Assembly: GCF_007280415.1 (NCBI RefSeq) | Contig: NZ_VKKU01000002.1 | Span: forward strand, 806,001 to 870,000 | Direction of reading: 5' to 3' | DNA from: Sphingorhabdus contaminans | GTDB taxonomy: Bacteria; Pseudomonadota; Alphaproteobacteria; Sphingomonadales; Sphingomonadaceae | DNA: 64,000 nucleotides | In this document: piece after piece, positions 1-64,000 of the stretch | How positions within the stretch are numbered: the stretch's first letter is position 1 | Layout of the letters: every line of letters starts with the position of its first letter | Program-made: the position numbers and the translations under genes | Notes under the pieces: generated by a model | Seen by the model: the letters and a program-made list of their open reading frames with translations, nothing else | What the model was told of the DNA's origin: nothing | Database searches by the model: none

Positions 1-1209
1 TTTACCCAGGGCGTTCTGAGCGAGGATGAACTGCAGGACCTCTGCAAAGCCGCCTATGGCAGTTTTGCCCATGGTGCGATTGTCCCGCTGAAGCAGCTCG
101 ACAGCCAGCATTTTCTGCTCGAGCTGTTCCATGGCCCCACATTGGCATTCAAAGATGTCGCGTTGCAGTTGCTGGGCCAGTTGTTCGAACGTTTTCTGAC
201 TGGAACCGACAAGAAACTGACAATTGTGGGCGCGACGTCGGGCGACACGGGTTCTGCCGCCATTGATGCCGTGGCAGGGCGCGACCAGATCGAGATTTTC
301 ATGCTGCACCCGCACGACCGGGTATCGGATGTGCAGCGGCGGCAAATGACGACGATCCTTGCCCCCAATGTGCACAATATCGCCATTGAAGGCAGTTTTG
401 ACGACGCACAAGCGATGGTCAAACGCATGTTTGGTGACAGCGACGTCAATGGTCCCCTGACCCTGTCGGCCGTCAATTCGATCAACTGGGCCCGGTTGAT
501 GGCGCAGGTCGTCTATTATTTTGCTTCGGCCCTGCGGCTTGGCGCGCCCGATCGTGCCATTGCCTTTTCCGTCCCGACCGGCAATTTCGGTGATGTCTTT
601 GCAGGCTATGTCGCTGCCCGGATGGGATTGCCGATTGAAAAGCTGATCGTTGCCACCAATGTGAACGACATATTGCACCGTGCCCTGGCCCATGGTGACT
701 ATTCGGTGTCGGGCGTTACCCCGACGGCAGCGCCGTCGATGGATATCCAGGTGTCGAGCAATTTCGAGCGTCTTCTGTTCGATCTGGAGGGTCGCGACGG
801 AGCGGCCACGCTGGCACGGATGCGGGCTTTTGAGGCCAGTGGCCACATGCAGATCGCCGCCGAAATGCGGGCCAAAGCCGATATATTTGTCAGCGCGCGG
901 GCCGATGCCAATGACATGGCGCTGGCGATGCGCTGGGCCTATGAACATTGCGGGGAAGTTCTGGATCCGCATACCGGAATCGCGCTGCATGCCGCGCGCG
1001 CCGAAAAAATCGCATCGCATATTCCGGTGGTAACCCTTGCCACCGCACATCCGGCAAAGTTCCGCAACGCAGTGGAACGGGCCACCGGTGTTCGTCCCGC
1101 CCTGCCCCAGCGCCTCGCCAATCTGTTTGAACGCGAAGAGCGTTTTGACATTTTGCCGGGTGATTATGACGCGGTGCGCGACTATGTTCTCGCAAGGGCC
1201 GCGCGATGA
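1..1209 (+). CDS. thrC: Threonine synthase (5' end cut by window)
   Basis: PLP-dependent threonine synthase, which converts O-phosphohomoserine to threonine in the last step of the pathway. The frame is open from base 1, so 402 C-terminal residues are visible and roughly 60 N-terminal residues lie outside the window (family length about 460). The PLP-lysine motif HGPTLAFKD is seen with its Lys codon at 151-153. Further matches are the phosphate-binding GATSGDTGSAA loop, the SINWAR segment and the SVPTGNFGDVFAGY stretch, all typical of the long ThrC class. It ends in TGA, 31 bases before the next gene on the same strand. An apparent TTG start at 142 is internal to the protein and should not be used. 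Family assignment is secure. Confidence 0.96.
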   Translation, partial: FTQGVLSEDELQDLCKAAYGSFAHGAIVPLKQLDSQHFLLELFHGPTLAFKDVALQLLGQLFERFLTGTDKKLTIVGATSGDTGSAAIDAVAGRDQIEIFMLHPHDRVSDVQRRQMTTILAPNVHNIAIEGSFDDAQAMVKRMFGDSDVNGPLTLSAVNSINWARLMAQVVYYFASALRLGAPDRAIAFSVPTGNFGDVFAGYVAARMGLPIEKLIVATNVNDILHRALAHGDYSVSGVTPTAAPSMDIQVSSNFERLLFDLEGRDGAATLARMRAFEASGHMQIAAEMRAKADIFVSARADANDMALAMRWAYEHCGEVLDPHTGIALHAARAEKIASHIPVVTLATAHPAKFRNAVERATGVRPALPQRLANLFEREERFDILPGDYDAVRDYVLARAAR

Positions 1210-1240
1210 TATCTGGCCTGAACGCACATTAAAGCCGAAC

Positions 1241-2119
1241 ATGGAAACCCGATTCGTCACCCTGACCAGCGAACCGCGCCCCGATTATACCCTGATCGAC
1301 AGCGGCAATGGCCGGAAATATGAAAGCTATGGCGACCGCCGTTTCATCCGCCCCGAACCACAGGCCATGTGGGCACCGGCGACGGAAGACTGGGATGCGG
1401 ATGCCGAATTTGTGCCGGGATCGGACGAGGATGGTGGCGGTCGCTGGTATAACAACCGTCCGGTTCCGATGGATGGATGGCCGCTTGTCTGGAACGACGA
1501 AGTCACTTTCAATGCACAGTGCACACCGTTCCGGCATCTGGGATTTTTCCCGGATATGGACCCGGTCTGGCGCTGGATGCGTGGTGAACTGGCCGGCGTG
1601 GAAAATCCGGTGGCGATGAATCTGTTTGGCTATACCGGCGTCGGGACACTCGCCCTTTCTGCGGCAGGCGCACAAATGGTGCATGTCGATGCCTCAAAAA
1701 AATCCGTCGCCCAGGCCCGCGCCAATGCGGAAATGTCGGGCATGAGCGGCCGGCCGATCCGCTGGATCGTCGACGACGCTGCAAAATTTGTTGCCCGTGA
1801 AGTCCGCAGGGAAAAGCGGTATGACGGCATCCTTTTGGATCCGCCCAAATATGGCCGCGGGCCCGAAGGGGAAGTGTGGCGGCTGGAGGAAGATTTGCCC
1901 GGTCTCATCGCCAATTGCCGCAAATTGCTGGATGATCAATCCCATTTTCTGTTCCTGACGGTGTACGCGGTCCGGATGTCGGCACTGGCATTGGGTGGAT
2001 TACTCCATTCCCATTTCGCGGATTTGGGTGGCAAGGTCGAGTTCGGGGAACTGGCCGTCCGGGAACAGGCGCGGGGCCTGTTGTTGCCCACTGCAATATT
2101 CGCGCGCTGGTCGCGATAA
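1241..2119 (+). CDS. Class I SAM-dependent methyltransferase (RlmI/RlmK-like fold)
   Basis: 292-residue SAM-dependent methyltransferase. The SAM-binding loop is NLFGYTGVGT (about residues 127-136), with an acidic residue after the next strand (VHVDAS) and the DPPKYGRG motif at 200-207. A DPP(K/R)(Y/F) motif is typical of N-methyltransferases and of the RlmI/RlmK 23S rRNA methyltransferase domain. The N-terminal 120 residues have no recognisable PUA domain, so the target could be rRNA or something else. The ATG at 1241 is chosen because it opens the conserved N-terminus; the open frame runs further upstream into thrC, but that part is not plausible. Its stop TAA at 2117-2119 lies within the ribosome binding site of folB, so it is probably co-transcribed with thrC and folB. 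The substrate is not known. Confidence 0.85.
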   Translation: METRFVTLTSEPRPDYTLIDSGNGRKYESYGDRRFIRPEPQAMWAPATEDWDADAEFVPGSDEDGGGRWYNNRPVPMDGWPLVWNDEVTFNAQCTPFRHLGFFPDMDPVWRWMRGELAGVENPVAMNLFGYTGVGTLALSAAGAQMVHVDASKKSVAQARANAEMSGMSGRPIRWIVDDAAKFVAREVRREKRYDGILLDPPKYGRGPEGEVWRLEEDLPGLIANCRKLLDDQSHFLFLTVYAVRMSALALGGLLHSHFADLGGKVEFGELAVREQARGLLLPTAIFARWSR

Positions 2120-2127
2120 GGAGGATT

Positions 2128-2496
2128 ATGGCCGACTCCCTGATACTTGAAGTGCATGATCTGGTCGTCAATGTCCTCACCGGCATTTACAGCCAGGAAA
2201 CACATTTGCCGCAACCGCTGAAAATTTCGATCAGCGCGACACTGGATATTGCCGATCGCTACACACCGGACACGCCGCTGGATGCGTCTAAAAACTATAT
2301 GACGTTGAAAGAGGCGGCGACCCATCTTCCCGAAGGTGTCCATTTCACCCTGATCGAAGCGGTTGCCGACCACATCATCGAAAAGCTGTTCGCCGACGAT
2401 GCGCGTATCAGCCATATCAGCGTCAAGATCGTTAAACTGGCCATTGCCGAAGACGGGGAAGCCATCGGCATCACAATGGCGCGGAGCCGCAAATGA
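2128..2496 (+). CDS. folB: Dihydroneopterin aldolase
   Basis: 122-residue FolB-type dihydroneopterin aldolase (folate pathway: 7,8-dihydroneopterin to 6-hydroxymethyl-dihydropterin and glycolaldehyde). The length matches the family (about 120). The N-terminal strand (ILEVHDLVVNVLTGIYSQE) carries the GIY-x-x-E pattern around the pterin site. The central LKEAATHL and TLIEAVADHI segments, the latter with the conserved Glu that binds the pterin ring, and a C-terminal VKIVKL strand all fit the T-fold. Translation should be strong: AAGGAGG at 2118-2124 sits three bases before ATG. Its stop overlaps the following SDR gene by four bases (ATGA), which ties the two into one pterin-related unit. Confidence 0.9.
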   Translation: MADSLILEVHDLVVNVLTGIYSQETHLPQPLKISISATLDIADRYTPDTPLDASKNYMTLKEAATHLPEGVHFTLIEAVADHIIEKLFADDARISHISVKIVKLAIAEDGEAIGITMARSRK

Positions 2497-3254
2497 CAGT
2501 CGGCGCGCCGCTCGCTTTGGTCACGGGCGGCAAGCGCCGCTTGGGCGCCGAAATTGCAAAGACCCTGGCGAAGGCGGGCTATGCCCTTGCGCTGGTCAGC
2601 CATGTGGACAAGGAACCCGATGCAGATCTGCTGCAGATTATGGCCGGGCAGAATAGCGAATGGCATGCTTTTACCTGCGACCTTGGAAATCCCGAAAATG
2701 CGGGAAAGCTCATTTCCGAAGTGGCGGCACATTTTGGCCGGCCTGTGGATTTGCTGGTCAATAACGCCGCCATGTTTGGACAGGATGACTGGCACGGCAT
2801 GGATGTCCATTCTCTGGAAGCCCATTTCCGGCTGAACCTGTTTACGCCGCTGCTGTTGGCAAAGGAAGTTGCACAGGCGGCCGGTGGCGGCCAGCGACCC
2901 GCCATTGTCCATATTCTTGACCAGCGTATCACCAATCCGCATCGCGACCAGGTCAGCTACACCTTGTCCAAACAGGCGCTGGCGGCTTCGGTCCGGTCGA
3001 TGGCCGCATCCTTCGGATCTGCGGCGCGGGTAAATGGTGTTGCACCCGGACTTGTCATTTCCACCGACGATTATGACGACGCGCTTGAGGGTCGCCTGGC
3101 CCGGATGATGCCGTTGGAAGCCCTGCCTTCACCCCAGGCGGTGGCCGAAGCTGTATTGTATCTTGCGCGGGCGACGGATGTGACCGGCCAGACAATTTTT
3201 GTCGACGGCGGCGCCCATTTGAAAAGCTTTGACCGCGATTTCATGCATCTTTGA
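2493..3254 (+). CDS. SDR-family pteridine reductase-like protein (FolM/PTR1 type)
   Basis: 253-residue short-chain dehydrogenase. The nucleotide motif is TGGKRRLG (11-18), the TGxxxRxG variant found in pteridine reductases (PTR1) and FolM rather than the general TGxxxGxG. NNAA is at 90-93. In the active site the usual Ser is replaced by Asp: D143, Y156 and K160 reproduce the D-x12-Y-x3-K spacing of PTR1. Combined with the four-base overlap with folB, a role as NADPH-dependent dihydropteridine, dihydromonapterin or dihydrofolate reductase is likely. That would suit an organism using FolM instead of FolA, but whether folA exists elsewhere is unseen. The stop codon lies inside a small hairpin (3244-3262), and the next gene converges 11 bases away. 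Confidence 0.85.
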   Translation: MTVGAPLALVTGGKRRLGAEIAKTLAKAGYALALVSHVDKEPDADLLQIMAGQNSEWHAFTCDLGNPENAGKLISEVAAHFGRPVDLLVNNAAMFGQDDWHGMDVHSLEAHFRLNLFTPLLLAKEVAQAAGGGQRPAIVHILDQRITNPHRDQVSYTLSKQALAASVRSMAASFGSAARVNGVAPGLVISTDDYDDALEGRLARMMPLEALPSPQAVAEAVLYLARATDVTGQTIFVDGGAHLKSFDRDFMHL

Positions 3255-3262
3255 AAGATGCA
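3244..3262. terminator. Perfect 9-bp inverted repeat over the SDR stop codon
   Basis: TGCATCTTT and AAAGATGCA are separated by a single G, so a hairpin with an 8-bp stem and three-base loop can form. It includes the TGA stop of the SDR gene and lies only a few bases from the end of the converging membrane-protein gene. There is no long T run, so intrinsic termination is possible but unproven. Confidence 0.4.
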
Positions 3263-3265
3263 CGT

Positions 3266-5041
3266 TTAACGCACGCGCCAGACCTTGATCCCCTCGCCCC
3301 GCGTTCCCAGCGGTTCAAGCCATTGCGGAACTTTCCCCTTTTCCATCTGTGCCCATAATCCAGCCGGATCTTTGCGGGCATAAATGGCAAGCTCGGTTTC
3401 CGCGGTACACAGCGCCAGATAATCGATCCCCCGCGCCTTTATCAGCTTGTGCGCGGCATCGGGTGGGGAACGGAACATCTGGATATGGTCGTGCATCGCC
3501 TGCTCGTTACGGTGATGGCTGCTGGCAAGCACGCTATGCGGTGTTTGCGCCAGAATCGTGGGGCCCATGTCGAAGGTCGACAGAAAATTCCCCTTGGGCA
3601 GAGAACCAAGCGCACGGATCGACGGGGCCGACTGGCACAATATATCGGCAGCCTTGGTTTTGGCCTTGGCCGTGCTGGCATTGCCACTGTCCGGCAGCGC
3701 ACGGATCAGCGACGACATGGCAGCCCCGGGAACCAGAAGAACAAGGATCGCGGCAATCAGGCCAATTCTGCGGATCGGAACCTTGGCCTGGCGATATTGC
3801 CGGAAAAGCACGGCGATGAAGCTGGCGGTCACGGGGATGGCAAAGGCGGTCGCCACCGAAATGGTGCGAACGACGAGCAAGGACAGCAGCAGTCCGAAGA
3901 AAAGGAAAAAGCCGATCGTCAAAAGCTGGCCCCGGGCTTCGCCCCGTACACGGGCGCTCAAAAGGAACCAGCTGATTGCGCCTGCAACCAGCCCTGCCGA
4001 CAGGTTCAGCGCGACCCGCCATGGCTGGTGCCAGATGGGCAGGCCTTCGGTGACATTGCTGTACCAGTACGTACGGACCAGCGGGTCCATGCCGCCAAAT
4101 GCACCGCCGACGCATTGGGGCGCCATCGACAGTAAGAGCGCGAGTGCAAGACCACCGGCCAATGCTGCCGCGCCCAGACGCATTTCCCACCGGACCGGGT
4201 TCAGATAGGTCGCAGGGATCATGACAAAAGCGGCGGCGGCAATCGCAAACATGTGCGGCGGCGAAATGGTGTCGCAATAGGTCGCAGCGTAAAGCCCCTG
4301 CGCCTGCGTCCCGAAGAAGAGCAACGCTGTGCACAGGGTGAAGCTGATGATCGTCCAGAAAAGCCGCCCCTCAACACCCGATCCCCGCACCCAGCCGATG
4401 CCGAGAAACAGGAAGAAGGCCGCAGTCATCGGCGCACCTTCAAGCGAGATATGCAGCCATACCGCCAAGGCAAGCCCGAGCAGGATACCGGCCTTGCGCA
4501 CATCGGCACGGAACAGGGTGGAAAGGGCAAGCACGGCCATGGCAATCTGCCAGCCATGATGGTCGATCCGCATGGGACGCAGTTGCAGGAGCAACGCGCC
4601 CGATGACAGCGTTATCAGCGCTGCCGCAACGCCTGCTTCCCGCGATGCGATGTGGGTTGCGATCCGTGCAAGCATGTAGCTGACCCAGCCGAGCAGCAGC
4701 AGCGGCACCGCAATCCCGGCGACAATCTCTGCCCACATCTGCCCCGTCAGCGGGCGGAGAGCCAGGATAATCAGGGCAAGCGGAACTTCGACCAGCCGCG
4801 ACCAGTGCATCGGCGCGCCGTCGGGGCGGTTCATGCGATATTGTGTGGTGTCAAACCAGCTCTGCCCGTTCAGAAAATCGCGCAACTGCACGAGCCGCAG
4901 GGCGTCATCGGGGTCCCACCCCGCCAGCGTGCCGATCTGCGGCCAGCTCGACCAGACCAGAGCGACGCTTACCAATAGCCATAATATCGCCAGCAGCCGC
5001 ACCGGCATCGTCTCGCGACCTTTTTGCGCCCCAAAGTTCAT
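3266..5041 (-). CDS. Polytopic membrane protein, GT-C glycosyltransferase-like
   Basis: 591-residue integral membrane protein with about ten hydrophobic segments and a soluble C-terminal part of about 120 residues. The first loop after transmembrane helix 1 carries WDPDDALR (D43, D45, D46), like the acidic EL1 motif of GT-C glycosyltransferases of the STT3/PMT kind. RPDGAPMHWSR follows and looks like the substrate-facing loop. I infer a polyprenyl-sugar-dependent glycosyltransferase acting in the periplasm. Family membership rests on the motif and topology only. Start chosen at ATG 5041, 19 bases after the stop of the upstream gene, with GAGGCGGGGG before it; a second in-frame ATG at 5008 just before the first helix (MPVRLL) is an alternative. 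It is last in a four-gene minus-strand operon for envelope glycan modification. Confidence 0.7.
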   Translation of the reverse strand: MNFGAQKGRETMPVRLLAILWLLVSVALVWSSWPQIGTLAGWDPDDALRLVQLRDFLNGQSWFDTTQYRMNRPDGAPMHWSRLVEVPLALIILALRPLTGQMWAEIVAGIAVPLLLLGWVSYMLARIATHIASREAGVAAALITLSSGALLLQLRPMRIDHHGWQIAMAVLALSTLFRADVRKAGILLGLALAVWLHISLEGAPMTAAFFLFLGIGWVRGSGVEGRLFWTIISFTLCTALLFFGTQAQGLYAATYCDTISPPHMFAIAAAAFVMIPATYLNPVRWEMRLGAAALAGGLALALLLSMAPQCVGGAFGGMDPLVRTYWYSNVTEGLPIWHQPWRVALNLSAGLVAGAISWFLLSARVRGEARGQLLTIGFFLFFGLLLSLLVVRTISVATAFAIPVTASFIAVLFRQYRQAKVPIRRIGLIAAILVLLVPGAAMSSLIRALPDSGNASTAKAKTKAADILCQSAPSIRALGSLPKGNFLSTFDMGPTILAQTPHSVLASSHHRNEQAMHDHIQMFRSPPDAAHKLIKARGIDYLALCTAETELAIYARKDPAGLWAQMEKGKVPQWLEPLGTRGEGIKVWRVR

Positions 5042-5060
5042 CGGATACCCCCGCCTCGCT

Positions 5061-6443
5061 TTAACGCGGTGCAGCGTTCTTGTCTGCCTCATCTTTACGG
5101 CGCAGATAGAGCCAGGGAACATGGCCGGGATCGAACTGGGTCCGGTGATGCCGGTCAAAATAGGGCGGCATATGGTCGCCGACGAGCAGGATGTCCGCAT
5201 CGGGGAAATCGGACGCGGTAATCTCATCCGCCAGAGCAGTCTGGATGTCGTGGTAAATGGCAAACTGGCGGCAGATCTGCGGATATTCCGCCTTCAGAAA
5301 GGCCGAAACACGCTCGCAATTGTCGACGTTCAGATTGAGTCCCGACGGCACCGGCAAATGGGAATTCAACGTCAGCCAGTACAGGAATGTCGGTTTTTGC
5401 GCCGCCTTCAGCTTGGCCGCGATTTGCTGCGGTATCTGCCGGTCGCACGCGCCGGGAAACACACCGCCGCATTTTTCGGCGCCGGCCTTCATCATGTCCT
5501 TGCCGAATTCGCGTTTGGCAAAACCGATATTGGGATACCATTGTTCCCGCTTGAAGAAGGAGCCGGTAAAGCTGTGCATAGCCAGCGTGTCATAGCCCTT
5601 TTTCGCCAGAACACTGGGCAGGCACCCTGTATCCTTGCGGTCGAGAAGGTCATAATAATCGCCCCAGCGCCCGCACAATTCACGGATTTCACCAGCGGTG
5701 GTGCTGTTATAATAGGGCGCGGTTCCGCGCTTGAATTCGTACCGGGCCTGGACAGCGCTATTGTCGACAAGCGGCGCGAACAACAGCTTTGCCATTTCGG
5801 GATTGTCCTTGGGCAGGCCCATGGCCTCCACCACGATCAAAACCAGATGGCGCTTGCCATCGGCCCGTGCGGCAAATCCGCTGTCCCCTGTTGCCGAACC
5901 GAAAAGCGCACCTTCGGGTGCGGCGCGGAAATAATGGCCGCGCATATCCTTGCCCATCCACAAGTCGACAGCGGCAAGCGACACAAAGGCGGCGGCGGCA
6001 GCAATGATGAGCATCGGCCGCGCAAAATCGCTGTCGCGGCGCAAAAGTTTGTAGGCGGCAATCATCACACCGATAATAACCGCCGCGCCCGCGATATAAT
6101 CGAACGAGTTTGAAGGCTTGATCTCGGCAAAGAACTGCAATGAGTAAAAGAGCGACGACATGTCGAGATTGAACAGCCCGCCAACAAATTTCAATGTCGA
6201 GAAGGTCAATATGCCCACAAAGGCCAGATAGCGGATCGCAAAGGGCATGCGTTTGACGACAAGCCCGATCAGCCCAGCATAGACTATTTCCATATGCCGC
6301 GGGGGTGCGCCTGAAAACCACATGGCGGCAAAGCCGATATTGGCCAGCACCACCCATATCAGGATCCAGTTTCCGAATTTCCGGACTTCGTCATCAACCT
6401 GCAAAAGGGCAGGTCTTGCGGCTTGGGCGGTCAAGGTTGTCAC
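5061..6443 (-). CDS. Alkaline-phosphatase-superfamily phosphoglycerol/phosphoethanolamine transferase-like membrane enzyme
   Basis: 460-residue protein with four or five N-terminal transmembrane helices (about 25-165) and a sulfatase-like periplasmic domain. Metal and nucleophile motifs are visible: VVEAMG with E206, STTAGEIRELCG with a candidate nucleophile Thr at 248/249, and VGDHMPPYF with D423 and H424. TTAGEIREL is characteristic of lipoteichoic-acid-synthase and phosphoglycerol-transferase-like enzymes, so it likely transfers a phosphoglycerol or phosphoethanolamine-type group to an envelope glycan or lipid. The start is GTG at 6443, overlapping the GtrA stop by four bases (GTGA), with GGGGGG about nine bases upstream. 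The longer open frame upstream is antisense-like and was rejected. The acceptor is unknown. Confidence 0.82.
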   Translation of the reverse strand: MTTLTAQAARPALLQVDDEVRKFGNWILIWVVLANIGFAAMWFSGAPPRHMEIVYAGLIGLVVKRMPFAIRYLAFVGILTFSTLKFVGGLFNLDMSSLFYSLQFFAEIKPSNSFDYIAGAAVIIGVMIAAYKLLRRDSDFARPMLIIAAAAAFVSLAAVDLWMGKDMRGHYFRAAPEGALFGSATGDSGFAARADGKRHLVLIVVEAMGLPKDNPEMAKLLFAPLVDNSAVQARYEFKRGTAPYYNSTTAGEIRELCGRWGDYYDLLDRKDTGCLPSVLAKKGYDTLAMHSFTGSFFKREQWYPNIGFAKREFGKDMMKAGAEKCGGVFPGACDRQIPQQIAAKLKAAQKPTFLYWLTLNSHLPVPSGLNLNVDNCERVSAFLKAEYPQICRQFAIYHDIQTALADEITASDFPDADILLVGDHMPPYFDRHHRTQFDPGHVPWLYLRRKDEADKNAAPR

Positions 6444-6850
6444 CGGAATACCCCCCATTTGCGCATGGCATAGACGGCAACAAAACTGATGCCGATCGCC
6501 ACGGCTTTTGACGCGATGGGTTCGATACCAAAGCGGCCGAGAATTTCGACGGTGGTGACAGTAATCCCGAGGCCCACCAGAGCAGAGCCTGCAAACAAAG
6601 CCCGTTGCACATGCAGCGCCGCGCCATCGCGTGTCTTGCCCGTGAAGACAATATTGGCGCTGACCAGCCAGTGGATGACGATACCCACACAATAGCCTGC
6701 CGCCGACGCAATGGTCGGGTCGACCGCCACGGCCACAAGGCCGGAAAACAACGCCACGTCAAACAGCAGCGCAATGATGCTGGCGGCGAGATAGCGCGTG
6801 ATCGTAAACCGGTGCCAGAGCACCAGTGCCGAGGCGATTGCGCGGTCCAT
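6440..6850 (-). CDS. GtrA-family flippase-like membrane protein
   Basis: 136-residue protein with four transmembrane helices, matching the GtrA family in length and topology. GtrA-type proteins are thought to flip undecaprenyl-phosphate-linked sugars across the inner membrane to serve GT-C glycosyltransferases. The segment YCVGIVIHWLVSANIVF resembles the conserved helix 2 region. It starts five bases after the stop of the FAD oxidoreductase gene and overlaps the next gene by GTGA, so the operon order is FAD enzyme, GtrA, transferase, GT-C-like protein. This order supports a periplasmic glycan-modifying pathway. Confidence 0.85.
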   Translation of the reverse strand: MDRAIASALVLWHRFTITRYLAASIIALLFDVALFSGLVAVAVDPTIASAAGYCVGIVIHWLVSANIVFTGKTRDGAALHVQRALFAGSALVGLGITVTTVEILGRFGIEPIASKAVAIGISFVAVYAMRKWGVFR

Positions 6851-6855
6851 GGCGC

Positions 6856-8448
6856 TTAGGCAGCCTGGCCGATCTTGCGGCCTTGGCCGTTATCGTCCGT
6901 ATCCTTGACGATACGGCGCGGAACTTCGCGTTCGGACTCGAGCGCAGCGGCTTGGTCCTCGGTCACCTTTGCAACCATGACCTGCTGTGCACCTTCATCG
7001 CCGGCTTCGTGATATTCGGCGTCTTCGTTCACGTTCCAGATATTGTAGACGCGCGATCCTGCGACGATGTTTTCGACCGTCAGCATGGCCGTCATCATGG
7101 CATGATCCTGGTTGTTATACCGGTGCATCCCGTTCCGGCCTACCATATGCAGGGTCGGGTAGAGCGTTTCGAGTTCGGACCGCATGGCTTCGACATTGGC
7201 GGCATAGTCATCGTCATAAACGGGATAGGCCTTTTCCTGACGGACAACGGCACCACCCACGACATCCTCTGCCTTGCACAGCCCAAGGATCGCCATTTCC
7301 TTTTTAGCAAGCTCGATAAGATCGGCATCGCTCGACGACCAGAGGCCGTCATTTTCGAAGCAGAAATATTCAAGGCCGACGCAGGCAATCGAGGGATCGG
7401 GAACCATTTCGGGCGACCAGCTGCGGAAATTCTGTACGCGGCCAACCTGTACCTTGCTGTCGTGGATATAAATCCAGTTGTCGGGAAACAGATCCTTCGA
7501 CTTGATCATCAGGGCGACCGTCAAAAAGTCACGATAGCGCAAATTCATGGCGGGCATCGAACATTGTGGCAGCGGGTGGATACGTGCCGAAAGCTCGCGC
7601 ATCGGCGCGCTGCTGATGACATGCTTTGCACAAATCAACGCTTCGGTGCCATCGGTCCGGGTTGCCGACAAGCGCCAGTCACCATTGCTGTCCTGTGCCA
7701 GTTGCTTGAAGCGGTGGCCCATCAATACCGTGTTGCCATTCGACACCACAAAGTCGCGGGCCGCGTCCCACATCATGCCGGGTCCCAGACGCGGATAGCG
7801 GAAGGTTTCCAGCAATGTCTTGGTTTCCATGCCGTCATTCGGTTTCCTGTTCAGACCGAAAGACCGTTTGAGGCCATCGACGACGGCGGCACCGAGGCTG
7901 AGGCCCTTAATACGCTGTGCGGCCCAGTCGGCAGACATTTCGTCGCACGGCATACCCCATACTTTTTCCGTGTAGGTTTTGAAAAAGATCGAGAACAGCT
8001 TTTCGCCAAACTGGTTTATCGTCCAGTCCTGGAAGCTGCGTACATTTGTATTGGGGTAGAGCTTTGCCTTCGCATAGCTGATCATGCATTGGGTGGAACG
8101 GACGATGCCCAGATTGAACAGGGCCTCGAATGCCCGCAGGGGATAGCTGTAGAATTTTCCTTCATAATAGATGCGGCTCATCCGCGGACGCTGGATAAAG
8201 TCGTTGGGCAGGATTTCATTCCACAGGTCAACGACCTCTTTCGACTTTGAAAAGAAACGGTGCCCGCCAATATCAAAACGATAGCCGTCTACTTCGACAG
8301 TCCGGCTGATGCCCCCGACATAGCGCTCATCCTTCTCGATGACGGTGACGCTATATCCTTTTTTGGTCAGGAGATATGCCGCAGTCAGGCCGGCAGGCCC
8401 CGCTCCGATAATCGCCACGTCAACTGAGTTCTGGCCCTGAGCAATCAC
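6856..8448 (-). CDS. FAD/NAD(P)-dependent oxidoreductase, UDP-galactopyranose-mutase/protoporphyrinogen-oxidase-like
   Basis: 530-residue flavoprotein. A Rossmann FAD motif opens the protein (VAIIGAGPAG, 11-20), followed by an acidic strand end (VIEKD). The sequence GGISRTVEVDGYRFDIGGHRFF is cut here by pieces: GGISRT and DIGGHRFF are the hallmark of the UDP-galactopyranose mutase/amine-oxidase-like clade. The C-terminal GRNGMHRYNNQDHAM segment resembles the flavin-contacting C-terminus of such enzymes. It is the first gene of the minus-strand glycan operon, so a role in making or modifying an activated sugar or a lipid carrier is inferred. It is longer than classical Glf (about 380 residues), so classical mutase activity is not claimed. 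Confidence 0.8.
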   Translation of the reverse strand: MIAQGQNSVDVAIIGAGPAGLTAAYLLTKKGYSVTVIEKDERYVGGISRTVEVDGYRFDIGGHRFFSKSKEVVDLWNEILPNDFIQRPRMSRIYYEGKFYSYPLRAFEALFNLGIVRSTQCMISYAKAKLYPNTNVRSFQDWTINQFGEKLFSIFFKTYTEKVWGMPCDEMSADWAAQRIKGLSLGAAVVDGLKRSFGLNRKPNDGMETKTLLETFRYPRLGPGMMWDAARDFVVSNGNTVLMGHRFKQLAQDSNGDWRLSATRTDGTEALICAKHVISSAPMRELSARIHPLPQCSMPAMNLRYRDFLTVALMIKSKDLFPDNWIYIHDSKVQVGRVQNFRSWSPEMVPDPSIACVGLEYFCFENDGLWSSSDADLIELAKKEMAILGLCKAEDVVGGAVVRQEKAYPVYDDDYAANVEAMRSELETLYPTLHMVGRNGMHRYNNQDHAMMTAMLTVENIVAGSRVYNIWNVNEDAEYHEAGDEGAQQVMVAKVTEDQAAALESEREVPRRIVKDTDDNGQGRKIGQAA

Positions 8449-8847
8449 TTGTAATCCCCCGTAGATATGTATCGGGGAAATCTGTGAACGAAATGCCCTA
8501 ATAGATGGTTAACGCGGGGTTACAGAATCGCCAAAACGCGGCAGATAATGTTACCGAATATTGCGACCAGCTAATATTATCTTGCTTTTAGTGCCACCGG
8601 GGAGCATAGGGCCGCCAAGCGTATGAGGCGAGCGGACATAACCGCCGCAGTATTGGCAGCGTGAGGGCCCGGACGAACCGGCTCCGCCAATCGGACAAGA
8701 TACGCAAAGCTTAGAGGCTTCCCATATCACGCAGGGTTGTTTCCAACGGGTCGGCACAAGCCGCTCCCGAACACCTGCTGTTGCGCCCGTGCGATCCTGT
8801 CTGAAGGGTCTGTGCGTTGGGGCGAGACGACTATTGAAAGTAATTTT
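8449..8847. other. 399-bp intergenic region between glycan operon and helicase
   Basis: Divergent promoter region for the glycan operon (minus) and the DEAD-box helicase (plus). The first 130 bases are AT-richer than the flanks and probably hold promoters, but no convincing -35/-10 pair stands out. The remaining part contains an open frame on the minus strand encoding two CxxC pairs (entry 8551-8730) and could also be a long 5' leader of the helicase mRNA. Confidence 0.5.
8551..8730 (-). CDS. Possible small zinc-ribbon protein (weak)
   Basis: A 59-residue frame from a GTG at 8730, or 103 residues from an ATG at 8862 inside the helicase start. It encodes CVSC and CQYC separated by 13 residues, the spacing of a treble-clef or zinc-ribbon metal site, followed by GGYVRSPHTLGG. 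No good ribosome binding site precedes the GTG, and third-position base use is less GC-biased than in the neighbours. It could be a real small zinc protein, a decayed gene or chance. It is listed because two well-spaced CxxC pairs in an otherwise empty region are uncommon. Confidence 0.25.
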   Translation of the reverse strand: MIWEASKLCVSCPIGGAGSSGPSRCQYCGGYVRSPHTLGGPMLPGGTKSKIILAGRNIR

Positions 8848-10350
8848 ATGTCTTTTTTCCATGACCTGGGCCTCGCCCAACCTATCCTGAAAGCGCTTGA
8901 GGCGGCCGGATATGATACCCCCACGCCGATCCAGCAGCAGTCGATCCCGCCGCTGCTCCAGGGCCGCGACCTGTGCGGAATTGCGCAGACCGGAACCGGC
9001 AAGACGGCGGCATTTGCCCTGCCGTCGCTTCACCATTTTGCGACAAAGCCCAAGGCACGCCAGCAATATAGCTGCCGGATGCTTGTGCTTTCGCCGACGC
9101 GCGAACTGGCCGCGCAAATTGCGGAAAGTTTCCGCACCTATGGCAAGTTTCTTGGCCTCAAGATCGATTGCGTCTTTGGTGGCGTGCCGATTTTCAGCCA
9201 GAAAAAGCGGCTTGCAGGCGGCGTCGACATTCTTGTTGCCACGCCGGGCCGCTTGATCGACCTGATCGAGCAGCGCGCGATTACCCTGAAGGATGTCGAG
9301 ATTTTCGTGCTCGACGAAGCCGACCAGATGATGGACCTCGGTTTCATCCACGCCTTGAAACGGATCGACCAGTTATTGCCGAAGCAGCGCCAGACGTTGT
9401 TTTTCTCCGCCACCATGCCCAAGGCTATTGCCGAACTGGGCAACCGTTTCCTGAACAACCCTGTTCGCGTGTCGGTTGCCCCTGCGGCAACCACGGCAGA
9501 GCGGGTGGAGCAGTTTGTAACTTTCGTCGAGCAGCGCGAAAAGCAGACCCTCCTGACCCTGAAGCTGAAGAGCGAGGATATCGACCGCGCTCTGGTCTTC
9601 ACCCGCACCAAACATGGTGCCGACCGCGTTGTGCGCGGCCTTGCAGGTGCAGGCATTCAGGCTGCCGCCATTCACGGCAACAAAAGCCAGGGCCAGCGCA
9701 CCGCCGCCCTGCAGGCATTTCGTGACGGCAAGATCAAGATTCTGGTGGCCACCGATATTGCCGCGCGCGGCATCGACGTTCCGGGCGTCAGCCATGTGTT
9801 CAATTTCGAACTGCCCAATGTTCCGGAACAATATGTCCATCGCATTGGCCGGACCGCACGTGCGGGACGCGAAGGTGTCGCCATGAGCTTCGTTGCCGGC
9901 GATGAGCGCGGCTATATGAAGGATATCGAGCGCCTGACCGGCGTACGCGCTATGACCTTGGGCCTGCCCGAAGGTTTCCGTGCGGCAGTCGCTGCCTTGC
10001 CCCCTCCCATCGCGGATAAAAAGCCGCAGCAGTCCCGCGGTGGTCGCGGCGGTGGTCACCCCGGTGGCGGTCGCAGCAACTATGCCGGCAAGAAACTGGG
10101 CGGGAATAATGGCGGCATCGGTCGCAACGGTGAAACGCGCCAGCGTACACCGACCCCGCAAGGTGGCTGGTCACCCGCTGTTGGGCCCCGTGATGATGCA
10201 CAAGCGGCGCGCGAACGCATGCCGACCGCCGACCGGGCCTTTGCCGCACGCAAGGAAAGCCGTCGTGACCCCGGTGCACCGCCACGCAATTACGGCCCGA
10301 AAAAATCGGGCCCCGGCAAATATCGCAATGCTGTAAAGCGCGCCGGATAA
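8848..10350 (+). CDS. DEAD-box ATP-dependent RNA helicase, RhlE-type
   Basis: 500-residue DEAD-box helicase that unwinds structured RNA, probably in ribosome assembly or mRNA turnover. In order: FHDLGL start, Q motif GYDTPTPIQQQ (about 21-31), Walker A AQTGTGKT (46-53), PTRELA, TPGR, DEAD in LDEADQMMDLGF, SAT, ARGIDVPGV and HRIGRTARAG. After about residue 385 the tail is low-complexity and basic (GGRGGGHPGGGRSN and many Arg/Lys), as in RhlE proteins, and probably binds RNA. Start at ATG 8848 because the conserved helicase core begins there; the longer open frame upstream is not family-like. A strong bidirectional hairpin follows the gene. Confidence 0.93.
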   Translation: MSFFHDLGLAQPILKALEAAGYDTPTPIQQQSIPPLLQGRDLCGIAQTGTGKTAAFALPSLHHFATKPKARQQYSCRMLVLSPTRELAAQIAESFRTYGKFLGLKIDCVFGGVPIFSQKKRLAGGVDILVATPGRLIDLIEQRAITLKDVEIFVLDEADQMMDLGFIHALKRIDQLLPKQRQTLFFSATMPKAIAELGNRFLNNPVRVSVAPAATTAERVEQFVTFVEQREKQTLLTLKLKSEDIDRALVFTRTKHGADRVVRGLAGAGIQAAAIHGNKSQGQRTAALQAFRDGKIKILVATDIAARGIDVPGVSHVFNFELPNVPEQYVHRIGRTARAGREGVAMSFVAGDERGYMKDIERLTGVRAMTLGLPEGFRAAVAALPPPIADKKPQQSRGGRGGGHPGGGRSNYAGKKLGGNNGGIGRNGETRQRTPTPQGGWSPAVGPRDDAQAARERMPTADRAFAARKESRRDPGAPPRNYGPKKSGPGKYRNAVKRAG

Positions 10351-10362
10351 GCATATTTGGTC

Positions 10363-10403
10363 CCGCCGTTTTTTTGCGGAAACGCTTCGGAAAAAAACGG
10401 CGG
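10363..10403. terminator. Bidirectional intrinsic terminator between helicase and purH
   Basis: Perfect 13-bp inverted repeat: CCGCCGTTTTTTT at 10363-10375 and AAAAAAACGGCGG at 10391-10403, with a 15-base loop. The T run follows the GC stem on either strand, as expected for a shared terminator of two converging genes. Confidence 0.85.
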
Positions 10404-10427
10404 AGACTGGCTACCCGGCGGGCAGGT

Positions 10428-12017
10428 TTAATGCCGGAAGTGGCGCATCCCTGTGAAGACCATCGCCAGACCGGCTTCGTCGGCGGCGGCAATCACCTCA
10501 TCATCGCGCATTGAACCACCGGGCTGGATCACGGCGGTGGCCCCTGCTTCCGCTGCGGCCAGCAAGCCGTCGGCAAAGGGGAAAAAGGCGTCCGATGCCA
10601 CAGCCGATCCGACTGTGCGCGGGGTTTCCCAGCCATAGGTTTCGGCCGCTTCACGTGCCTTGATGGCGGCAATACGCGCGCTGTCGCGCCGGTTCATCTG
10701 GCCTGCGCCAATGCCCGCGGTCGCGCCATCCTTGGCATAGACAATGGCATTGGATTTGACATGCTTCGCAACCGTCCAGGCAAAGCGGCAATCCGCCAAT
10801 TCCTGTGCGGTCGGCGCGCGCTTCGTAACCACCTTGAACTCGCTATCGGCGACATGGCCATTGTCCCGCGACTGGACCAGCAATCCGCCGGTGATCGGCT
10901 TGATTGCAAGACCCCCGCGCTTGGGATCGGGCAAATTGCCCGTCAGTAACAGGCGCAGATTCTTTTTCTTTGCAAACACCGCCTTGGCCGCGTCGTCAGC
11001 GGCAGGCGCCGCAACCACTTCGGTGAAAATTTCGGTGATCGCCTCGGCCGTTGCGCCGTCGAGGGGGCGGTTGACGGCCACAATTCCGCCAAATGCCGAA
11101 ACGCTGTCGCATTCGAGTGCCGCCCGATAGGCGTCGATCAACGTATCGCCGCTGGCCACACCGCAAGGGTTGGCGTGCTTGACGATAACAACCGTCGGCG
11201 GGCCATCGCGAAACTCGCTGACAAGTTCGAGTGCGGCATCAGCATCGTTATAATTATTATAGGACAGCTCCTTGCCCTGCACCTGCTCGGCCTGCGCAAT
11301 GCCGGCACCATGCGGTCCGACAGGGACATAAAGCGCGGCACGCTGATGCGGGTTTTCGCCATAGCGCAGTTCTTCGATACGGTTGCCATTGACCGCGAGC
11401 ATGTCCGGAAACAGTTGCTGCTGGTCGGCAAAGGCGAACCACTGGCTGATCATGCTGTCATAGGCCGCGGTCGCGGAATAGGCCTTGGCCGCGCATTTCC
11501 GGCGGAAATCATAGCTGGTCTTCCCGCCGCTTTCCTCCAGCTCGGCCACCAGATTGTCATAGTCGGCGGGTTCGGTAACTATGGTGACATAGGCATGGTT
11601 CTTGGCCGCGCTGCGCACCATTGAAGGGCCACCAATATCGATATTCTCGATAATCTCGTCGCGGCTCGCGCCCTTCATGACGGTCTGGGCAAAGGGGTAA
11701 AGGTTGACGACAACCAGATCGATCGCGCCGATGTCATGTTCTTTCATGGCGGCGGCATGTTCGGCATTGTCACGGACGGCCAGCAGGCCGCCATGGACCT
11801 TGGGGTGCAGCGTCTTTACCCGGCCATCCATCATTTCGGGAAAGCCGGTCAGCTCGCTGATATCCTTAACCGCCAGACCGGCGTCGCGCAGGGTCTTTGC
11901 GGTCCCCCCTGTCGACACCAGTTCAACATGCCGCGCCGCCAAGGCATGGCCCAATTCGACAAGGCCGGTTTTGTCCGAAACCGACAAAAGGGCCCGTTTG
12001 ATTACGACGTCTTCCAT
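10428..12017 (-). CDS. purH: Bifunctional AICAR formyltransferase/IMP cyclohydrolase
   Basis: 529 residues, the normal length for PurH, which catalyses the last two steps of IMP synthesis. The N-terminal IMP cyclohydrolase domain (MGS-like) shows [24 protein letters not shown] and [14 protein letters not shown]. The C-terminal AICAR transformylase domain shows [32 protein letters not shown] and [13 protein letters not shown]. The KHANPCG motif carries the catalytic Lys-His. It starts four bases after the stop of the heparinase-like gene, so it appears to be the distal gene of the htpX-rsmB-GNAT-rpe-heparinase-purH series. A bidirectional terminator lies beyond its end. Confidence 0.97.
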
Positions 12018-12021
12018 GTAT

Positions 12022-13740
12022 TTATCCTAAATGGCGTAATTGCCAGCTGAACGTGAGGCCGCCCTTACCGGAATCGGCGCCGATCACAAGTTGGTGCGTG
12101 GGGTGCGGGCGACCTTCTTCGTCGACCCAGAGGCTTTCGTCGACCGCTAGCGTTCCTCCCGCAGCGGCAAAGGCCCAGTTGCTGCCGTCCGCCATCCGCA
12201 ACAGGGCCGTCTGCTTGTTCTCGGTCGGCATGATCTCGATATCGGGGCCAAGGTGGAACCGGACGTGCACCGGCGTGCCTTCCTTCGACTTCCCCTTGGG
12301 AAGCAGCGTGTCTTCGCCGCGCAGTTCGAGCCCGTCCGATCGCAGGATCAAAAGCCGCGAATGGATATAGCCATAATTACGGACATAGCCGTCATGGCTG
12401 GCCTCTATGCGTGTTGCCTTGTCGACATCGCGCCGTTCAAGACCGACCTCGGCCACGCCTTTGCCCAGTTGCCCGCCTTGCAGGATGGCGGTGGAGTTGG
12501 TGTCGTTGATGCACAGGGTCGAATGCGCCGCCGTCGTGCGCAGACCCCGTGCCAGCGCCACCGGGATGGACGAGCCGACGAGGGCCGCCCCGCCGCAATT
12601 CACAATGATCCGCTGACGCCCGTGCGATAATTCAAATGCCAGCGTCGACGCGCAGCCCGATGCCGATTGCCGCGCCAGGGGCGGCGGGCCTGCATCCAGC
12701 AGAAGGACCGACTTGCCCGCCGATACCCGCTGATAGCCCCAGTCCAGCGCCTGGCGGTGCGGGCGGGCACGCACTTCGCTCGCTTTAACAAGCGCCTCGA
12801 TGCTTTCGGCGGCCATATGGGCCGACCCCTGCCATGCCCCCAGCCCGCCATCGGCATGCGTCAGGCCGAGCAGGGCCGGAACGGCGCGGCCGATTGCATC
12901 CGACAGAAAGGCGGGCACCATTTCCTTTCGGGCGTTGTAGCATTGTTTCAACAGGCTCAGCAGGCCGATCAGTTCGATCAGCTGCACCGGTGAGCGGGAA
13001 ACCACACCGCCATCTGCGAAAATTGTTGCCTGCAGGGATGCGGCCAGCCCGTCCTCCCCCACCGCGCGGCGTGCCTTGCCCTCGGGCAGCAGCAGCGACG
13101 CCGCGACCACACCGGCCCAGCCCAGGCTTTTGGTGAAGTGGCTTTGTGCACGCGGTGCCGACTGGTCGAGATGGCGCGCGACACGGGCGAAATGGTTGAT
13201 GACGCGCGACCGGTAAACCGGATCATTGCTGCTCAGCAAAAGCGGCGATCCTGCCGCCATGTTCAGCAGCCGCCACGCACAATTGTCCACGCGCCAGGCG
13301 GGCTCGCGCGTTTTCATGCCATTGGCGATCAGCCAGTCATCCGCAATCGATGCCGCGATCGGCGCGCCTTCGCCCCTGTTCGTCGCCGCCGCCAGATCGC
13401 GCAGCCAGCCAAAACGGTGGATATAATCCGTCATCGTCGGCGGCAGCGCCAGCTTCTGATAGTCGAGCCCGCTGAACGCCTGTTCGAAACCCTGATAATA
13501 GAATTTGCCCATCCGCAGCGCCTGCCCGCGCGCAGCATCGCCGTTCAATATGTCTTCGGGAACGGTGATCAGGCGAAGCGGGACTTTGCCCTTCAGCCGC
13601 CCGCTGTGCAGGGGTGTGCGCCAGGTGAGCTTGTAAAATTGCAACGACAGGCGTTCGAAGAGATTTTGGCCCACGCCCGTGGGCCTGACGATCAATGCCG
13701 CCTGCCTTACTCCCCCATCGCCTGCGTCATTCTCCGTCAT
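12022..13740 (-). CDS. Heparinase II/III family protein
   Basis: 572 residues. The N-terminal half is predicted alpha/alpha toroid ([35 protein letters not shown]); the C-terminal half is a beta-rich Heparinase II/III-like domain ([39 protein letters not shown]). The HSTLxxxxxNS pattern and the HDGY segment are typical of the C-terminal domain in this family. No signal peptide is evident, so a cytoplasmic or non-classical location is possible. Heparinase family members cleave acidic polysaccharides, but the substrate here cannot be inferred. The gene overlaps rpe by four bases (ATGA) and is followed four bases later by purH, so it is embedded in a housekeeping operon. Confidence 0.85.
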
Positions 13741-14399
13741 CCACCCCTCAATGCGTGGATGTTGGCGGCATAGTGGCCCGGCCCGCCCTTGAACGTTGCT
13801 GTTCCGGCGACCAGTGTGTCGGCGCCAGCCGCAATTGCCAGCGGCGCGGTGTCGACCGTGATGCCGCCATCGACCTCCAGCCGGATATCGCGCCCTGTCT
13901 TATCGATCATTTTGCGGATCGCCTCGATCTTGCGCAGCTGGCTGGAGATAAAGCTTTGCCCGCCAAAGCCGGGATTGACGCTCATCACCAGCACAAGGTC
14001 GACCTCGTCAATCAGATAGTCGAGCATCTTGGCCGGTGTCGCAGGGTTCAGGACAACCCCCGCCTGCTTGCCCAGCGATTTGATGAGTTGCACCGTCCGG
14101 TGGGGATGTGGCCCGGCTTCAGGGTGGAAGGAAATGATATCCGCCCCTGCGTCGGCGAAATCCTTCACATATTGGTCCACCGGCGAAATCATCAGATGCA
14201 CGTCAAAGGGCTTGCTGCTGTGGGGACGAAGCGCCTTGACCACAGCGGGGCCGATGGTGATGTTCGGCACGAAATGGCCGTCCATAACATCGACATGGAT
14301 CCAGTCGCAGCCCGCTTCGTCAATCGCGCGCACCTCTTCGCCCAGCCGGGCAAAATCGGCAGAAAGGATCGAAGGCGCGATGCGGATGGCGCGGGTCAT
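13737..14399 (-). CDS. rpe: Ribulose-phosphate 3-epimerase
   Basis: 220-residue TIM-barrel enzyme of the pentose phosphate pathway (ribulose-5-P to xylulose-5-P). Metal-binding and signature motifs are visible: [14 protein letters not shown] at the start, [12 protein letters not shown] (H35, D37), DVHLMI with H around 68, VNPGFGGQ, and LEVDGGI with the catalytic Asp near 176. The length is normal (about 220). It overlaps the heparinase-like gene by four bases and lies 60 bases downstream of the GNAT gene. Confidence 0.96.
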
Positions 14400-14459
14400 G
14401 AATGGCGCTTAGCGGCCTGACACGCCAGCGGCAAGGCGAGCCGTTGCGTTATGCACAGC

Positions 14460-14993
14460 TTATCGCGCGTTTGGACTCGGTTCGCGGCGGTAAATGAACA
14501 GGTCACCGATAACATCGGTTGATTCGGCAAATTTGACAAAACCCAATTTGCCCGCGACCTTGTGCGAAGCGGCATTGCCCCGGTCAATGATGCACCGTAT
14601 CTCGCCCAGTTGCGCTTCTTCATCGGCCCAGTTCAAAATGGCGGTCATCGCCTCTGTCGCATAACCCTTGTTCCACGCGTCGGGGACAAAAGCCCAGCCG
14701 GCTTCAGGATAGTCCACCAGCTCGGGCAGGCCGCGTTCGAAGCTAGCCAGACCGCCATTGCCCACAAAGGCACCGGTCGCACGTTCGACAAAGGACCAGT
14801 AGCCATAGCCCAATAGGGTCCAGAGCCCGATCCCGCCCAGAAACTTCCCCCAGCTGGTGTTGCGGCTGCGCGGTTCCCCGCCGATAAATTCGGTCATGCG
14901 CGGATCTGCCCATGCGGCGGCATAAGCTTCCCAATGCGACAGCGCCATCGGTTCGATGCGGAGCCGTTCGGTTGTCAGCGTCGGTGGAATCAT
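14460..14993 (-). CDS. GNAT-family N-acetyltransferase (RimJ/RimL-like)
   Basis: 177-residue acetyltransferase of the RimJ/RimL branch. The N-terminus is typical (LTTERLRIEPM), and the acetyl-CoA pyrophosphate loop appears as WNKGYATEAMTAIL, with NAASHKVAGKLGF as the conserved C-terminal motif. Members acetylate ribosomal protein N-termini, amino acids, antibiotics or other amines, so the acceptor is undefined. It starts five bases after the rsmB stop, consistent with co-transcription. Confidence 0.88.
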   Translation of the reverse strand: MIPPTLTTERLRIEPMALSHWEAYAAAWADPRMTEFIGGEPRSRNTSWGKFLGGIGLWTLLGYGYWSFVERATGAFVGNGGLASFERGLPELVDYPEAGWAFVPDAWNKGYATEAMTAILNWADEEAQLGEIRCIIDRGNAASHKVAGKLGFVKFAESTDVIGDLFIYRREPSPNAR

Positions 14994-14998
14994 AAATT

Positions 14999-16270
14999 TC
15001 AGGCGCCCTTTCGCTTAAATCGCGCGATGAAAAATCCGTCCATACCACCCTTGTCGGCAAGCATGTGCGGCATGGTCCGGACATCGCCCTGCGCATTGGC
15101 GGTCACCCCCTGCGGCAATTCACCTGCGGAGACAGGCAGGGCCGAAAAGTCGGAATGCTTGGACAGGAACAATTCGGCCTGCGCTTCGCCTTCCTGCGGT
15201 TCCAGCGAACAGGTGGCATAGACCAGCAGACCGCCGGGTTTCACCCAGTCCGCCGCACGGTCCAGCATCGCGCATTGCAAGGCGGCCAGATTGTTGATCT
15301 GTTTGATATCGATACGCTGCAGCACATCGGGATGACGCCGCATGGTGCCGGTTGCACTGCACGGCGCATCGAGCAAGAGGGCATCAAATTGTTCCGACGG
15401 TTCCCATTGCATCACATCGGCCGTAACCCGATCGGCATGAAGCTGTGTCCGTTCCAGATTGGCCATCAGCCGGTCCATCCGGCGCGCGCTGTTGTCGAGC
15501 GCCGTGACCGCATAACCCGCCGCCGAAAGCTGCATGGTCTTGCCCCCCGGTGCGGCACACAGATCCAGCGCCCGCTTGCCCGAACCATCGCCCAGAAGCC
15601 GTCCGGGCAGGCTGGCGGCCAGGTCCTGCACCCACCAAGCGCCTTCATCATAGCCCTGCAATTCTTCCACCGCCGTGCCGCGCGGCAGCCGGACATGCCC
15701 CGGCATCAGGCTTTCCCCGCCCAAAAGCGCGGCCCAATGTGCGGTCGAGGCGGGATCGCGCAGCGCGAGGTCCAACGGCGGCGGTTCCGATAAAGCGGCT
15801 TGCGCGCCTGCAACCATGTCGTCGCCCCATGCCGGATGCCACCGCATCAGGACCGCTTCGGGCAAGGACGGCAGTTCGGGCAGGGTGACATTCGCCCGCA
15901 ACAGGGAGCCCAAAACACCATGCACCAAACGGCGCGGACCTTTTTCCACCAACGGCAAGGCTGTTGCGATGACGGCATGGGGCGGCGTTCCCAGCCGCAA
16001 AATCTGCGCCAGCGCGAGCCGCAATACCATCCGCGCCTTGCTGTCGTCCGGCAATGCCTGCTTCGTCTTGCTATCGATCAGGACGTCGAGATCGACCGAC
16101 CAGCGCAGGCTTTCCTGTGCAATGGCAATGGCGAGCGCGCGATCCGGCGGCGAAAGGCCCTTGGTTGCATTCGCCGTTGCCTGATCCATGGGTGTGCCCA
16201 TGCGCATCACCGCATCAAGCAGGCGCAGCGCAGCGCGGCGGGTGGGCAGACCGGAAATTTCTTCGTTCAT
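14999..16270 (-). CDS. rsmB: RsmB/NOP-family rRNA (cytosine-5) methyltransferase
   Basis: 423-residue enzyme that would methylate a cytosine of 16S rRNA (C967 in E. coli numbering for RsmB). An N-terminal NusB-like helical domain (about 10-130) is followed by the SAM methyltransferase domain. Motifs: DLCAAPGGKT (236-245), DAPCSATGT with Cys304, and YATCSLEPQEGE with Cys354. These are the two cysteines used for m5C chemistry. The length fits RsmB (about 430). It lies between htpX and the GNAT gene on the minus strand. Exact target position is inferred from the NusB domain. Confidence 0.92.
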   Translation of the reverse strand: MNEEISGLPTRRAALRLLDAVMRMGTPMDQATANATKGLSPPDRALAIAIAQESLRWSVDLDVLIDSKTKQALPDDSKARMVLRLALAQILRLGTPPHAVIATALPLVEKGPRRLVHGVLGSLLRANVTLPELPSLPEAVLMRWHPAWGDDMVAGAQAALSEPPPLDLALRDPASTAHWAALLGGESLMPGHVRLPRGTAVEELQGYDEGAWWVQDLAASLPGRLLGDGSGKRALDLCAAPGGKTMQLSAAGYAVTALDNSARRMDRLMANLERTQLHADRVTADVMQWEPSEQFDALLLDAPCSATGTMRRHPDVLQRIDIKQINNLAALQCAMLDRAADWVKPGGLLVYATCSLEPQEGEAQAELFLSKHSDFSALPVSAGELPQGVTANAQGDVRTMPHMLADKGGMDGFFIARFKRKGA

Positions 16271-16332
16271 GAATGCCCGTTAGGCGGTCACCCGGCGAAG
16301 CTCAATCAGATTGTCCCGGCCCCGGCCTGCTT

Positions 16333-17217
16333 TCAATCCCGACCGAGCGGGTCCAGTGCGCTGCGGCGGGGCGCAGCCGGCATCTCGCCGGTGCGCACTT
16401 CCCCTGCAAGATCCTGCAAAGCAGCAATGCGATTTTCCGTTGCGGGATGGGTGGAAAACAGCTCGGACACCTGCGTCGGCACGATGTAGAGTTGCGCCGC
16501 CGATGGGTTGGCCTCGCTTACCGGATTGCGAATGGCCTGCGCCGCGCCCGAAATTTTGGCGAGGGCAGAGGCAAGAGCCATCGGCTTTCCGGAAATTTCC
16601 GCGCCACCCCGGTCGGCGCCATATTCACGGGTGCGGCTGATCGCCATCTGGACGATCATCGCGGCAAAAGGCGCCACCAGCACCGCGGCCAGGGCCGCAA
16701 GACCGCCGCTGCGGTCGTCCCCGCTGCGGAAAAAGAGACCGAAATTGGCAAGCATCGAAATGGCACCGGCGATGGTCGCCACCATGGTCATGATCAATGT
16801 GTCGCGATTCTTCACATGTGCCAGTTCGTGCGCCATCACCCCTTCGATTTCATCCCGGTTGAGCATGTTCATCAAACCGGTGGTCGCCGCGACGGCGGCA
16901 TTTTCGGGATTGCGTCCGGTGGCAAAGGCGTTGGGATGCGGGCTGTCGATAATATAGACTTTAGGCATCGGCAGTTCGGCCCGCTGGGCAAGGTTGCGCA
17001 CCATGCTATAAAATTCGGGCGCGCTGTCGATGTCGACCTCGCGCGCGTCGTGCATGCGCAGCACGATCTTGTCGGCGTTCCAGAACGTGAAAATATTCAT
17101 TCCAAAGGCGACGAGAAGCGCAATCATCGCGCCGCCCGTTCCGCCCAGTATATAGCCCAGCGCCATGAACAGCGCGGTCAGCCCGGCCAGTAACATTGTG
17201 GTTTTGAGCATGTTCAT
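16333..17217 (-). CDS. htpX: Membrane zinc metalloprotease HtpX
   Basis: 294-residue M48-family protease for quality control of misfolded inner-membrane proteins. Two N-terminal transmembrane helices (about 5-47), then the zinc site HELAH (H130, E131, H134), then two further hydrophobic segments and a downstream [11 protein letters not shown] segment with the third ligand Glu. Start at ATG 17217, which has AGGAG upstream; the longer frame would add an unlikely extension. The family is usually heat or envelope-stress induced, but no regulatory site is visible. It is divergent from the SDHAF4-like gene across 65 bases. Confidence 0.94.
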
Positions 17218-17282
17218 CTTGCAAATACTCCTGTTGCACCCAATGTGGGAATGCACCGAAAGTCCTTCAAGGAGCATCCGCC

Positions 17283-17447
17283 ATGGGCCAGCGCCCACCC
17301 CATGTGAAAGCGCCCGCTTATCTGTCCAAAAGCCCACCCGTGCCGGAGCCCAAGGACGTTGTGCGCAAACCGGAGCCGGATCCCGAGCGGCCGGACCCTG
17401 TGCGCTATGGCGATTGGGAACTTAAAGGCGTCGCCATCGACTTCTGA
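17283..17447 (+). CDS. DUF1674 / succinate dehydrogenase assembly factor 4-like small protein
   Basis: 54-residue protein too short for normal ORF cut-offs. Good ribosome binding site (AAGGAG nine bases before ATG 17283). It is Pro/Lys-rich in the first two thirds and ends with [17 protein letters not shown], which matches the conserved C-terminal RYGDWE-x-KG-x-x-x-DF signature of DUF1674, the family of mitochondrial SDHAF4/Sdh8. In eukaryotes SDHAF4 protects flavinylated SdhA before complex II assembly; bacterial homologues occur in alphaproteobacteria. It is divergent from htpX and 88 bases upstream of the ATP-grasp operon. No sdh genes are in the window. Confidence 0.85.
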
Positions 17448-17535
17448 ACCACGGCATCGGGCGACAAACTGCCCAAAATTTGTGCATGTGCGAAGTTACT
17501 TGTTCTCTGCATTATTTTTGTGCAGACATTAGGCA

Positions 17536-18966
17536 ATGGCAACAAGACCGCCCTGCTTTGACGAGATGCTGAATGAGGACGGGACGCCGCGCGCGGCTTA
17601 TGCAGCCTATCACAAATGGTTCTCCGAACAGGACAGCACCCATCTGAAGCAAAAGGCCCGAGATGCGGAAGAATTTTTCCGGCGGACGGGAATTACCTTT
17701 GCGGTCTATGGGGATGACGAGGCGGAGGAACGGCTGATCCCGTTCGACATCATCCCGCGCATCGTCACCGCACGGCAGTGGACCAAATTATCGCGCGGGA
17801 TCGAACAGCGCGTGCGCGCCATCAACGCCTTTTTGCAGGATATCTACCACCGTCAGGAAATCGTCCGCGCTGGACGCCTGCCTGTCGACCTTCTGGTCAA
17901 AAACGATGCCTTTGTCGCCCAGATGATCGGCTTCACTCCGCCGGGCGGCGTATACACGCATATTGTCGGCATCGATCTTGTCCGCACAGGGCCCGACGAA
18001 TTTCTGGTGCTGGAGGATAATGCCCGCACCCCGTCGGGCGTATCCTATATGCTCGAAAACCGCGAAACGATGATGAACATGTTCCCAGAACTGTTCAGCA
18101 CCATCCGCGTCCGGAATGTCAGCGATTATCCCAAGAACCTGCGCGCTTCGCTCAGCCGCGTTGCCCCGCCGGCCTGCACCGGCGATCCGGTCGTCGCCGT
18201 CCTTACCCCCGGTATCCACAACAGCGCCTATTTCGAACATGCCTTTCTGGCCGACCAGATGGGCGCCGAACTGGTCGAAGGCCATGACATCCGCATCGTC
18301 AATGGCCGGGTCGCCATGCGCACAACCCGCGGGTATCAGCCCATTGACGTGCTGTATCGGCGGCTGGATGACGACTATCTGGACCCCTTGATTTTCAAAC
18401 CGGAATCGGTGCTGGGCATACCGGGTATTTTCGATCTGTACCGCGCGGGCAAAATCACGATCGCCAATGCGCCGGGGACCGGGATCGCCGATGACAAGGC
18501 GATTTACAGTTACATGCCCGACATCGTCGAATTTTATACCGGCGAAAAACCGATCCTGAAAAATGTCGATACATGGCGCTGTTCGGAACCCGATTCCCTC
18601 GCCTATGTGCTTGACCATCTGTCTGAACTGGTCGTCAAAGAAGTGCATGGATCGGGCGGCTATGGCATGCTGATCGGGCCTGCCGCGAGCAAGAAGGAAC
18701 TGGCGGCGTTCACGGCAAAACTGAAGGCCAAACCGGCCAATTATATTGCGCAACCGACGCTTGCCCTGTCAACCATACCCATTTTCGCCAATAGCGGCCT
18801 TGCCCCCCGCCATGTGGACCTGCGGCCTTTTGTTCTGGTGTCGCCCGACAAGATCGACATCACGCCCGGTGGCCTGACCCGTGTGGCCTTGCGCAAGGGA
18901 TCGCTGGTGGTCAATTCCAGCCAGGGCGGCGGAACCAAGGATAGCTGGGTGATCGAGGATGATTAA
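17536..18966 (+). CDS. Circularly permuted ATP-grasp protein (type 2)
   Basis: 476 residues of the circularly permuted ATP-grasp family (DUF404/DUF407 region). Visible blocks include GGVYTHIVGIDLVRTG, EDNARTPSGVSYMLENR, YRRLDDDYLDP, NAPGTGIADDKAIYSYMP, KEVHGSGGYGMLIGP (glycine-rich ATP loop) and a C-terminal VNSSQGGGTKDSWV. Such enzymes are predicted to form an amide or peptide-like bond using ATP and an acyl-phosphate intermediate, but their substrates are not established. First gene of a four-gene operon with the alpha-E protein, a transglutaminase and Anbu; the next gene starts three bases after its stop. The AT-rich stretch 17490-17530 before it probably holds the promoter. Confidence 0.92.
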   Translation: MATRPPCFDEMLNEDGTPRAAYAAYHKWFSEQDSTHLKQKARDAEEFFRRTGITFAVYGDDEAEERLIPFDIIPRIVTARQWTKLSRGIEQRVRAINAFLQDIYHRQEIVRAGRLPVDLLVKNDAFVAQMIGFTPPGGVYTHIVGIDLVRTGPDEFLVLEDNARTPSGVSYMLENRETMMNMFPELFSTIRVRNVSDYPKNLRASLSRVAPPACTGDPVVAVLTPGIHNSAYFEHAFLADQMGAELVEGHDIRIVNGRVAMRTTRGYQPIDVLYRRLDDDYLDPLIFKPESVLGIPGIFDLYRAGKITIANAPGTGIADDKAIYSYMPDIVEFYTGEKPILKNVDTWRCSEPDSLAYVLDHLSELVVKEVHGSGGYGMLIGPAASKKELAAFTAKLKAKPANYIAQPTLALSTIPIFANSGLAPRHVDLRPFVLVSPDKIDITPGGLTRVALRKGSLVVNSSQGGGTKDSWVIEDD

Positions 18967-18969
18967 GCC

Positions 18970-19911
18970 ATGCTAGGCAAGACCGCTTCCGGCATATTCT
19001 GGATGTTCCGCTATCTGGAGCGGGCGGAAAATATTGCCCGGCTGATCGAAACCGGACACCGTTTCACCCTGACCCGCAACCGCGGCCGACAGGACGAATG
19101 GCGCTCGATCCTTTCCGCATTGGGCATGGATGCGGCCTATCGCGCCAATCATGACGAATATAATGCCGCACAGGTTGTCGACTATCTGCTGCGCGACAAG
19201 ACCAATCCCGGCAATTTGCGCAACCTGATCGACAGCGCCCGGCAAAATGCCCGCACCACCCGCACCGCAATCACGCGCGAATTGTGGGAGGCGGTCAACG
19301 AATGCTGGATCTGCGTCAACGATGCCCTGAAACGGCAAGTGCGCGAGGCGGAATTGCCCGCGACGATCGACCTGATCGAGCGGCAGACGTCGCAAGTGCG
19401 CGGTGCGCTGGAAAACACCATGCTGCGCAATGACGGCTATAATTTCAGCAGGGTCGGCAATTTTATCGAACGCGCCGACAGCATGGCGCGGCTTCTTGAC
19501 GTCAAATATTATGTGCTTTTGCCGTCCGTCTCCTTTGTGGGATCGTCACTCGACAATATACAGTGGGAAACGATCCTGCGGTCGACCTCGGCCTATAGCG
19601 CCTATCGCTGGCTCTACCCCGGCAGGGCAAGTGCGCTCGGCATAGCGGACTTCCTCATCCTCGACCGCCGTTTTCCGCGCAGCCTTGCCTTTTGCTATGG
19701 CAAGCTGACCGATAATCTGCGCCACCTTGCCATGTCCTATGGCGTCCAGTCGGACAGTCTGACCGAAGCCGAGCGCATCTACGCAGGGTTCGCATCGATG
19801 ACGGCGGCATCGATATTGGAGGACGGATTGCACGAATTTCTTGTCGATTTTCTTGCGCAGAACCGCCGGCTCGCCGCCATGGTGGAGCAGGAATATAGGT
19901 TCAACTCCTGA
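18970..19911 (+). CDS. Alpha-E domain protein (DUF403)
   Basis: 313-residue, nearly all-helical protein of the alpha-E family. It opens with MLGKTASGIFWMFRYLERAE, part of which (WMFRYLERAENIARL) is the conserved helix with acidic residues that names the family, and a second copy-like motif appears as NFIERADSMARLLD. Alpha-E proteins nearly always accompany circularly permuted ATP-grasp enzymes and are thought to be their partner or a helper in the same reaction; the biochemical role is unknown. It is separated from the ATP-grasp gene by three bases and overlaps the transglutaminase gene by one (TGATG). Confidence 0.92.
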   Translation: MLGKTASGIFWMFRYLERAENIARLIETGHRFTLTRNRGRQDEWRSILSALGMDAAYRANHDEYNAAQVVDYLLRDKTNPGNLRNLIDSARQNARTTRTAITRELWEAVNECWICVNDALKRQVREAELPATIDLIERQTSQVRGALENTMLRNDGYNFSRVGNFIERADSMARLLDVKYYVLLPSVSFVGSSLDNIQWETILRSTSAYSAYRWLYPGRASALGIADFLILDRRFPRSLAFCYGKLTDNLRHLAMSYGVQSDSLTEAERIYAGFASMTAASILEDGLHEFLVDFLAQNRRLAAMVEQEYRFNS

Positions 19912-20711
19912 TGCTTTTGTCCATCCACCATCTTACCGAATATCAATTTGACCAGCCGGTCCATTATGCGCTGCAACGGCTGAAGCTGCGTCCCAAGGAC
20001 GGGGCGGGGCAGCAGATTGTGGATTGGACCCTGACGGTCGATGGCGGCAAGGTCGAGGCCGAGCATGACGATCCGCACAATAACCATGTGACCCTGATTT
20101 CGATCGAAGAAGGCCGCACCGCCATCACGATCAGCTGTCAGGGGCAGGTGGAAACCACCGATAACCACGGCATATTGGGCCGCCACCGCAGCCATGTGCC
20201 GCTCTGGGCCTATTGCCGTCCGACGCGGCTGACAACGGCGGGGCGGGGCGTGCAAAAGCTTTTGTCGGGAATGGAGCGGGACCAGAACGACCGGCTGGCG
20301 CTGTTGCACCAGCTATCGGCCCATATCCTCGCCTCGGTCACCTATCAGGGCGGGGCGACGGGCGTCGACAGCAGCGCCGAAAATGCCATCGCCGCAGGGG
20401 CGGGTGTCTGTCAGGATCATGCCCATATCTTCATCGCCGCCTGCCGGTCCATGGGGATCCCGGCGCGCTATGTGTCCGGTTACCTGATGATGGACGGGCA
20501 GGTGGAACAGTCCGCCAGCCATGCCTGGGCGGAGGCGCATGTCGATGCCATCGGCTGGGTCGGGTTCGATATCTCGAACGGCATCAGCCCCGATGGCCGC
20601 TATGTCCGCGTGGCGACCGGCTTCGACTATCGGGACGCCGCGCCGATTTCGGGCATGTCCTTTGGCGCGCGGGACAAAAGCATGGTTGTCAGCTTGCGGG
20701 TGGAACAGTAA
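19911..20711 (+). CDS. Bacterial transglutaminase-like cysteine peptidase
   Basis: 266-residue protein with the N-terminal beta domain found before bacterial transglutaminase cores (LSIHHLTEYQFDQPV, KLRPKD) and a papain-fold core. The catalytic triad is visible: C167 in GAGVCQDHAH, H204 in ASHAWAEAH and D220 in WVGFDISNG. The arrangement is that of peptide hydrolases or amidases of this superfamily. No signal peptide, so it is presumably cytoplasmic, like the other members of the cluster. Start ATG overlaps the stop of the alpha-E gene. Within the cluster it may remove or process what the ATP-grasp enzyme adds; this is inference. Confidence 0.9.
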   Translation: MLLSIHHLTEYQFDQPVHYALQRLKLRPKDGAGQQIVDWTLTVDGGKVEAEHDDPHNNHVTLISIEEGRTAITISCQGQVETTDNHGILGRHRSHVPLWAYCRPTRLTTAGRGVQKLLSGMERDQNDRLALLHQLSAHILASVTYQGGATGVDSSAENAIAAGAGVCQDHAHIFIAACRSMGIPARYVSGYLMMDGQVEQSASHAWAEAHVDAIGWVGFDISNGISPDGRYVRVATGFDYRDAAPISGMSFGARDKSMVVSLRVEQ

Positions 20712-20748
20712 GCGGATCAAAATCAAGGGTCGGGGGACTTTTCGGATA

Positions 20749-21495
20749 ATGACTTATTGCGTGGGAATGTTGCTGGATAAGGGCATGGCCTTCATGTCCG
20801 ACACGCGCACCAATTCAGGCGTCGACAATATATCGACCTTCCGCAAGATGTTCAGCTGGTCCGTCCCCGGCGACCGTTTCATCACCATGATGACCGCAGG
20901 CAATCTCGCCACGACGCAGGCGCTGATCAGCCAGCTGGAGGAGCGGACCAAGGCGCCGAGCGAGCGCAAGCCGTCGATATTGGAAGCGCCGACCATGTTT
21001 CAGGTCGCAAATATCATCGGCACCACCCTGCGCGATACCATTGCAGCGCGTGCCCTGACCGGCCCCACCGCCGCCAGCCCTGCCCCCAATTTCAACGCCA
21101 GCGTCATTGTCGGCGGCCAGATCAAGGGCATGGAATCGCGCCTCTACCTTATCTATCCCGAGGGCAATTTTATCGAAGCCAGCCCCGAAACGCCCTTTTT
21201 CCAGATTGGCGAAACCAAATATGGACGGCCCATATTGGTGCGCGGTTTTGAATCGCACATGTCCTTTGCCGACATCACCAAGCTGTTGATGGTGTCGTTC
21301 GATTCCACGCTGAAAGCGAACCTTTCGGTCGGGCTGCCACTCGATCTGACGCTCTACCGCAACGACGAATTTGCCGCTTTCCACGAGCGTCGCATTACCG
21401 CCGACGATCCCTATTTCGAAAAAATCTCGGACAGCTGGAGCGAGGCGCTGCGCAACGCTTTCCATTCGCTGCCGGATTATGAACTTGACGCCTGA
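20749..21495 (+). CDS. Anbu proteasome-related peptidase
   Basis: 248-residue member of the Anbu (ancestral beta subunit) family of Ntn-hydrolases related to proteasome and HslV. The start is ATG 20749, which places a Thr directly after Met; after Met removal T1 would be the nucleophile. Numbering from that Thr, D17 (SDTR) and K32 (FRKMFSW) match the proteasome-type Asp17 and Lys33 roles. Other family blocks: MMTAGNLATTQAL, SVIVGGQIKGMESRLYLIYPEGNFIEA, TPFFQIGETKYGRPIL. A purine-rich GGGGGA lies upstream. The Anbu gene closes the ATP-grasp/alpha-E/transglutaminase operon. Its last 19 bases overlap the convergent monooxygenase-like gene. Confidence 0.92.
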   Translation: MTYCVGMLLDKGMAFMSDTRTNSGVDNISTFRKMFSWSVPGDRFITMMTAGNLATTQALISQLEERTKAPSERKPSILEAPTMFQVANIIGTTLRDTIAARALTGPTAASPAPNFNASVIVGGQIKGMESRLYLIYPEGNFIEASPETPFFQIGETKYGRPILVRGFESHMSFADITKLLMVSFDSTLKANLSVGLPLDLTLYRNDEFAAFHERRITADDPYFEKISDSWSEALRNAFHSLPDYELDA

Positions 21496-21803
21496 TCCTT
21501 GAGGTCAGCAGGCCCGATACCGGTCGCTTCATAGATATCCATCACCGGTCGCTCGGTCGAAAGCCGGCTGATCGCCTGCACAAAGGCAACCGATTCCGGA
21601 ACCGCAAAATGGGTCAGCAGCGATGCGCGGTCCTGCCATTTTTCGACGAAAACCAGCCGATCGGGCTGCTCGCAATCGGCATGGACATTGTGCGCCAGGC
21701 ACCCCGGTTCCGCGCGCGAGCGCTGGCTGTGCGCGATACATTCCGCCTCGATCGCCGCGCGGTTTTCCGCATTGGTCAGCACATGGCCGGTCACGATGAT
21801 CAT
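21477..21803 (-). CDS. Antibiotic biosynthesis monooxygenase (ABM)-domain protein
   Basis: 108-residue protein with the ferredoxin-like ABM fold, similar to YgiN-type quinol monooxygenases. Typical blocks are MIIVTGHVLT, SRAEPGCLAHNVHAD, LVFVEKWQDRASLLTHFA and FVQAISRL. Such proteins oxidise quinols or polycyclic aromatics without a cofactor, or have a regulatory or stress role, so a specific reaction is not assigned. It overlaps the thioesterase gene upstream by four bases and the end of the Anbu gene, which is convergent, by 19 bases. Confidence 0.85.
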   Translation of the reverse strand: MIIVTGHVLTNAENRAAIEAECIAHSQRSRAEPGCLAHNVHADCEQPDRLVFVEKWQDRASLLTHFAVPESVAFVQAISRLSTERPVMDIYEATGIGPADLKDQASSS

Positions 21804-22201
21804 GCAGTTTCTCCCGAAAAAGGCGCGGCAATTTCCGGCCGGACCCGCGCCAGCCGCCCGGACGCCCGGTCGATCATGGCCCAGGTGGTGTTGGCCCGCA
21901 CGATGACCTTGCCCGCCGTATCGACAAAATCGACCCTGCGGTCAAATTGCGCGCCCTTGGGGCTGCTCTCGATCCAGGTCCGGCCCGTCACGCTTTCGCC
22001 TGCGGCAATGTTCCCGCGATAGTCGATCTCGTGCCGGGTCACGACCCAGATATAGGCGGCGATATGCTCGGGCGCAGCCACCGCCTGCCAGTGCGCTGTC
22101 GCCATGTCCTGTATCCATCGCACCCACACGGCATTGTTAACATGGCCGAGTTCGTCAATGTCCGCCGGCGTCGCGGTAAAGCTTTGTGTGAAGGGTGTCA
22201 T
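21800..22201 (-). CDS. Acyl-CoA thioesterase (4-hydroxybenzoyl-CoA thioesterase/YbgC-like hotdog)
   Basis: 133-residue hotdog-fold thioesterase. The signature ADIDELGHVNNAVWVRWIQD corresponds to the active-site Asp-x-x-GH-NN-x-x-Y/W block of 4HBT-like enzymes (Asp in DELGHVNN). Start chosen at ATG 22201, giving a four-base ATGA overlap with the upstream peptidase gene; the reading frame extends 10 codons further, but that extension lies wholly inside the peptidase gene. It hydrolyses an acyl-CoA of unknown chain. It lies in a three-gene minus-strand run S9 peptidase, thioesterase, ABM protein. Confidence 0.87.
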   Translation of the reverse strand: MTPFTQSFTATPADIDELGHVNNAVWVRWIQDMATAHWQAVAAPEHIAAYIWVVTRHEIDYRGNIAAGESVTGRTWIESSPKGAQFDRRVDFVDTAGKVIVRANTTWAMIDRASGRLARVRPEIAAPFSGETA

Positions 22202-24354
22202 GATCCGCTTTTGGCCATCCCCATCTGCCACAGAAGAAAGGCCGCTTCTTCCGCATTTTCACGCAGGCGTTCAAAGCGCCCCGACTTGCCGCCATGCCCT
22301 GCGCCCATATTGGTCTTGAGCAAAAGGACATTGTCGTCGGTCTTCATGGCGCGCAGCTTCGCGACCATTTTCGCAGGCTCCCAATAGGTCACGCGCGGAT
22401 CGTTGAGGCCCGCCGTCCACAGCATCGGCGGATAAGCCTTTGCCTCGACATTATCGTAAGGCGAATAGCTGCGGATATAGTCGAACGCGGCCTTGTCGGT
22501 AATGGGATTGCCCCATTCGGGCCATTCACCGGGCGTCAGCGGCAGGTCTTTGTCGAGCATGGTGTTGAGCACATCGACAAAGGCGACGTGGCTGACCACC
22601 GCGCCGAACAATTCAGGCGCCTGGTTGACCACCGCACCCATCAGTTCGCCGCCCGCCGAACCACCACTCGCCGTTACCTTGCCCTTGCCGGTGAAGCCCA
22701 GGGCGCTCAGCCCCTTTGCCGCGTCGACAAAATCGTTGAAGGTGTTGGTCCGCTTGGTCAGCTTGCCGTCGAGATACCATTGATAACCCAGATCATCACC
22801 GCCCCGGATATGCGCGATGGCATAGGCAAAGCCGCGGTCAACCATGCTGAGCCGGTTGGCGGAAAAGCCCGGCGGAACGGCATAGCCATAAGCGCCATAG
22901 GCATAGAGATGCAGCGGCTGGCTGCCATCTTTCTTGAACCCTTTTTTATAGAGCACGGAAACAGGAACCTTCGTTCCGTCGCGTGCGGTGATCATGACGC
23001 GTTCGGTCACATATTGCGCTGAATCATAGCCGCTCGGGATTTCCTGAACCTTCAGGGTTTCAAGCCGCCCTTCCCTCACATGATAATCATATACCGTGTC
23101 GGGTGTGACCATCGATTCATAGGACAGACGCAGCTTATCGACGTCATATTCCGGGTTGTCGTCAAGTTGGGCAACATAACTCGCCTCGGGGAAGCTGATG
23201 GGCGTCGTGCGTTCGAGGTCATCATAATAACGGATCTCGACCTGATCGAGGCCGGCCTCGCGCCCCTCTACGACGTAGAATTTTTTGAACAAGCTCAGGC
23301 CGGTAATATAATAGTCGTCCGACCCGCCAATCAGTGTCGTCCACTCAGCGGGTTTTTTCAGGCTCGCTGTCGCGATGCGGAAATTCACATGATCGTCGTT
23401 GGTAAGGATATAGAGCGTCCCGTCGCGGACATCGACGCTATACTGCCGGCCGACCTTGCGCGGGGAAATCATGATGGGCGTCGCTGTGGGGTTGCTTGCC
23501 GGAACCAGGCGGACTTCGCTCGTCACATTGTCGCCCGTTGCAATGACAATCCAGTCTTCCTGCGCGGTCAGGCCGACGCCCACGCCAAAGCCGATATCCT
23601 GTTCCTTGTAGAGCAGCTTGGCCGCCGTCAGATCGTCCCCCAGACGGTGATACCAGGCATTGTCCGTGCGCCAGTTTTCATTGGCCAGACCATAGACCAC
23701 GCCCTTGCTGTCGGATGACCAGACGATACCCGACAAGGTGCCGGGAATCACGTCATTCAGATTTTCGCCGGTCGCCAGATTGCGGAAATGCAGGTCGAAC
23801 CGTTCCGATCCGTTATCATCATAGGCATAGGCCAATAGCGTGCCGTCGGGGCTGACTTCTGCGGCGCCAAGGCGGAAATAAGCCTTGCCCTTGGCAAGTT
23901 CATTCTCATCCAGAATCAGCTGGTCCGGTCCACCCGCCACGGGCTTGCGGTAATGCTTGCGATATTGCGCGCCCTCTTCAAATTTGGACCAGTAGATATA
24001 GTCGCCATCCTTTTGCGGAACCGAACTGTCATCTTCTTTGACCCGGCCCTTCATCTCCTGGAATATGGTTTCAGTCAGCGCGGCCTGCGGGGCCATCTGC
24101 GCTTCGAAATAGGCATTTTCCGCCTTCAGATGCTCCAATATTTCTGCGTCATCGATCGTGGGATAGCTTTGATCCTTGAGCCAGTGATAATCATCGGTCA
24201 GCGTCACACCATGATAGGTGGCGCTATGCGGACGCTTGGCCGCGACGGGCGGCTTGATTTCGGCAGCGGATTTTTCGGTCATATTTTCTTTCTGGGCAAA
24301 TAGTGGCGAAGACACAGCGCCAATCATGACAAACAGGGGGAGCAACGCTTTCAT
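22198..24354 (-). CDS. S9 family peptidase (oligopeptidase B-like) with signal peptide
   Basis: 718-residue prolyl-oligopeptidase-family serine peptidase. The N-terminus MKALLPLFVMIGAVSSPLFAQ is split here as a signal peptide of 20 residues with a cleavage-like AQ, so it is likely periplasmic. After that come RPHSATYHGVTLTDDYHWL and a beta-propeller (about 80-440), then the alpha/beta hydrolase. The catalytic Ser is in GGSAGGELMG (about residue 565), the Asp in GLNDPRVTYWEP, and the His in GAGHGGKSGR. The length and motifs match oligopeptidase B (cleavage after basic residues), though specificity is not proven. Divergent from the aminopeptidase P gene 54 bases away. Confidence 0.92.
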   Translation of the reverse strand: MKALLPLFVMIGAVSSPLFAQKENMTEKSAAEIKPPVAAKRPHSATYHGVTLTDDYHWLKDQSYPTIDDAEILEHLKAENAYFEAQMAPQAALTETIFQEMKGRVKEDDSSVPQKDGDYIYWSKFEEGAQYRKHYRKPVAGGPDQLILDENELAKGKAYFRLGAAEVSPDGTLLAYAYDDNGSERFDLHFRNLATGENLNDVIPGTLSGIVWSSDSKGVVYGLANENWRTDNAWYHRLGDDLTAAKLLYKEQDIGFGVGVGLTAQEDWIVIATGDNVTSEVRLVPASNPTATPIMISPRKVGRQYSVDVRDGTLYILTNDDHVNFRIATASLKKPAEWTTLIGGSDDYYITGLSLFKKFYVVEGREAGLDQVEIRYYDDLERTTPISFPEASYVAQLDDNPEYDVDKLRLSYESMVTPDTVYDYHVREGRLETLKVQEIPSGYDSAQYVTERVMITARDGTKVPVSVLYKKGFKKDGSQPLHLYAYGAYGYAVPPGFSANRLSMVDRGFAYAIAHIRGGDDLGYQWYLDGKLTKRTNTFNDFVDAAKGLSALGFTGKGKVTASGGSAGGELMGAVVNQAPELFGAVVSHVAFVDVLNTMLDKDLPLTPGEWPEWGNPITDKAAFDYIRSYSPYDNVEAKAYPPMLWTAGLNDPRVTYWEPAKMVAKLRAMKTDDNVLLLKTNMGAGHGGKSGRFERLRENAEEAAFLLWQMGMAKSGS

Positions 24355-24408
24355 GAGAAGACTTCCTCGCTTATAGGGGATGTATAACCATATGAACGGA
24401 AGTCCGAT

Positions 24409-26217
24409 ATGTCCACCTATGAAGCCCGCCTAGGCGCCCTGCGCGCGCAATTGAAAAAAGACCAGCTGGACGGATTTGTCGTGCCGATCTGCGACGAACA
24501 TATGTCCGAATATGTCGGCGACTATGCGCAGCGTCTGGGCTGGCTGACGGGCTTTGGCGGTTCGGCAGGATCCGCCGTTGTGCTGAGCGAGGAAGCAGCC
24601 ATTTTCACCGACGGGCGCTACACGCTGCAGGTGCGCGAGCAGGTTGACGGGCAGAACTGGCAATATGTCGGCGTGCCGCAAACCAGCATTGCCGACTGGC
24701 TGAAGGAACATGCACCGGCGGGCGCACGGATCGGATATGATCCGTGGGTCCACACCAAAGGCTGGGTCGAAAGCGCCAGCCGTGCGCTCAAGGCCAAGGG
24801 CGCCGAGCTTGTGGCCGTCAAAAGCAATCCCATTGATGCGGTGTGGGCGGATCAGCCGGCGAAAAGCGATGCCAAGCTGTTGGTGCACGAGGACCGCTAT
24901 GCCGGCCAGAACAGCGCCGAAAAGCGCGCCGCCGTCGCGGAATGGCTGACCGACAATGGCGTCGACAGCACCGTGATTTCGGCGCTGGATTCGGTCGCAT
25001 GGCTTTTGAATGTGCGCGGGTCCGATGTGTCGAACACGCCCGTCGCGCTGAGCTTCGTGCTGGCGCATGCCGACGGAACGGCGGATTTGTTTGTCGCACC
25101 GGAAAAGGTGGACGATGCGGTCAGGGCCCATCTGGGCAATGCCGTCCGGCTGCGCACTCCGGAAGAATTTGTGCCCGCGCTCAAGGCCATGAACGGCAAA
25201 CGTATCGCCGTCGACCCCGACCGCGCGGTTGCTGCCATATTCGGCGCGCTGAAAGATGGCGGCGCGACGATAGTCGAGGCGCGCGATCCCACGATCCTGC
25301 CCAAGGCGATCAAAAACCCTGTCGAACAGGAAGGGCATCGCGCCGCGCAAGCCCGTGATGGCGCAGCATTGAGCCGCTATCTGCACTGGCTTGCCCAAGA
25401 AGCGCACAAGGGCGAACTGACGGAACTTTCCGCAGCGGCGCAACTCCGCGCCTTCCGCGAGGCGACCGGAATGCTGAAGGATCTGAGCTTCGATACCATC
25501 TCGGCCGCCGGACCCAATGGGGCCAGCCCGCATTACAAGGTGGATGAAAAGACAAACCGCCGTATCGACCCCAACAGCATTTATCTGGTCGACAGCGGCG
25601 GCCAGTATCTCGACGGAACTACCGACGTCACGCGCACCATCTGGGTCGGGCCGGGCGAACCGACAGCCGAAATGAAGGACCGCTATACCCGCGTCCTCAA
25701 AGGTCATATCGCGCTTGCCCTTGCCGTCTTTCCGGAAGGTACGCGCGGGGCACAGCTCGACACATTGGCGCGCGCGGCGCTCTGGCAGGCGGGCGTCGAC
25801 TATGCCCACGGCACGGGTCACGGCGTCGGCAGCTTCCTCGCGGTGCACGAGGGCCCGCAACGCATCGGCAAATTCTCCGGTGGCCAGGCCGGAACGGACG
25901 AACCCTTGCAAGCGGGCATGATATTGTCGAACGAGCCCGGCTATTATAAACAGGGCGAATATGGCATCCGGATCGAAAATCTGATCCTGGTGGAGGAGCG
26001 CACGATCGAAGGCGCAGAGGGTCGCTATTTCGGATTCGAAACCCTCACCTTCGCACCGATTGACAAGGCCCTGGTCGACACCAGCCTACTCACCCGCGAT
26101 GAATTGCGGTGGTGGGATGATTACCATGCCAAGGTGCTGAAAATCGTCGCCCCGCAATTGGACGGGGATGCGCTTGCGTGGGTAACCGAAGGCTGCGCAC
26201 CTTTGGCTAAGGGATAG
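24409..26217 (+). CDS. Aminopeptidase P family protein (M24)
   Basis: 602-residue Xaa-Pro aminopeptidase of the three-domain eukaryote-like type. Two creatinase-like N-terminal domains (about 1-310), with RLGWLTGFGGSAGSAVV and SALDSVAWLLNVRGSDVSNTP, precede a pita-bread M24 catalytic domain. The metal ligands are visible: YLVDSGGQYLDGTTDVTRT (two Asp), HGTGHGVGSFLAVHEG (His), NEPGYY (Glu) and GIRIENL (Glu). The length is about 600, which distinguishes it from PepP (440). Probably a single-gene transcription unit. It releases N-terminal residues that precede proline. Confidence 0.93.
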   Translation: MSTYEARLGALRAQLKKDQLDGFVVPICDEHMSEYVGDYAQRLGWLTGFGGSAGSAVVLSEEAAIFTDGRYTLQVREQVDGQNWQYVGVPQTSIADWLKEHAPAGARIGYDPWVHTKGWVESASRALKAKGAELVAVKSNPIDAVWADQPAKSDAKLLVHEDRYAGQNSAEKRAAVAEWLTDNGVDSTVISALDSVAWLLNVRGSDVSNTPVALSFVLAHADGTADLFVAPEKVDDAVRAHLGNAVRLRTPEEFVPALKAMNGKRIAVDPDRAVAAIFGALKDGGATIVEARDPTILPKAIKNPVEQEGHRAAQARDGAALSRYLHWLAQEAHKGELTELSAAAQLRAFREATGMLKDLSFDTISAAGPNGASPHYKVDEKTNRRIDPNSIYLVDSGGQYLDGTTDVTRTIWVGPGEPTAEMKDRYTRVLKGHIALALAVFPEGTRGAQLDTLARAALWQAGVDYAHGTGHGVGSFLAVHEGPQRIGKFSGGQAGTDEPLQAGMILSNEPGYYKQGEYGIRIENLILVEERTIEGAEGRYFGFETLTFAPIDKALVDTSLLTRDELRWWDDYHAKVLKIVAPQLDGDALAWVTEGCAPLAKG

Positions 26218-26278
26218 AAACTCTGCCATTGGGCGTTGGCGAGGGGGGTGAGCCCCCTCCACCCGCACAACCCGGATT

Positions 26279-26959
26279 TCAAACCTTGTGGTGCGCCCCG
26301 ATGCTGGACCGGATCCGGTCGAGCGTCTTCGTGCGGATCGCCTTCTTGTTCCACGCATAGGAGGGGGCGGGCAACTGGGCCAATTGTCCGGCGACGGCTA
26401 GGGCGGTTGCCTCCACCTTGTCCGGATCGGCAAGCATATCGAGATAGCCCGCTTCAACGGCACCGGCCGGATCATAGATGAAACCCTGGATCATCGCGCG
26501 GGTCAGATGCGTGGGATTCAGGCGGTCGCGGGCGAGTTCCATGGCAAAAACAGGTAGCTGCATTCCGGTTACCGCTTCATTTGCCCCGATTTTGAAGGCG
26601 CCTGATGCCCCGATGCGGGTATCGCAGGCATGGAGTATGAACGTCCCCATCGCAATGGCATGTCCGGTACAGGCCGCAACGACCGGCAGGGGACCGCCAT
26701 AGAGGCGGAGCAGGAGTTCAGCGCCAGCGTCCAGCAGCTTGTAAACCCCGTCGGCCCCCAGCGTCGCAAAGGCATTGAGGTCGAACCCGCCCGAAAAGCG
26801 GCCTTCGCGTCCTGCCAGAACGATTGCCTTTGCTTGCGCCTCCGCGGTGTCCAGCGCCGCGTTGACAGCCGCAATCATTTCGAAATTGATCGCATTTGCT
26901 TTGTTATCGTCCATGCGGATCAGGGCAATATCATTGGCGATTTCAACGGTTGCGGACAT
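26279..26959 (-). CDS. Enoyl-CoA hydratase/isomerase family protein
   Basis: 226-residue crotonase-fold protein. Oxyanion-hole blocks are GREGRFSGGFDLNAFA and ACTGHAIAMGTFILHACDTRIGA, split by short stretches; SGGFDL resembles the S-x-G-x-D-L motif of crotonases. A Glu in GANEAVTGMQLP lies where the catalytic Glu of hydratases is found, but the second Glu is not clear, so hydratase activity is not certain. The length is short for the family (about 255). Two palindromes lie directly upstream (26979-26994 and 27002-27013) and may be operators. The gene converges with the aminopeptidase P gene. Confidence 0.85.
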   Translation of the reverse strand: MSATVEIANDIALIRMDDNKANAINFEMIAAVNAALDTAEAQAKAIVLAGREGRFSGGFDLNAFATLGADGVYKLLDAGAELLLRLYGGPLPVVAACTGHAIAMGTFILHACDTRIGASGAFKIGANEAVTGMQLPVFAMELARDRLNPTHLTRAMIQGFIYDPAGAVEAGYLDMLADPDKVEATALAVAGQLAQLPAPSYAWNKKAIRTKTLDRIRSSIGAHHKV

Positions 26960-26978
26960 GGATACTCTCCCAAAAACC

Positions 26979-26994
26979 TTAATTGGCCAATTAA
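26979..26994. promoter_or_regulatory. Perfect 16-bp palindrome before the crotonase gene
   Basis: TTAATTGGCCAATTAA is its own reverse complement and lies 20 bases upstream of the crotonase start on the minus strand, a typical operator location. A dimeric repressor site is inferred; the regulator is not identified. Confidence 0.55.
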
Positions 26995-27001
26995 ACCTCC
27001 A

Positions 27002-27013
27002 GTTTACGTAAAC
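27002..27013. promoter_or_regulatory. 12-bp palindrome GTTTACGTAAAC, LiuR-like motif
   Basis: A perfect palindrome (GTTTACGTAAAC) next to the previous one, continued by GTCAA. TTTACGTAAACGT resembles what I recall as the binding motif of LiuR, a MerR-type regulator of branched-chain amino acid and acyl-CoA degradation. This is recollection, not a motif search. Confidence 0.45.
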
Positions 27014-27117
27014 GTCAAGTGCTATTGCTTCACGCGGCCTTTGCTGGTCGTTTCTTTTGCTATGGCGTTCGGGATGGCAGAGGCTAATATCCGCCCGACA
27101 TCATTCAGGAGTTCAGT

Positions 27118-27996
27118 ATGACGCAGACTTTTTCCGACTATACGCCGCCCAAAGTCTGGGAATGGAACAAGGAAAATGGCGGCCAGTTCGCCAATATCAA
27201 CCGGCCAATTGCAGGTGCAACGCACGAAAAGGATTGCCCGGTCGGAAAGCATCCGCTGCAGCTTTATTCGCTGGCGACGCCGAACGGGGTCAAAGTGACC
27301 GTGATGCTGGAAGAGTTATTGGCGCTTGGCCATGAAGGTGCCGAATATGATGCCTGGCTGGTAAACATCCGCGACGGAAACCAGTTTTCGAGCGGTTTTG
27401 TCGAGGCCAATCCCAATTCGAAAATCCCGGCGCTGTTCGACCATTCGACGCCGGAGCCGACACGGGTTTTTGAATCAGGGTCGATCCTGCTTTATCTGGC
27501 CGAAAAGTTCGGCGCATTTCTGCCAACCGAGCATCACAAGCGCACCGAAACCATCAACTGGCTGATGTGGCAGATGGGCAGCGCCCCCTATCTGGGTGGC
27601 GGGTTTGGCCATTTCTATGCCTATGCGCCGTTCAAGTTCGAATATGCCATCGACCGTTTCGCGATGGAGGTGAAGCGGCAGTTGGACGTGCTCGACCGGA
27701 ACCTTGCAGATCGGGAATATATGGCGGGCGACGAATATAGCATCGCCGACATGGCGATTTGGCCCTGGTATGGCGCGCTTGTCAAAGGGCTGATCTATGA
27801 GGCTGGCGAATTCCTGTCGGTGCACGAATATCACAATGTGATCCGCTGGACCGACCTGATTGCCGAGCGTCCGGCGGTGAAACGCGGGCGAATGGTCAAT
27901 CGTGTCATGGGCGACCCTGCCAGCCAGTTGCACGAACGGCATGATGCGAGCGATTTCGACACGAAAACACAGGACAAGCTGGCCCCCACGGGCTGA
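27118..27996 (+). CDS. yghU: Glutathione-dependent disulfide-bond oxidoreductase, YghU-like GST
   Basis: 292-residue glutathione S-transferase of the Nu class. The YghU-specific N-terminal extension is present (NINRPIAGATHEKDCPVGKHPLQLYSLATPNG, spread over residues 24-56 and given here only in part). The thioredoxin-like domain contains TPNGVKVTVMLEEL, then NPNSKIPAL and the ESGSILLYLAEK loop for glutathione. A helical GST-C domain follows with YSIADMAIWPWYGALV. YghU enzymes bind two glutathiones and reduce disulfides or peroxides. AGGAG lies before the ATG. It is separated from the crotonase gene by a 158-base divergent promoter region containing the two palindromes. Confidence 0.93.
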   Translation: MTQTFSDYTPPKVWEWNKENGGQFANINRPIAGATHEKDCPVGKHPLQLYSLATPNGVKVTVMLEELLALGHEGAEYDAWLVNIRDGNQFSSGFVEANPNSKIPALFDHSTPEPTRVFESGSILLYLAEKFGAFLPTEHHKRTETINWLMWQMGSAPYLGGGFGHFYAYAPFKFEYAIDRFAMEVKRQLDVLDRNLADREYMAGDEYSIADMAIWPWYGALVKGLIYEAGEFLSVHEYHNVIRWTDLIAERPAVKRGRMVNRVMGDPASQLHERHDASDFDTKTQDKLAPTG

Positions 27997-28051
27997 TTGA
28001 CTCTGTTGGAATGTTCTTATAATGTTCTCTTCTTCTTTTGGGAGAGATTCG

Positions 28052-28420
28052 ATGATTGGATATGTTACCTTAGGTACGAACGACCTTGCGCGTGCGGCTG
28101 TTTTCTATGACGCACTGGCCGCGGAACTTGATACGCCGCGGATGATGGACTTTGACGGCTTCATTGCATGGGGCAAGCCCGGCGGTGCGGCAGGGATCGG
28201 TTTGACCAAGCCCTATGACGGCAATCCGGCCACCGTTGGCAATGGCGTGATGGTCGCGCTGGAGGCAAAGGACAAGGAACAGGTGGACCGGTTGTACGAA
28301 CTGGCCCTGGCCCATGGCGGGACCTGCGAAGGCCCTCCCGGACCCCGGGGCGACAATTTCTACGCCGGCTATTTCCGTGATCCGGATGGAAACAAGCTGA
28401 ACGCTTTCATCATGACCTGA
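28052..28420 (+). CDS. VOC-family (glyoxalase-like) protein
   Basis: 122-residue vicinal-oxygen-chelate fold protein with MIGYVTLGTNDLARAAVFYDAL at the start and FYAGYFRDPDGNKLNAFIM at the end, the usual beta-alpha-beta-beta-beta pattern. The end matches the DPDGN-x-x-E region, except that the metal-ligand Glu is replaced by Asn (KLNAF), so glyoxalase-type metal chemistry is uncertain. Start at ATG 28052 has GGGAGAG upstream; the upstream extension from 28022 is not family-like. Enzymatic role unknown. Confidence 0.8.
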   Translation: MIGYVTLGTNDLARAAVFYDALAAELDTPRMMDFDGFIAWGKPGGAAGIGLTKPYDGNPATVGNGVMVALEAKDKEQVDRLYELALAHGGTCEGPPGPRGDNFYAGYFRDPDGNKLNAFIMT

Positions 28421-28448
28421 AATCACCCCTTATTTTAAGGAGAGCGCC

Positions 28449-28865
28449 ATGGCCCGGGATGTTTATGATCTGGAAACTTGTCCCCTGCATCTCGGGCTGG
28501 GTGCTCAGGCGCTGGTGCAGCCGCCTTTTACCGGCATGGAATGGTATGAAAGCTATGCCGCCCGCACCGCGAAGGACGGGGCGGAAGGGCGGCTTGTCAC
28601 CATCCACCGCTTCAGCGAAAGCTGGGACAGCTGGGAAATGCACCCCTTGGGCGACGAGGTGGTGCTATGCCTCAGCGGCGCAATTACCCTGCATCAGGAA
28701 AATGCCGACGGGTCGACCTCGGTTGTGACTCTGGGACCCCATGAATATGCCGTAAACCCGCCCGGAACCTGGCATACCGCCGATGTCGCGGGGGAGGCCG
28801 CCGTCCTCTTCATCACCGCCGGAGCCGGCACTGAACATCGGCCTCGAAAGGCGGCTGAAGCGTAA
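28449..28865 (+). CDS. Cupin-domain protein
   Basis: 138-residue single-cupin protein with WEMHPLGDEVVLCLSG as cupin motif 1 (first His and Glu) and PPGTWHTADV in motif 2 (His). These are metal-site-like residues, so it may be an enzyme or a small-molecule sensor; the substrate is unknown. Good ribosome binding site AAGGAG eight bases from ATG 28449. The SD lies in a small hairpin CCTTA-TTT-TAAGG (28428-28440), which could restrict initiation. The gene follows the VOC gene by 28 bases and could be co-transcribed with it. Confidence 0.8.
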   Translation: MARDVYDLETCPLHLGLGAQALVQPPFTGMEWYESYAARTAKDGAEGRLVTIHRFSESWDSWEMHPLGDEVVLCLSGAITLHQENADGSTSVVTLGPHEYAVNPPGTWHTADVAGEAAVLFITAGAGTEHRPRKAAEA

Positions 28866-28871
28866 GCCGGG

Positions 28872-30140
28872 TTAACGAACGGGGGTTATCTGGACCGAGC
28901 GGAGCACAAATTCAGCCCCCAATTGTCCGCTTCCTCCTGCCAATTGAAGCTGGAGCAACTGATGCAGACAGTCGGCACCCAGCGTAAAGCTCTGGACATC
29001 ACCACTACGCCCCGCTTGCACGGTCCGTGACGTAAACCATTTGCCGCTATTCCCCTTCGCCGAAACACACGACAAATCCCAGCGGATTTCCGAATCAGGA
29101 GCGCTCGATTGCGCATCATATTGCGCCGTAAACCGGTAGGATCCGGGCTTGAGGAAGAGAAGTTTACGCATCAACTCGCCCCGTTCACCAGACCCCGCAA
29201 AGGCCGACAGGGTAAACGCGCCCCGCTTGTCAGCTTCGGAAAATGCACCGCCGATCGCCGAATTCTCGGTGAGCTGCCAACCGGCAGCGGGGTAGCGCAG
29301 ATTGACGGTGTCTTTGTTCATCGCGGCGGTCTGCAGCGCCTTTGGCCGCACCGACGGCAAACTGGCATAGTAGCGCTCAAAGGCCGAAAACTGGCCTTTG
29401 TTTGCCAGAGTCGAGAGCAGATAATTGGATTGGTCCCGATATTCAGGCCGATCCGGCAAAGGACCTGCTTTCAGCAACACGTCGACCAGATATGACGGGT
29501 TCTCCATCGTCCCGATCGCATGGGGCAGAAACGACAGAAGCCATTCCGGCGCGGCCTTAACATAGGGCGCCAGACCTGCGCGTACCTCCGGATCATCCAG
29601 CGCGCCGGTCAGTGTCGGAAACAGCAGCGGGAAACTGCTGGGCGTCGTGCGCATGGCGATATCATAGTGATACAGCGCCTGCTTCTTGTCGTTCCGCGCA
29701 ACTGCATCTTCGATCAGCCAGAGCTGCGTTCCAAAATCGCGCCGGGATACCTTCTGGGACAACAGCATGAATTCCCGCGCCTTTTTCCGGTCCCCGCGCG
29801 CATCGGCAACATAACCCAGCAAACGGATCGCCACCGGGTTCAGCGCACCGCCGCGAAGCGATTGCTTTGCCATCGCCTCAACCTTCGCCAGAGTCGCCGG
29901 GTCCTGCTTGGCCGCAAAGAGTTCATCGGCCTTGCGCGACAAGGCCAGCGGATGATCGGGCACAAAGCGCAACGCCAGATCGGGATTTTGCTGCCAGGTG
30001 ATATTGGCGACGGCGTGGATGAACGACAGCCATGCAAGAGTGCAGGTGATGGCGGCGATACTGACCAGCTTGACCCAGAACAGAGGCGGCTTTGCACGGA
30101 GAGCGGCAAAACGCGGTGGGGCTTTACGTTTTCTGGACAT
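28872..30140 (-). CDS. Membrane-anchored protein with TPR-like helices and C-terminal beta domain
   Basis: 422-residue protein of no clear family. A single transmembrane helix at about 25-47 follows a Lys/Arg-rich N-terminus. Then come repeated helix pairs resembling tetratricopeptide repeats (about 55-280: ALSRKADELFAAKQD, LLGYVADARGDRKKA, QALYHYDIAMRT). Residues about 290-420 look beta-rich (GSYRFTAQYDAQ, QLLQLQLAGGSG). The soluble part is probably periplasmic. It may be part of an envelope or exopolysaccharide machinery, but nothing in the neighbourhood shows this. It lies 38 bases from tRNA-Ser on the same strand. Confidence 0.6.
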   Translation of the reverse strand: MSRKRKAPPRFAALRAKPPLFWVKLVSIAAITCTLAWLSFIHAVANITWQQNPDLALRFVPDHPLALSRKADELFAAKQDPATLAKVEAMAKQSLRGGALNPVAIRLLGYVADARGDRKKAREFMLLSQKVSRRDFGTQLWLIEDAVARNDKKQALYHYDIAMRTTPSSFPLLFPTLTGALDDPEVRAGLAPYVKAAPEWLLSFLPHAIGTMENPSYLVDVLLKAGPLPDRPEYRDQSNYLLSTLANKGQFSAFERYYASLPSVRPKALQTAAMNKDTVNLRYPAAGWQLTENSAIGGAFSEADKRGAFTLSAFAGSGERGELMRKLLFLKPGSYRFTAQYDAQSSAPDSEIRWDLSCVSAKGNSGKWFTSRTVQAGRSGDVQSFTLGADCLHQLLQLQLAGGSGQLGAEFVLRSVQITPVR

Positions 30141-30178
30141 ATCTTAGCGCGGTTTCACCTGTCGAAGGAGCCACAAAC

Positions 30179-30271
30179 TGGCGGAGACGGAGGGATTCGA
30201 ACCCTCGGTACCGGATTTACCAGTACGACGGTTTAGCAAACCGTTGGTTTCAGCCACTCACCCACGTCTCC
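30179..30271 (-). tRNA. tRNA-Ser (GCT)
   Basis: 93-nt class II tRNA with the CCA end encoded. Acceptor stem GGAGACG pairs with CGTCTCC. The anticodon stem-loop GGTTTGCTAAACC contains GCT, reading AGC/AGU serine codons. A long variable arm (CCGTCGTACTGGTAAATCCGGTA) and GGTTCGAATCC T loop complete the fold. The discriminator base is G, as is usual for serine tRNAs. Confidence 0.95.
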
Positions 30272-30507
30272 TGCGCGCTTGGCATCGGGGGCCTATAGCG
30301 TCGCAATTCGGGGGCTGCAACGGTTATTGATGGATGAATGACCGCACCGGCAAAATTGCGCGCCTAGATTCGCTCTGGCGCAAATAGGACTCGGGTGGTC
30401 GCCCGTTCATTGTGCGCTCATCTACAAGATTCATAAGTTTAGGCCATTTTTGACGGGAGGTGTGCGCCATGCGCAATCGGGCACATAAACAGGGAATAGG
30501 AGCAATG

Positions 30508-31218
30508 ATGAAACAGGCATTGTTTATGATGGCACTGGCGCTTTTTGTGGCCACGCCATCCAGCGCCCAGATTACAACGGTTGATCCTAACGAGGCCATT
30601 GACGCAGATCTTGGCACTCCGCCTGCATCCCCCCCGGCCGACCAGAATGTGACGGTCCAGGACGGTGTACCGACCGAGACCCCGATGCCCGCACCGTCGG
30701 ACAAGATGATTACGCCTGCACCTGCTGCGGACCAGAACACCTATCAGGAAGACGATCTGATTGGCGCTGCCGAAGGTGTCTTTGGCAAAGGCGCCCAGGG
30801 CCTGGGCAAGCTGATCGAAGATATTCTTAAAAAGCAGGGCCGGCCCAATGGCTATATTGTCGGTCGCGAAGGCGGCGGAGCCTTGGTTGTTGGTCTGCGC
30901 TACGGTTCGGGAACACTGAATCACAAGATTGAGGGGCAAAGGCCGGTCTACTGGACGGGTCCTTCAATCGGATTCGACGCAGGCGCTAATGCCGGCAGCA
31001 CCTTCGTGCTCGTCTACAATCTTTACGATACGGAAGATATCTACAAACGCTTCCCCTCGGGCGAAGGTGTCGCCTATCTGGTAGGCGGATTTAACGCCAG
31101 CTATCTGCGGCGCGGCGACGTTGTCCTCATTCCCATCCGCGTGGGTGCAGGACTGCGGCTGGGCGCCAATGTCGGCTATATGAAATTTTCAAAGAAGCAG
31201 CGCTGGCTGCCCTTTTAA
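30508..31218 (+). CDS. eipA: EipA/DUF1134 family envelope protein
   Basis: 236-residue periplasmic protein with a signal peptide (MKQALFMMALALFVATPSSA, cleaved before Q). A Pro/Ala/Asp-rich linker of about 65 residues follows, then a DUF1134 domain: GAAEGVFGKGAQGLGKLI, GRPNGYIVGREGGGALVVG, PSIGFDAGANAGS, RVGAGLRLGANVGYMKF. This is the EipA family, shown in Brucella to affect envelope integrity, so a similar role is likely. Start at 30508 with AGGAG five bases before it; an adjacent ATG at 30505 is also possible. Its stop codon is shared by the TTAA with the stop of the convergent ribE gene. Confidence 0.87.
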   Translation: MKQALFMMALALFVATPSSAQITTVDPNEAIDADLGTPPASPPADQNVTVQDGVPTETPMPAPSDKMITPAPAADQNTYQEDDLIGAAEGVFGKGAQGLGKLIEDILKKQGRPNGYIVGREGGGALVVGLRYGSGTLNHKIEGQRPVYWTGPSIGFDAGANAGSTFVLVYNLYDTEDIYKRFPSGEGVAYLVGGFNASYLRRGDVVLIPIRVGAGLRLGANVGYMKFSKKQRWLPF

Positions 31219-31823
31219 CGGGCGCGTAAATCTTCCATCCGCTTGAGATAGCGTGCGAGGACGTCGATCTCGAGATTGACTTCGCGGCCAACATGCACGC
31301 TATCCAGCGTCGTCATCTCGGCCGTATGCGGAATGATGTTGAGCGTGAAATGCGCGGTCTGGTCCGACTGGTCTTCAATTTCATTCACCGTCAGGGAAAT
31401 GCCGTCGACGGTGATCGAACCCTTTGCCGCGATATAGGGTGCAAGCGCGGCGGGCGCTGATACAACGACTTTCCAGCTATCCCCTACGGGATCGCTCGCA
31501 ATAATCTGGCCAATTCCGTCGACATGGCCGGTAACGATATGGCCACCAAGTTCGTCGCCCACTTTTAACGCGCGTTCGAGGTTCAGCCGCGCGCTGTTTT
31601 GCCACAGTCCACGGGCAGTGCGCGAAATTGTTTCCGCCGATGCGTCAATGGCGAACCATCCCTCACCCTTGTCCACGACAGTGAGGCAAACCCCCGAACA
31701 GGCAATGGATGCGCCAATGGCGACACTGTCCATGTCGTAATTGCAGGTGATGACCATGCGCAGATCACCACGCTGCTCAACAGAGGTGACAGTGCCAATA
31801 TCGGTAATGATGCCGGTAAACAT
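31215..31823 (-). CDS. ribE: Riboflavin synthase subunit alpha
   Basis: 202-residue riboflavin synthase, which dismutates two 6,7-dimethyl-8-ribityllumazines to riboflavin. Two tandem lumazine-binding domains: MFTGIITDIGTV with the N-terminal MFTGI, IACSGVCLTV and FAIDASAETISRT in the first, GGHIVTGHVDG, GSITVDGISLTVN and FTLNIIPHTAEMT in the second. The length is typical (about 200-215). It lies 30 bases downstream of ribD on the same strand, so the two are probably co-transcribed. No FMN riboswitch is evident upstream of ribD. Confidence 0.95.
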   Translation of the reverse strand: MFTGIITDIGTVTSVEQRGDLRMVITCNYDMDSVAIGASIACSGVCLTVVDKGEGWFAIDASAETISRTARGLWQNSARLNLERALKVGDELGGHIVTGHVDGIGQIIASDPVGDSWKVVVSAPAALAPYIAAKGSITVDGISLTVNEIEDQSDQTAHFTLNIIPHTAEMTTLDSVHVGREVNLEIDVLARYLKRMEDLRAR

Positions 31824-31853
31824 TTCAGTTGCGCCTCTTAATAGGTCCTGACC

Positions 31854-32798
31854 CTAGATAAGGGCGTCGTAGACTTCGATGCTATCCTTGCCAAGACGGC
31901 GCGATAGGGAAATCTGCCACCGCCCATGTGCCGCATCGAGATTGCCGAGACCTATATCGCCAAGACAGGCCGTTCCGGCGCCGATCAATATAGGCGCACG
32001 GTATAGAAGCAGACGGTCCACAAGACCCGCGCGCAGAAAGGCGGACGCCGTCTTCGCCCCCCCTTCCACAAGCAGCGTGTTGCAGCCGAGCTGCCCAAGA
32101 TCATCGAGGCTGCGCAGCACTTCCCAGCCCTGCGGCGCATCGCCACTACCCAGCATAATTTTGCGGGGGCTGCGTGATTCGAGGCCGGCGATCCGTACGT
32201 CCAGCCGGGGGGCGTCGATCCGGACCGTCCCTGCGCCTACCAATATTGCATCGCACCGAGCTCGTTCGACATGGGCATGGGCACGGGCATATTCGCCCGT
32301 AATCCAGCGGCTTTGTCCATTTGCGAGCGCGATCTGGCCGTCCAGTGATGTCGCCATCTTCAGCGTGACAAAGGGACGTGCACGCTCCAACCGGCTGAAA
32401 AATCCGGCTAATTGCCGTCGCGCCTCCGACGCCATGACGCCAACTTCAATAGCAATTCCTGCTTCCGCCAGTAATGCGAAGCCCTGTCCGGCGGTGCGCG
32501 CATCCGGGTCGTTGATGGCGCCGATCACCTTTGCCGGACGTGCATCGCGCACCAATTGTGCACAGGCCGGACCACGTTCGGATTGATGTGCACACGGCTC
32601 CAACGTCACGTAGATAGTCGCGCCGGCCGCAGCAGAGCCAGCTTGCTGGAGCGCCATTGCCTCGGCATGCGGACGCCCTCCATTCTGGGTCCAGCCACGG
32701 CCGATAATGACATCGTCCCGCACAATTATGCACCCTACGGAAGGATTGTTTCCGGTCTGGCCGACGCCGCGCTCGGCCAGGGCCAGCGCCGCAGCCAT
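31854..32798 (-). CDS. ribD: Bifunctional riboflavin biosynthesis protein RibD
   Basis: 314-residue deaminase/reductase for 2,5-diamino-6-ribosylamino-4-pyrimidinone 5'-phosphate. The zinc deaminase domain shows PHAEAMAL (H44, E46) and EPCAHQSERGPACAQL (C69, C79). The reductase domain (about 145-314) shows VTLKMATSLDGQIAL, ILVGAGTVRIDAPRLDVR and LLVEGGAKTASAFL. The start at ATG 32798 lacks a clear ribosome binding site, and no upstream in-frame start codon was found before the previous stop, so initiation may be coupled to the upstream gene. The ribD start lies 23 bases after that stop. Confidence 0.92.
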   Translation of the reverse strand: MAAALALAERGVGQTGNNPSVGCIIVRDDVIIGRGWTQNGGRPHAEAMALQQAGSAAAGATIYVTLEPCAHQSERGPACAQLVRDARPAKVIGAINDPDARTAGQGFALLAEAGIAIEVGVMASEARRQLAGFFSRLERARPFVTLKMATSLDGQIALANGQSRWITGEYARAHAHVERARCDAILVGAGTVRIDAPRLDVRIAGLESRSPRKIMLGSGDAPQGWEVLRSLDDLGQLGCNTLLVEGGAKTASAFLRAGLVDRLLLYRAPILIGAGTACLGDIGLGNLDAAHGRWQISLSRRLGKDSIEVYDALI

Positions 32799-32821
32799 AT
32801 AATGATGGTCGGCGCGCGTTG

Positions 32822-33229
32822 CTATTTGTCCGCTCCTGCGCGCTGATTTTCCTGCTCCGCTTTTTGCGCAGCCTGTTCGGCACGCGCCTCACGCTCGATC
32901 CGGTCAACATCCATGCCTACGGCGCGACCGAAGGCTTTATAAGCCTCTTTCTCACGGGCAATCATCTCGTCTTTCAGCTTCTGCCGCTCTGCAATCGCAG
33001 CCTTCGATTCTTTGATCGTGCGTGTCGCGGGCCAGCTTTCGACGTAAATGATCTCGCGTGGAGGCGGTTTTCCTTTTTCTAGGGTGTCGAGATAAAATGT
33101 GTAGATGATGATAGCCGTCGGCACGCATGCGGCGAGAAACAACCAGGGACTGTGGTTTCCCGACGTTCGCAGGAACCCGATCAGGTCGGAACCGGCGCTT
33201 TTGAGCGAGACATCTTTGAAAAAGGACAT
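32822..33229 (-). CDS. Hypothetical membrane protein with coiled-coil tail
   Basis: 135 residues, no family recognised. One transmembrane helix at about 28-47 (PWLFLAACVPTAIIIYTFYL), then a cytoplasm- or periplasm-facing charged tail of Lys/Glu/Ala-rich heptads (about 72-130) that predicts a coiled coil. A short conserved-looking stretch REIIYVESWPATRT links the two. Located between tonB and ribD on the same strand, and its stop is 23 bases from the ribD start, so it may be co-transcribed with ribD. The position is suggestive, but no function is proposed. Confidence 0.65.
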   Translation of the reverse strand: MSFFKDVSLKSAGSDLIGFLRTSGNHSPWLFLAACVPTAIIIYTFYLDTLEKGKPPPREIIYVESWPATRTIKESKAAIAERQKLKDEMIAREKEAYKAFGRAVGMDVDRIEREARAEQAAQKAEQENQRAGADK

Positions 33230-33294
33230 ATCCGCTCAATAGGCGGGGTGCGGCCTGATTTCCAGTGTCCTGGGGTCAGGCCGCACATTTTGTT

Positions 33295-33954
33295 CTACTT
33301 GATGTCGAAACGGACGGTCAGTGTTTGCCAATCTTCAACGGGTATTCCGTCGCGCGTCGCGGGCTTGAAACGCCATGCCCGTAAAGCCTGCTTTTCAGTT
33401 GCGCGGGCAAAGTCCGGATCTGTAGCGTTCAGGATCTGCACCTGCCGGACACGTCCATCGGTACCCACCAATATGCGGACCGTTACACTGCCCTCAATCT
33501 CCAGTCGCAATTTGCCGACGGGATAATCAGGTTGGAAATCCTTCGCAAAGCGGGGATCACGCAACGCTGCCTTGAAAATGGGTGTCGGTATTTTGGAATC
33601 GGTTCCCAAGGAGGAGCCCAGTTCGTCATCACCCCCCGCAGCCGTTCCGATAGAGCCTGTATCGGGCTTATCACTGGTTGTAATAGGGCCGGGATCGGGC
33701 GGCATCTTTGTTTCAATGATAGGGTCGGGCGCAAATATCGGTTTTGCCTGTTTTGCGACATTGTCGTCCGGCTTAGGATCCTTTTTGACAGGTTTCTCTT
33801 CGGGGATATTGGTGCCGTGAATGATCGTCGGAATGGGAACTCGTTCGGCAATGATCGGCGATAACGCCACAGCCAGAATGATCGATCCATTGACCAATAT
33901 GGCGGCACCCATCCCCAAACTGCTGGTACGCCGCGTTTCCTGTACATAACTCAT
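33295..33954 (-). CDS. tonB: TonB-family energy transducer
   Basis: 219-residue TonB. One N-terminal transmembrane helix (about 14-36, with AAILVNGSIILAVALSP) followed by a Pro/Lys-rich spacer (EEKPVKKDPKPDDN). The C-terminal TonB domain, about 130-219, carries PDYPVGKLRLEIEGSVTVRI, VGTDGRVRQVQILNATDPD and ALRAWRFKPATRDGIPVE. TonB couples the proton-motive force from ExbBD to outer-membrane receptors, of which two are encoded here. No exbB or exbD is next to it. The upstream 144 bases contain an AT-rich run (34035-34070), a probable promoter. Confidence 0.93.
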   Translation of the reverse strand: MSYVQETRRTSSLGMGAAILVNGSIILAVALSPIIAERVPIPTIIHGTNIPEEKPVKKDPKPDDNVAKQAKPIFAPDPIIETKMPPDPGPITTSDKPDTGSIGTAAGGDDELGSSLGTDSKIPTPIFKAALRDPRFAKDFQPDYPVGKLRLEIEGSVTVRILVGTDGRVRQVQILNATDPDFARATEKQALRAWRFKPATRDGIPVEDWQTLTVRFDIK

Positions 33955-34098
33955 ATCGGGTCTCCTCTCTCCCAGTTATGGCGAAAGGGGCCGGAGCCAT
34001 GCGTAGCAACGAACCACTCCGGACTCGTCTCGCAAAAGTTATGTTATATTATATCTAATAATAAGCAAGCGGAAACCGTGCGCTGCTGCGCGCCCGCC

Positions 34099-35754
34099 TT
34101 ACGCGCTGCGAAAAGCGTTCGTAATGGGGTAGCGCCGGTCACGTCCAAAGTTGCGGGTGCCGAGTTTGACACCGGGCGGTGCTTGCCGGCGCTTATATTC
34201 TGCCAGATAGAGCAGTCGTTCGATCCGCGTTACATCGGCGCGGTCAAAGCCGCGGGCGACTACTTCGTCGACCGACAATTCTTCCTCGACCAAAGCATGC
34301 AGCATTTTGTCGAGGACCGGATATTCGGGCAGGGAATCGCTGTCCTTCTGATCAGGGCGCAACTCGGCACTGGGCGGCTTTGTGATGATGGATTCCGGCA
34401 TGACCGGTCCGTCCGGACCCAGTCCGATCCGGGGTTTGTTGGCGTTCCGCCATTTGGAAATGGCAAACACCGTCATTTTATAGGCGTCCTTGATCGGATT
34501 ATAGCCACCGGCCATATCGCCATAAATGGTGGCGTACCCCACGCTCATTTCGCTCTTATTGCCTGTCGTCATCAGCATGTGGCCGAATTTGTTGGACAAG
34601 GCCATCAACGTTACGCCCCGGATGCGCGATTGCACATTTTCTTCGGTGATATCGACCTTTGCATCGGCAAAACTGTCTGAAAGCATGACGTCAAAGGCAT
34701 CGACCGCAGGGGAAATCGGGATGGTGTCCAGTCTGCAGCCGATCATGCGCGCGCATTGTTCGGCATCATCGAGGCTGGACTGGCTCGTATAACGGCTGGG
34801 CAGCATGACACACCAAACACGGTCGGGACCCAGAGCATCGGCGGCGATCGCCGCGCAAATGGCGCTGTCGATACCGCCGGACAGGCCCAGCACCACGCCG
34901 GGAAAGCGGTTGGTATCGACATAATCGCGCAGGCCCGTCACCATCGCACTGTAAATGTCGGCAGGATGATCTTCCCAGATGGCCAGTTCACCGGCTTCAC
35001 ATACCCAACCGGTGCCCTTGCGGTGCCAATGGGTCACGCGCAGTTCCTCTGTCCAGTCGGGCAAACGGTGCGCGGCCGTTCCATCGGCATTGAGGACAAA
35101 CGAGCTGCCGTCGAAGACAAGCTCATCCTGCCCGCCGACACGGTTCAGGAAAAGCAATGGCAAGCCGGTCTCGACGACACGGGCTGCAAAGATATGCTCC
35201 AGACGGCGGTCATCCTTGTCAATTTCATAGGGGCTGCCATTGGCTGAAATCAGAATCTCGGCGCCCTGTTTGGCGAGATGTGTCGAGACAGGTTGCAGCC
35301 AGCCATCCTCGCATATCGGCAGGCCCAGCTTGACCCCCCTGAATTCGACAGGTTCCGGCAACGGCCCGGGCGTAAAAATGCGCTTTTCGTCAAAGGTGCC
35401 GTAATTGGGCAGCTCATGCTTGTACCGCACCGCGACGATGCGTCCGCCGTCAAGCAATGCAATCCCGTTATAAAGCGCACCGCCGTCCACAAAAATGGAC
35501 CCGACAAGCATCGCAGGTCCGCCATCTGCTGTTGCAAGCGCGAGTTCGGCGAGTTGCGCGGCTGCCTTGGCTGCAAAAACCGGCTTCAGGACAAGATCCT
35601 CGGCCGGATAGCCAATGAGTTGCTGTTCCGGAAAAACAATCAGATCCACACCCGGCGCCTTGGCGCGCCATGCCAGCATTGCCGCTGCATTTCCGGACAG
35701 GTCACCGACCCGCTGATTGATCTGGGCCATGGCGATTGTGAGCTGGTCTGTCAT
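34099..35754 (-). CDS. nadE: Glutamine-dependent NAD+ synthetase
   Basis: 551-residue two-domain NadE. The N-terminal nitrilase-like glutaminase has the Glu-Lys-Cys triad (E43 in [11 protein letters not shown]112 in [12 protein letters not shown]148 in LPICEDGW). The C-terminal synthetase domain has the ATP P-loop [14 protein letters not shown] (about 290-303), plus [23 protein letters not shown]. The N-terminal glutaminase is found only in the glutamine-dependent form, so ammonia comes from glutamine. The length is normal. It ends the AT-rich region before tonB. Divergent from prs: the two pathway-linked nucleotide genes share the 110 bases 35755-35864. Confidence 0.96.
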
Positions 35755-35864
35755 TGCCCCTGTCTATTGTCCACAATGTAACGGGGCAAGCTGATTGTCA
35801 GGGCGTCTGTCTCTCGCTAGAGCGGCCGGAAAACCTGCAAGGTGGATTTTCGGGGAACGCGCGC

Positions 35865-36800
35865 ATGAAATTGATAACGGGAAACAGCAACCTGCCTTTG
35901 GCCAAGGGGATTGCCGAATATCTGGGCCTGCCGCTTACAGATGCCAGCGTCCGCCGTTTTGCCGACAATGAAATTTTCGTGGAAATCCATGAGAATGTGC
36001 GCGGCGAAGACATGTTTGTGATCCAGTCGACCAGCCACCCTGCAAATGACAATCTGATGGAATTGCTGATCATGATCGACGCGTTGCGGCGCGCCTCGGC
36101 CAAGCGAATCACTGCCGTTCTTCCCTATTTCGGCTATGCCCGGCAGGACCGCAAACCCGGCCCGCGCACACCGATTTCCGCCAAACTGGTCGCCAATCTC
36201 ATCACCGAGGCAGGTGCCGACCGCGTGCTGACGGTTGATCTGCATGCCGGGCAGATCCAGGGCTTTTTCGATATTCCGACCGACAATCTCTATGGCGCGC
36301 CGGTTATGAGCGCCGACATTTTGTCGCGTCATGCCGACAAGAATATCACTGTGGTTTCACCCGACGTCGGCGGTGTGGTCCGCGCCCGGGCGCTGGCTAA
36401 GCGGCTGGAGGATGCGCCGCTCGCTATCGTCGACAAACGCCGTGAAAAGGCGGGCGTGTCGGAAGTGATGAATATCATCGGTGATGTGAAGGACCGCTTC
36501 TGCATTCTGATCGACGATATCGCTGACAGCGCAGGAACGCTGTGCAATGCGGCCGATGCCCTGAAGGCCGCGGGCGCTTCGGATGTGGTTGCCTATATCA
36601 CCCATGGCGTTCTTTCGGGCGAGGCGGTCAACCGCGTCAATGCATCGTCGCTGCGCAAACTGGTGATTACCGATTCGATCCTGGCCTCCGACGCTGCGAA
36701 TGACAGCGAAAAGATACGGCAGCTGCCCATCGCGCCGCTCTTGGGCGAGGCTATCAAGCGGATCGCCGATGAAAGCTCGGTCAGTTCCCTTTTCGACTGA
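35865..36800 (+). CDS. prs: Ribose-phosphate pyrophosphokinase
   Basis: 311-residue PRPP synthetase (ribose-5-phosphate plus ATP to PRPP). Starts at ATG 35865 with [17 protein letters not shown], the family N-terminus. Blocks include [33 protein letters not shown] (flexible ATP loop), [14 protein letters not shown] (metal and Rib-5-P), and the PRPP-binding loop [11 protein letters not shown]. The length is typical (about 310). The frame is open for 37 codons upstream, but nothing conserved is there. It overlaps hisN by one base (TGATG). Confidence 0.96.
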
Positions 36801-37579
36801 TGAAGTCGGACGATATCCTTCTTGCCAACAGGCTTGCCGATGCAGCGGGCGAGGCGATCCGGCCTTTTTTCCGCTCCGGCTTTGCGCATGAGGCGAAAGA
36901 GGACGCATCGCCGGTAACCGAGGCGGACCGTGCGGCAGAGGCCGCGATACGACGCATTTTGGACGCCGAATGCCCGCGCGATGGCATTATCGGCGAAGAA
37001 TATGGGGAAAAGCCGGGGACGTCCGGCCGCACCTGGGTGCTCGATCCGATAGACGGCACGGTCAGCTTCATGGCCGGCAGGCCCATATTCGGTTCGCTGA
37101 TTGCGCTTATGGAAGAAAACTGGCCGGTGCTGGGCGTGATCGACCAGTGCATCAACCGCGAACGTTGGGTGGGGGCGGCCGGCTATCCGACTACCCTCAA
37201 CGGGAATGCGGTGCAGACGCGCGGCTGCCGTTCGCTGTCGGATGCGACGCTGGCGACCAGCGGACCCCAGTATTTTACGCAACATGACGGGGACCATTTC
37301 ATGGCCCTCGCCGCCAAAACGGCGCATAAGCGCATGCTGTTCGGTGGCGACTGCTACAATTATGCCCTTCTGGCGAGCGGCCATATCGACATCGTGGTGG
37401 AAGCTGGCTTGAAGCTGCACGATTTTGCTGCTTTAGTGCCGGTAATAATAGGATCGGGTGGCATGATGAGCGATTGGTCGGGAGAACCCCTTCACGCAGA
37501 TGTTAGTGGTCATGTTATCGCCGTGGGCGACCCCGCACGCTTAGAAGACGTGCTGGAGGCGCTCCAATGCGACCACTGA
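36800..37579 (+). CDS. hisN: Inositol monophosphatase family protein (histidinol-phosphatase-like)
   Basis: 259-residue Mg-dependent phosphatase. Metal site: E67 in IIGEEYGE, then LDPIDGTVSF (D82, D85, T87) and LHDFAALVPVI in place of the usual WD-x-A-A. The sequence SPVTEADRAAE near residue 37 is characteristic of the HisN-type histidinol-phosphatase (L-histidinol phosphate to histidinol) found in alphaproteobacteria, though inositol or fructose bisphosphate substrates are possible. Overlaps prs by one base. PRPP, the product of prs, feeds histidine synthesis, which makes the pairing sensible. It also overlaps the following AraC gene by 13 bases. Confidence 0.85.
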   Translation: MKSDDILLANRLADAAGEAIRPFFRSGFAHEAKEDASPVTEADRAAEAAIRRILDAECPRDGIIGEEYGEKPGTSGRTWVLDPIDGTVSFMAGRPIFGSLIALMEENWPVLGVIDQCINRERWVGAAGYPTTLNGNAVQTRGCRSLSDATLATSGPQYFTQHDGDHFMALAAKTAHKRMLFGGDCYNYALLASGHIDIVVEAGLKLHDFAALVPVIIGSGGMMSDWSGEPLHADVSGHVIAVGDPARLEDVLEALQCDH

Positions 37580-38454
37580 AACGCATCAGTCCGGTCCATT
37601 TCATCCTGCCAGCGCATGCGCTGCGTCGCTATGTTTCTACTTATTATTTCTTTGATTTCAAGAGTGATAGGGGTGAACTCGAAGACTTGTTGCATCCGGA
37701 ATGGGCCAGTGTGCATTACACCGTATCCGGATCTTCACGGGGCAGTATCGTCGGTGAGCCACCATTGTTGACACCGGATGTGAATCTGACCGGTCCGACC
37801 GGTAAAGCCGCCCGTATATTCTTCGAAGAACTGAAGCTCATCGGCATTGGTCTGCTGCCGCTCGGCTGGTATCGGCTGGTCGGGTGCCCTGCTGAACGTT
37901 GGGCCAATAAAGTTGGCGAGCTGGAAACGGTTCCCGAGTTTTCCCTGTTCCAGAAAATCTGGACCGAATTGAAAGGACTGAACGATCCGCAAGAAATCGC
38001 AGCCCTGTTTGACCGCATGTTATCGGAACAGATTACCATTGCAGACCCTCTGGAAATCGAGATTGAAAATATCCACGAAGCCTTGGCGAATCCCGACATA
38101 AGCAGCGTTGCCGATCTGGCGAATGTGGCAGGGATCGGCCAACAACGTTTGGAACGCCTGTCGCGCCGCGTATTCGGTTTCCCCCCGAAAAGGCTTCTGC
38201 GTCGTCAGCGGTTTCTTCGTACACTGGGCAGTGTCATGATGGATCCTGAACTGAAATGGTCCGCCGCACTGGACGACCAATATTTCGATCAGGCGCATTT
38301 TAACCGCGATTTCCAGGAATTTATGGGCATGTCTCCTGGCCAGTATCTCGCAATGCCACGCCCGATCAGCATTGCCGCCACTTTGGCGCGTGCCGAACAT
38401 GTCGGACATCCTTTACAAGCGCTGCAAGGGCCAGGTTTGTCGGACAATCATTAG
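37567..38454 (+). CDS. AraC-family transcriptional regulator
   Basis: 295-residue regulator. The N-terminal half (about 1-170) is an effector or dimerisation domain without clear relatives. The C-terminal 100 residues hold the two-helix-turn-helix AraC domain: NPDISSVADLANVAGIGQQRLERLSRRVFGFPPKRLLRRQRF is seen in parts (ISSVADLANVAGIGQQRLE, then GFPPKRLLRRQRFL), with YFDQAHFNRDFQEFMGMSPGQYL as the second recognition helix. Overlaps hisN by 13 bases with an ATG at 37567, so translational coupling is likely. The regulated target and effector are unknown. Confidence 0.85.
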   Translation: MRPLKRISPVHFILPAHALRRYVSTYYFFDFKSDRGELEDLLHPEWASVHYTVSGSSRGSIVGEPPLLTPDVNLTGPTGKAARIFFEELKLIGIGLLPLGWYRLVGCPAERWANKVGELETVPEFSLFQKIWTELKGLNDPQEIAALFDRMLSEQITIADPLEIEIENIHEALANPDISSVADLANVAGIGQQRLERLSRRVFGFPPKRLLRRQRFLRTLGSVMMDPELKWSAALDDQYFDQAHFNRDFQEFMGMSPGQYLAMPRPISIAATLARAEHVGHPLQALQGPGLSDNH

Positions 38455-38596
38455 GTCGAGGCTTATGCTTCGGGTTATATGCCTTCTTTACTTGCATTCC
38501 TGCCCGAATCCCGCTAGGCGCGCGCCTTCCGAATAAGCAGGCTGGCCAATAGGGCTGCCATGTCGGCTTGATACGGACTCAACAAAGGAGACCAAA

Positions 38597-38797
38597 ATGC
38601 CCAAGCTCAAGACCAAGAGCGGTGTGAAGAAGCGCTTCAAGCTCACCGCAACCGGCAAGATCAAACATGGCGTCGTTGGAAAGCGGCACCGTTTGAGCAG
38701 CCACAATGCGAAATATATCCGCCAGAACCGTGGCACCAGCGTGATCTCGGATCCCGATGCCAAGACAATCAAGAAATGGGCGCCCTACGGTCTGTAA
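38597..38797 (+). CDS. rpmI: 50S ribosomal protein L35
   Basis: 66-residue L35 with the family start [21 protein letters not shown] and the end IKKWAPYGL; highly basic, normal length. An AAAGGAG lies before ATG 38597. It opens the rpmI-rplT-pheS-pheT unit. infC, which precedes rpmI in many bacteria, is not adjacent. The 142-base leader upstream of rpmI probably carries the promoter, but no clear box was found. Confidence 0.97.
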
Positions 38798-38831
38798 GAC
38801 CGGCGATCATTTGCACGAAAGGATATAGATT

Positions 38832-39197
38832 ATGGCACGCGTCAAACGTGGTGTGACCACCAAAGCCAAACATAAGAGAATTTTGGATCAGGCGAAGGGC
38901 TATTATGGCCGTCGCAAAAATACCATCCGCGTCGCGCGGCAGGCCGTCGAAAAGGCAGGCCAATATGCCTATCGCGACCGTAAGGTAAACAAGCGCAATT
39001 TCCGCGCTCTCTGGATTCAGCGCATCAACGCTGCTGTACGCGCCGAAGGTATGACCTATGGCGTATTCATGCACGGACTGAAGCTGGCCGGTGTCGAACT
39101 GGACCGTAAGGTACTTGCCGACCTCGCCATGAACGAAGGCGCCATGTTTAGCACCATCATCGCGCAGTCGAAGGCGGCGCTGGCGAAGGCAGCTTAA
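38832..39197 (+). CDS. rplT: 50S ribosomal protein L20
   Basis: 121-residue L20, an early-assembly 23S rRNA-binding protein. Starts [18 protein letters not shown], with [36 protein letters not shown] and [17 protein letters not shown], the conserved blocks in order. The length is normal (about 118-121). It lies 34 bases after rpmI. A hairpin of the terminator/attenuator kind follows before pheS. Confidence 0.97.
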
Positions 39198-39218
39198 ACC
39201 TCCAACTTCGAAAAATGC

Positions 39219-39260
39219 GCAAAAGGGCGTGGGCGGCACTTGCCGTTCGCGCCCTTTTGC
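39219..39260 (+). terminator. Hairpin between rplT and pheS (partial terminator or attenuator)
   Basis: GCAAAAGGGCG at 39219-39229 pairs perfectly with CGCCCTTTTGC at 39250-39260, with a 20-base loop that can fold further (GGCGGCA/TGCCGTT). No T run follows, so it may reduce rather than stop transcription, or stabilise the mRNA end of rplT. pheS begins 18 bases later. Confidence 0.5.
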
Positions 39261-39278
39261 TTATGCAGGCGAACCGAG

Positions 39279-40355
39279 ATGACAGACATTGCAACCTTAC
39301 AAAATGAACTGACCGCCGCCATTGCGGCCGCTGAGTCACCCGAAGCCCTTGAAGCCGTCCGGATTGCCGCGCTCGGTAAACAGGGGAGCGTCTCGGCGCT
39401 GCTGAAAACGATGGGCAGCATGTCACCCGAAGAGCGTCAGGTGCGCGGACCATTGATCAATGGTCTGCGCGAAACCGTAACCGAAGCGCTCGCTGCAAAA
39501 AAGGCAGCGTTGGACACTGCAATTCTCAATGCCCGGCTTTCGACAGAGCGGCTGGACATGACCTTGCCTGCGCCCGCCCTAGTGCAGGGGTCCGTACATC
39601 CAGTCAGCCAGGTCATGGACGAACTAGCCGAAATCTTTGCGGACATGGGCTTTGCCGTAGCCGAGGGTCCGGAAATTGAAGATGATTGGCACAATTTCAC
39701 GGCACTCAATATTCCGGAGACCCACCCGGCGCGCGCCATGCATGACACATTCTACTTTCCTGCAAGCGCGGATGGTGCGGCAAAGCTGCTGCGCACGCAT
39801 ACTTCACCTGTGCAAATCCGCACCATGACGTCACAGGAACCCCCGATCCGGATCATCGCCCCCGGACGCGTCTACCGTAGCGACAGCGACGCGACGCACA
39901 CCCCGATGTTCCACCAGATTGAAGGGCTGGTCATCGACAAGGGCATCCATCTGGGCCACCTGAAATGGACGCTGGAAACCTTCCTTAAAGCCTTTTTCGA
40001 ACGGGATGACCTGACCATCCGTTTGCGACCAAGTTATTTCCCCTTTACCGAACCTTCGGCGGAAGTCGATGTCAGCTTCTCTTTGGAAAATGGCAAACGT
40101 ATCCTTGGTGGCACCGGGGGATGGATGGAGCTTCTAGGCTCCGGCATGGTCCATCCAAAAGTCATTTCCGCCTGTGGTCTCAATCCGGACGTTTATCAGG
40201 GCTTTGCCTTTGGTGTGGGTGTCGACCGTCTCGCGATGCTGAAATATGGCATGGATGATCTTCGCGCCTTTTTCGACGGCGATCTGCGCTGGTTAAAGCA
40301 TTATGGATTTTCCGCGCTGGATGTTCCCACTCTGAGCGGAGGAGTATCAGCATGA
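39279..40355 (+). CDS. pheS: Phenylalanyl-tRNA synthetase alpha subunit
   Basis: 358-residue class II synthetase subunit. The N-terminal coiled coil (about 1-90) binds tRNA-Phe. Motif 1 is around [19 protein letters not shown]. Core motifs: [43 protein letters not shown] (motif 2, seen in parts) and [16 protein letters not shown] (motif 3). ATG 39279 was chosen because the conserved start MTDIATL follows it; the frame is open for 13 codons upstream without support. Overlaps pheT by four bases (ATGA). Confidence 0.97.
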
Positions 40356-42736
40356 AATTCTCTCTAAGCTGGCTCAAGGAGCATCTGGAAACCGACACTG
40401 ACGTGCATGGCGTTGCCGATATGCTTAACCGCATTGGGCATGAGGTGGAGAGTATCGACAACCCCGCCGACAAATTGGCAGACTTCCGAATTGCACGCGT
40501 GCTGACCGCTGCCCCGCATCCGCAGGCGGACAAGCTGCAGGTGCTTTCCATCGATACAGGCGGTGAACCGGTGCAGGTGGTTTGCGGTGCCCCTAACGCG
40601 CGTGCGGGCTTGCTGGGGGTTTTTGGCCCTGCCGGTGCCGTCGTTCCGGCTAATGGCATGGTGCTGAAAGTTGCCGCCATCCGCGGCGTCGAATCCAACG
40701 GCATGATGTGTTCAATTGCCGAGCTTGAACTGGGTGACGACCATGATGGTATCATCGAGCTTCCCGAAAATGCTCCGGTTGGCCAAGTTTATGCGCAGTG
40801 GGCAGGTCTGGACGATCCGGTAATCGATGTCAGCATCACACCTAACCGACAGGATTGTATGGGCGTCCGCGGCATTGCACGCGATCTGGCAGCTGCTGGA
40901 TTGGGTAAACTTCGTCCGCTGTACGAAGTATATCGCATGGACTCGCTCGCTCCCATTTCCGGCGACGATCCCGCTCCCGAAATTGCGACGCTCGACCCCG
41001 AAGGTTGCCCTGCCTTTTACGCACAAGCTGTAGCGGGCGTCACCAACGGACCCGCTCCGCAGTGGATGCGGGACAAGTTGCACGCAATTGGCCAGAAGCC
41101 GATTTCGGTCCTCGTCGATATCACCAATTTTATTTCGATTGATCTGGGCCGTCCGCTGCACGTCTATGATCGGGCAAAGCTGAACGGCCCGCTTGTAGCG
41201 CGGAAGGCAACCGACGGGGAAGAGGTGCTGGCGTTAAATGGCAAGACCTATACGCTCGATAGCAGCATGACCGTAATCGCCGATGACACCATGGTCCACG
41301 ATATCGGTGGTGTCATGGGGGGTGAGCATTCAGGCGTTTCTGAAAGCACCACCGATGTTTTGATCGAATGCGCCTATTTCACGCCAGAGCATATCGCTCG
41401 TACGGGGCAGAAACTGACGTTGACCAGCGATGCCCGCCAAAGATTTGAGCGTGGCGTTGATCCGGCATTTCTGGATGATGGCCTTGCCATCGCAACCAAG
41501 CTAGTGCTCGATCACTGCGGAGGGAAGCCCAGTGCGATCACGCGCGCAGGAACGCCACCAGTTGCGCCGCGCAACATTTCCTACGACCCGGGACACTGCC
41601 TGCGGCTTGGTGGCATTGACGTTTCGGGCGACGAACAGCGCAACATTCTGGAAAAGCTGGGCTTTTCACTGACGCCAGATTGGCAAGTCACGCCGCCTAG
41701 TTGGCGCCGAGACGTCGAAGGTGTCGCGGATATAGTTGAAGAGGTAGTCCGCATGGTCGGGCTGGACAATGTGCCTTCCACTCCGCTGCCCCGTGCGGAA
41801 GGAGTGGCGAAGCCGACCGCAACCGCCATGCAGAAGATTGAGCGCAAGGTTCGTCGCACGGCAGCGGCGCGTGGTTTGAACGAAGCCATTAACTGGTCAT
41901 TCCTCCCGGAGAAGGAAGCCAATGCATTTGGCGGCGGCCATTGGTCGCTCGCAAATCCGATCAGCGAAGATATGAAGGTCATGCGGCCGTCATTGCTGCC
42001 TGGACTGTTTTCCGCGGCTCAGCGGAATATGAACAGGGGCGCGTCCTCGGTGCGGCTGTTTGAAATCGGTCGTCGCTATCTTGCGGAAACGGAACACCTT
42101 ACTGCAGCTTTTGTCCTTGCCGGTGAAAAGGCGCAGCGCAACTGGGCGAGTGGCAAGGCAACCCGTTTCGATGCTTTTGATGCCAAGGGAGAAGTGTTGG
42201 CTCTTCTGGCTGCGGCAGGAGTGGCGACCGAAGGTTTGATGTTAATGGGAGAGGCCGGAGAGCATTATCATCCCGGCCAGTCGGCAACGCTGCGCATGGG
42301 ACCCAAAAATGTTCTGGCTGCATTTGGCGCCGTCCATCCGGTCACCGCCAAGGCCTTTGACATGGACGGACCAGTGGTCGCGGCCGAAATTTTTCTCGAT
42401 GCTATTCCGCTTAAGAAGAGCAGTAGCATCATGCGATCGGCCTTTACACCGCCGGCATTGCAGGCAGTTACCCGTGACTTTGCCTTCCTCGTACCGGAAG
42501 ACATGCCCAGCGGCGACTTGGGCCGTTCGATTAGAGCAGCCGACAAACAGAATATCGTCGATGTCCGCCTGTTTGACCAGTTCAGCGGTCAAGGAGTCCC
42601 AGAGGGCCAGAAATCACTGGCATTTGAGGTGACGCTGCAACCAGTTGAGAAAAGCTACAGTGACGAAGATCTGAAAGCGATCTCCGACAGGATAATAGCA
42701 GCGGCGTCTAAACAGGGTGCTCAGTTAAGAGGCTAA
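40352..42736 (+). CDS. pheT: Phenylalanyl-tRNA synthetase beta subunit
   Basis: 794-residue beta subunit. Domains in order: [13 protein letters not shown] start, EMAP-like tRNA-binding OB fold (about 38-150), B3/B4 editing domain (about 205-390), B5 domain (about 400-475), catalytic-like core and C-terminal FDX-ACB anticodon-binding domain (about 700-794, with [20 protein letters not shown]). The editing domain removes mischarged Tyr. The length is normal (about 790-810). Followed by a hairpin terminator. Confidence 0.97.
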
Positions 42737-42740
42737 AGAA

Positions 42741-42770
42741 AAAGGCCGGAGCATTGCTGCCCCGGCCTTT
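42741..42770. terminator. Terminator between pheT and TonB receptor
   Basis: AAAGGCCGG (42741-42749) and CCGGCCTTT (42762-42770) form a 9-bp stem with a 12-base loop, preceded and followed by A- and T-rich bases on both strands. It would serve pheT on the plus strand and the receptor gene on the minus strand. Confidence 0.8.
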
Positions 42771-42794
42771 CACTTTTCTAACGATCTTGTTTTC

Positions 42795-45146
42795 TCAAAA
42801 TTTTAAACCGGCCGTCAGGAATACTTGGCGCGGGTTGCCGTAAAATGCGGTGAGCGTTCCTTCACGGCCCAGTGAAGCAATCGGCAAACCGTTAACGCCG
42901 AGTGTTGGAACACCGGTCGTCGCGTTAGCGGCGATAAAGCTGTAGCCGGATGTTTTATACTGCTTGTCGGTCAGGTTCTTGCCGTGAATGCCGATGCTCC
43001 ATTTATCGTCAGGCGATGTGTACACGATGCTGGCATCCAGCAATGCATAGCCAGACTGGTCGATAAACGAATTGGGGATTTCAAACTGGTTGGTGCTGCT
43101 GCGGTAGGACAGGGTTGTACCTAGATTCAACCGGCCCGCACCTAGGGGTGTCATATAGGCCAAGGTTGCACTGGCGGTCCAATCCGGTGTGTTCTGGATT
43201 TGCCGGAATTGAGCAACATCTGTGGGCACATTCGCGATGTTGGTGATGTATTCGTCGAACTTGGCATCAATATATCCGACTGCACCCAACAGATTGAGCC
43301 TGTCACCATCGGTGGCAAAATTTTCGCCAAGGTGCGCGTTGAATTCGAGTTCCACGCCCTTGAACGTTGCCTTGCCCGCATTCGATGTGACGCCGCAGAA
43401 AGATGGTAGTCCGCCGACAATGCAAGCAACCGAACCCGGAATCTGGACATCGGTGTAGTCGGCGTAGAAGCCGGCCAGTGCAAAAGTCAGCCCGCCATCA
43501 AACAGGTTGCCTTTATAGCCAACTTCATAGCTGTCGACGCTTTCGGGACGGAAGCTCAGGAATGCGGCGACTTCATCATTTTCGCCCCGGATACCGTTCC
43601 CGTTGAGGTCAGGCGCGTTTGCGCCCACGCCGCGGGGATCAAAACCGCCGCCTTTAAAGCCCTGGCTGTAGCTGGCGTAGATATTGTGGTCAGGGGTCGG
43701 CTTAAAGCTGACCGACACGCGCGGGGTGAATTTGTTGAAGCTGCGCTTGCCGCTGAAGTTTGTGCTGGCCGCCCCGAACGGAACGCCAGCACCGCCAAAG
43801 AAAGGCGATCCGCCACCCAGATAGTTCTGACGAAGAATGTTGGCTGTACGGGTATCCCATGTGTAGCGCCCACCGACCGACAGGCTAAACTGATCGGAAA
43901 AATCATAGGTGAAATCGCCGAATACGGCATAGGTTTCCGTATCCACCGCGGCATTTGTAAACGCCGTCAATCCGTTCAAAGTGGTGAACAGACGGACGTC
44001 AAACAGGGTGTCGGCGGTCGCATCAAGATAATAGGCGCCGATCATGCCGTTTAACGGGCCTGCATCGACGAGCAGCTGCACTTCCTGGCTGATCTGTTCG
44101 TTGAAATAGGCGCCGGGAACATCGACATCGACAGCCGGAAGTGCGTCGAAATCGATAGGCGTGAAGGTATCATCCTTACGCCAGGCAGAGATTGACCGCA
44201 GCGTCAGGCTTTCCGAAAGGTCCACCGAAATGTTCATGGCCAGTCCGTAGGCCTTGATGTCCTGCTCCGGATCAACGAGACCGCCGCGCGTATCATAGAC
44301 ATCGTCCAGCACGGGTGCACCGGACAACAGCCCTGGGATCAAACGGTGTCCACCGCGCGGGTCGCTCTTGTCGCGGCTGTAGTCGCCGCTGATACGAACA
44401 GACACAGGCGCGCCATAGCCGCCAAGTTCGATGGTGCCACGGGCAGCCCAAACGTCTTTGTTGTAATTTTCCCGACCCGTCGTCAGATTGTCACCAAAGC
44501 CGCCACGCGACAGGCGGGCAACGCTGGCGCCGACACGCACAATATCGCCAATAGGTGCCGATGCTGTAATGACACCATCAGCCTGGCCATAGGTGCCAAC
44601 CGTTGCGCGCACGGCAACGGACACGTCCTGCGGCAGCCGCTTGGTCACATATTTCACGGCGCCACCGATAGTGTTGCGTCCATAAAGTGTGCCTTGCGGG
44701 CCGCGCAAAACCTCGATGCGCTCGACATCATAGATATCGAGAACGGCGGCCTGCGGACGGTTCAGATAAACATCGTCAAGGTAAATACCGACGCCCGGTT
44801 CGAAACCCGACACCGGATCCTGCTGCCCGATGCCGCGGATGAATGCGGACAAGGTCGAGTTACTACCGCGTGACGTTTCGAGAGTGGTGTTGGGCGTGAT
44901 GTTGCCCACATCGGTCAGGTCAAGAGCGCCCCGCATTTCGAGCGCCTCGCCAGAAAAGGCGCTGACGGCAACAGGTACATCCTGAAGACTTTCTTCGCGG
45001 CGACGTGCAGTGACGATGATTTCATCACCCGCATTATCGGCCTCTGCCGCATCTTGCGCCATCACGGGCATGGCCACAAAAAGGCCGGGTGTGGCAATGC
45101 CGGCCAGCAAAGCTGCGCGAATGAAAGAGATTTTAGGGGATTTCAT
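42795..45146 (-). CDS. TonB-dependent receptor
   Basis: 783-residue outer-membrane receptor. Signal peptide MKSPKISFIRAALLAGIATP up to about residue 31 (AMPVMAQ end), TonB box/plug start DEIIVTARRREESLQDVPVAV, plug domain (about 40-165), then a 22-strand-type beta barrel ending in aromatic F (FLTAGLKF). The subclass resembles iron/siderophore or carbohydrate receptors of sphingomonads; the ligand cannot be inferred. Its promoter region contains a 22-bp palindrome shared with the divergent TetR-type regulator, which probably controls it. AGGAGAG lies just before ATG 45146. Confidence 0.93.
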   Translation of the reverse strand: MKSPKISFIRAALLAGIATPGLFVAMPVMAQDAAEADNAGDEIIVTARRREESLQDVPVAVSAFSGEALEMRGALDLTDVGNITPNTTLETSRGSNSTLSAFIRGIGQQDPVSGFEPGVGIYLDDVYLNRPQAAVLDIYDVERIEVLRGPQGTLYGRNTIGGAVKYVTKRLPQDVSVAVRATVGTYGQADGVITASAPIGDIVRVGASVARLSRGGFGDNLTTGRENYNKDVWAARGTIELGGYGAPVSVRISGDYSRDKSDPRGGHRLIPGLLSGAPVLDDVYDTRGGLVDPEQDIKAYGLAMNISVDLSESLTLRSISAWRKDDTFTPIDFDALPAVDVDVPGAYFNEQISQEVQLLVDAGPLNGMIGAYYLDATADTLFDVRLFTTLNGLTAFTNAAVDTETYAVFGDFTYDFSDQFSLSVGGRYTWDTRTANILRQNYLGGGSPFFGGAGVPFGAASTNFSGKRSFNKFTPRVSVSFKPTPDHNIYASYSQGFKGGGFDPRGVGANAPDLNGNGIRGENDEVAAFLSFRPESVDSYEVGYKGNLFDGGLTFALAGFYADYTDVQIPGSVACIVGGLPSFCGVTSNAGKATFKGVELEFNAHLGENFATDGDRLNLLGAVGYIDAKFDEYITNIANVPTDVAQFRQIQNTPDWTASATLAYMTPLGAGRLNLGTTLSYRSSTNQFEIPNSFIDQSGYALLDASIVYTSPDDKWSIGIHGKNLTDKQYKTSGYSFIAANATTGVPTLGVNGLPIASLGREGTLTAFYGNPRQVFLTAGLKF

Positions 45147-45204
45147 AAGTCACTCTCCTGCAGAAAAGCGGGTCTTTACCCGTTCTGGAAATGGGCTATA
45201 GTGA

Positions 45205-45226
45205 AAGTTGAACCATGTTTCAACTT
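45205..45226. promoter_or_regulatory. 22-bp palindromic operator for the adjacent TetR-type regulator
   Basis: Arms AAGTTGAA and TTCAACTT surround a six-base centre (CCATGT). It lies 58 bases upstream of the TonB-receptor start and 22 bases upstream of the regulator start. The size and location are those of TetR-family operators controlling both their own gene and a divergent one. Confidence 0.75.
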
Positions 45227-45248
45227 GTAGTGAGAGGAAAGCTGGAGA

Positions 45249-45872
45249 ATGCCCGCCGAACGTGGCATATCAGCAACAATGACGCCCGCTGGCAAAACTC
45301 CCCGTACCGAACGAGGGCGCAAAACCTTGCGCCTGCTGCTGGATGCAGCTGCGGCCGAGTTTGGGGAAAAGGGTTTTCATGAAAGCTCGGTGGTCAGCAT
45401 TACGCAGCGCGCGGGCGTCGCTCTGGGCAGCTTTTATACCTATTTCGATTCGAAAGATTCATTGTTCCAGGCGCTCGTTCGCGACATGTCGGCCCGGGTG
45501 CGCAACACCGTTGGCCCCGTCATGGCTGCCGAGCCCGACCGTCTCGACGGTGAGCGCAAGGGCCTAGCCGAATTCTTGCGCTTTGTGCGGCGGCACAAGG
45601 AATTATACCGGATTATCGACGAGGCGGAGTTTGTCGATCCGCCCAGCTACCGCGCACATTATGAAAATACCGTGGCGGGCTATATCGCCAGTCTGAAAGA
45701 TGCCGCCACCAAAGGACAGGTCCGCGCAGATGTCGAAGAAGTGCACGCCTGGGCAATTGTCGGCATGAACGTGTTTCTGGGTCTGCGCTATGGCGTAATG
45801 GGTGAGGATCGCGACGCGAACGAGGTTGCCCAGATTGCTGCAGATTTCCTGACCCATGGCTTGAAACGGTAA
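45249..45872 (+). CDS. TetR/AcrR-family transcriptional regulator
   Basis: 207-residue repressor. N-terminal helix-turn-helix (about 20-70): RKTLRLLLDAAAAEFGEKGF, then SVVSITQRAGVALGSFYTYF, which is the recognition block with the GSFYTYF end. The C-terminal ligand domain is mostly helical. Divergent from the TonB receptor with a 22-bp palindrome in between, so it probably represses the receptor and itself until an inducer binds. AGGAAAG precedes ATG 45249. The inducer is unknown. Confidence 0.92.
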   Translation: MPAERGISATMTPAGKTPRTERGRKTLRLLLDAAAAEFGEKGFHESSVVSITQRAGVALGSFYTYFDSKDSLFQALVRDMSARVRNTVGPVMAAEPDRLDGERKGLAEFLRFVRRHKELYRIIDEAEFVDPPSYRAHYENTVAGYIASLKDAATKGQVRADVEEVHAWAIVGMNVFLGLRYGVMGEDRDANEVAQIAADFLTHGLKR

Positions 45873-45935
45873 AGCTGTCCCCAATCCGCTCGGTTACCGG
45901 TTCCAATTGCGGACAAATCCCTCTAAGCGGCGCGC

Positions 45936-47498
45936 ATGACGCTGAACCGCCGAACATTTGCTATCATTTCCCACCCTGACGCCGGTAAAACGACGTTGAC
46001 CGAAAAGCTTTTGCTGCAAGGCGGCGCAATCCATCTTGCCGGTGAAGTCAAGGCGCGCGGGCAAGCGCGACGGGCGCGTTCGGACTGGATGAAAATCGAA
46101 CAGCAGCGCGGAATCTCCGTTACTTCTTCGGTCATGACCTTCCAGAAGGATGGCATTGTCTTCAATCTGCTAGATACGCCCGGGCATGAGGATTTCTCGG
46201 AAGACACTTACCGGACCCTCACCGCTGTTGATTCCGCGATCATGGTGATCGATGCGGCAAAAGGTATCGAGCCACAGACCCGCAAATTGTTCGAAGTGTG
46301 CCGCCTGCGCTCGGTACCGATCATCACCTTTGTAAACAAGGTGGACCGTGAGGGGCGTCCGGCATTCGAAACTATTGACGAGGTTGCCGATGCACTTGCG
46401 CTGGACGTCTGCCCGATGAACTGGCCCGTCGGCATGGGTGGAGAATTTGAAGGGCTGTTTGATTTTACCACCGGCCGCTTGAGCCAGCCTTCAGGGGACA
46501 GCAGGGCATTTGAAGGCATGTGCAGTGACCATGAATGCCTGGATGCAACCAGTCTGGACCAGGTGTTGTCCGCAGAAGGAGTTGCGCGTCTGCGCGAAGA
46601 GGCGGAGCTTGCGCAGGCAGGCTATTCCGAATTTGACCTTACCGCCTTTCGGAACGGTGATCTGACACCGGTTTATTTCGGATCTGCCCTGAAAGAATTC
46701 GGCATCATCGAACTGATCACCGCCATTGCCGCTTTCGCACCGCCGCCACGTCCGCAACCCAGTTCGAAAGGCGAAATTGATCCTTCTGCCAAGGAAGTCA
46801 CGGGCTTTATCTTCAAGGTGCAGGCAAATATGGATCCGCAGCATCGGGACCGTATTGCCTTTATGCGGCTTTGCTCCGGAACGTTCAAACGGGGCATGAA
46901 ATTGACCCCATCGGGCCTCGGTAAGCCGGTTGCTATCCACTCGCCCATCCTGTTTTTTGCACAGGACCGTGAAATCGCCGACAGTGCCGAGCCTGGAGAT
47001 ATCATCGGCATTCCCAACCACGGGACCTTGCGCGTTGGTGACACCTTGTCGGAAAAGAACGATGTTCGCTTTACTGGTCTTCCCAATTTCGCGCCGGAAA
47101 TCCTGCGCCGGGTTGTGCTGCGCGACCCCACCAAGACCAAACAATTGCGCAAAGCCCTCGACGATCTGAGCGAAGAGGGAGTCATTCAGGTATTCTATCC
47201 GGAAGTCGGTTCTAACTGGGTTATCGGCGTGGTCGGGCAATTGCAGCTTGATGTGCTCATTTCCCGTCTCGAGGCGGAATATAAGGTCGATGCCTTTTTA
47301 GAAGCAGCGCCGTATGACACAGCCCGCTGGCTGGTCGGCCCGGACAGCGCGCTGGCACAATTTGCATCTTTCAATGCCGGCAATATGGCCAAGGATCGCG
47401 ACGGCCATCCCGTCTTCATGGCCAAATCGGCATGGGATGTGGGTTACCAGCAGGAAAAGCATCCGGATCTGAAATTCAGCGCAACAAAGGAGCGTTGA
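45936..47498 (+). CDS. prfC: Peptide chain release factor 3
   Basis: 520-residue RF3 GTPase that recycles RF1/RF2 after termination. G1 SHPDAGKTTLTEKLLL, G2 region GISVTSSVM, G3 DTPGHEDFSEDTYRT, G4 NKVDRE, plus FDFTTGRL and a C-terminal RF3 domain with LVGPDSALAQFASFNAGNMAKDRDGHP (given in part). The length is typical (about 525). Transcribed from its own start 63 bases after the TetR gene. It converges with the GH42 gene. Confidence 0.95.
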   Translation: MTLNRRTFAIISHPDAGKTTLTEKLLLQGGAIHLAGEVKARGQARRARSDWMKIEQQRGISVTSSVMTFQKDGIVFNLLDTPGHEDFSEDTYRTLTAVDSAIMVIDAAKGIEPQTRKLFEVCRLRSVPIITFVNKVDREGRPAFETIDEVADALALDVCPMNWPVGMGGEFEGLFDFTTGRLSQPSGDSRAFEGMCSDHECLDATSLDQVLSAEGVARLREEAELAQAGYSEFDLTAFRNGDLTPVYFGSALKEFGIIELITAIAAFAPPPRPQPSSKGEIDPSAKEVTGFIFKVQANMDPQHRDRIAFMRLCSGTFKRGMKLTPSGLGKPVAIHSPILFFAQDREIADSAEPGDIIGIPNHGTLRVGDTLSEKNDVRFTGLPNFAPEILRRVVLRDPTKTKQLRKALDDLSEEGVIQVFYPEVGSNWVIGVVGQLQLDVLISRLEAEYKVDAFLEAAPYDTARWLVGPDSALAQFASFNAGNMAKDRDGHPVFMAKSAWDVGYQQEKHPDLKFSATKER

Positions 47499-47531
47499 TT
47501 ACGGAGTTGCGCGGGTTTCGTCGCCGCTGCG

Positions 47532-49511
47532 CTAACGCCAGACGGAAACGCCAAAAGGTTCGACAAGCTGCCCGCCCAGGATGAAATTCGCCCCATCCGG
47601 CGCAGGCACATGGACTGGCTCAGCAGCAAGATTGAAGGCAAAAGTCATCCCCCCCCGACGCCGTAACCGGAGCGTGGAGGGCAAGGGTGTAACCGCGATA
47701 TCCGCTTCCGCGCACAGCCGGACCAGCAGGCTTTTCAAAAATGCATCATCCGTAAGGGTCGCGACATAAGTAGTGCGGCCCGATCGGATGGCAGCAGGGC
47801 TGCCATCTTCATAGCTGGCGATTATCTCAGCCTCATCCACCTCAATAGTCTCACGCCAACGTCCGCTTGTGAAACATTCCCCCTGATAGTTCAGAAGTTC
47901 GGTGCAATCCGGCCGCAAGGTTTCAACGGCAATGATCTTCGCCGGTACAAACTCCCGCAAAGGACCAGGCGGCAAACCTTCACTGATCGAAAATTCCTGC
48001 GTTTTGGCGCCCGAACGCGGCCCGAAAAAAAGTAAGCCGTCACTTGCGCGCAAGCGTTGCATAACCGCATCATCCGGCATGGCCAATGTCGGCGCGACGA
48101 TAAGCCTGTACCCTGCCAGCGATGCTTGCCCAGCGGACAAGATATCAACATCGACCCCTAAAGCCCGCAATGCACAATAATATTGGAAGACTACCGCCGG
48201 ATAGCGATAGCCAGCTCCCTGCCGTTCAATATCATCAACGAAAGCAGATGCGGTGTCGACGAGCAACGCGACCGGCGCTTTAGCTGCTGCTTCTGAAAGA
48301 TCGCCAAGCTGCGCCATCTCCCGTGCGACCTGCTCAACTTCCGGCCAGGCTGGCGAAGGATGGTCATCGGGACGCAGCAATCCGGCATGCATCTGTTCCT
48401 GGGCAAAGGGCACCTGACGCCAGCGGAAATAGGCCACACAGGCTGCGCCATGGGCAAAAGCCTGCAAGGACCAATGCCGGATCATTCCAGGGGCCGGTCG
48501 TGGATTATGGGGCGCCCAGTTTACCGGTCCGGGTTGCTGTTCCATCACCCACCAGGCGCCTTTGGAAAGTCCGCGCACAGTATCGAAATTCAATGCGGCC
48601 AGGTCCGGATGACCCGTACGCATGAAGGGCTGCCAATCCGCAGCCGGTGCCTTTGCCATCAGTTGATCGGAAAAGCCGAGCGGATAATTGTCATAGCTAA
48701 CAAAATCTAGGCCTTGGGTCAGCGCGGCATTGTCGACGCCGGTTGTCGCAGGCGGAATGATATTGTGCGTAACCCATTGTTCCTTGCCGGCATGTGCCCG
48801 GATTGCGGCAATCATGACGTCATGAAAGCGCACGACCTGATCCGAGGCAAATCGGCGAAAGGCGAGCCGATGGGCAGGGTTGGTTTCACAGACGGTAAAG
48901 AATGGCAGGTCGATCTGGTCGAAACTGTCATATTCCATCGACCAGAACACATTGCCCCATGCGTCATTGAGCGCGTCTATGGTCCCGTAGCGTTTTGCAC
49001 ACCACAGCCGGAACGCGTCGCGCGCCGCCGGTGACGCGCTAAGCGTCGTATCGTGGCAGCAAAGTTCATTGTCGGTCTGCCAACCTGCGACATAGGGATG
49101 GGAGCCGTAGCGCTGCGCCATAGCCGCGCTGATGCGTTCCGCCTGAGCAAGATAGGTTTTGCTGGAAAAGTCGTAATGACGGCGCGAACCGAAGCCGCGG
49201 CGCAAACCGGTTTCGATATCGACAGGCAAAATATCGGGATATTTTTCACAAAGCCATTTGGGCGGTGTTGCTGTTGGCGTACCGAGGACGACCTTCAATC
49301 CGGCTGTACCCAGAGTGTCAATGGCGCGGTCCATCCACTCCCAAGTGAACGCACCTTCGCTTTTCTCCACACGGCCCCAGGCAAATTCACCGATGCGCAC
49401 ATAAGAGAGGCCGAGATCGCGCATACGCTGCGCATCGCGGGCCCACATATTTTCGGGCCAATGTTCGGGATAATAGCAAACGCCTAACATGACGGTCTTG
49501 TTACTGGACAT
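47532..49511 (-). CDS. Beta-galactosidase, glycoside hydrolase family 42
   Basis: 659-residue GH42 enzyme. N-terminal TIM barrel: LGVCYYPEHWPENMW, YVRIGEFAWGRVE, and the acid/base Glu in GWQTDNELC (E149). The nucleophile is E324 in WWVMEQQPGPVNW. A trimerisation domain and C-terminal beta domain follow. Start at ATG 49511; a TTG at 49550 would overlap the oxygenase gene by 20 bases and is less likely. No signal peptide, so it works in the cytoplasm. GH42 enzymes hydrolyse beta-galactosides, but within this sucrose-type locus a different beta-galactoside or plant oligosaccharide is possible. It is the last gene of a halogenase-oxygenase-GH42 operon. Confidence 0.92.
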   Translation of the reverse strand: MSSNKTVMLGVCYYPEHWPENMWARDAQRMRDLGLSYVRIGEFAWGRVEKSEGAFTWEWMDRAIDTLGTAGLKVVLGTPTATPPKWLCEKYPDILPVDIETGLRRGFGSRRHYDFSSKTYLAQAERISAAMAQRYGSHPYVAGWQTDNELCCHDTTLSASPAARDAFRLWCAKRYGTIDALNDAWGNVFWSMEYDSFDQIDLPFFTVCETNPAHRLAFRRFASDQVVRFHDVMIAAIRAHAGKEQWVTHNIIPPATTGVDNAALTQGLDFVSYDNYPLGFSDQLMAKAPAADWQPFMRTGHPDLAALNFDTVRGLSKGAWWVMEQQPGPVNWAPHNPRPAPGMIRHWSLQAFAHGAACVAYFRWRQVPFAQEQMHAGLLRPDDHPSPAWPEVEQVAREMAQLGDLSEAAAKAPVALLVDTASAFVDDIERQGAGYRYPAVVFQYYCALRALGVDVDILSAGQASLAGYRLIVAPTLAMPDDAVMQRLRASDGLLFFGPRSGAKTQEFSISEGLPPGPLREFVPAKIIAVETLRPDCTELLNYQGECFTSGRWRETIEVDEAEIIASYEDGSPAAIRSGRTTYVATLTDDAFLKSLLVRLCAEADIAVTPLPSTLRLRRRGGMTFAFNLAAEPVHVPAPDGANFILGGQLVEPFGVSVWR

Positions 49512-49530
49512 TCCGTCAAGAGCAAGAGCT

Positions 49531-50889
49531 TCATGTACGCTTGATATCAAAAGCGATTGTCAGTCGCTCCCCTGCGTCAAAAGGAATGGTGCTATGCCAC
49601 ATGGTGGACGGAAACAGGACCAGCCGCCCCGGACGTGGCTCGACAGTTTGATAGGCAGGCAGATCGAGGCCCAGTTCCGGTGGTGGTGTGCCCAAGGCGA
49701 AATGTCCGGAGGGCGGCGGTCCCGGTTGGTCGGGTAAGGCGACGTAGAAGGCCGAACTGATCCAGCCGTTCACATGGCTGTGGCTTGCGTGAAAACCGCG
49801 ATCCACAAGCCGCACAGACCAGCTTCCGTCCAGCAGAAGCTTTGAGCGGTCTGCCGCAAGAAGCGGATGTCTGGGATCTGGTGGCGGCAATGCCTCTACG
49901 TAACCGCGCACGGCATCCATGATCGCTCGCCGGATGGATTGCACCTTTGGATCGGGATGGAAAAACAGCGGGCGATCGGTTTGGGTGCCACCGCGGACCG
50001 ACTGTTCGGGATAGGGCGCCTGAAGGATATGCAAGCACCGCAGCATTTCGGCCAGATCCGAAATCTGTGCCGATGAGATATCCAGATCAAGCACCGCCAA
50101 ATAGGGCGGCGCGCCATCAAGCCACTGCGCCAGCGCGTTGCCCGTCAGCCGCCAGATCAAAGACAGATAAGGCCAGAACATTGCACCGGCAGGCGTCCCG
50201 ATATGGCGGCGCGCACATTCCTCAGCGGCACCCCACTGACTGCGACGCAGGTGGTATCGCACCCGGCACAGATCCAGACCCGGATCACGCAACCCTTCGA
50301 CATCTGCAAATGCGGTATCGGCCCCGGCATCGTCACCCGATTCCGCAGCGAGATAGAAGCGGGCGGAACGCAAGTCATTCTGGCCGGGATAAAGCGTTTC
50401 CGCTTTTGCCAAAATCTCCCTGACTTTTTCCCAATCCCTGATCATTGCCGCCTGATGGAACCAGGCGAGGTGAAGTGCCAGCGAACCGTCCTGCTGCGCA
50501 CAGGCCTGCGCATAGCTGCGGTCGTAATCCACCGCATCACCTGTCGTGAGCCTAATGCGCGCCAAAATGCCATGGCCTTCGGTCCATTTGGGATGCTGTT
50601 CCAATGCGCTTTCCAGCAAGGCTTCAGCCGTGTCCCGCTCCCCTTCCGATGCCAGAGCCAGTGCGCGATTGCGGATCAGCTCCATGTCCCCAGGGTTTAA
50701 CGTGCATGCACGGGCAAAAAGCCCTGCTGAAGGCCGCCAGCTTTCGTAATGCAAAAGCGCGCGGACAGCCGCAATTTGTGGATTATCAGGGGAAAGCCGG
50801 TGGGCCTCGTCAATGGCTTCAACCGCGCTTTCGATATCCTGAATCTGCCGCGCCTGGCATGCTGCCCCGAATAGCGCGGCGGCATCCAC
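49531..50889 (-). CDS. TPR-containing putative 2OG-Fe(II) oxygenase
   Basis: 452-residue protein. Residues 1-230 form TPR-like helix pairs (DEAHRLSPDNPQIAAV, LARACTLNPGDMEL in fragments). The C-terminal 100 residues resemble the 2OG-FeII_Oxy_5 family: HASHSHVNGWISSAFYV with H370 and H372, then FPSTMWHSTIPFDAGERLTI with H432 and R442, the iron ligands and 2-oxoglutarate Arg. Members hydroxylate unknown substrates, often near flavin halogenases. It starts three bases after the halogenase stop. The TPR half suggests a protein or peptide partner. Substrate unknown. Confidence 0.82.
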   Translation of the reverse strand: MDAAALFGAACQARQIQDIESAVEAIDEAHRLSPDNPQIAAVRALLHYESWRPSAGLFARACTLNPGDMELIRNRALALASEGERDTAEALLESALEQHPKWTEGHGILARIRLTTGDAVDYDRSYAQACAQQDGSLALHLAWFHQAAMIRDWEKVREILAKAETLYPGQNDLRSARFYLAAESGDDAGADTAFADVEGLRDPGLDLCRVRYHLRRSQWGAAEECARRHIGTPAGAMFWPYLSLIWRLTGNALAQWLDGAPPYLAVLDLDISSAQISDLAEMLRCLHILQAPYPEQSVRGGTQTDRPLFFHPDPKVQSIRRAIMDAVRGYVEALPPPDPRHPLLAADRSKLLLDGSWSVRLVDRGFHASHSHVNGWISSAFYVALPDQPGPPPSGHFALGTPPPELGLDLPAYQTVEPRPGRLVLFPSTMWHSTIPFDAGERLTIAFDIKRT

Positions 50890-50892
50890 GGT

Positions 50893-52398
50893 TTAGATGC
50901 CCGCCTTGCAATGCTGGTCGATAAATTGCTGGTGTGTGGGCTGGCGCCCGGCTTCGAACTGCATCGCACCGCGCAATTTACCCAGCCACTCCCGGCCGTC
51001 GATACCGCGGTAATCAAATAGCGGATCGACAGCTTCCGGAATATTGCCCTGCCCTATATGGACCGCCAGCCAGCTGGGAGGGCCAAATAAGTCCATGTCG
51101 CGGGCGATGTGGCGTCCATAGCTTTTGAAATGGTCAATCTTGAACTGTAACGTGTCGGGAATGGCCATTTGCGCGCAATATCGCCAAAGTTCGCCATCGT
51201 CGCGGGTGCTAAGCTTGTAATGCAGCACCAGAAAATCACGAATGCGTTCAAACTCGGTCACGGCGATATGGTTATATTCGTCGGCCAAGAGCGGGTTGAA
51301 ATCCTTATCCGGAAACAGCGCGAGCAACTTTGATATCCCGGCCTGGATCAAATGCAGGCTGGTGGATTCCAGCGGCTCCATAAAACCGCTCGACAGGCCT
51401 ATGGCGATGACATTCTTGTTCCAGAACTTCCGCCGCCGCCCTGTCGTAAAGCGCAAGCGGTTGGGACCGGCGAGCGCTTCTCCGTCCAGATTGGCGCGCA
51501 GTGTTTCCTCCGCCTCATCGTCCGAAATAAACTGGCTGCAATAGACATAGCCGTTTCCGGTCCGGTGTTGTAGCGGGATACGCCATTGCCACCCGGCGGT
51601 GCGTGCGGTGGATCGGGTGTAGGGGGTAAATTCGCCTGCCTTGGCGCATGGCATCGCGACCGCACGGTCGCAAGGCAGCCAATGTGACCAGTCTTCATAG
51701 CCCGTTTGCAAACTACCCTCGATCAGCAGGCCGCGAAAGCCCGAACAGTCTATGAACAGATCGGCGCCAAATACTTGGCCATCTTCCAGCTGGACGGAGC
51801 TGACAAACCCGTTCTCGCCATGTTGTGCGACCGACGCGATCTTGCCTTCGACACGCTTTACGCCGCGCTCTTCGGAATAGCGGCGGAGATAGCGCGCATA
51901 GAGTCCGGCGTCGAAATGATAGGCATAGTCAAATGTCGACAGAACATTGCGCGGGTCCTGTCCGGGCCGTGTAAAACGCCCCGCCCGCGCAAGTGCCCAC
52001 GCCATGCTGTGTTCGTCAAATGCGGCGGTCTCGCCTGCTTCGCGCGCTTTCAGCCAATAATGGTGCAGGCTGACAATATCGAACGCCCGGCCATGGGGTC
52101 CGAAGGGGTGGAAATAGCGATTCCCCAAATGGCCCCAATCGACAAATTCGATCCCCAGCTTGAACGAGCCCTGCGTTGCTTTCACGAATTCCCGTTCATC
52201 AATGCCGAGCATTTCGTTAAACGTGCGGATGGGCGGGATCGTGGCCTCACCTACACCGACGGTGCCGATATCGTCGGATTCGATCAGGGTGATCCGGCAC
52301 CCTTGCCGAAGGCTGTTCGACAGCGCGGCCGCGGTCATCCATCCGGCTGACCCGCCGCCGACAATTACAATCGATTCGATACGCTTGTCCGTCATCAT
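50893..52398 (-). CDS. Flavin-dependent halogenase, tryptophan-halogenase family
   Basis: 501-residue FAD-dependent halogenase. The FAD motif is [10 protein letters not shown] (11-20) and the halogenase signature GWQWRIP (W-x-W-x-I-P) is present, with the catalytic Lys of HOX-forming enzymes as K80 in [12 protein letters not shown]. The C-terminal [17 protein letters not shown] is also typical. It needs a flavin reductase (not in the window). The substrate is probably an indole or another aromatic, but homologues near TonB receptors in sphingomonads and Caulobacter have unclear substrates. Following the TonB-receptor gene after a terminator, it is first of the halogenase-2OG-GH42 operon. Confidence 0.9.
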
Positions 52399-52434
52399 TT
52401 CCCGTTACGCCCGCCACTTGTTTTTGCAACGAAA

Positions 52435-52466
52435 ACGGGTCCGGAAGCTTTCGCCACCGGACCCGT
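52435..52466 (-). terminator. Terminator after the TonB receptor, before the halogenase
   Basis: ACGGGTCCGG and CCGGACCCGT form a perfect 10-bp stem with a 12-base loop. Read on the minus strand, the stem is followed by TTTTCGTTG, a short U-rich run. It separates the receptor from the halogenase operon and could be read through at a low level. Confidence 0.8.
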
Positions 52467-52504
52467 CTCTTATCCTGTCGAAGGTGCGACCCTTCGGGCC
52501 TGGT

Positions 52505-55024
52505 TTAGAAGCTGAAACGCACCGAACCGGTCAGCGTGCGGCCGATCACCGGTGTGCCGGTAATGCCACCACCAAAGGTGCCATTGCCATTACCGCGCGA
52601 GTCATAGGTGTTGAACAGGTTGTAGACGTTAAGGCCCACTTCCAGATTATCGAGCGGCATGACCTTCAAATTGGTGTTGAAGACCGTTTTGCCCGGATAC
52701 ACCAGGGCCCCGTCAAAGGTGCTCGACTGGCCCACGGCGGTGACGCCGATCGTGGCAATTTCCATTACGTCATAATTCGCCGACAGCGAATAGCTGAGGT
52801 CCGGAATGTTCAGTGCGCGGCCAAAGTTGGCCGAGCCTGCCACCTGCGTGCCGTTGCGTGTCGACGTGAACTTCTGCTTCGCCTTTGTATAGGTGGCGTT
52901 GGCGATGAAGTTGAAACCGCCCAGACGCAGAGTTGCGAAGAATTCCGCACCCTGGGTTTTGAAGCTGTTGTCAATGACGCAGCCGCCGCCCGGGCAGATG
53001 CCGGTCGTGGTCGGTTCAAAGTCGCTGCGCTTGAAGTCGCCCTTGAGCAGGGTGAATTCCACGGTGTAACGGCCACCGCCCAGATCACCGCGGTTCTTCA
53101 AACCGATTTCATACTGGTTCACAAAGTCGACCGAAGGTGTCACGCCATCGGTACAGGCCAGCGCGGTTGCCTGTGCGCGGGTGCACAGGCTGCCATCCGG
53201 ATTGAACTTGCCGCTGACGGTTTGACGGTCGCTGTTGAACCGGCCACCGCGCGAAGCGCGGCCAAAGATCGAGAGATCCGGCGTTGCCTTCCACAAGGCA
53301 CCTGCTGTCCAGCTGGTGTAGCTGCGGCTGTAATCGAGCACTTCGCGGGTGCCATTGGCCGTCATCGTGGGGATGAGCACACCATTGGAATTGATGTTGA
53401 GCTCCGCACCCCCTGCAATGGTGTAGCCCGATGCCTTGACCTTTTCAAACCGGACGCTGCCGTCCAGATTGAACGTGTCGTTGTCGAGAACCAACTGCGC
53501 ATAAGGCGCGGTGTTGGTATAGGACAGGTCATAGTCACGTGCACAACAACTACCCCAGTTATTATTATAACCGGAGATGCCTTCCTGCGTGATCTTGTTG
53601 GCAGCCGCAGTCGCGGTCGGGCTGTCAAATAGGTCCAGCTGTGACGGGTTGTTACCGCTAAGTTCGCGCAGTGATTTGTTGACGTGCCAGTCCATTGCGA
53701 TGGTCTGGTCCATGTAGAAATAGCCGACGCGTGCAGTCAGTTCCGCAAAGCCGGTTTCAAATTTGCCCGCGATGGTCAGATCGTTCACAAAGCTGCCGAG
53801 ATCACGGATATTCGTCTTCACATTGACGTTATTGTCCAGATAGGTGCCCGTGTAGAGCTGGCCGGCATTGGGTCCGCTCGCATAGCGGATCGCCTGCACG
53901 GTACGGCCATTGACGGTCGAACCCAGAACGCTGGCCGTTGTCGCAATGCCAAGGAATGGCGAAGCAAAACCACCGCTCAAATCCGAATAGCGCGCATTAT
54001 TGTCCACGGTGATATTGTCGCTCAACTCATAACGGAACTGCGCACCGATCGATTTCTGCTTGGTGGTGATCCCGTCCATCTTGACGCGTTCCAGTGTGCC
54101 TTCCCGATTATAGATGAGGAAGCTCTGGTTATAGAGCGAGTAATTGGTGTCCTTGCGGCCGTCAAAGCCGGGGAACGGACGAATATTGCTCACCTTTCCG
54201 CCGCTGATCGTCGCCAGTGCAGGTGCGCCGGTGTAATTGGGCTCTGCTGTGTCGGCATATTTGAACAAGAGACGGAAATAGCCTTTGCCGTCTCCAAATT
54301 CCTTGGTGACATTGGCCTTGACCTGAATGCTGTCGCTGAGGTTGTAGCCGGCGTCGAGCGGGCCGCGACCGCGCTTGAACGAACCGCCAACATGGAAATT
54401 CATGCTGTCGGTCAAAGGACCACCATAGCGGAAGTTCAACTGGGTTTCGCTGTAGTCGATACCCTTTTTCAGCTCGACATAACCACCCTCTTCGCGGCCA
54501 TAGTTGCTGATATAGTTGATGACGGCGCCGGGAGCTTGCGACGCAAAGGTTGTCGCAGAACCGCCGCGCACCGCTTCGATATTGGCGACGGACGGATCAA
54601 AGCGGGTCCAATAGTCGTTGTTACCGAACTGGATATCGCCGAACAGCACGACAGGAAGGCCGTCTTCCTGTAGCTGCACGAAGGGAGCACCACCGGTCGC
54701 AACGGGCAAACCGCGTACCGCGATGTTGGAGTTACCGCCGGGACCCGACGTTCCGGGCACCTGAATACCGGGGATCAGTTTGAAGACTTCGGCTTCTGAA
54801 CTGGGCTGGAAATCCTGGATCAACTGCGCGTCGATGCTGGTGACCGATACCGAGGTTTCGATTTTGGTCTGGTCACGGCCGGAGGCGGTGACCACAATTT
54901 CGTCAAGGCTGGAAACTTCTTCATCAGCCGCCGCCGCTTCATCTTGTGCAGACACCGGAACGGCGACCAATGCGGCGCAAAGTGCAATCGCGGACGCGTA
55001 GCCATGCATATGGGATATCTTCAT
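52505..55024 (-). CDS. TonB-dependent receptor
   Basis: 839-residue outer-membrane receptor with signal peptide MKISHMHGYASAIALCAALV (cleavage near SAQ), plug domain (about 40-160, with DEIVVTASGRDQTKIETSVS) and beta barrel ending in TGSVRFSF. It lies upstream of the halogenase operon and downstream of the sucrose-type transporter. By analogy with SuxA-type carbohydrate uptake loci it could import sucrose or related oligosaccharides, but no ligand motif is readable. Its 166-base upstream region contains palindromic half-sites similar to those of the LacI regulon in this block. Confidence 0.93.
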   Translation of the reverse strand: MKISHMHGYASAIALCAALVAVPVSAQDEAAAADEEVSSLDEIVVTASGRDQTKIETSVSVTSIDAQLIQDFQPSSEAEVFKLIPGIQVPGTSGPGGNSNIAVRGLPVATGGAPFVQLQEDGLPVVLFGDIQFGNNDYWTRFDPSVANIEAVRGGSATTFASQAPGAVINYISNYGREEGGYVELKKGIDYSETQLNFRYGGPLTDSMNFHVGGSFKRGRGPLDAGYNLSDSIQVKANVTKEFGDGKGYFRLLFKYADTAEPNYTGAPALATISGGKVSNIRPFPGFDGRKDTNYSLYNQSFLIYNREGTLERVKMDGITTKQKSIGAQFRYELSDNITVDNNARYSDLSGGFASPFLGIATTASVLGSTVNGRTVQAIRYASGPNAGQLYTGTYLDNNVNVKTNIRDLGSFVNDLTIAGKFETGFAELTARVGYFYMDQTIAMDWHVNKSLRELSGNNPSQLDLFDSPTATAAANKITQEGISGYNNNWGSCCARDYDLSYTNTAPYAQLVLDNDTFNLDGSVRFEKVKASGYTIAGGAELNINSNGVLIPTMTANGTREVLDYSRSYTSWTAGALWKATPDLSIFGRASRGGRFNSDRQTVSGKFNPDGSLCTRAQATALACTDGVTPSVDFVNQYEIGLKNRGDLGGGRYTVEFTLLKGDFKRSDFEPTTTGICPGGGCVIDNSFKTQGAEFFATLRLGGFNFIANATYTKAKQKFTSTRNGTQVAGSANFGRALNIPDLSYSLSANYDVMEIATIGVTAVGQSSTFDGALVYPGKTVFNTNLKVMPLDNLEVGLNVYNLFNTYDSRGNGNGTFGGGITGTPVIGRTLTGSVRFSF

Positions 55025-55097
55025 ATCATCCTCCCCTAAAAATCGAAAACGGGCGCTGTTTTACGCCTCCACTGCGCTTGATAGTGATTTGGAAATC

Positions 55098-55130
55098 GTT
55101 TGCAAGAATTTTTCGCAAACCTTTGCATAA
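55098..55130. promoter_or_regulatory. Inverted-repeat region upstream of the TonB receptor with LacI-like half-sites
   Basis: GTTTGC (55098-55103) and GCAAAC (55115-55120) form one inverted repeat, and GCAAA-CC-TTTGC (55115-55126) a second, followed by TTGCATAA (55123-55130), which also ends the operators at 56579 and 59844. It is about 75-105 bases upstream of the receptor start. Probable regulator site; the match to the LacI operators is only partial. Confidence 0.5.
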
Positions 55131-55190
55131 AATTTTGTCCGGGCCTTTTTTGTGGCATTATCGTCACATTTTGCAGCGGGTCAGGCGCGC

Positions 55191-56513
55191 TCAGGCCGTG
55201 CCTAATTCACTATCCTTCACCCGTAAAACCGCAAAGGCCGCGCATATCAGCAAGACCCCCGCCAGCACCAAGGCATTTCGGGCATCCCCGCCGAGCCAGG
55301 GTTCATAATAGAATGGAAATGTGGCCGCATTCAAAAGCATGGGAATAACGATCATCATGTTGAATATCCCCATATAGACGCCCGTGCGGCGGGGCGGAAT
55401 GCAACTGGCCAGCATCACATAGGGCGTTCCCATGATGCTGCCCCAGCATATGCCAACACCAATGGCTGCCGGAAACAACATCGCGGTATCGGTCATCTGC
55501 GGTATGGCCATCATGCCGAGGCCGCCCGCCACCAAGGCAGCGGCATGCACCTTACGTGCACCAATCTTCCGAATCATCGGCATCATCAGCAGCGCGGCCA
55601 CAAAGGCGACGGCATTGTAGAAGGCCGCCATGGTTCCGTTGGTCAGAACGGCGCTGCGAAAACCGTCGCTGACCGGTTCGCTGGTGTTATAGACCGAGCG
55701 CGCGATCGAGTAGGTTACATAGGTCCAATAAATGCCCATGGCGTACCATTGGAACAGCATCATCACACCCAGCTTGCGCATTGGCCGTGGCATTTCGACT
55801 ATCGCCGATCCTATTTCCCGGAATGTCGCCGACGCGGTTTTGGGTTGGGCCGCAATCTCCGCCTTCTGGCTTTCAGTCAGCGGTAATTCCGGCACGCGGA
55901 TAACGGACCATAATATGGTCGAAAGCGACAAAACGGCACCAATTGTGAACACAACATAGACCGTATCGGGAATGTTATTCGCGCCAATGGCATCCTTGTT
56001 CATGCCGAAAAGTCCGACAAGAAGCGCGGGCGTCCCGAGCGCAAGACATTGGGCAAGGCCGGTAAAGGCGCTTTGGGTCAGAAAACCTACATTATGCTGA
56101 TCTTCGTTGAGGCGGTCGCTCACATAGGCGCGATAAGGTTCCATTGTGATATTGTTGCCAGCGTCCAGGATCCACAGCAGGCTCGCCGCCATCAATATGC
56201 TCTGCGACAGGGGCATGAATAAAAGCCCGAGCGAACATAATATCGCACCGACGATGAAATAGGGCGTTCGCCGTCCCCATTTCGAATTGGTCCGGTCGCT
56301 CATTGCGCCGATAATTGGCTGCACCACCAGTCCGGTGACCGGCCCTGCAAGTTGCAATATGGGTAAAGATGCCTCGTCCGCACCCAGATAGGAATATATC
56401 GGGGCCATGTTGCCTTGCTGCAGCCCGAAGCTGAATTGCAGCCCCAAAAACCCCAAATTCATCTGCAGAATTTTTGACAAGGACAGATGCGGTTTGGTCG
56501 TCGGTTGGGACAT
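55191..56513 (-). CDS. MFS transporter, SLC45/sucrose-maltose type
   Basis: 440-residue major facilitator with 12 predicted helices. Starts MSQPTTKPHLSLSKILQMNL with GFLGLQFSFGLQQGNM as helix 1, then GAMSDRTNSKWGRRTPYF, the D-R-T-x-S-x-x-GRRRP loop of the SLC45/sucrose-proton symporter group. It likely imports sucrose or a similar disaccharide by proton symport. Start at ATG 56513 with GGAG upstream. Divergent from the LacI-type gene with an 18-bp operator-like sequence between them, and close to a fructokinase and a GH68 enzyme. Substrate is inferred from the context. Confidence 0.87.
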   Translation of the reverse strand: MSQPTTKPHLSLSKILQMNLGFLGLQFSFGLQQGNMAPIYSYLGADEASLPILQLAGPVTGLVVQPIIGAMSDRTNSKWGRRTPYFIVGAILCSLGLLFMPLSQSILMAASLLWILDAGNNITMEPYRAYVSDRLNEDQHNVGFLTQSAFTGLAQCLALGTPALLVGLFGMNKDAIGANNIPDTVYVVFTIGAVLSLSTILWSVIRVPELPLTESQKAEIAAQPKTASATFREIGSAIVEMPRPMRKLGVMMLFQWYAMGIYWTYVTYSIARSVYNTSEPVSDGFRSAVLTNGTMAAFYNAVAFVAALLMMPMIRKIGARKVHAAALVAGGLGMMAIPQMTDTAMLFPAAIGVGICWGSIMGTPYVMLASCIPPRRTGVYMGIFNMMIVIPMLLNAATFPFYYEPWLGGDARNALVLAGVLLICAAFAVLRVKDSELGTA

Positions 56514-56578
56514 TTTTTTCTCCTCGGCGGAACAATCCGCTACTCTCCGCATTATCTGCTAACGCATAGGGGGAATTT

Positions 56579-56595
56579 TGCAACAATCGATTGCA
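56579..56595. promoter_or_regulatory. LacI-type operator between the transporter and lacI genes
   Basis: TGCAA-CAATCGA-TTGCA, a perfect 5-bp inverted repeat with a seven-base centre, extended by TAA. The 18 bases CAACAATCGATTGCATAA (56581-56598) recur exactly upstream of the GH68 gene at 59846-59863. It lies 65 bases upstream of the transporter start. Confidence 0.75.
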
Positions 56596-56685
56596 TAACA
56601 CGGGGCTGTTATTTTCTTTCCTCTTGCCACAGGGACAAATCGTCCTCAATATTGGCGGGGTCTGGACCCGATATTAGGAGCAAAA

Positions 56686-57699
56686 ATGGACAGTCAGGGG
56701 CGGGTTCGGAATATTACCGATTTGGCGCGTTTGGCCGGGGTCTCCCCCGGAACAGTATCCCGCGCCTTGGCAGATTCGCATCTGATCGCGAAAAAGACCC
56801 GTGACAAAATTCAGCAACTTGCCCGCGAACATGACTTTCGGCCCAATGTGATGGCCCGCAACCTGCGCATCAAGCGCGCAGGCGCGATTGGCGTACTGAT
56901 ACCATTAGGCCACGAAACGGGCCAGCATATCTCTGACCCCTTCTTTATGACCATGTTGGGTCATCTCGCCGATGCGTTAACGGAGCGGGGTCACGACCTC
57001 TTGCTGTCACGCGTTATTCCGAAAGATCCCGATTGGCTGAACCGCGTCGTTGATTCTGGGCGCGTGGACGGAGTGATCTTGATTGGACAATCCGACCAGA
57101 TCGACGTCATTGAGAAAGTCGCCAGCCGCTATCTTCCCCTGGTTGCCTGGGGCGCAAATCTGCCCGGCAAGAATCATTGCTCTGTAGGGTCGGACAACCG
57201 GAAGGGTGGCCAGATAGCGGCACAGCATCTGATCGACCGGGGATGCCGTAATTTTGCCTTCTTCGGTGATCCTGTTGCGCCCGAGATAGCGGAACGTCTT
57301 GAAGGCTGTCGTGCCGCCCTTGCGTTGGCCGGTCTGGGCGACAGCCTCAGCATTTTACCGGCTCATTTGACGGCCGAAACGGCCCATCCTGCTATCAGCA
57401 AATGGCTGGACGATACGCAGTCGATCCCAAATGGCATCATCGCCGCATCCGACGTGATCGCCATGAGCGCATTACGCGCGCTTGCCGAACATGGCGTGAA
57501 GGTGCCGGGTCAGGTGCATGTGGTTGGATATGATGACCTGCCATTTGCCAACCAGACGGTTCCGACACTTTCGACGGTAAGGCAGGATCTTGCTGCCGGT
57601 GCCGGACATCTGGTCGACCTTTTGTTCCGGCGCATTGCGGGAGAGGAAACAGGTTCGGTTGTGCTCAAACCCGAGCTTGTCGTCCGTCAATCAAGCTGA
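56686..57699 (+). CDS. LacI/GalR-family transcriptional regulator
   Basis: 337-residue repressor. Helix-turn-helix at about 7-30: ITDLARLAGVSPGTVSRALA, the LacI-family recognition signature, then a hinge and a periplasmic-binding-protein-like effector domain (about 63-330, with GVLIPLGHETGQH and DLPFANQTVPTLSTVRQDL). Strong RBS AGGAGC before ATG 56686. It is divergent from the MFS gene, and the shared operator-like sequences suggest it controls the transporter and GH68 genes. The effector is probably sucrose or fructose derived. Confidence 0.93.
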   Translation: MDSQGRVRNITDLARLAGVSPGTVSRALADSHLIAKKTRDKIQQLAREHDFRPNVMARNLRIKRAGAIGVLIPLGHETGQHISDPFFMTMLGHLADALTERGHDLLLSRVIPKDPDWLNRVVDSGRVDGVILIGQSDQIDVIEKVASRYLPLVAWGANLPGKNHCSVGSDNRKGGQIAAQHLIDRGCRNFAFFGDPVAPEIAERLEGCRAALALAGLGDSLSILPAHLTAETAHPAISKWLDDTQSIPNGIIAASDVIAMSALRALAEHGVKVPGQVHVVGYDDLPFANQTVPTLSTVRQDLAAGAGHLVDLLFRRIAGEETGSVVLKPELVVRQSS

Positions 57700-57718
57700 G
57701 CATTTTTAGGGTCAGGAC

Positions 57719-58612
57719 CTAGCTGGGCGTGGCGAGAATATCTTGCGCCAGCGCCAGACCGCCGAGCAGCCCGGCCTTGTCACCCAAGCCGGGTGCCACA
57801 ATGATATCAGATGCCTTTCCGCGGAAATAACCCCGACCCAACTCATCCGCCTGCGCACATATCCGGTCGAGCAATGCCGGCGTAGCTGTGACACCCCCGC
57901 CCAAAATGACGCAGCCCGGTTCCATGATCGACTGCAACGTCACCACCATATGCGCAATATACCAGGCGATGATGCTATGCGCTTCATGGTCGGACGGCAG
58001 TTCGGACAGGGACATTCCCCACCGCGCCTTGATGGCGGGGCCACTGGCAAGGCCTTCCAGGCAATCAGCATGGAACGGGCAGATACCGGGAAATTGCATA
58101 TCCTTTGGATGGCGAGGGATGCGGATATGCCCCATTTCAGGATGGGACAGACCCTGAAGTGGCTTGCCGTCGACAATCGCGCCGCCACCTATGCCGGTGC
58201 CGATCGTGACATAAACACAGGCGGGCTTTCCCCGACCGGCACCCCATCTCGATTCGGCGAGTGCTGCACCATTCACATCGGTATCGAAACCCACAGGAAG
58301 ACCCAGCGCCCGACCGATGCGACCGGCAAAATCGGTGTCACTCCAGCCCGGCTTTGTCGTTGCGGTGATATGCCCCCAATTGGGCGCATTTCGATCCAGC
58401 TCGATCGGACCGAAACTTGCTATGCCTATTGCAGCCAGCATGCCGTGCTGGTCTTGTGCGGCGCGCAACCAGTCCAGCGTTGCGCCAATTGTTTCATCGG
58501 GCGTTAGGGTATCAAAGCGTGCGGTTTCCCGGACATCATCGGGTCCTGCCACAATGCCCGCTACAAATTTGGTTCCGCCCGCCTCGATGCAGCCGAAGAG
58601 CGGGCGGGTCAT
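57719..58612 (-). CDS. ROK-family fructokinase
   Basis: 297-residue ROK sugar kinase. N-terminal ATP loop IEAGGTKFVAG, the VGFDTDVNGAALAE block with catalytic Asp, GTGIGGGAIV, and a zinc-binding segment with HP-x-x-C and C around PEMGHIRIPRHPKDM and GICPFHADCLEG. The latter, plus EGLASGPAIKARWG, is like fructokinases of the ScrK/YajF type rather than glucokinases. It phosphorylates fructose to fructose-6-phosphate, the product expected from GH68 cleavage of sucrose. It overlaps GH68 upstream by four bases (ATGA). Confidence 0.87.
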   Translation of the reverse strand: MTRPLFGCIEAGGTKFVAGIVAGPDDVRETARFDTLTPDETIGATLDWLRAAQDQHGMLAAIGIASFGPIELDRNAPNWGHITATTKPGWSDTDFAGRIGRALGLPVGFDTDVNGAALAESRWGAGRGKPACVYVTIGTGIGGGAIVDGKPLQGLSHPEMGHIRIPRHPKDMQFPGICPFHADCLEGLASGPAIKARWGMSLSELPSDHEAHSIIAWYIAHMVVTLQSIMEPGCVILGGGVTATPALLDRICAQADELGRGYFRGKASDIIVAPGLGDKAGLLGGLALAQDILATPS

Positions 58613-59790
58613 GCGGGCCCCAGAAGCTGGGTGGTTGTTCCATCGATCGAAATTTTCAGCACAGGAGCGATAGTGCCCCCAAACTGGTCGCGCTGCAATC
58701 GGGGTTCGGCAAAAATATCGCGTCCCGCGAGGCCCCAGTGATCGACAAAGCTATAGACTTCCAAATTATCCAGAACTTGCCAGCAATAGGCTTGTCGTGG
58801 TTCGGCTGCAGGATTTGCAAGGACAAGACCCGTTCCGTTCAGCGGGGTATATGGCCCGGCAAGGGCCGGCGCGACCATGCCATACAAACCGCTCGGTCCC
58901 TTCGGTCCATCCGGGGCGAAAACGGAATTTTGCGAGGACCAGAAAAGATAATAGAGGCCGTCCCGCAACACCAGATGCGGACGCTCCATCTCATTGCAGA
59001 CCCCGTCTGCGGAAATGATGGGTGGCAGCAGACGAAATCCGTCTTCTCCCATCGCAGAATGCGCCACCGCGAGCCCCACGACGCCATTATGTTGGGACCG
59101 TGAGCCCGGTAATGACCCTGTGAACAGAATATAGGCATTGCCGTCTGCTGGATCGCGGAACCAATAAGGGTCGCGAAAGCCCTTGATATTGCCGGGCACG
59201 CCCTGATCGACACCGACATCCACATACATGCTGCCGTCATTGACGACGAGAGGGCGGGCAACAGACCAGTTGGAAATGGTTGGTAGCTTCCCTGAAAGGT
59301 CCAGCTTTCCTGTTGTCTGGAACAACCGCTGTTCGAAACTGGGTTTGGGATCGCTGCGGCGGCCTGCAGCTGTGAAATAGGCAGTGACCTCGTCCGTTTC
59401 CGGATTGAAGCGCGCCGAACCGGACCATTCGCGCGTACCCGGATTCAGGTCGTCGGGAAAAAGGAGACCGCAATCTATCCACGCATCATCCTTGCGGAAA
59501 AGCATGCGGGTGCGGGCAATGTCGTGACGCAGGCCGGGATCAGGCAAACGCGGTGCCGACAACACCATCCACAATTCCCCGCCGGCAATCTGGGCCACAC
59601 TGCCGTCCGCATTTTGCAACGGCCACAAGTCCCACAAATCCTGATCGGGAACGACGGAAACAACATCCTGTGCGGATATAAAGGGCGCTGCGGGCAAGGG
59701 GCGCTTGGCGATGTCTGCCACATGCTGCGCGCTCCAATGGGACATCGACCAGCCGCGATCATCGGAAATATGGTGCGCTGAAATCGACAT
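58609..59790 (-). CDS. GH68 sucrose fructosyltransferase (levansucrase/inulosucrase-type)
   Basis: 393-residue glycoside hydrolase family 68. Family motifs: nucleophile Asp54 in LWDLWPLQN, the transition-state Asp207 in FRDPYWF, acid/base Glu269 in EMERPHLV, and EWSGSARF between them. GH68 cleaves sucrose and transfers fructose to water, sucrose or growing levan/inulin. No signal peptide is seen, as in Gram-negative levansucrases such as that of Zymomonas, so export or an intracellular hydrolase role is open. ATG 59790 was taken because family similarity begins after it. An operator-like element lies 53 bases upstream. Co-transcribed with the fructokinase gene. Confidence 0.9.
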   Translation of the reverse strand: MSISAHHISDDRGWSMSHWSAQHVADIAKRPLPAAPFISAQDVVSVVPDQDLWDLWPLQNADGSVAQIAGGELWMVLSAPRLPDPGLRHDIARTRMLFRKDDAWIDCGLLFPDDLNPGTREWSGSARFNPETDEVTAYFTAAGRRSDPKPSFEQRLFQTTGKLDLSGKLPTISNWSVARPLVVNDGSMYVDVGVDQGVPGNIKGFRDPYWFRDPADGNAYILFTGSLPGSRSQHNGVVGLAVAHSAMGEDGFRLLPPIISADGVCNEMERPHLVLRDGLYYLFWSSQNSVFAPDGPKGPSGLYGMVAPALAGPYTPLNGTGLVLANPAAEPRQAYCWQVLDNLEVYSFVDHWGLAGRDIFAEPRLQRDQFGGTIAPVLKISIDGTTTQLLGPA

Positions 59791-59843
59791 TCGCTGCTCT
59801 TGCCCCTCTCTTCGGGACGTCCCTATAATGCTTGCAGACAAAT

Positions 59844-59860
59844 TACAACAATCGATTGCA
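59844..59860. promoter_or_regulatory. Second LacI-type operator, upstream of GH68
   Basis: TACAA-CAATCGA-TTGCA: same as the operator at 56579 except for one base in the left arm. The 18 bases from 59846 to 59863 are identical to 56581-56598. It lies 53 bases before the GH68 start. Confidence 0.75.
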
Positions 59861-59970
59861 TAAATTAGGGTCAGCGAAAATTCAGGGCCATATTTGGCCT
59901 TTTTTGCCATGATATCGCCATGACTAATGCCTATCTGGAAGATCAAGACCCCCAAGGCGATACTTGCAAT

Positions 59971-61086
59971 ATGACTGATATGACTTTCTCCCCTGCCAAA
60001 ACGGCGCGCGAAACAGCGTCCGATATCGGCGTTGCCGCCCGTGCCGAGCGGCTGAAGCGCGTGCCCGATGACAAGGCCATGCTGCGCGCCGTGGCAGAGC
60101 TGACGCGCGATCTGGGTACGGCGAATCCCCGTATCTTCTGGTCCGACTTCCTGTTTTCGGCAGCGCTCGGCTATGCCGCGCTGGCCGTTGCCATCCTGGC
60201 CGGGCCTCTTTGGCTAAAGCTTGTCGCCGCTGCGGTTTCTGTGCTCGCACTTTACCGGGCCGGTGGCTTTATCCATGAGGTCACCCACATGAAGCATTCG
60301 TCCGTTCCGGGTTTCCGGTTCGGCTTTAACGCCGTGATCGGCGTGCCCCTGCTGGTGCCGTCCTATATGTATGAAGGTATCCACAATCTCCACCATGCCC
60401 GCACCCGGTACGGGACGGACCAGGATCCCGAATATCTGCCGCTCGCGCTGATGAAGCCCTGGACGCTTCCGGTGTTCATCCTTGTGTCAATCCTTGCGCC
60501 CTTCGCATTGCTGTTCCGCAATGCGGTTCTTGCACCCCTGTCCCTGTTTATCCCGCCGCTCCGCAAGCTGGTGGTGGAACGTTATTCCGGACTGGTCATC
60601 AACCCTGCCTTCCGCCGCCGGCCGGCCGAAGGCGAAGCGCGCCGCAACTGGATTTGGCAGGAAACCGCCGCAAGCATCTGGTCGATTGCGCTGTTGACCG
60701 GTGTTTTCACCGGAATCATCCCGCTGAACGCTTTTCTGATCTTTTTGGGAATCGTGTCGGCCGTCGCCGTTTTGAACCAGATTCGCACATTGGTTGCACA
60801 TCTGTGGGAAAATGACGGCGAACCGTTGAGCGTCACCGCGCAGTTCCTCGACAGCGTCAATGTGCCGCCGCCGGGGCTGTTGCCCGCGCTGTGGGCGCCG
60901 GTCGGCCTGCGTTACCATGCGCTTCACCACCTGCTGCCCAGCGTGCCTTATCACGCCCTCGGCGAAGCCCACCGCCGCCTCAGCGCCGAGCTTGCGCCCG
61001 ATTCTGCGTACCACAGCGCCAGTTACAAAGGCCTGCCCGGCCTTGCCTTTCGCTTGGCCAGAAGCACAATGGTGCGCGGGGCCTGA
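59971..61086 (+). CDS. Fatty acid desaturase family protein
   Basis: 371-residue membrane desaturase with the three histidine boxes: HEVTH (102-106), HNLHH (138-142, in GIHNLHHAR) and HALHH near residue 317 (in RYHALHHLLP). These bind the di-iron centre. Several hydrophobic helices sit between the boxes. The length and box spacing match the fatty acid desaturase/beta-carotene hydroxylase superfamily; substrate not determined. Start is uncertain: ATG 59971 is preferred (AAGGCG upstream), while an in-frame ATG at 59920 adds 17 residues without a ribosome binding site. Divergent from the GH68 gene and possibly influenced by its operator region. Confidence 0.85.
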   Translation: MTDMTFSPAKTARETASDIGVAARAERLKRVPDDKAMLRAVAELTRDLGTANPRIFWSDFLFSAALGYAALAVAILAGPLWLKLVAAAVSVLALYRAGGFIHEVTHMKHSSVPGFRFGFNAVIGVPLLVPSYMYEGIHNLHHARTRYGTDQDPEYLPLALMKPWTLPVFILVSILAPFALLFRNAVLAPLSLFIPPLRKLVVERYSGLVINPAFRRRPAEGEARRNWIWQETAASIWSIALLTGVFTGIIPLNAFLIFLGIVSAVAVLNQIRTLVAHLWENDGEPLSVTAQFLDSVNVPPPGLLPALWAPVGLRYHALHHLLPSVPYHALGEAHRRLSAELAPDSAYHSASYKGLPGLAFRLARSTMVRGA

Positions 61087-61119
61087 ACGGCCCTTCAGTT
61101 CAGAAAATCGAAGGAAAAC

Positions 61120-61194
61120 TGGAGCGGGCGAAGGGATTCGAACCCTCGACCCCAACCTTGGCAAGGTTGTGCTCTACCCCTGAGCTACGCCCGC
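61120..61194 (-). tRNA. tRNA-Gly (GCC)
   Basis: 75-nt tRNA with the CCA end encoded. Acceptor stem GCGGGCG pairs with CGCCCGC. The D arm is GCTCAGGGGTAGAGC, the anticodon stem-loop AACCTTGCCAAGGTT carries GCC, and the T loop is GGTTCGAATCC. It reads GGC/GGU glycine codons. Confidence 0.96.
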
Positions 61195-61391
61195 TCTGGC
61201 GGTCGGGACAGCGGATGAGCCTGATGGCCATCTCGATTCCCCGACAGGTGAGGCGCGCCGTTAGCATGGGGTATTTCCCCCCGCAACCCCCAATTATATG
61301 CTTTTTATGCAAACGGGTGATTGCCTGTCTTGTATAAGGCATATCTTTGCGCACATAGGACGCTTACGAATCCGCTTACAAAGCACGGAGA

Positions 61392-62315
61392 ATGACTTTG
61401 GCAACGTTGGGCCTGACCACCGAAGAACAAAAAGCAGTCGAGCAATTCCGCCAGCAGGTGGTGACGCCTTCGATGGACAAACTCGTCATATTGGATTTCT
61501 GGGCCGAGTGGTGCGGCCCATGCAAGCAACTGACGCCGGTTCTGGAAAAGGTCGCGGCCGACTATGCCGACCGGGGTGTCGTGCTGGCCAAGGTGAATGT
61601 CGACGAAAATAAATTCATCGCCGCGCAGTTTCAGGTGCGGTCTATTCCCACCGTCTATGCCATATTCCAGGGGCAGCCCATTGCCGACCTGACCCCGGCA
61701 CGGACCGAACCGCAATTGACCCAGATGCTGGACCAGATTTTGGCAAAACTGCCCGTCAAGGCAGGTGACGGCAGTCCAGACCCCGCCACGCAAATTGCCC
61801 CGCTGCTGGAGGCGGGCGAAGAATTGCTGGAAAATGAGGGCGCAGAACAGGCCTATAGCCTGTTTATCGATGCCCTCGCGATTGCGCCGGAACATCCCGC
61901 CGCCCTGTCCGGCCTGATCCGCGCATTGGCAGCGCTGGGGCGCGCGGACGAAGCGCAGGCGATCTATGACAGTCTGGACGAATCGCTCAAGACGGACGCG
62001 GCTTTGGTACGCGCCAGCTCGGTATTGAGCATTGCAGCCTCCGCCGTGGCACCCGACGAGTTGAACGCGCTGAAGGCGGTGGTCGACGCAGCGCCGGACG
62101 ACCATGCCAAACGGATAGAACTCGCCAATGCCCTGATGGCGGCTGGCCAGCGCGATGAAGCAGCCGATGCGCTGCTGCACAGTATCGCTGCCGACCGTGA
62201 ATGGAATGACGGTGCGGCCAAGGCGCGGCTGCTCGAAATTTTTGCGATGATCGGTTTGGAAGATCCCTGGGTGTCAGCCACCCGCCGCAAATTGTCGGCC
62301 ATATTGTTCGGATGA
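61392..62315 (+). CDS. Thioredoxin-domain co-chaperone, CnoX/YbbN-like
   Basis: 307-residue protein with an N-terminal thioredoxin domain (about 10-115) and a C-terminal TPR domain (about 125-305). The active site FWAEWCGPCKQL contains CGPC (C41, C44), and RSIPTVYAI has the cis-proline. The fusion is that of CnoX/YbbN, a chlorine-activated holdase in E. coli that cooperates with GroEL and DnaK; a classical CGPC is retained here, so it may also have redox activity. It overlaps the next gene by four bases (ATGA). Confidence 0.9.
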   Translation: MTLATLGLTTEEQKAVEQFRQQVVTPSMDKLVILDFWAEWCGPCKQLTPVLEKVAADYADRGVVLAKVNVDENKFIAAQFQVRSIPTVYAIFQGQPIADLTPARTEPQLTQMLDQILAKLPVKAGDGSPDPATQIAPLLEAGEELLENEGAEQAYSLFIDALAIAPEHPAALSGLIRALAALGRADEAQAIYDSLDESLKTDAALVRASSVLSIAASAVAPDELNALKAVVDAAPDDHAKRIELANALMAAGQRDEAADALLHSIAADREWNDGAAKARLLEIFAMIGLEDPWVSATRRKLSAILFG

Positions 62316-62929
62316 CCGTTCGCCGCATCTCGATCTTTCCCCTGACCGGGGCCATCCTGTTTCCGGGCATGCAATTGCCGTTGCACATATTCGAGCAACG
62401 CTACCGCGATCTGGTAGGTGATTCACTCGCCCGTGACCGGATGATCGGTATGGTCCAGCCGAAGAGTCAGGGTAACCATCCCCCCTTGTTCGAAGTCGGT
62501 TGCCTTGGCCGGATCGGCGATGTCGAAGCGATGGATGACGGCCGGTACAATATCATATTGGAAGGACTGCAGCGCTTTACGATCCGCAAGGAACTGGACG
62601 TCAGCACCAGTTTCCGACAGGTCGAGGGCGAATTGTGGGAAGAAGACGAAGCATCCGATGCTCTGTCCATTGCCGAACGCGCATCGCTAGAGATCGAATC
62701 GCGTCGCTTTGCCGATATACAGGGCTATGCCGTTGATTGGGGTGCCGTGGGGCAGCTTGATGACTATTCGCTGGTCAATGCCATCGCCCAGATCGCGCCT
62801 TTCGACTATGCAGCAAAGCAGGCTTTGTTAGAGGCGCGCGGGCTATCTGCCCGGGCGGACCTGATCGTACAGTTGATGCAGTTTTTCGGTCGGCACGATG
62901 GCTCCGACGACCGCGTTACCCTGCAATAA
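62312..62929 (+). CDS. Lon substrate-binding (LON) domain protein
   Basis: 205-residue protein consisting of a single LAN/LON domain, the N-terminal domain of Lon protease, without ATPase or protease parts. Signature stretches: RISIFPLTGAILFPGMQLPLHIFE, here in parts, plus FEQRYRDLVGDS, MIGMVQP and GCLGRIGDVEAMDDGRYNI. Such stand-alone proteins are thought to bind substrates or nucleic acids in stress responses; the role is unclear. Its four-base overlap with the thioredoxin/TPR gene suggests co-function in protein quality control. Confidence 0.85.
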   Translation: MTVRRISIFPLTGAILFPGMQLPLHIFEQRYRDLVGDSLARDRMIGMVQPKSQGNHPPLFEVGCLGRIGDVEAMDDGRYNIILEGLQRFTIRKELDVSTSFRQVEGELWEEDEASDALSIAERASLEIESRRFADIQGYAVDWGAVGQLDDYSLVNAIAQIAPFDYAAKQALLEARGLSARADLIVQLMQFFGRHDGSDDRVTLQ

Positions 62930-62946
62930 TCGCCAGCCGACGGCGC

Positions 62947-63567
62947 TTACAAAAAGCTTTCGCGCAATCCATCAATTACAAATTGCGCCGCCAATGCGCC
63001 CAGCAATACACCGAGTAGACGGGTAATCACCGCCTCGGCCTTTGCGCCCAACACCCGCATGAGCGGACCCGCCGCCAAAAGTGCCAGTAAGGTAAGTACC
63101 AGTACGGCCGCAAGTGCCGCCAGAATGACTCCGGCCCGTTCCAGCCCGTCATTCTGCGCCATTAACAGCATGACCGAAGCGATGGATCCCGGCCCTGCAA
63201 TCATGGGCATTGCCATCGGAAAGACCGATACGTCTTCGATTTCGGGGGTGTCGATGATTTTTTGCGCCCGTTCCTCGCGACGTTCGGTACGCTTTTCGAA
63301 AACCATTTCGGTAGCGATCAGGAACAGCATGATTCCGCCGGCGATCCGAAAACTGTTAAGTTCGATGTGCAATGCCGCGAGCAATTCTTCGCCAAACAGC
63401 GCAAAGACGAGCAATATCATCGACGCCACAAATACCGCACGCAATGCCATATTCCGGCGCTGCGCGGCGTTTGCGCCCTTTGTCAGGCTGGCATAAATCG
63501 GCGCGCAACCGGGCGGGTCGATGACGACGAAAAATGTGATGAAGGCGGAAAGGAACAGATCGATCAT
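62947..63567 (-). CDS. MarC-family integral membrane protein
   Basis: 206-residue protein with six predicted transmembrane helices. Starts at ATG 63567 with MIDLFLSAFITFFVVIDPPG, the conserved MarC N-terminus with the FFVVIDPPGCAPI block, then SFRIAGGIMLFLIATEMV, and AMPMIAGPGSI, the second half signature. MarC proteins are multiple-transmembrane proteins of unclear transport role; no antibiotic-resistance effect can be inferred. The frame extends upstream another 33 codons without support. It overlaps the following minus-strand gene by four bases (ATGA). Confidence 0.88.
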   Translation of the reverse strand: MIDLFLSAFITFFVVIDPPGCAPIYASLTKGANAAQRRNMALRAVFVASMILLVFALFGEELLAALHIELNSFRIAGGIMLFLIATEMVFEKRTERREERAQKIIDTPEIEDVSVFPMAMPMIAGPGSIASVMLLMAQNDGLERAGVILAALAAVLVLTLLALLAAGPLMRVLGAKAEAVITRLLGVLLGALAAQFVIDGLRESFL

Positions 63568-64000
63568 TTCGATGCCGCAACCTGATCCAAAATGACGGTT
63601 TCCGATGCTTGACCGTTCCACAGCTTTACTTCGACCGTCCGGCTTCCGTCGGGTTGGACAACCCATGTGTAGCTGAGTGACTGGTCGCGGGAAAATCCGC
63701 TTTTCATCTGCGCACCTTCAGCCGGAGCGACCAGCAAAGCCGGAGCGCGGCCTTTGCAGCTTGCGACCTTTGTCTCGATCATTTCCTTGGGCACGCGCGG
63801 TGTCGTCAGCGCGTCGCCATGATCGACAACCCATTTCCATTCACCGTCGCCGCGTTCGTTTTTCTGGATGAACTGCCATATGGTCGTGAAATAGCCGAAT
63901 GTGCCATTTGGTCTTTGCCACGCGCCGGTTGTCGCCCCTGTTTTGCCGTCGCAGGACATAAATGCCTTGTGCGCCTGCCATTTGACGGCAGCCGGCGGGT
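63564..64000 (-). CDS. Hypothetical protein, truncated at window edge
   Basis: The frame is open to base 64000, so the start lies beyond the window; 144 codons (about 144 residues) are visible. The visible part carries GYFTTIWQFIQKNERGD, an acidic/tryptophan patch (DGEWKWVVDHGD), a cysteine-bearing VASCKG and a beta-rich C-terminus (SLSYTWVVQPDGSRTVEV). The pattern suggests a small secreted or periplasmic protein, but the N-terminus with any signal peptide is missing. An internal Met (63959) is unlikely to be the start. It overlaps marC by four bases. Confidence 0.6.
   Translation of the reverse strand, partial: PPAAVKWQAHKAFMSCDGKTGATTGAWQRPNGTFGYFTTIWQFIQKNERGDGEWKWVVDHGDALTTPRVPKEMIETKVASCKGRAPALLVAPAEGAQMKSGFSRDQSLSYTWVVQPDGSRTVEVKLWNGQASETVILDQVAASK

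Follow-up and report, generated by a model that had tools for sequence, protein, structure and literature searches.

The sphingomonad Anbu operon: an ATP-grasp, alpha-E and transglutaminase trio with a proteasome-like neighbour

The published Anbu operon and its copy in the window

The Anbu operon was described by Valas and Bourne in 2008 and by Iyer et al. in 2009, as cited in the accessible parts of PMC6376114 and PMC5666114. The description was made more than ten years ago, and for Anbu itself there are solved structures. According to the excerpts available of these papers, the Anbus of three species did not cleave three standard proteasome (AMC) substrates, pull-downs detected no specific complex between Anbu and the other operon proteins (PMC6376114), and Anbu assembles into an open ring with no AAA+ gene adjoining its own (PMC5666114).

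The locus described here lies in the window, i.e. the whole 64,000-nucleotide stretch of Sphingorhabdus contaminans DNA that was analysed. It is a real, intact and ordinary sphingomonad copy of the known Anbu operon, not a new system. ORF calls and Pfam profiles delineated four intact ORFs in a single orientation on the + strand at 17536-21495 (Table 1). The first-pass annotation had named the four genes correctly, the ORFs being where it placed them and the Pfam and PDB matches in agreement, and it was right that earlier work had linked these families: as far as the excerpts of PMC6376114 and PMC5666114 go, the published operon fits the window copy gene for gene. The four families, the gene order, residues Thr1, Asp17 and Lys32 of Anbu and the lack of a AAA+ gene are all alike, and nothing essential differs, the sphingomonad copy being without a recognisable sigma-54 promoter.

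Table 1. Coordinates of the operon genes and of the upstream palindrome in the window
Feature	Position	Strand	Length	Remarks
ATP-grasp amide ligase, circularly permuted (PF14403)	17536..18966	+	476 aa	
Alpha-E protein (PF04168)	18970..19911	+	313 aa	all-helical; ER motifs E17-R18, E167-R168
Transglutaminase/papain-fold enzyme, TG (Bact_transglu_N + Transglut_core)	19911..20711	+	266 aa	Cys167-His204-Asp220
Anbu, proteasome-like Ntn-hydrolase family	20749..21495	+	248 aa	Thr1/Asp17/Lys32; start (MTYC) kept in relatives
NtrC-like palindrome TGCA-N9-TGCA	17508..17524			just 5' of the ATP-grasp start; weak candidate regulatory site

The genes are as tightly spaced as had been reported: the intergenic gaps are 3, -1 and 37 nt, the second being a TGATG overlap of the alpha-E stop and the TG start. 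With gaps this short the four genes are likely to form one transcription unit. It must be noted that the longest ORF at the distal end (20521-21495) is not the Anbu gene, whose MTYC start lies 37 nt past the TG stop. An ABM-family gene on the opposite strand (21477-21803) overlaps the 3' end of Anbu, thus the operon has no further gene downstream. Genes of M48, S9 and M24 peptidases flank the operon in the window. A sigma-70/terminator scan of the window gave no feature marking the operon, an NCBIfam family scan of the operon proteins returned no result, and the PADLOC anti-phage defence models had 0 matches to the four proteins at E<=0.001.

Distribution and order of the four genes

The same 89 genomes of the family were searched for every operon gene. 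Alpha-E, Anbu and the ATP-grasp gene were found in 73 genomes each, and the TG N-domain, scored by PF08379, which also matches paralogues, in 72. The linkage of the gene set in the family is strong, not absolute. The co-occurrence across sphingomonads that the first-pass annotation had put forward as a check was largely seen for alpha-E and Anbu, which were present together in 70 genomes and both missing from 13; it failed in six, three with alpha-E and no Anbu (G027, G028, G055) and three with Anbu and neither alpha-E nor ATP-grasp (G052, G053, G075). The nearest genes inspected next to the Anbu-only copies were unrelated (alpha/beta hydrolase, response regulator, pyridine-nucleotide oxidoreductase). 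Where alpha-E and Anbu were both present they lay on one strand within 1.5 kb in 66 of 70 genomes; the remaining four comprised three with the two genes on different contigs (in G016 Anbu stands at the beginning of its contig) and one with a 1.7-kb gap. Two alpha-E genomes, G007 and G025, had no TG N-domain match, and in G025 Anbu directly follows alpha-E. The alpha-E of G007, in two overlapping pieces, was counted as present, and the ATP-grasp gene of G065 is split between two contigs.

Based on identity to the window protein, Anbu falls into two subtypes, one at 53-100% (42 genomes) and the other at 39-48% (31 genomes). Alpha-E divides likewise (46-54% vs 36-41%), and so do ATP-grasp and TG, as seen in 28 loci compared beside the window. 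Since the split is parallel in all four genes, they have been inherited mostly as a block. In all 42 genomes with subtype-1 Anbu, every one of the four families was matched at least once, the missing partners all belonged to subtype 2, and the three Anbu-less trios had a subtype-2-like alpha-E (37-38%). Because the subtypes were defined by Anbu, this does not mean that subtype-1 trios are always accompanied by Anbu.

Across the phylum the range of Anbu is nested inside the range of the trio. Among 219 genomes alpha-E was found in 120, ATP-grasp over the cut-off in 121 and Anbu in 77, one of the Anbu matches (G235) being a 43-residue piece. Alpha-E accompanied Anbu in 76 of its 77 genomes, and Anbu was unmatched in 44 of the 120 alpha-E genomes, some of which are incomplete; the same gap (alpha-E 105, Anbu 71) was seen in the 179 genomes with a completeness of 90% or more and a contamination of 5% or less.

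A single scan over the species genome set confirmed 594 stretches, and gene order was compared in the best 80 of them (the named loci). The order ATP-grasp, alpha-E, TG, Anbu was found in 60 of these best 80, hence the arrangement is not due to chance. In 17 of the 80, all rhizobial or Burkholderia-type, the first three genes stood in order with no Anbu next to them; in the named set the alpha-E of the rhizobial and Burkholderia-type trios had 48-52% identity and Anbu did not adjoin. The other three of the 80 had a different arrangement: L192 has no TG call, and L130 and L166, also without a TG call, are short loci which end at ~7.6 kb, so that the missing Anbu of these two, counted among the 19 loci in which Anbu was not called, is uninformative. 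In this comparison "without Anbu" means no tblastn match inside the fetched locus, and Anbu may lie elsewhere in the genome. The 44 of 120 genomes and the 17 of 80 loci argue against Anbu as an obligatory final step.

A fifth gene was looked for by clustering, across the loci, ORFs of at least 50 aa that had been called with window-trained codon scores. Beyond the four families the largest cluster covered nine of the best 80 of 594 loci, therefore the sample holds no conserved fifth gene or peptide of at least 50 aa, and the small peptide substrate that the first-pass annotation expected nearby did not turn up among ORFs of this size.

Folds and catalytic residues of the operon proteins

The ATP-grasp protein scored 534 bits against PF14403 (cut-off 32) over the whole profile (1-374 of 374), and the mean column identity was 78% in a 30-sequence alignment. 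It matched PDB 3n6x with a phmmer E of 2.1e-182. The 3n6x protein, Methylobacillus flagellatus Mfla_0391, is a putative glutathionylspermidine synthase by title alone. Structural relatives include glutathione synthetase, YgiC/YjfC, GspS and Cp1B, and in a model of middling quality (mean pLDDT 70.5) the ATP-grasp protein shares its fold along the chain with the GspS/YgiC-type peptide-amine ligases, which shows the fold class of the ligase. Unlike the fold, the sequence does not connect the operon enzyme to the eukaryotic-type glutathione synthetase/GspS/YgiC-YjfC group of peptide-spermidine ligases: hhalign comparison with the single sequences of E. coli YgiC and Gss gave probabilities of 1.8 and 0.3, i.e. 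no relation. For this reason we do not class the protein as a GspS/YgiC-type ligase, and what can be said of its substrate comes from the fold.

Alpha-E scored 286 bits against PF04168, and its AlphaFold model had a mean pLDDT of 90.2. No clear solved relative was found for it, and none by sequence search. A paralogue in which ATP-grasp and alpha-E are fused, with open frames of 836-956 aa, occurs in 18 of the 89 family genomes; it has the same two domains as the operon proteins, but in one chain, with TG-domain genes nearby in some genomes. The genome of the window contains a single match each for ATP-grasp and alpha-E.

The residues C167/H204/D220 of TG and T1 (after Met), D17 and K32 of Anbu, which had been proposed earlier, were confirmed by counting in the translations, and they are conserved in relatives. 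TG matched PF08379 (73 bits) and PF01841 (83 bits), and PDB 3isr matches its catalytic half. In an alignment of 29 TGs the His and Asp were invariant and the Cys nearly so, and among the best 80 of 594 loci the Cys motif was kept in 73 of the 77 TG genes following alpha-E. In two Burkholderia loci (L194, L201) the TG adjoining alpha-E has Ser in place of Cys, so that the amidase step of the module proposed below cannot, as drawn, be carried out there by this small TG; a 1137-aa TG-family gene stands in both where Anbu would be expected.

Anbu matched PF00227 with only 29.7 bits, and its T, D and K were invariant in 14 of 14 aligned Anbus. Five PDB sequences (5loy, 5nyj, 5nyf, 5nyw and 5lox) were matched at E<=0.01, all of them over the full length at E 6e-61 or better, with no HslV among them. 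Three are titled Anbu and two Peptidase; of the latter, 5nyw is presumably an Anbu as well. The other, 5lox, is called Anbu in the accessible part of PMC8665760. With Thr1, Asp17 and Lys32 in place, the window protein is nearer to the solved Anbus than to HslV, which belongs to the same Pfam family and is encoded at a separate locus: contig C1 of the window's genome carries a second PF00227 gene, which appears HslV-like from its length.

Nitrogen limitation and possible functions of the operon

Published expression data, as far as available in excerpt, connect the operon with nitrogen limitation. In nitrogen-limited Pseudomonas putida PP_2686-2688 were up 11-15-fold and the Anbu gene PP_2685 only 1.12-fold in the wild type, and PP_2686-2688 were still up 14-20-fold in an rpoN mutant (PMC7801951); this study is therefore not evidence of sigma-54 dependence and speaks against strict control. 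On nitrate vs ammonium the log2 change was 4.44 for PP_2685 and 3.99 for PP_2688 (PMC8050072). In a B. cenocepacia ntrC mutant I35_5080-5083 changed by log2 -6.0 to -9.4, and these genes are listed as common sigma-54 and NtrC targets (PMC5491218). We think that induction under nitrogen limitation points away from synthesis of a nitrogen store and towards scavenging or remodelling.

The upstream regions of the Burkholderia loci L194 and L201 contain an NtrC-like site (11/12) and sigma-54-like sites (11/12 and 10/12); the sigma-54-like element of the rhizobial loci is weaker. Although rpoN (sigma-54) is encoded in the window's genome, the best sigma-54 match of the window promoter was 8/12, which was equalled in 90% of shuffles. 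The NtrC-like palindrome of the window agrees with the consensus in 10/12 positions, a score that 2 of 60 Markov shuffles also attained, and could be due to chance. As the two upstream sites taken to mark NtrC/sigma-54 regulon membership were not both found, we do not assign the window copy to the regulon. The upstream sequence was long enough for comparison in 76 of the named loci (the best 80 of 594). Among these, sigma-54-like sites of at least 10/12 occurred in 12 of 18 without Anbu vs 7 of 58 with Anbu. The 12 loci, L166 included, are rhizobial/Rhizobiales or Burkholderia, and we make no functional claim for the contrast because shared ancestry may explain it.

The reading we favour, at a probability of roughly 40%, is that the trio is an amide-making and amide-breaking module, induced, at least in Pseudomonas and Burkholderia, when nitrogen is limiting, with Anbu as an optional extra hydrolase. 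The ATP-grasp enzyme would phosphorylate a carboxylate and then couple an amine to it, the carboxylate being probably that of a peptide or amino-acid conjugate; this is suggested by the structural relatives of the enzyme and by the published ATP-dependent phosphate release of one member. Alpha-E may be the partner subunit of the ligase, since the two co-occur across genomes and form one chain in the paralogous system. TG, with its Cys-His-Asp papain fold, would open or transfer the amide bond. An analogue is glutathionylspermidine synthetase/amidase, whose amidase has a papain-like fold. In a last step, dispensable in many species, Anbu would use its intact N-terminal Thr to hydrolyse another amide bond in the conjugate; both hydrolytic steps are suggested by the intact catalytic residues. 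The window copy is one more intact example of the operon, and what the comparison adds is numbers and a sharper hypothesis, with the trio as the core and Anbu as an accessory that would act on the trio's product and not on proteasome substrates.

Some observations do not fit the favoured module well: the window without a sigma-54 match and with a weak NtrC-like palindrome, the 1.12-fold change of Anbu in P. putida and the induction of its three neighbours there even in the rpoN mutant, the Ser-containing TG of L194 and L201, the lack of relation to YgiC or Gss, the Anbu pull-downs and the three Anbu-only genomes.

A more specific version, drawn by analogy and in our judgement improbable as it stands, is that the core is a nitrogen-regulated cycle of a peptide-amine ligase and an amidase instead of a proteasome pathway. 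ATP-grasp and alpha-E would link the carboxylate of a peptide to a polyamine or an amino acid, TG would reverse or transfer the linkage, and Anbu would be an optional Ntn-amidase of the same conjugate. Such a cycle would explain the inactivity of Anbu on proteasome substrates, and alpha-E would become an obligate ligase subunit from a family for which no solved structure was found.

A tagging pathway resembling pupylation and deubiquitination, in which ATP-grasp and alpha-E tag proteins with a peptide, TG removes the tag and Anbu degrades or trims, was the reading of the first-pass annotation and comes near to what Iyer et al. proposed in 2009, as far as that is cited in the excerpts. The complete gene set, the intact active sites and the presence of a proteasome relative in the operon are in line with it. 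The frequency of trios that lack Anbu, as in 44 of the 120 genomes with alpha-E, makes this order of tagging and degradation less likely, and the Anbus of three species without peptidase activity (PMC6376114, in the part available), the open ring with no adjoining AAA+ gene (PMC5666114, likewise) and the lack of a conserved extra gene of at least 50 aa in the flanks of the best 80 of 594 loci also count against it. The comparison lent it no direct support, and with Anbu not obligatory we consider it unlikely.

Proteolysis for nitrogen scavenging, a form of which is proposed in the accessible text of PMC6376114, would have Anbu degrade untagged proteins or peptides and TG free ammonia from glutamine side chains, ATP-grasp and alpha-E merely adapting the substrates. 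Expression under nitrogen limitation (PMC8050072, PMC5491218, PMC7801951, all in excerpt) and the M48, S9 and M24 genes beside the operon would suit it, but the flanking genes are not conserved (top extra cluster nine of the best 80 of 594 loci), the trio was induced with hardly any change of Anbu in one data set (PMC7801951, in excerpt), and no Anbu stands beside the trio in 17 of the best 80 of 594 loci; we regard it, too, as doubtful. Synthesis of a diffusible peptide-amine natural product, suggested by relatives such as Cp1B of E-64 synthesis and the trypanothione/glutathionylspermidine synthetases (PMC12568646, in the part available), is very improbable for an operon that 73 of the 89 family genomes possess, that is inherited as a block and that no conserved transporter or tailoring gene adjoins in the best 80 of 594 loci.

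A minor observation concerns a 54-aa ORF upstream of the operon (17283-17447), which was considered as a peptide substrate. It is a DUF1674 protein, and it was rejected because 52 aa of it are matched in a genome of the same genus (G068) where alpha-E, ATP-grasp and Anbu were not found. The M48 gene of the window had no match in G068, an empty answer which alone is no proof of absence, and the matches of this genome to the window persist through RsmB and DUF1674.

Genes flanking the operon

Peptidase genes of the M48, S9 and M24 families lie on either side of the window operon, and a small DUF1674 gene is found 88 nt upstream of it on the same strand. When the genes around the best 80 of the 594 confirmed stretches were clustered, none of the operon-flanking genes was kept in more than nine of the 80 loci. 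The DUF1674 protein has a match adjoining RsmB in one family genome (G068), in which the operon genes were not found.

Coordinates of the genes discussed
Gene	Location	Strand
M48 peptidase	window 16333-17217	-
DUF1674 protein, 54 aa	window 17283-17447	+
S9 prolyl oligopeptidase	window 22198-24354	-
M24 peptidase	window 24409-26217	+
TG-like, directly 3' of alpha-E (Burkholderia)	L194 7053-7961	+
TG-like, directly 3' of alpha-E (Burkholderia)	L201 7053-7925	+
Fused ATP-grasp/alpha-E, example	G056:C89:2992-5181	

Anbu and the trio apart

Anbu genes are also present in three genomes without alpha-E or ATP-grasp matches (L061 in G052, L062 in G053, L063 in G075); their neighbours there are an alpha/beta hydrolase, a response regulator, which we take to be CtrA-like, and a pyridine-nucleotide oxidoreductase. 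Genome G081 has two Anbu genes (L064, G081:C23, and L008, G081:C1), one behind the trio, the other elsewhere.

A sigma-54-like element, GCA-YR-N4-TTGCA, is common to rhizobial loci whose trio has no adjacent Anbu; it starts 38-64 bp upstream of the called ATP-grasp start (L140, L154, L155, L157, L158, L165, L166, L172, L174 and L183).

Altered and additional genes

In both Burkholderia loci, L194 and L201, the triad Cys position is Ser in the transglutaminase-like (TG) gene directly 3' of alpha-E, and the place of Anbu after this gene is occupied by a TG-family gene of 1137 aa. At L070 (G055) two further TG-like genes precede a trio without Anbu.

A second, fused ATP-grasp/alpha-E gene (open frames of 836-956 aa) was found in 18 of the 89 family genomes. 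In some genomes it has genes with a TG domain close to it, and the open frames of some of these are longer than 1100 aa.
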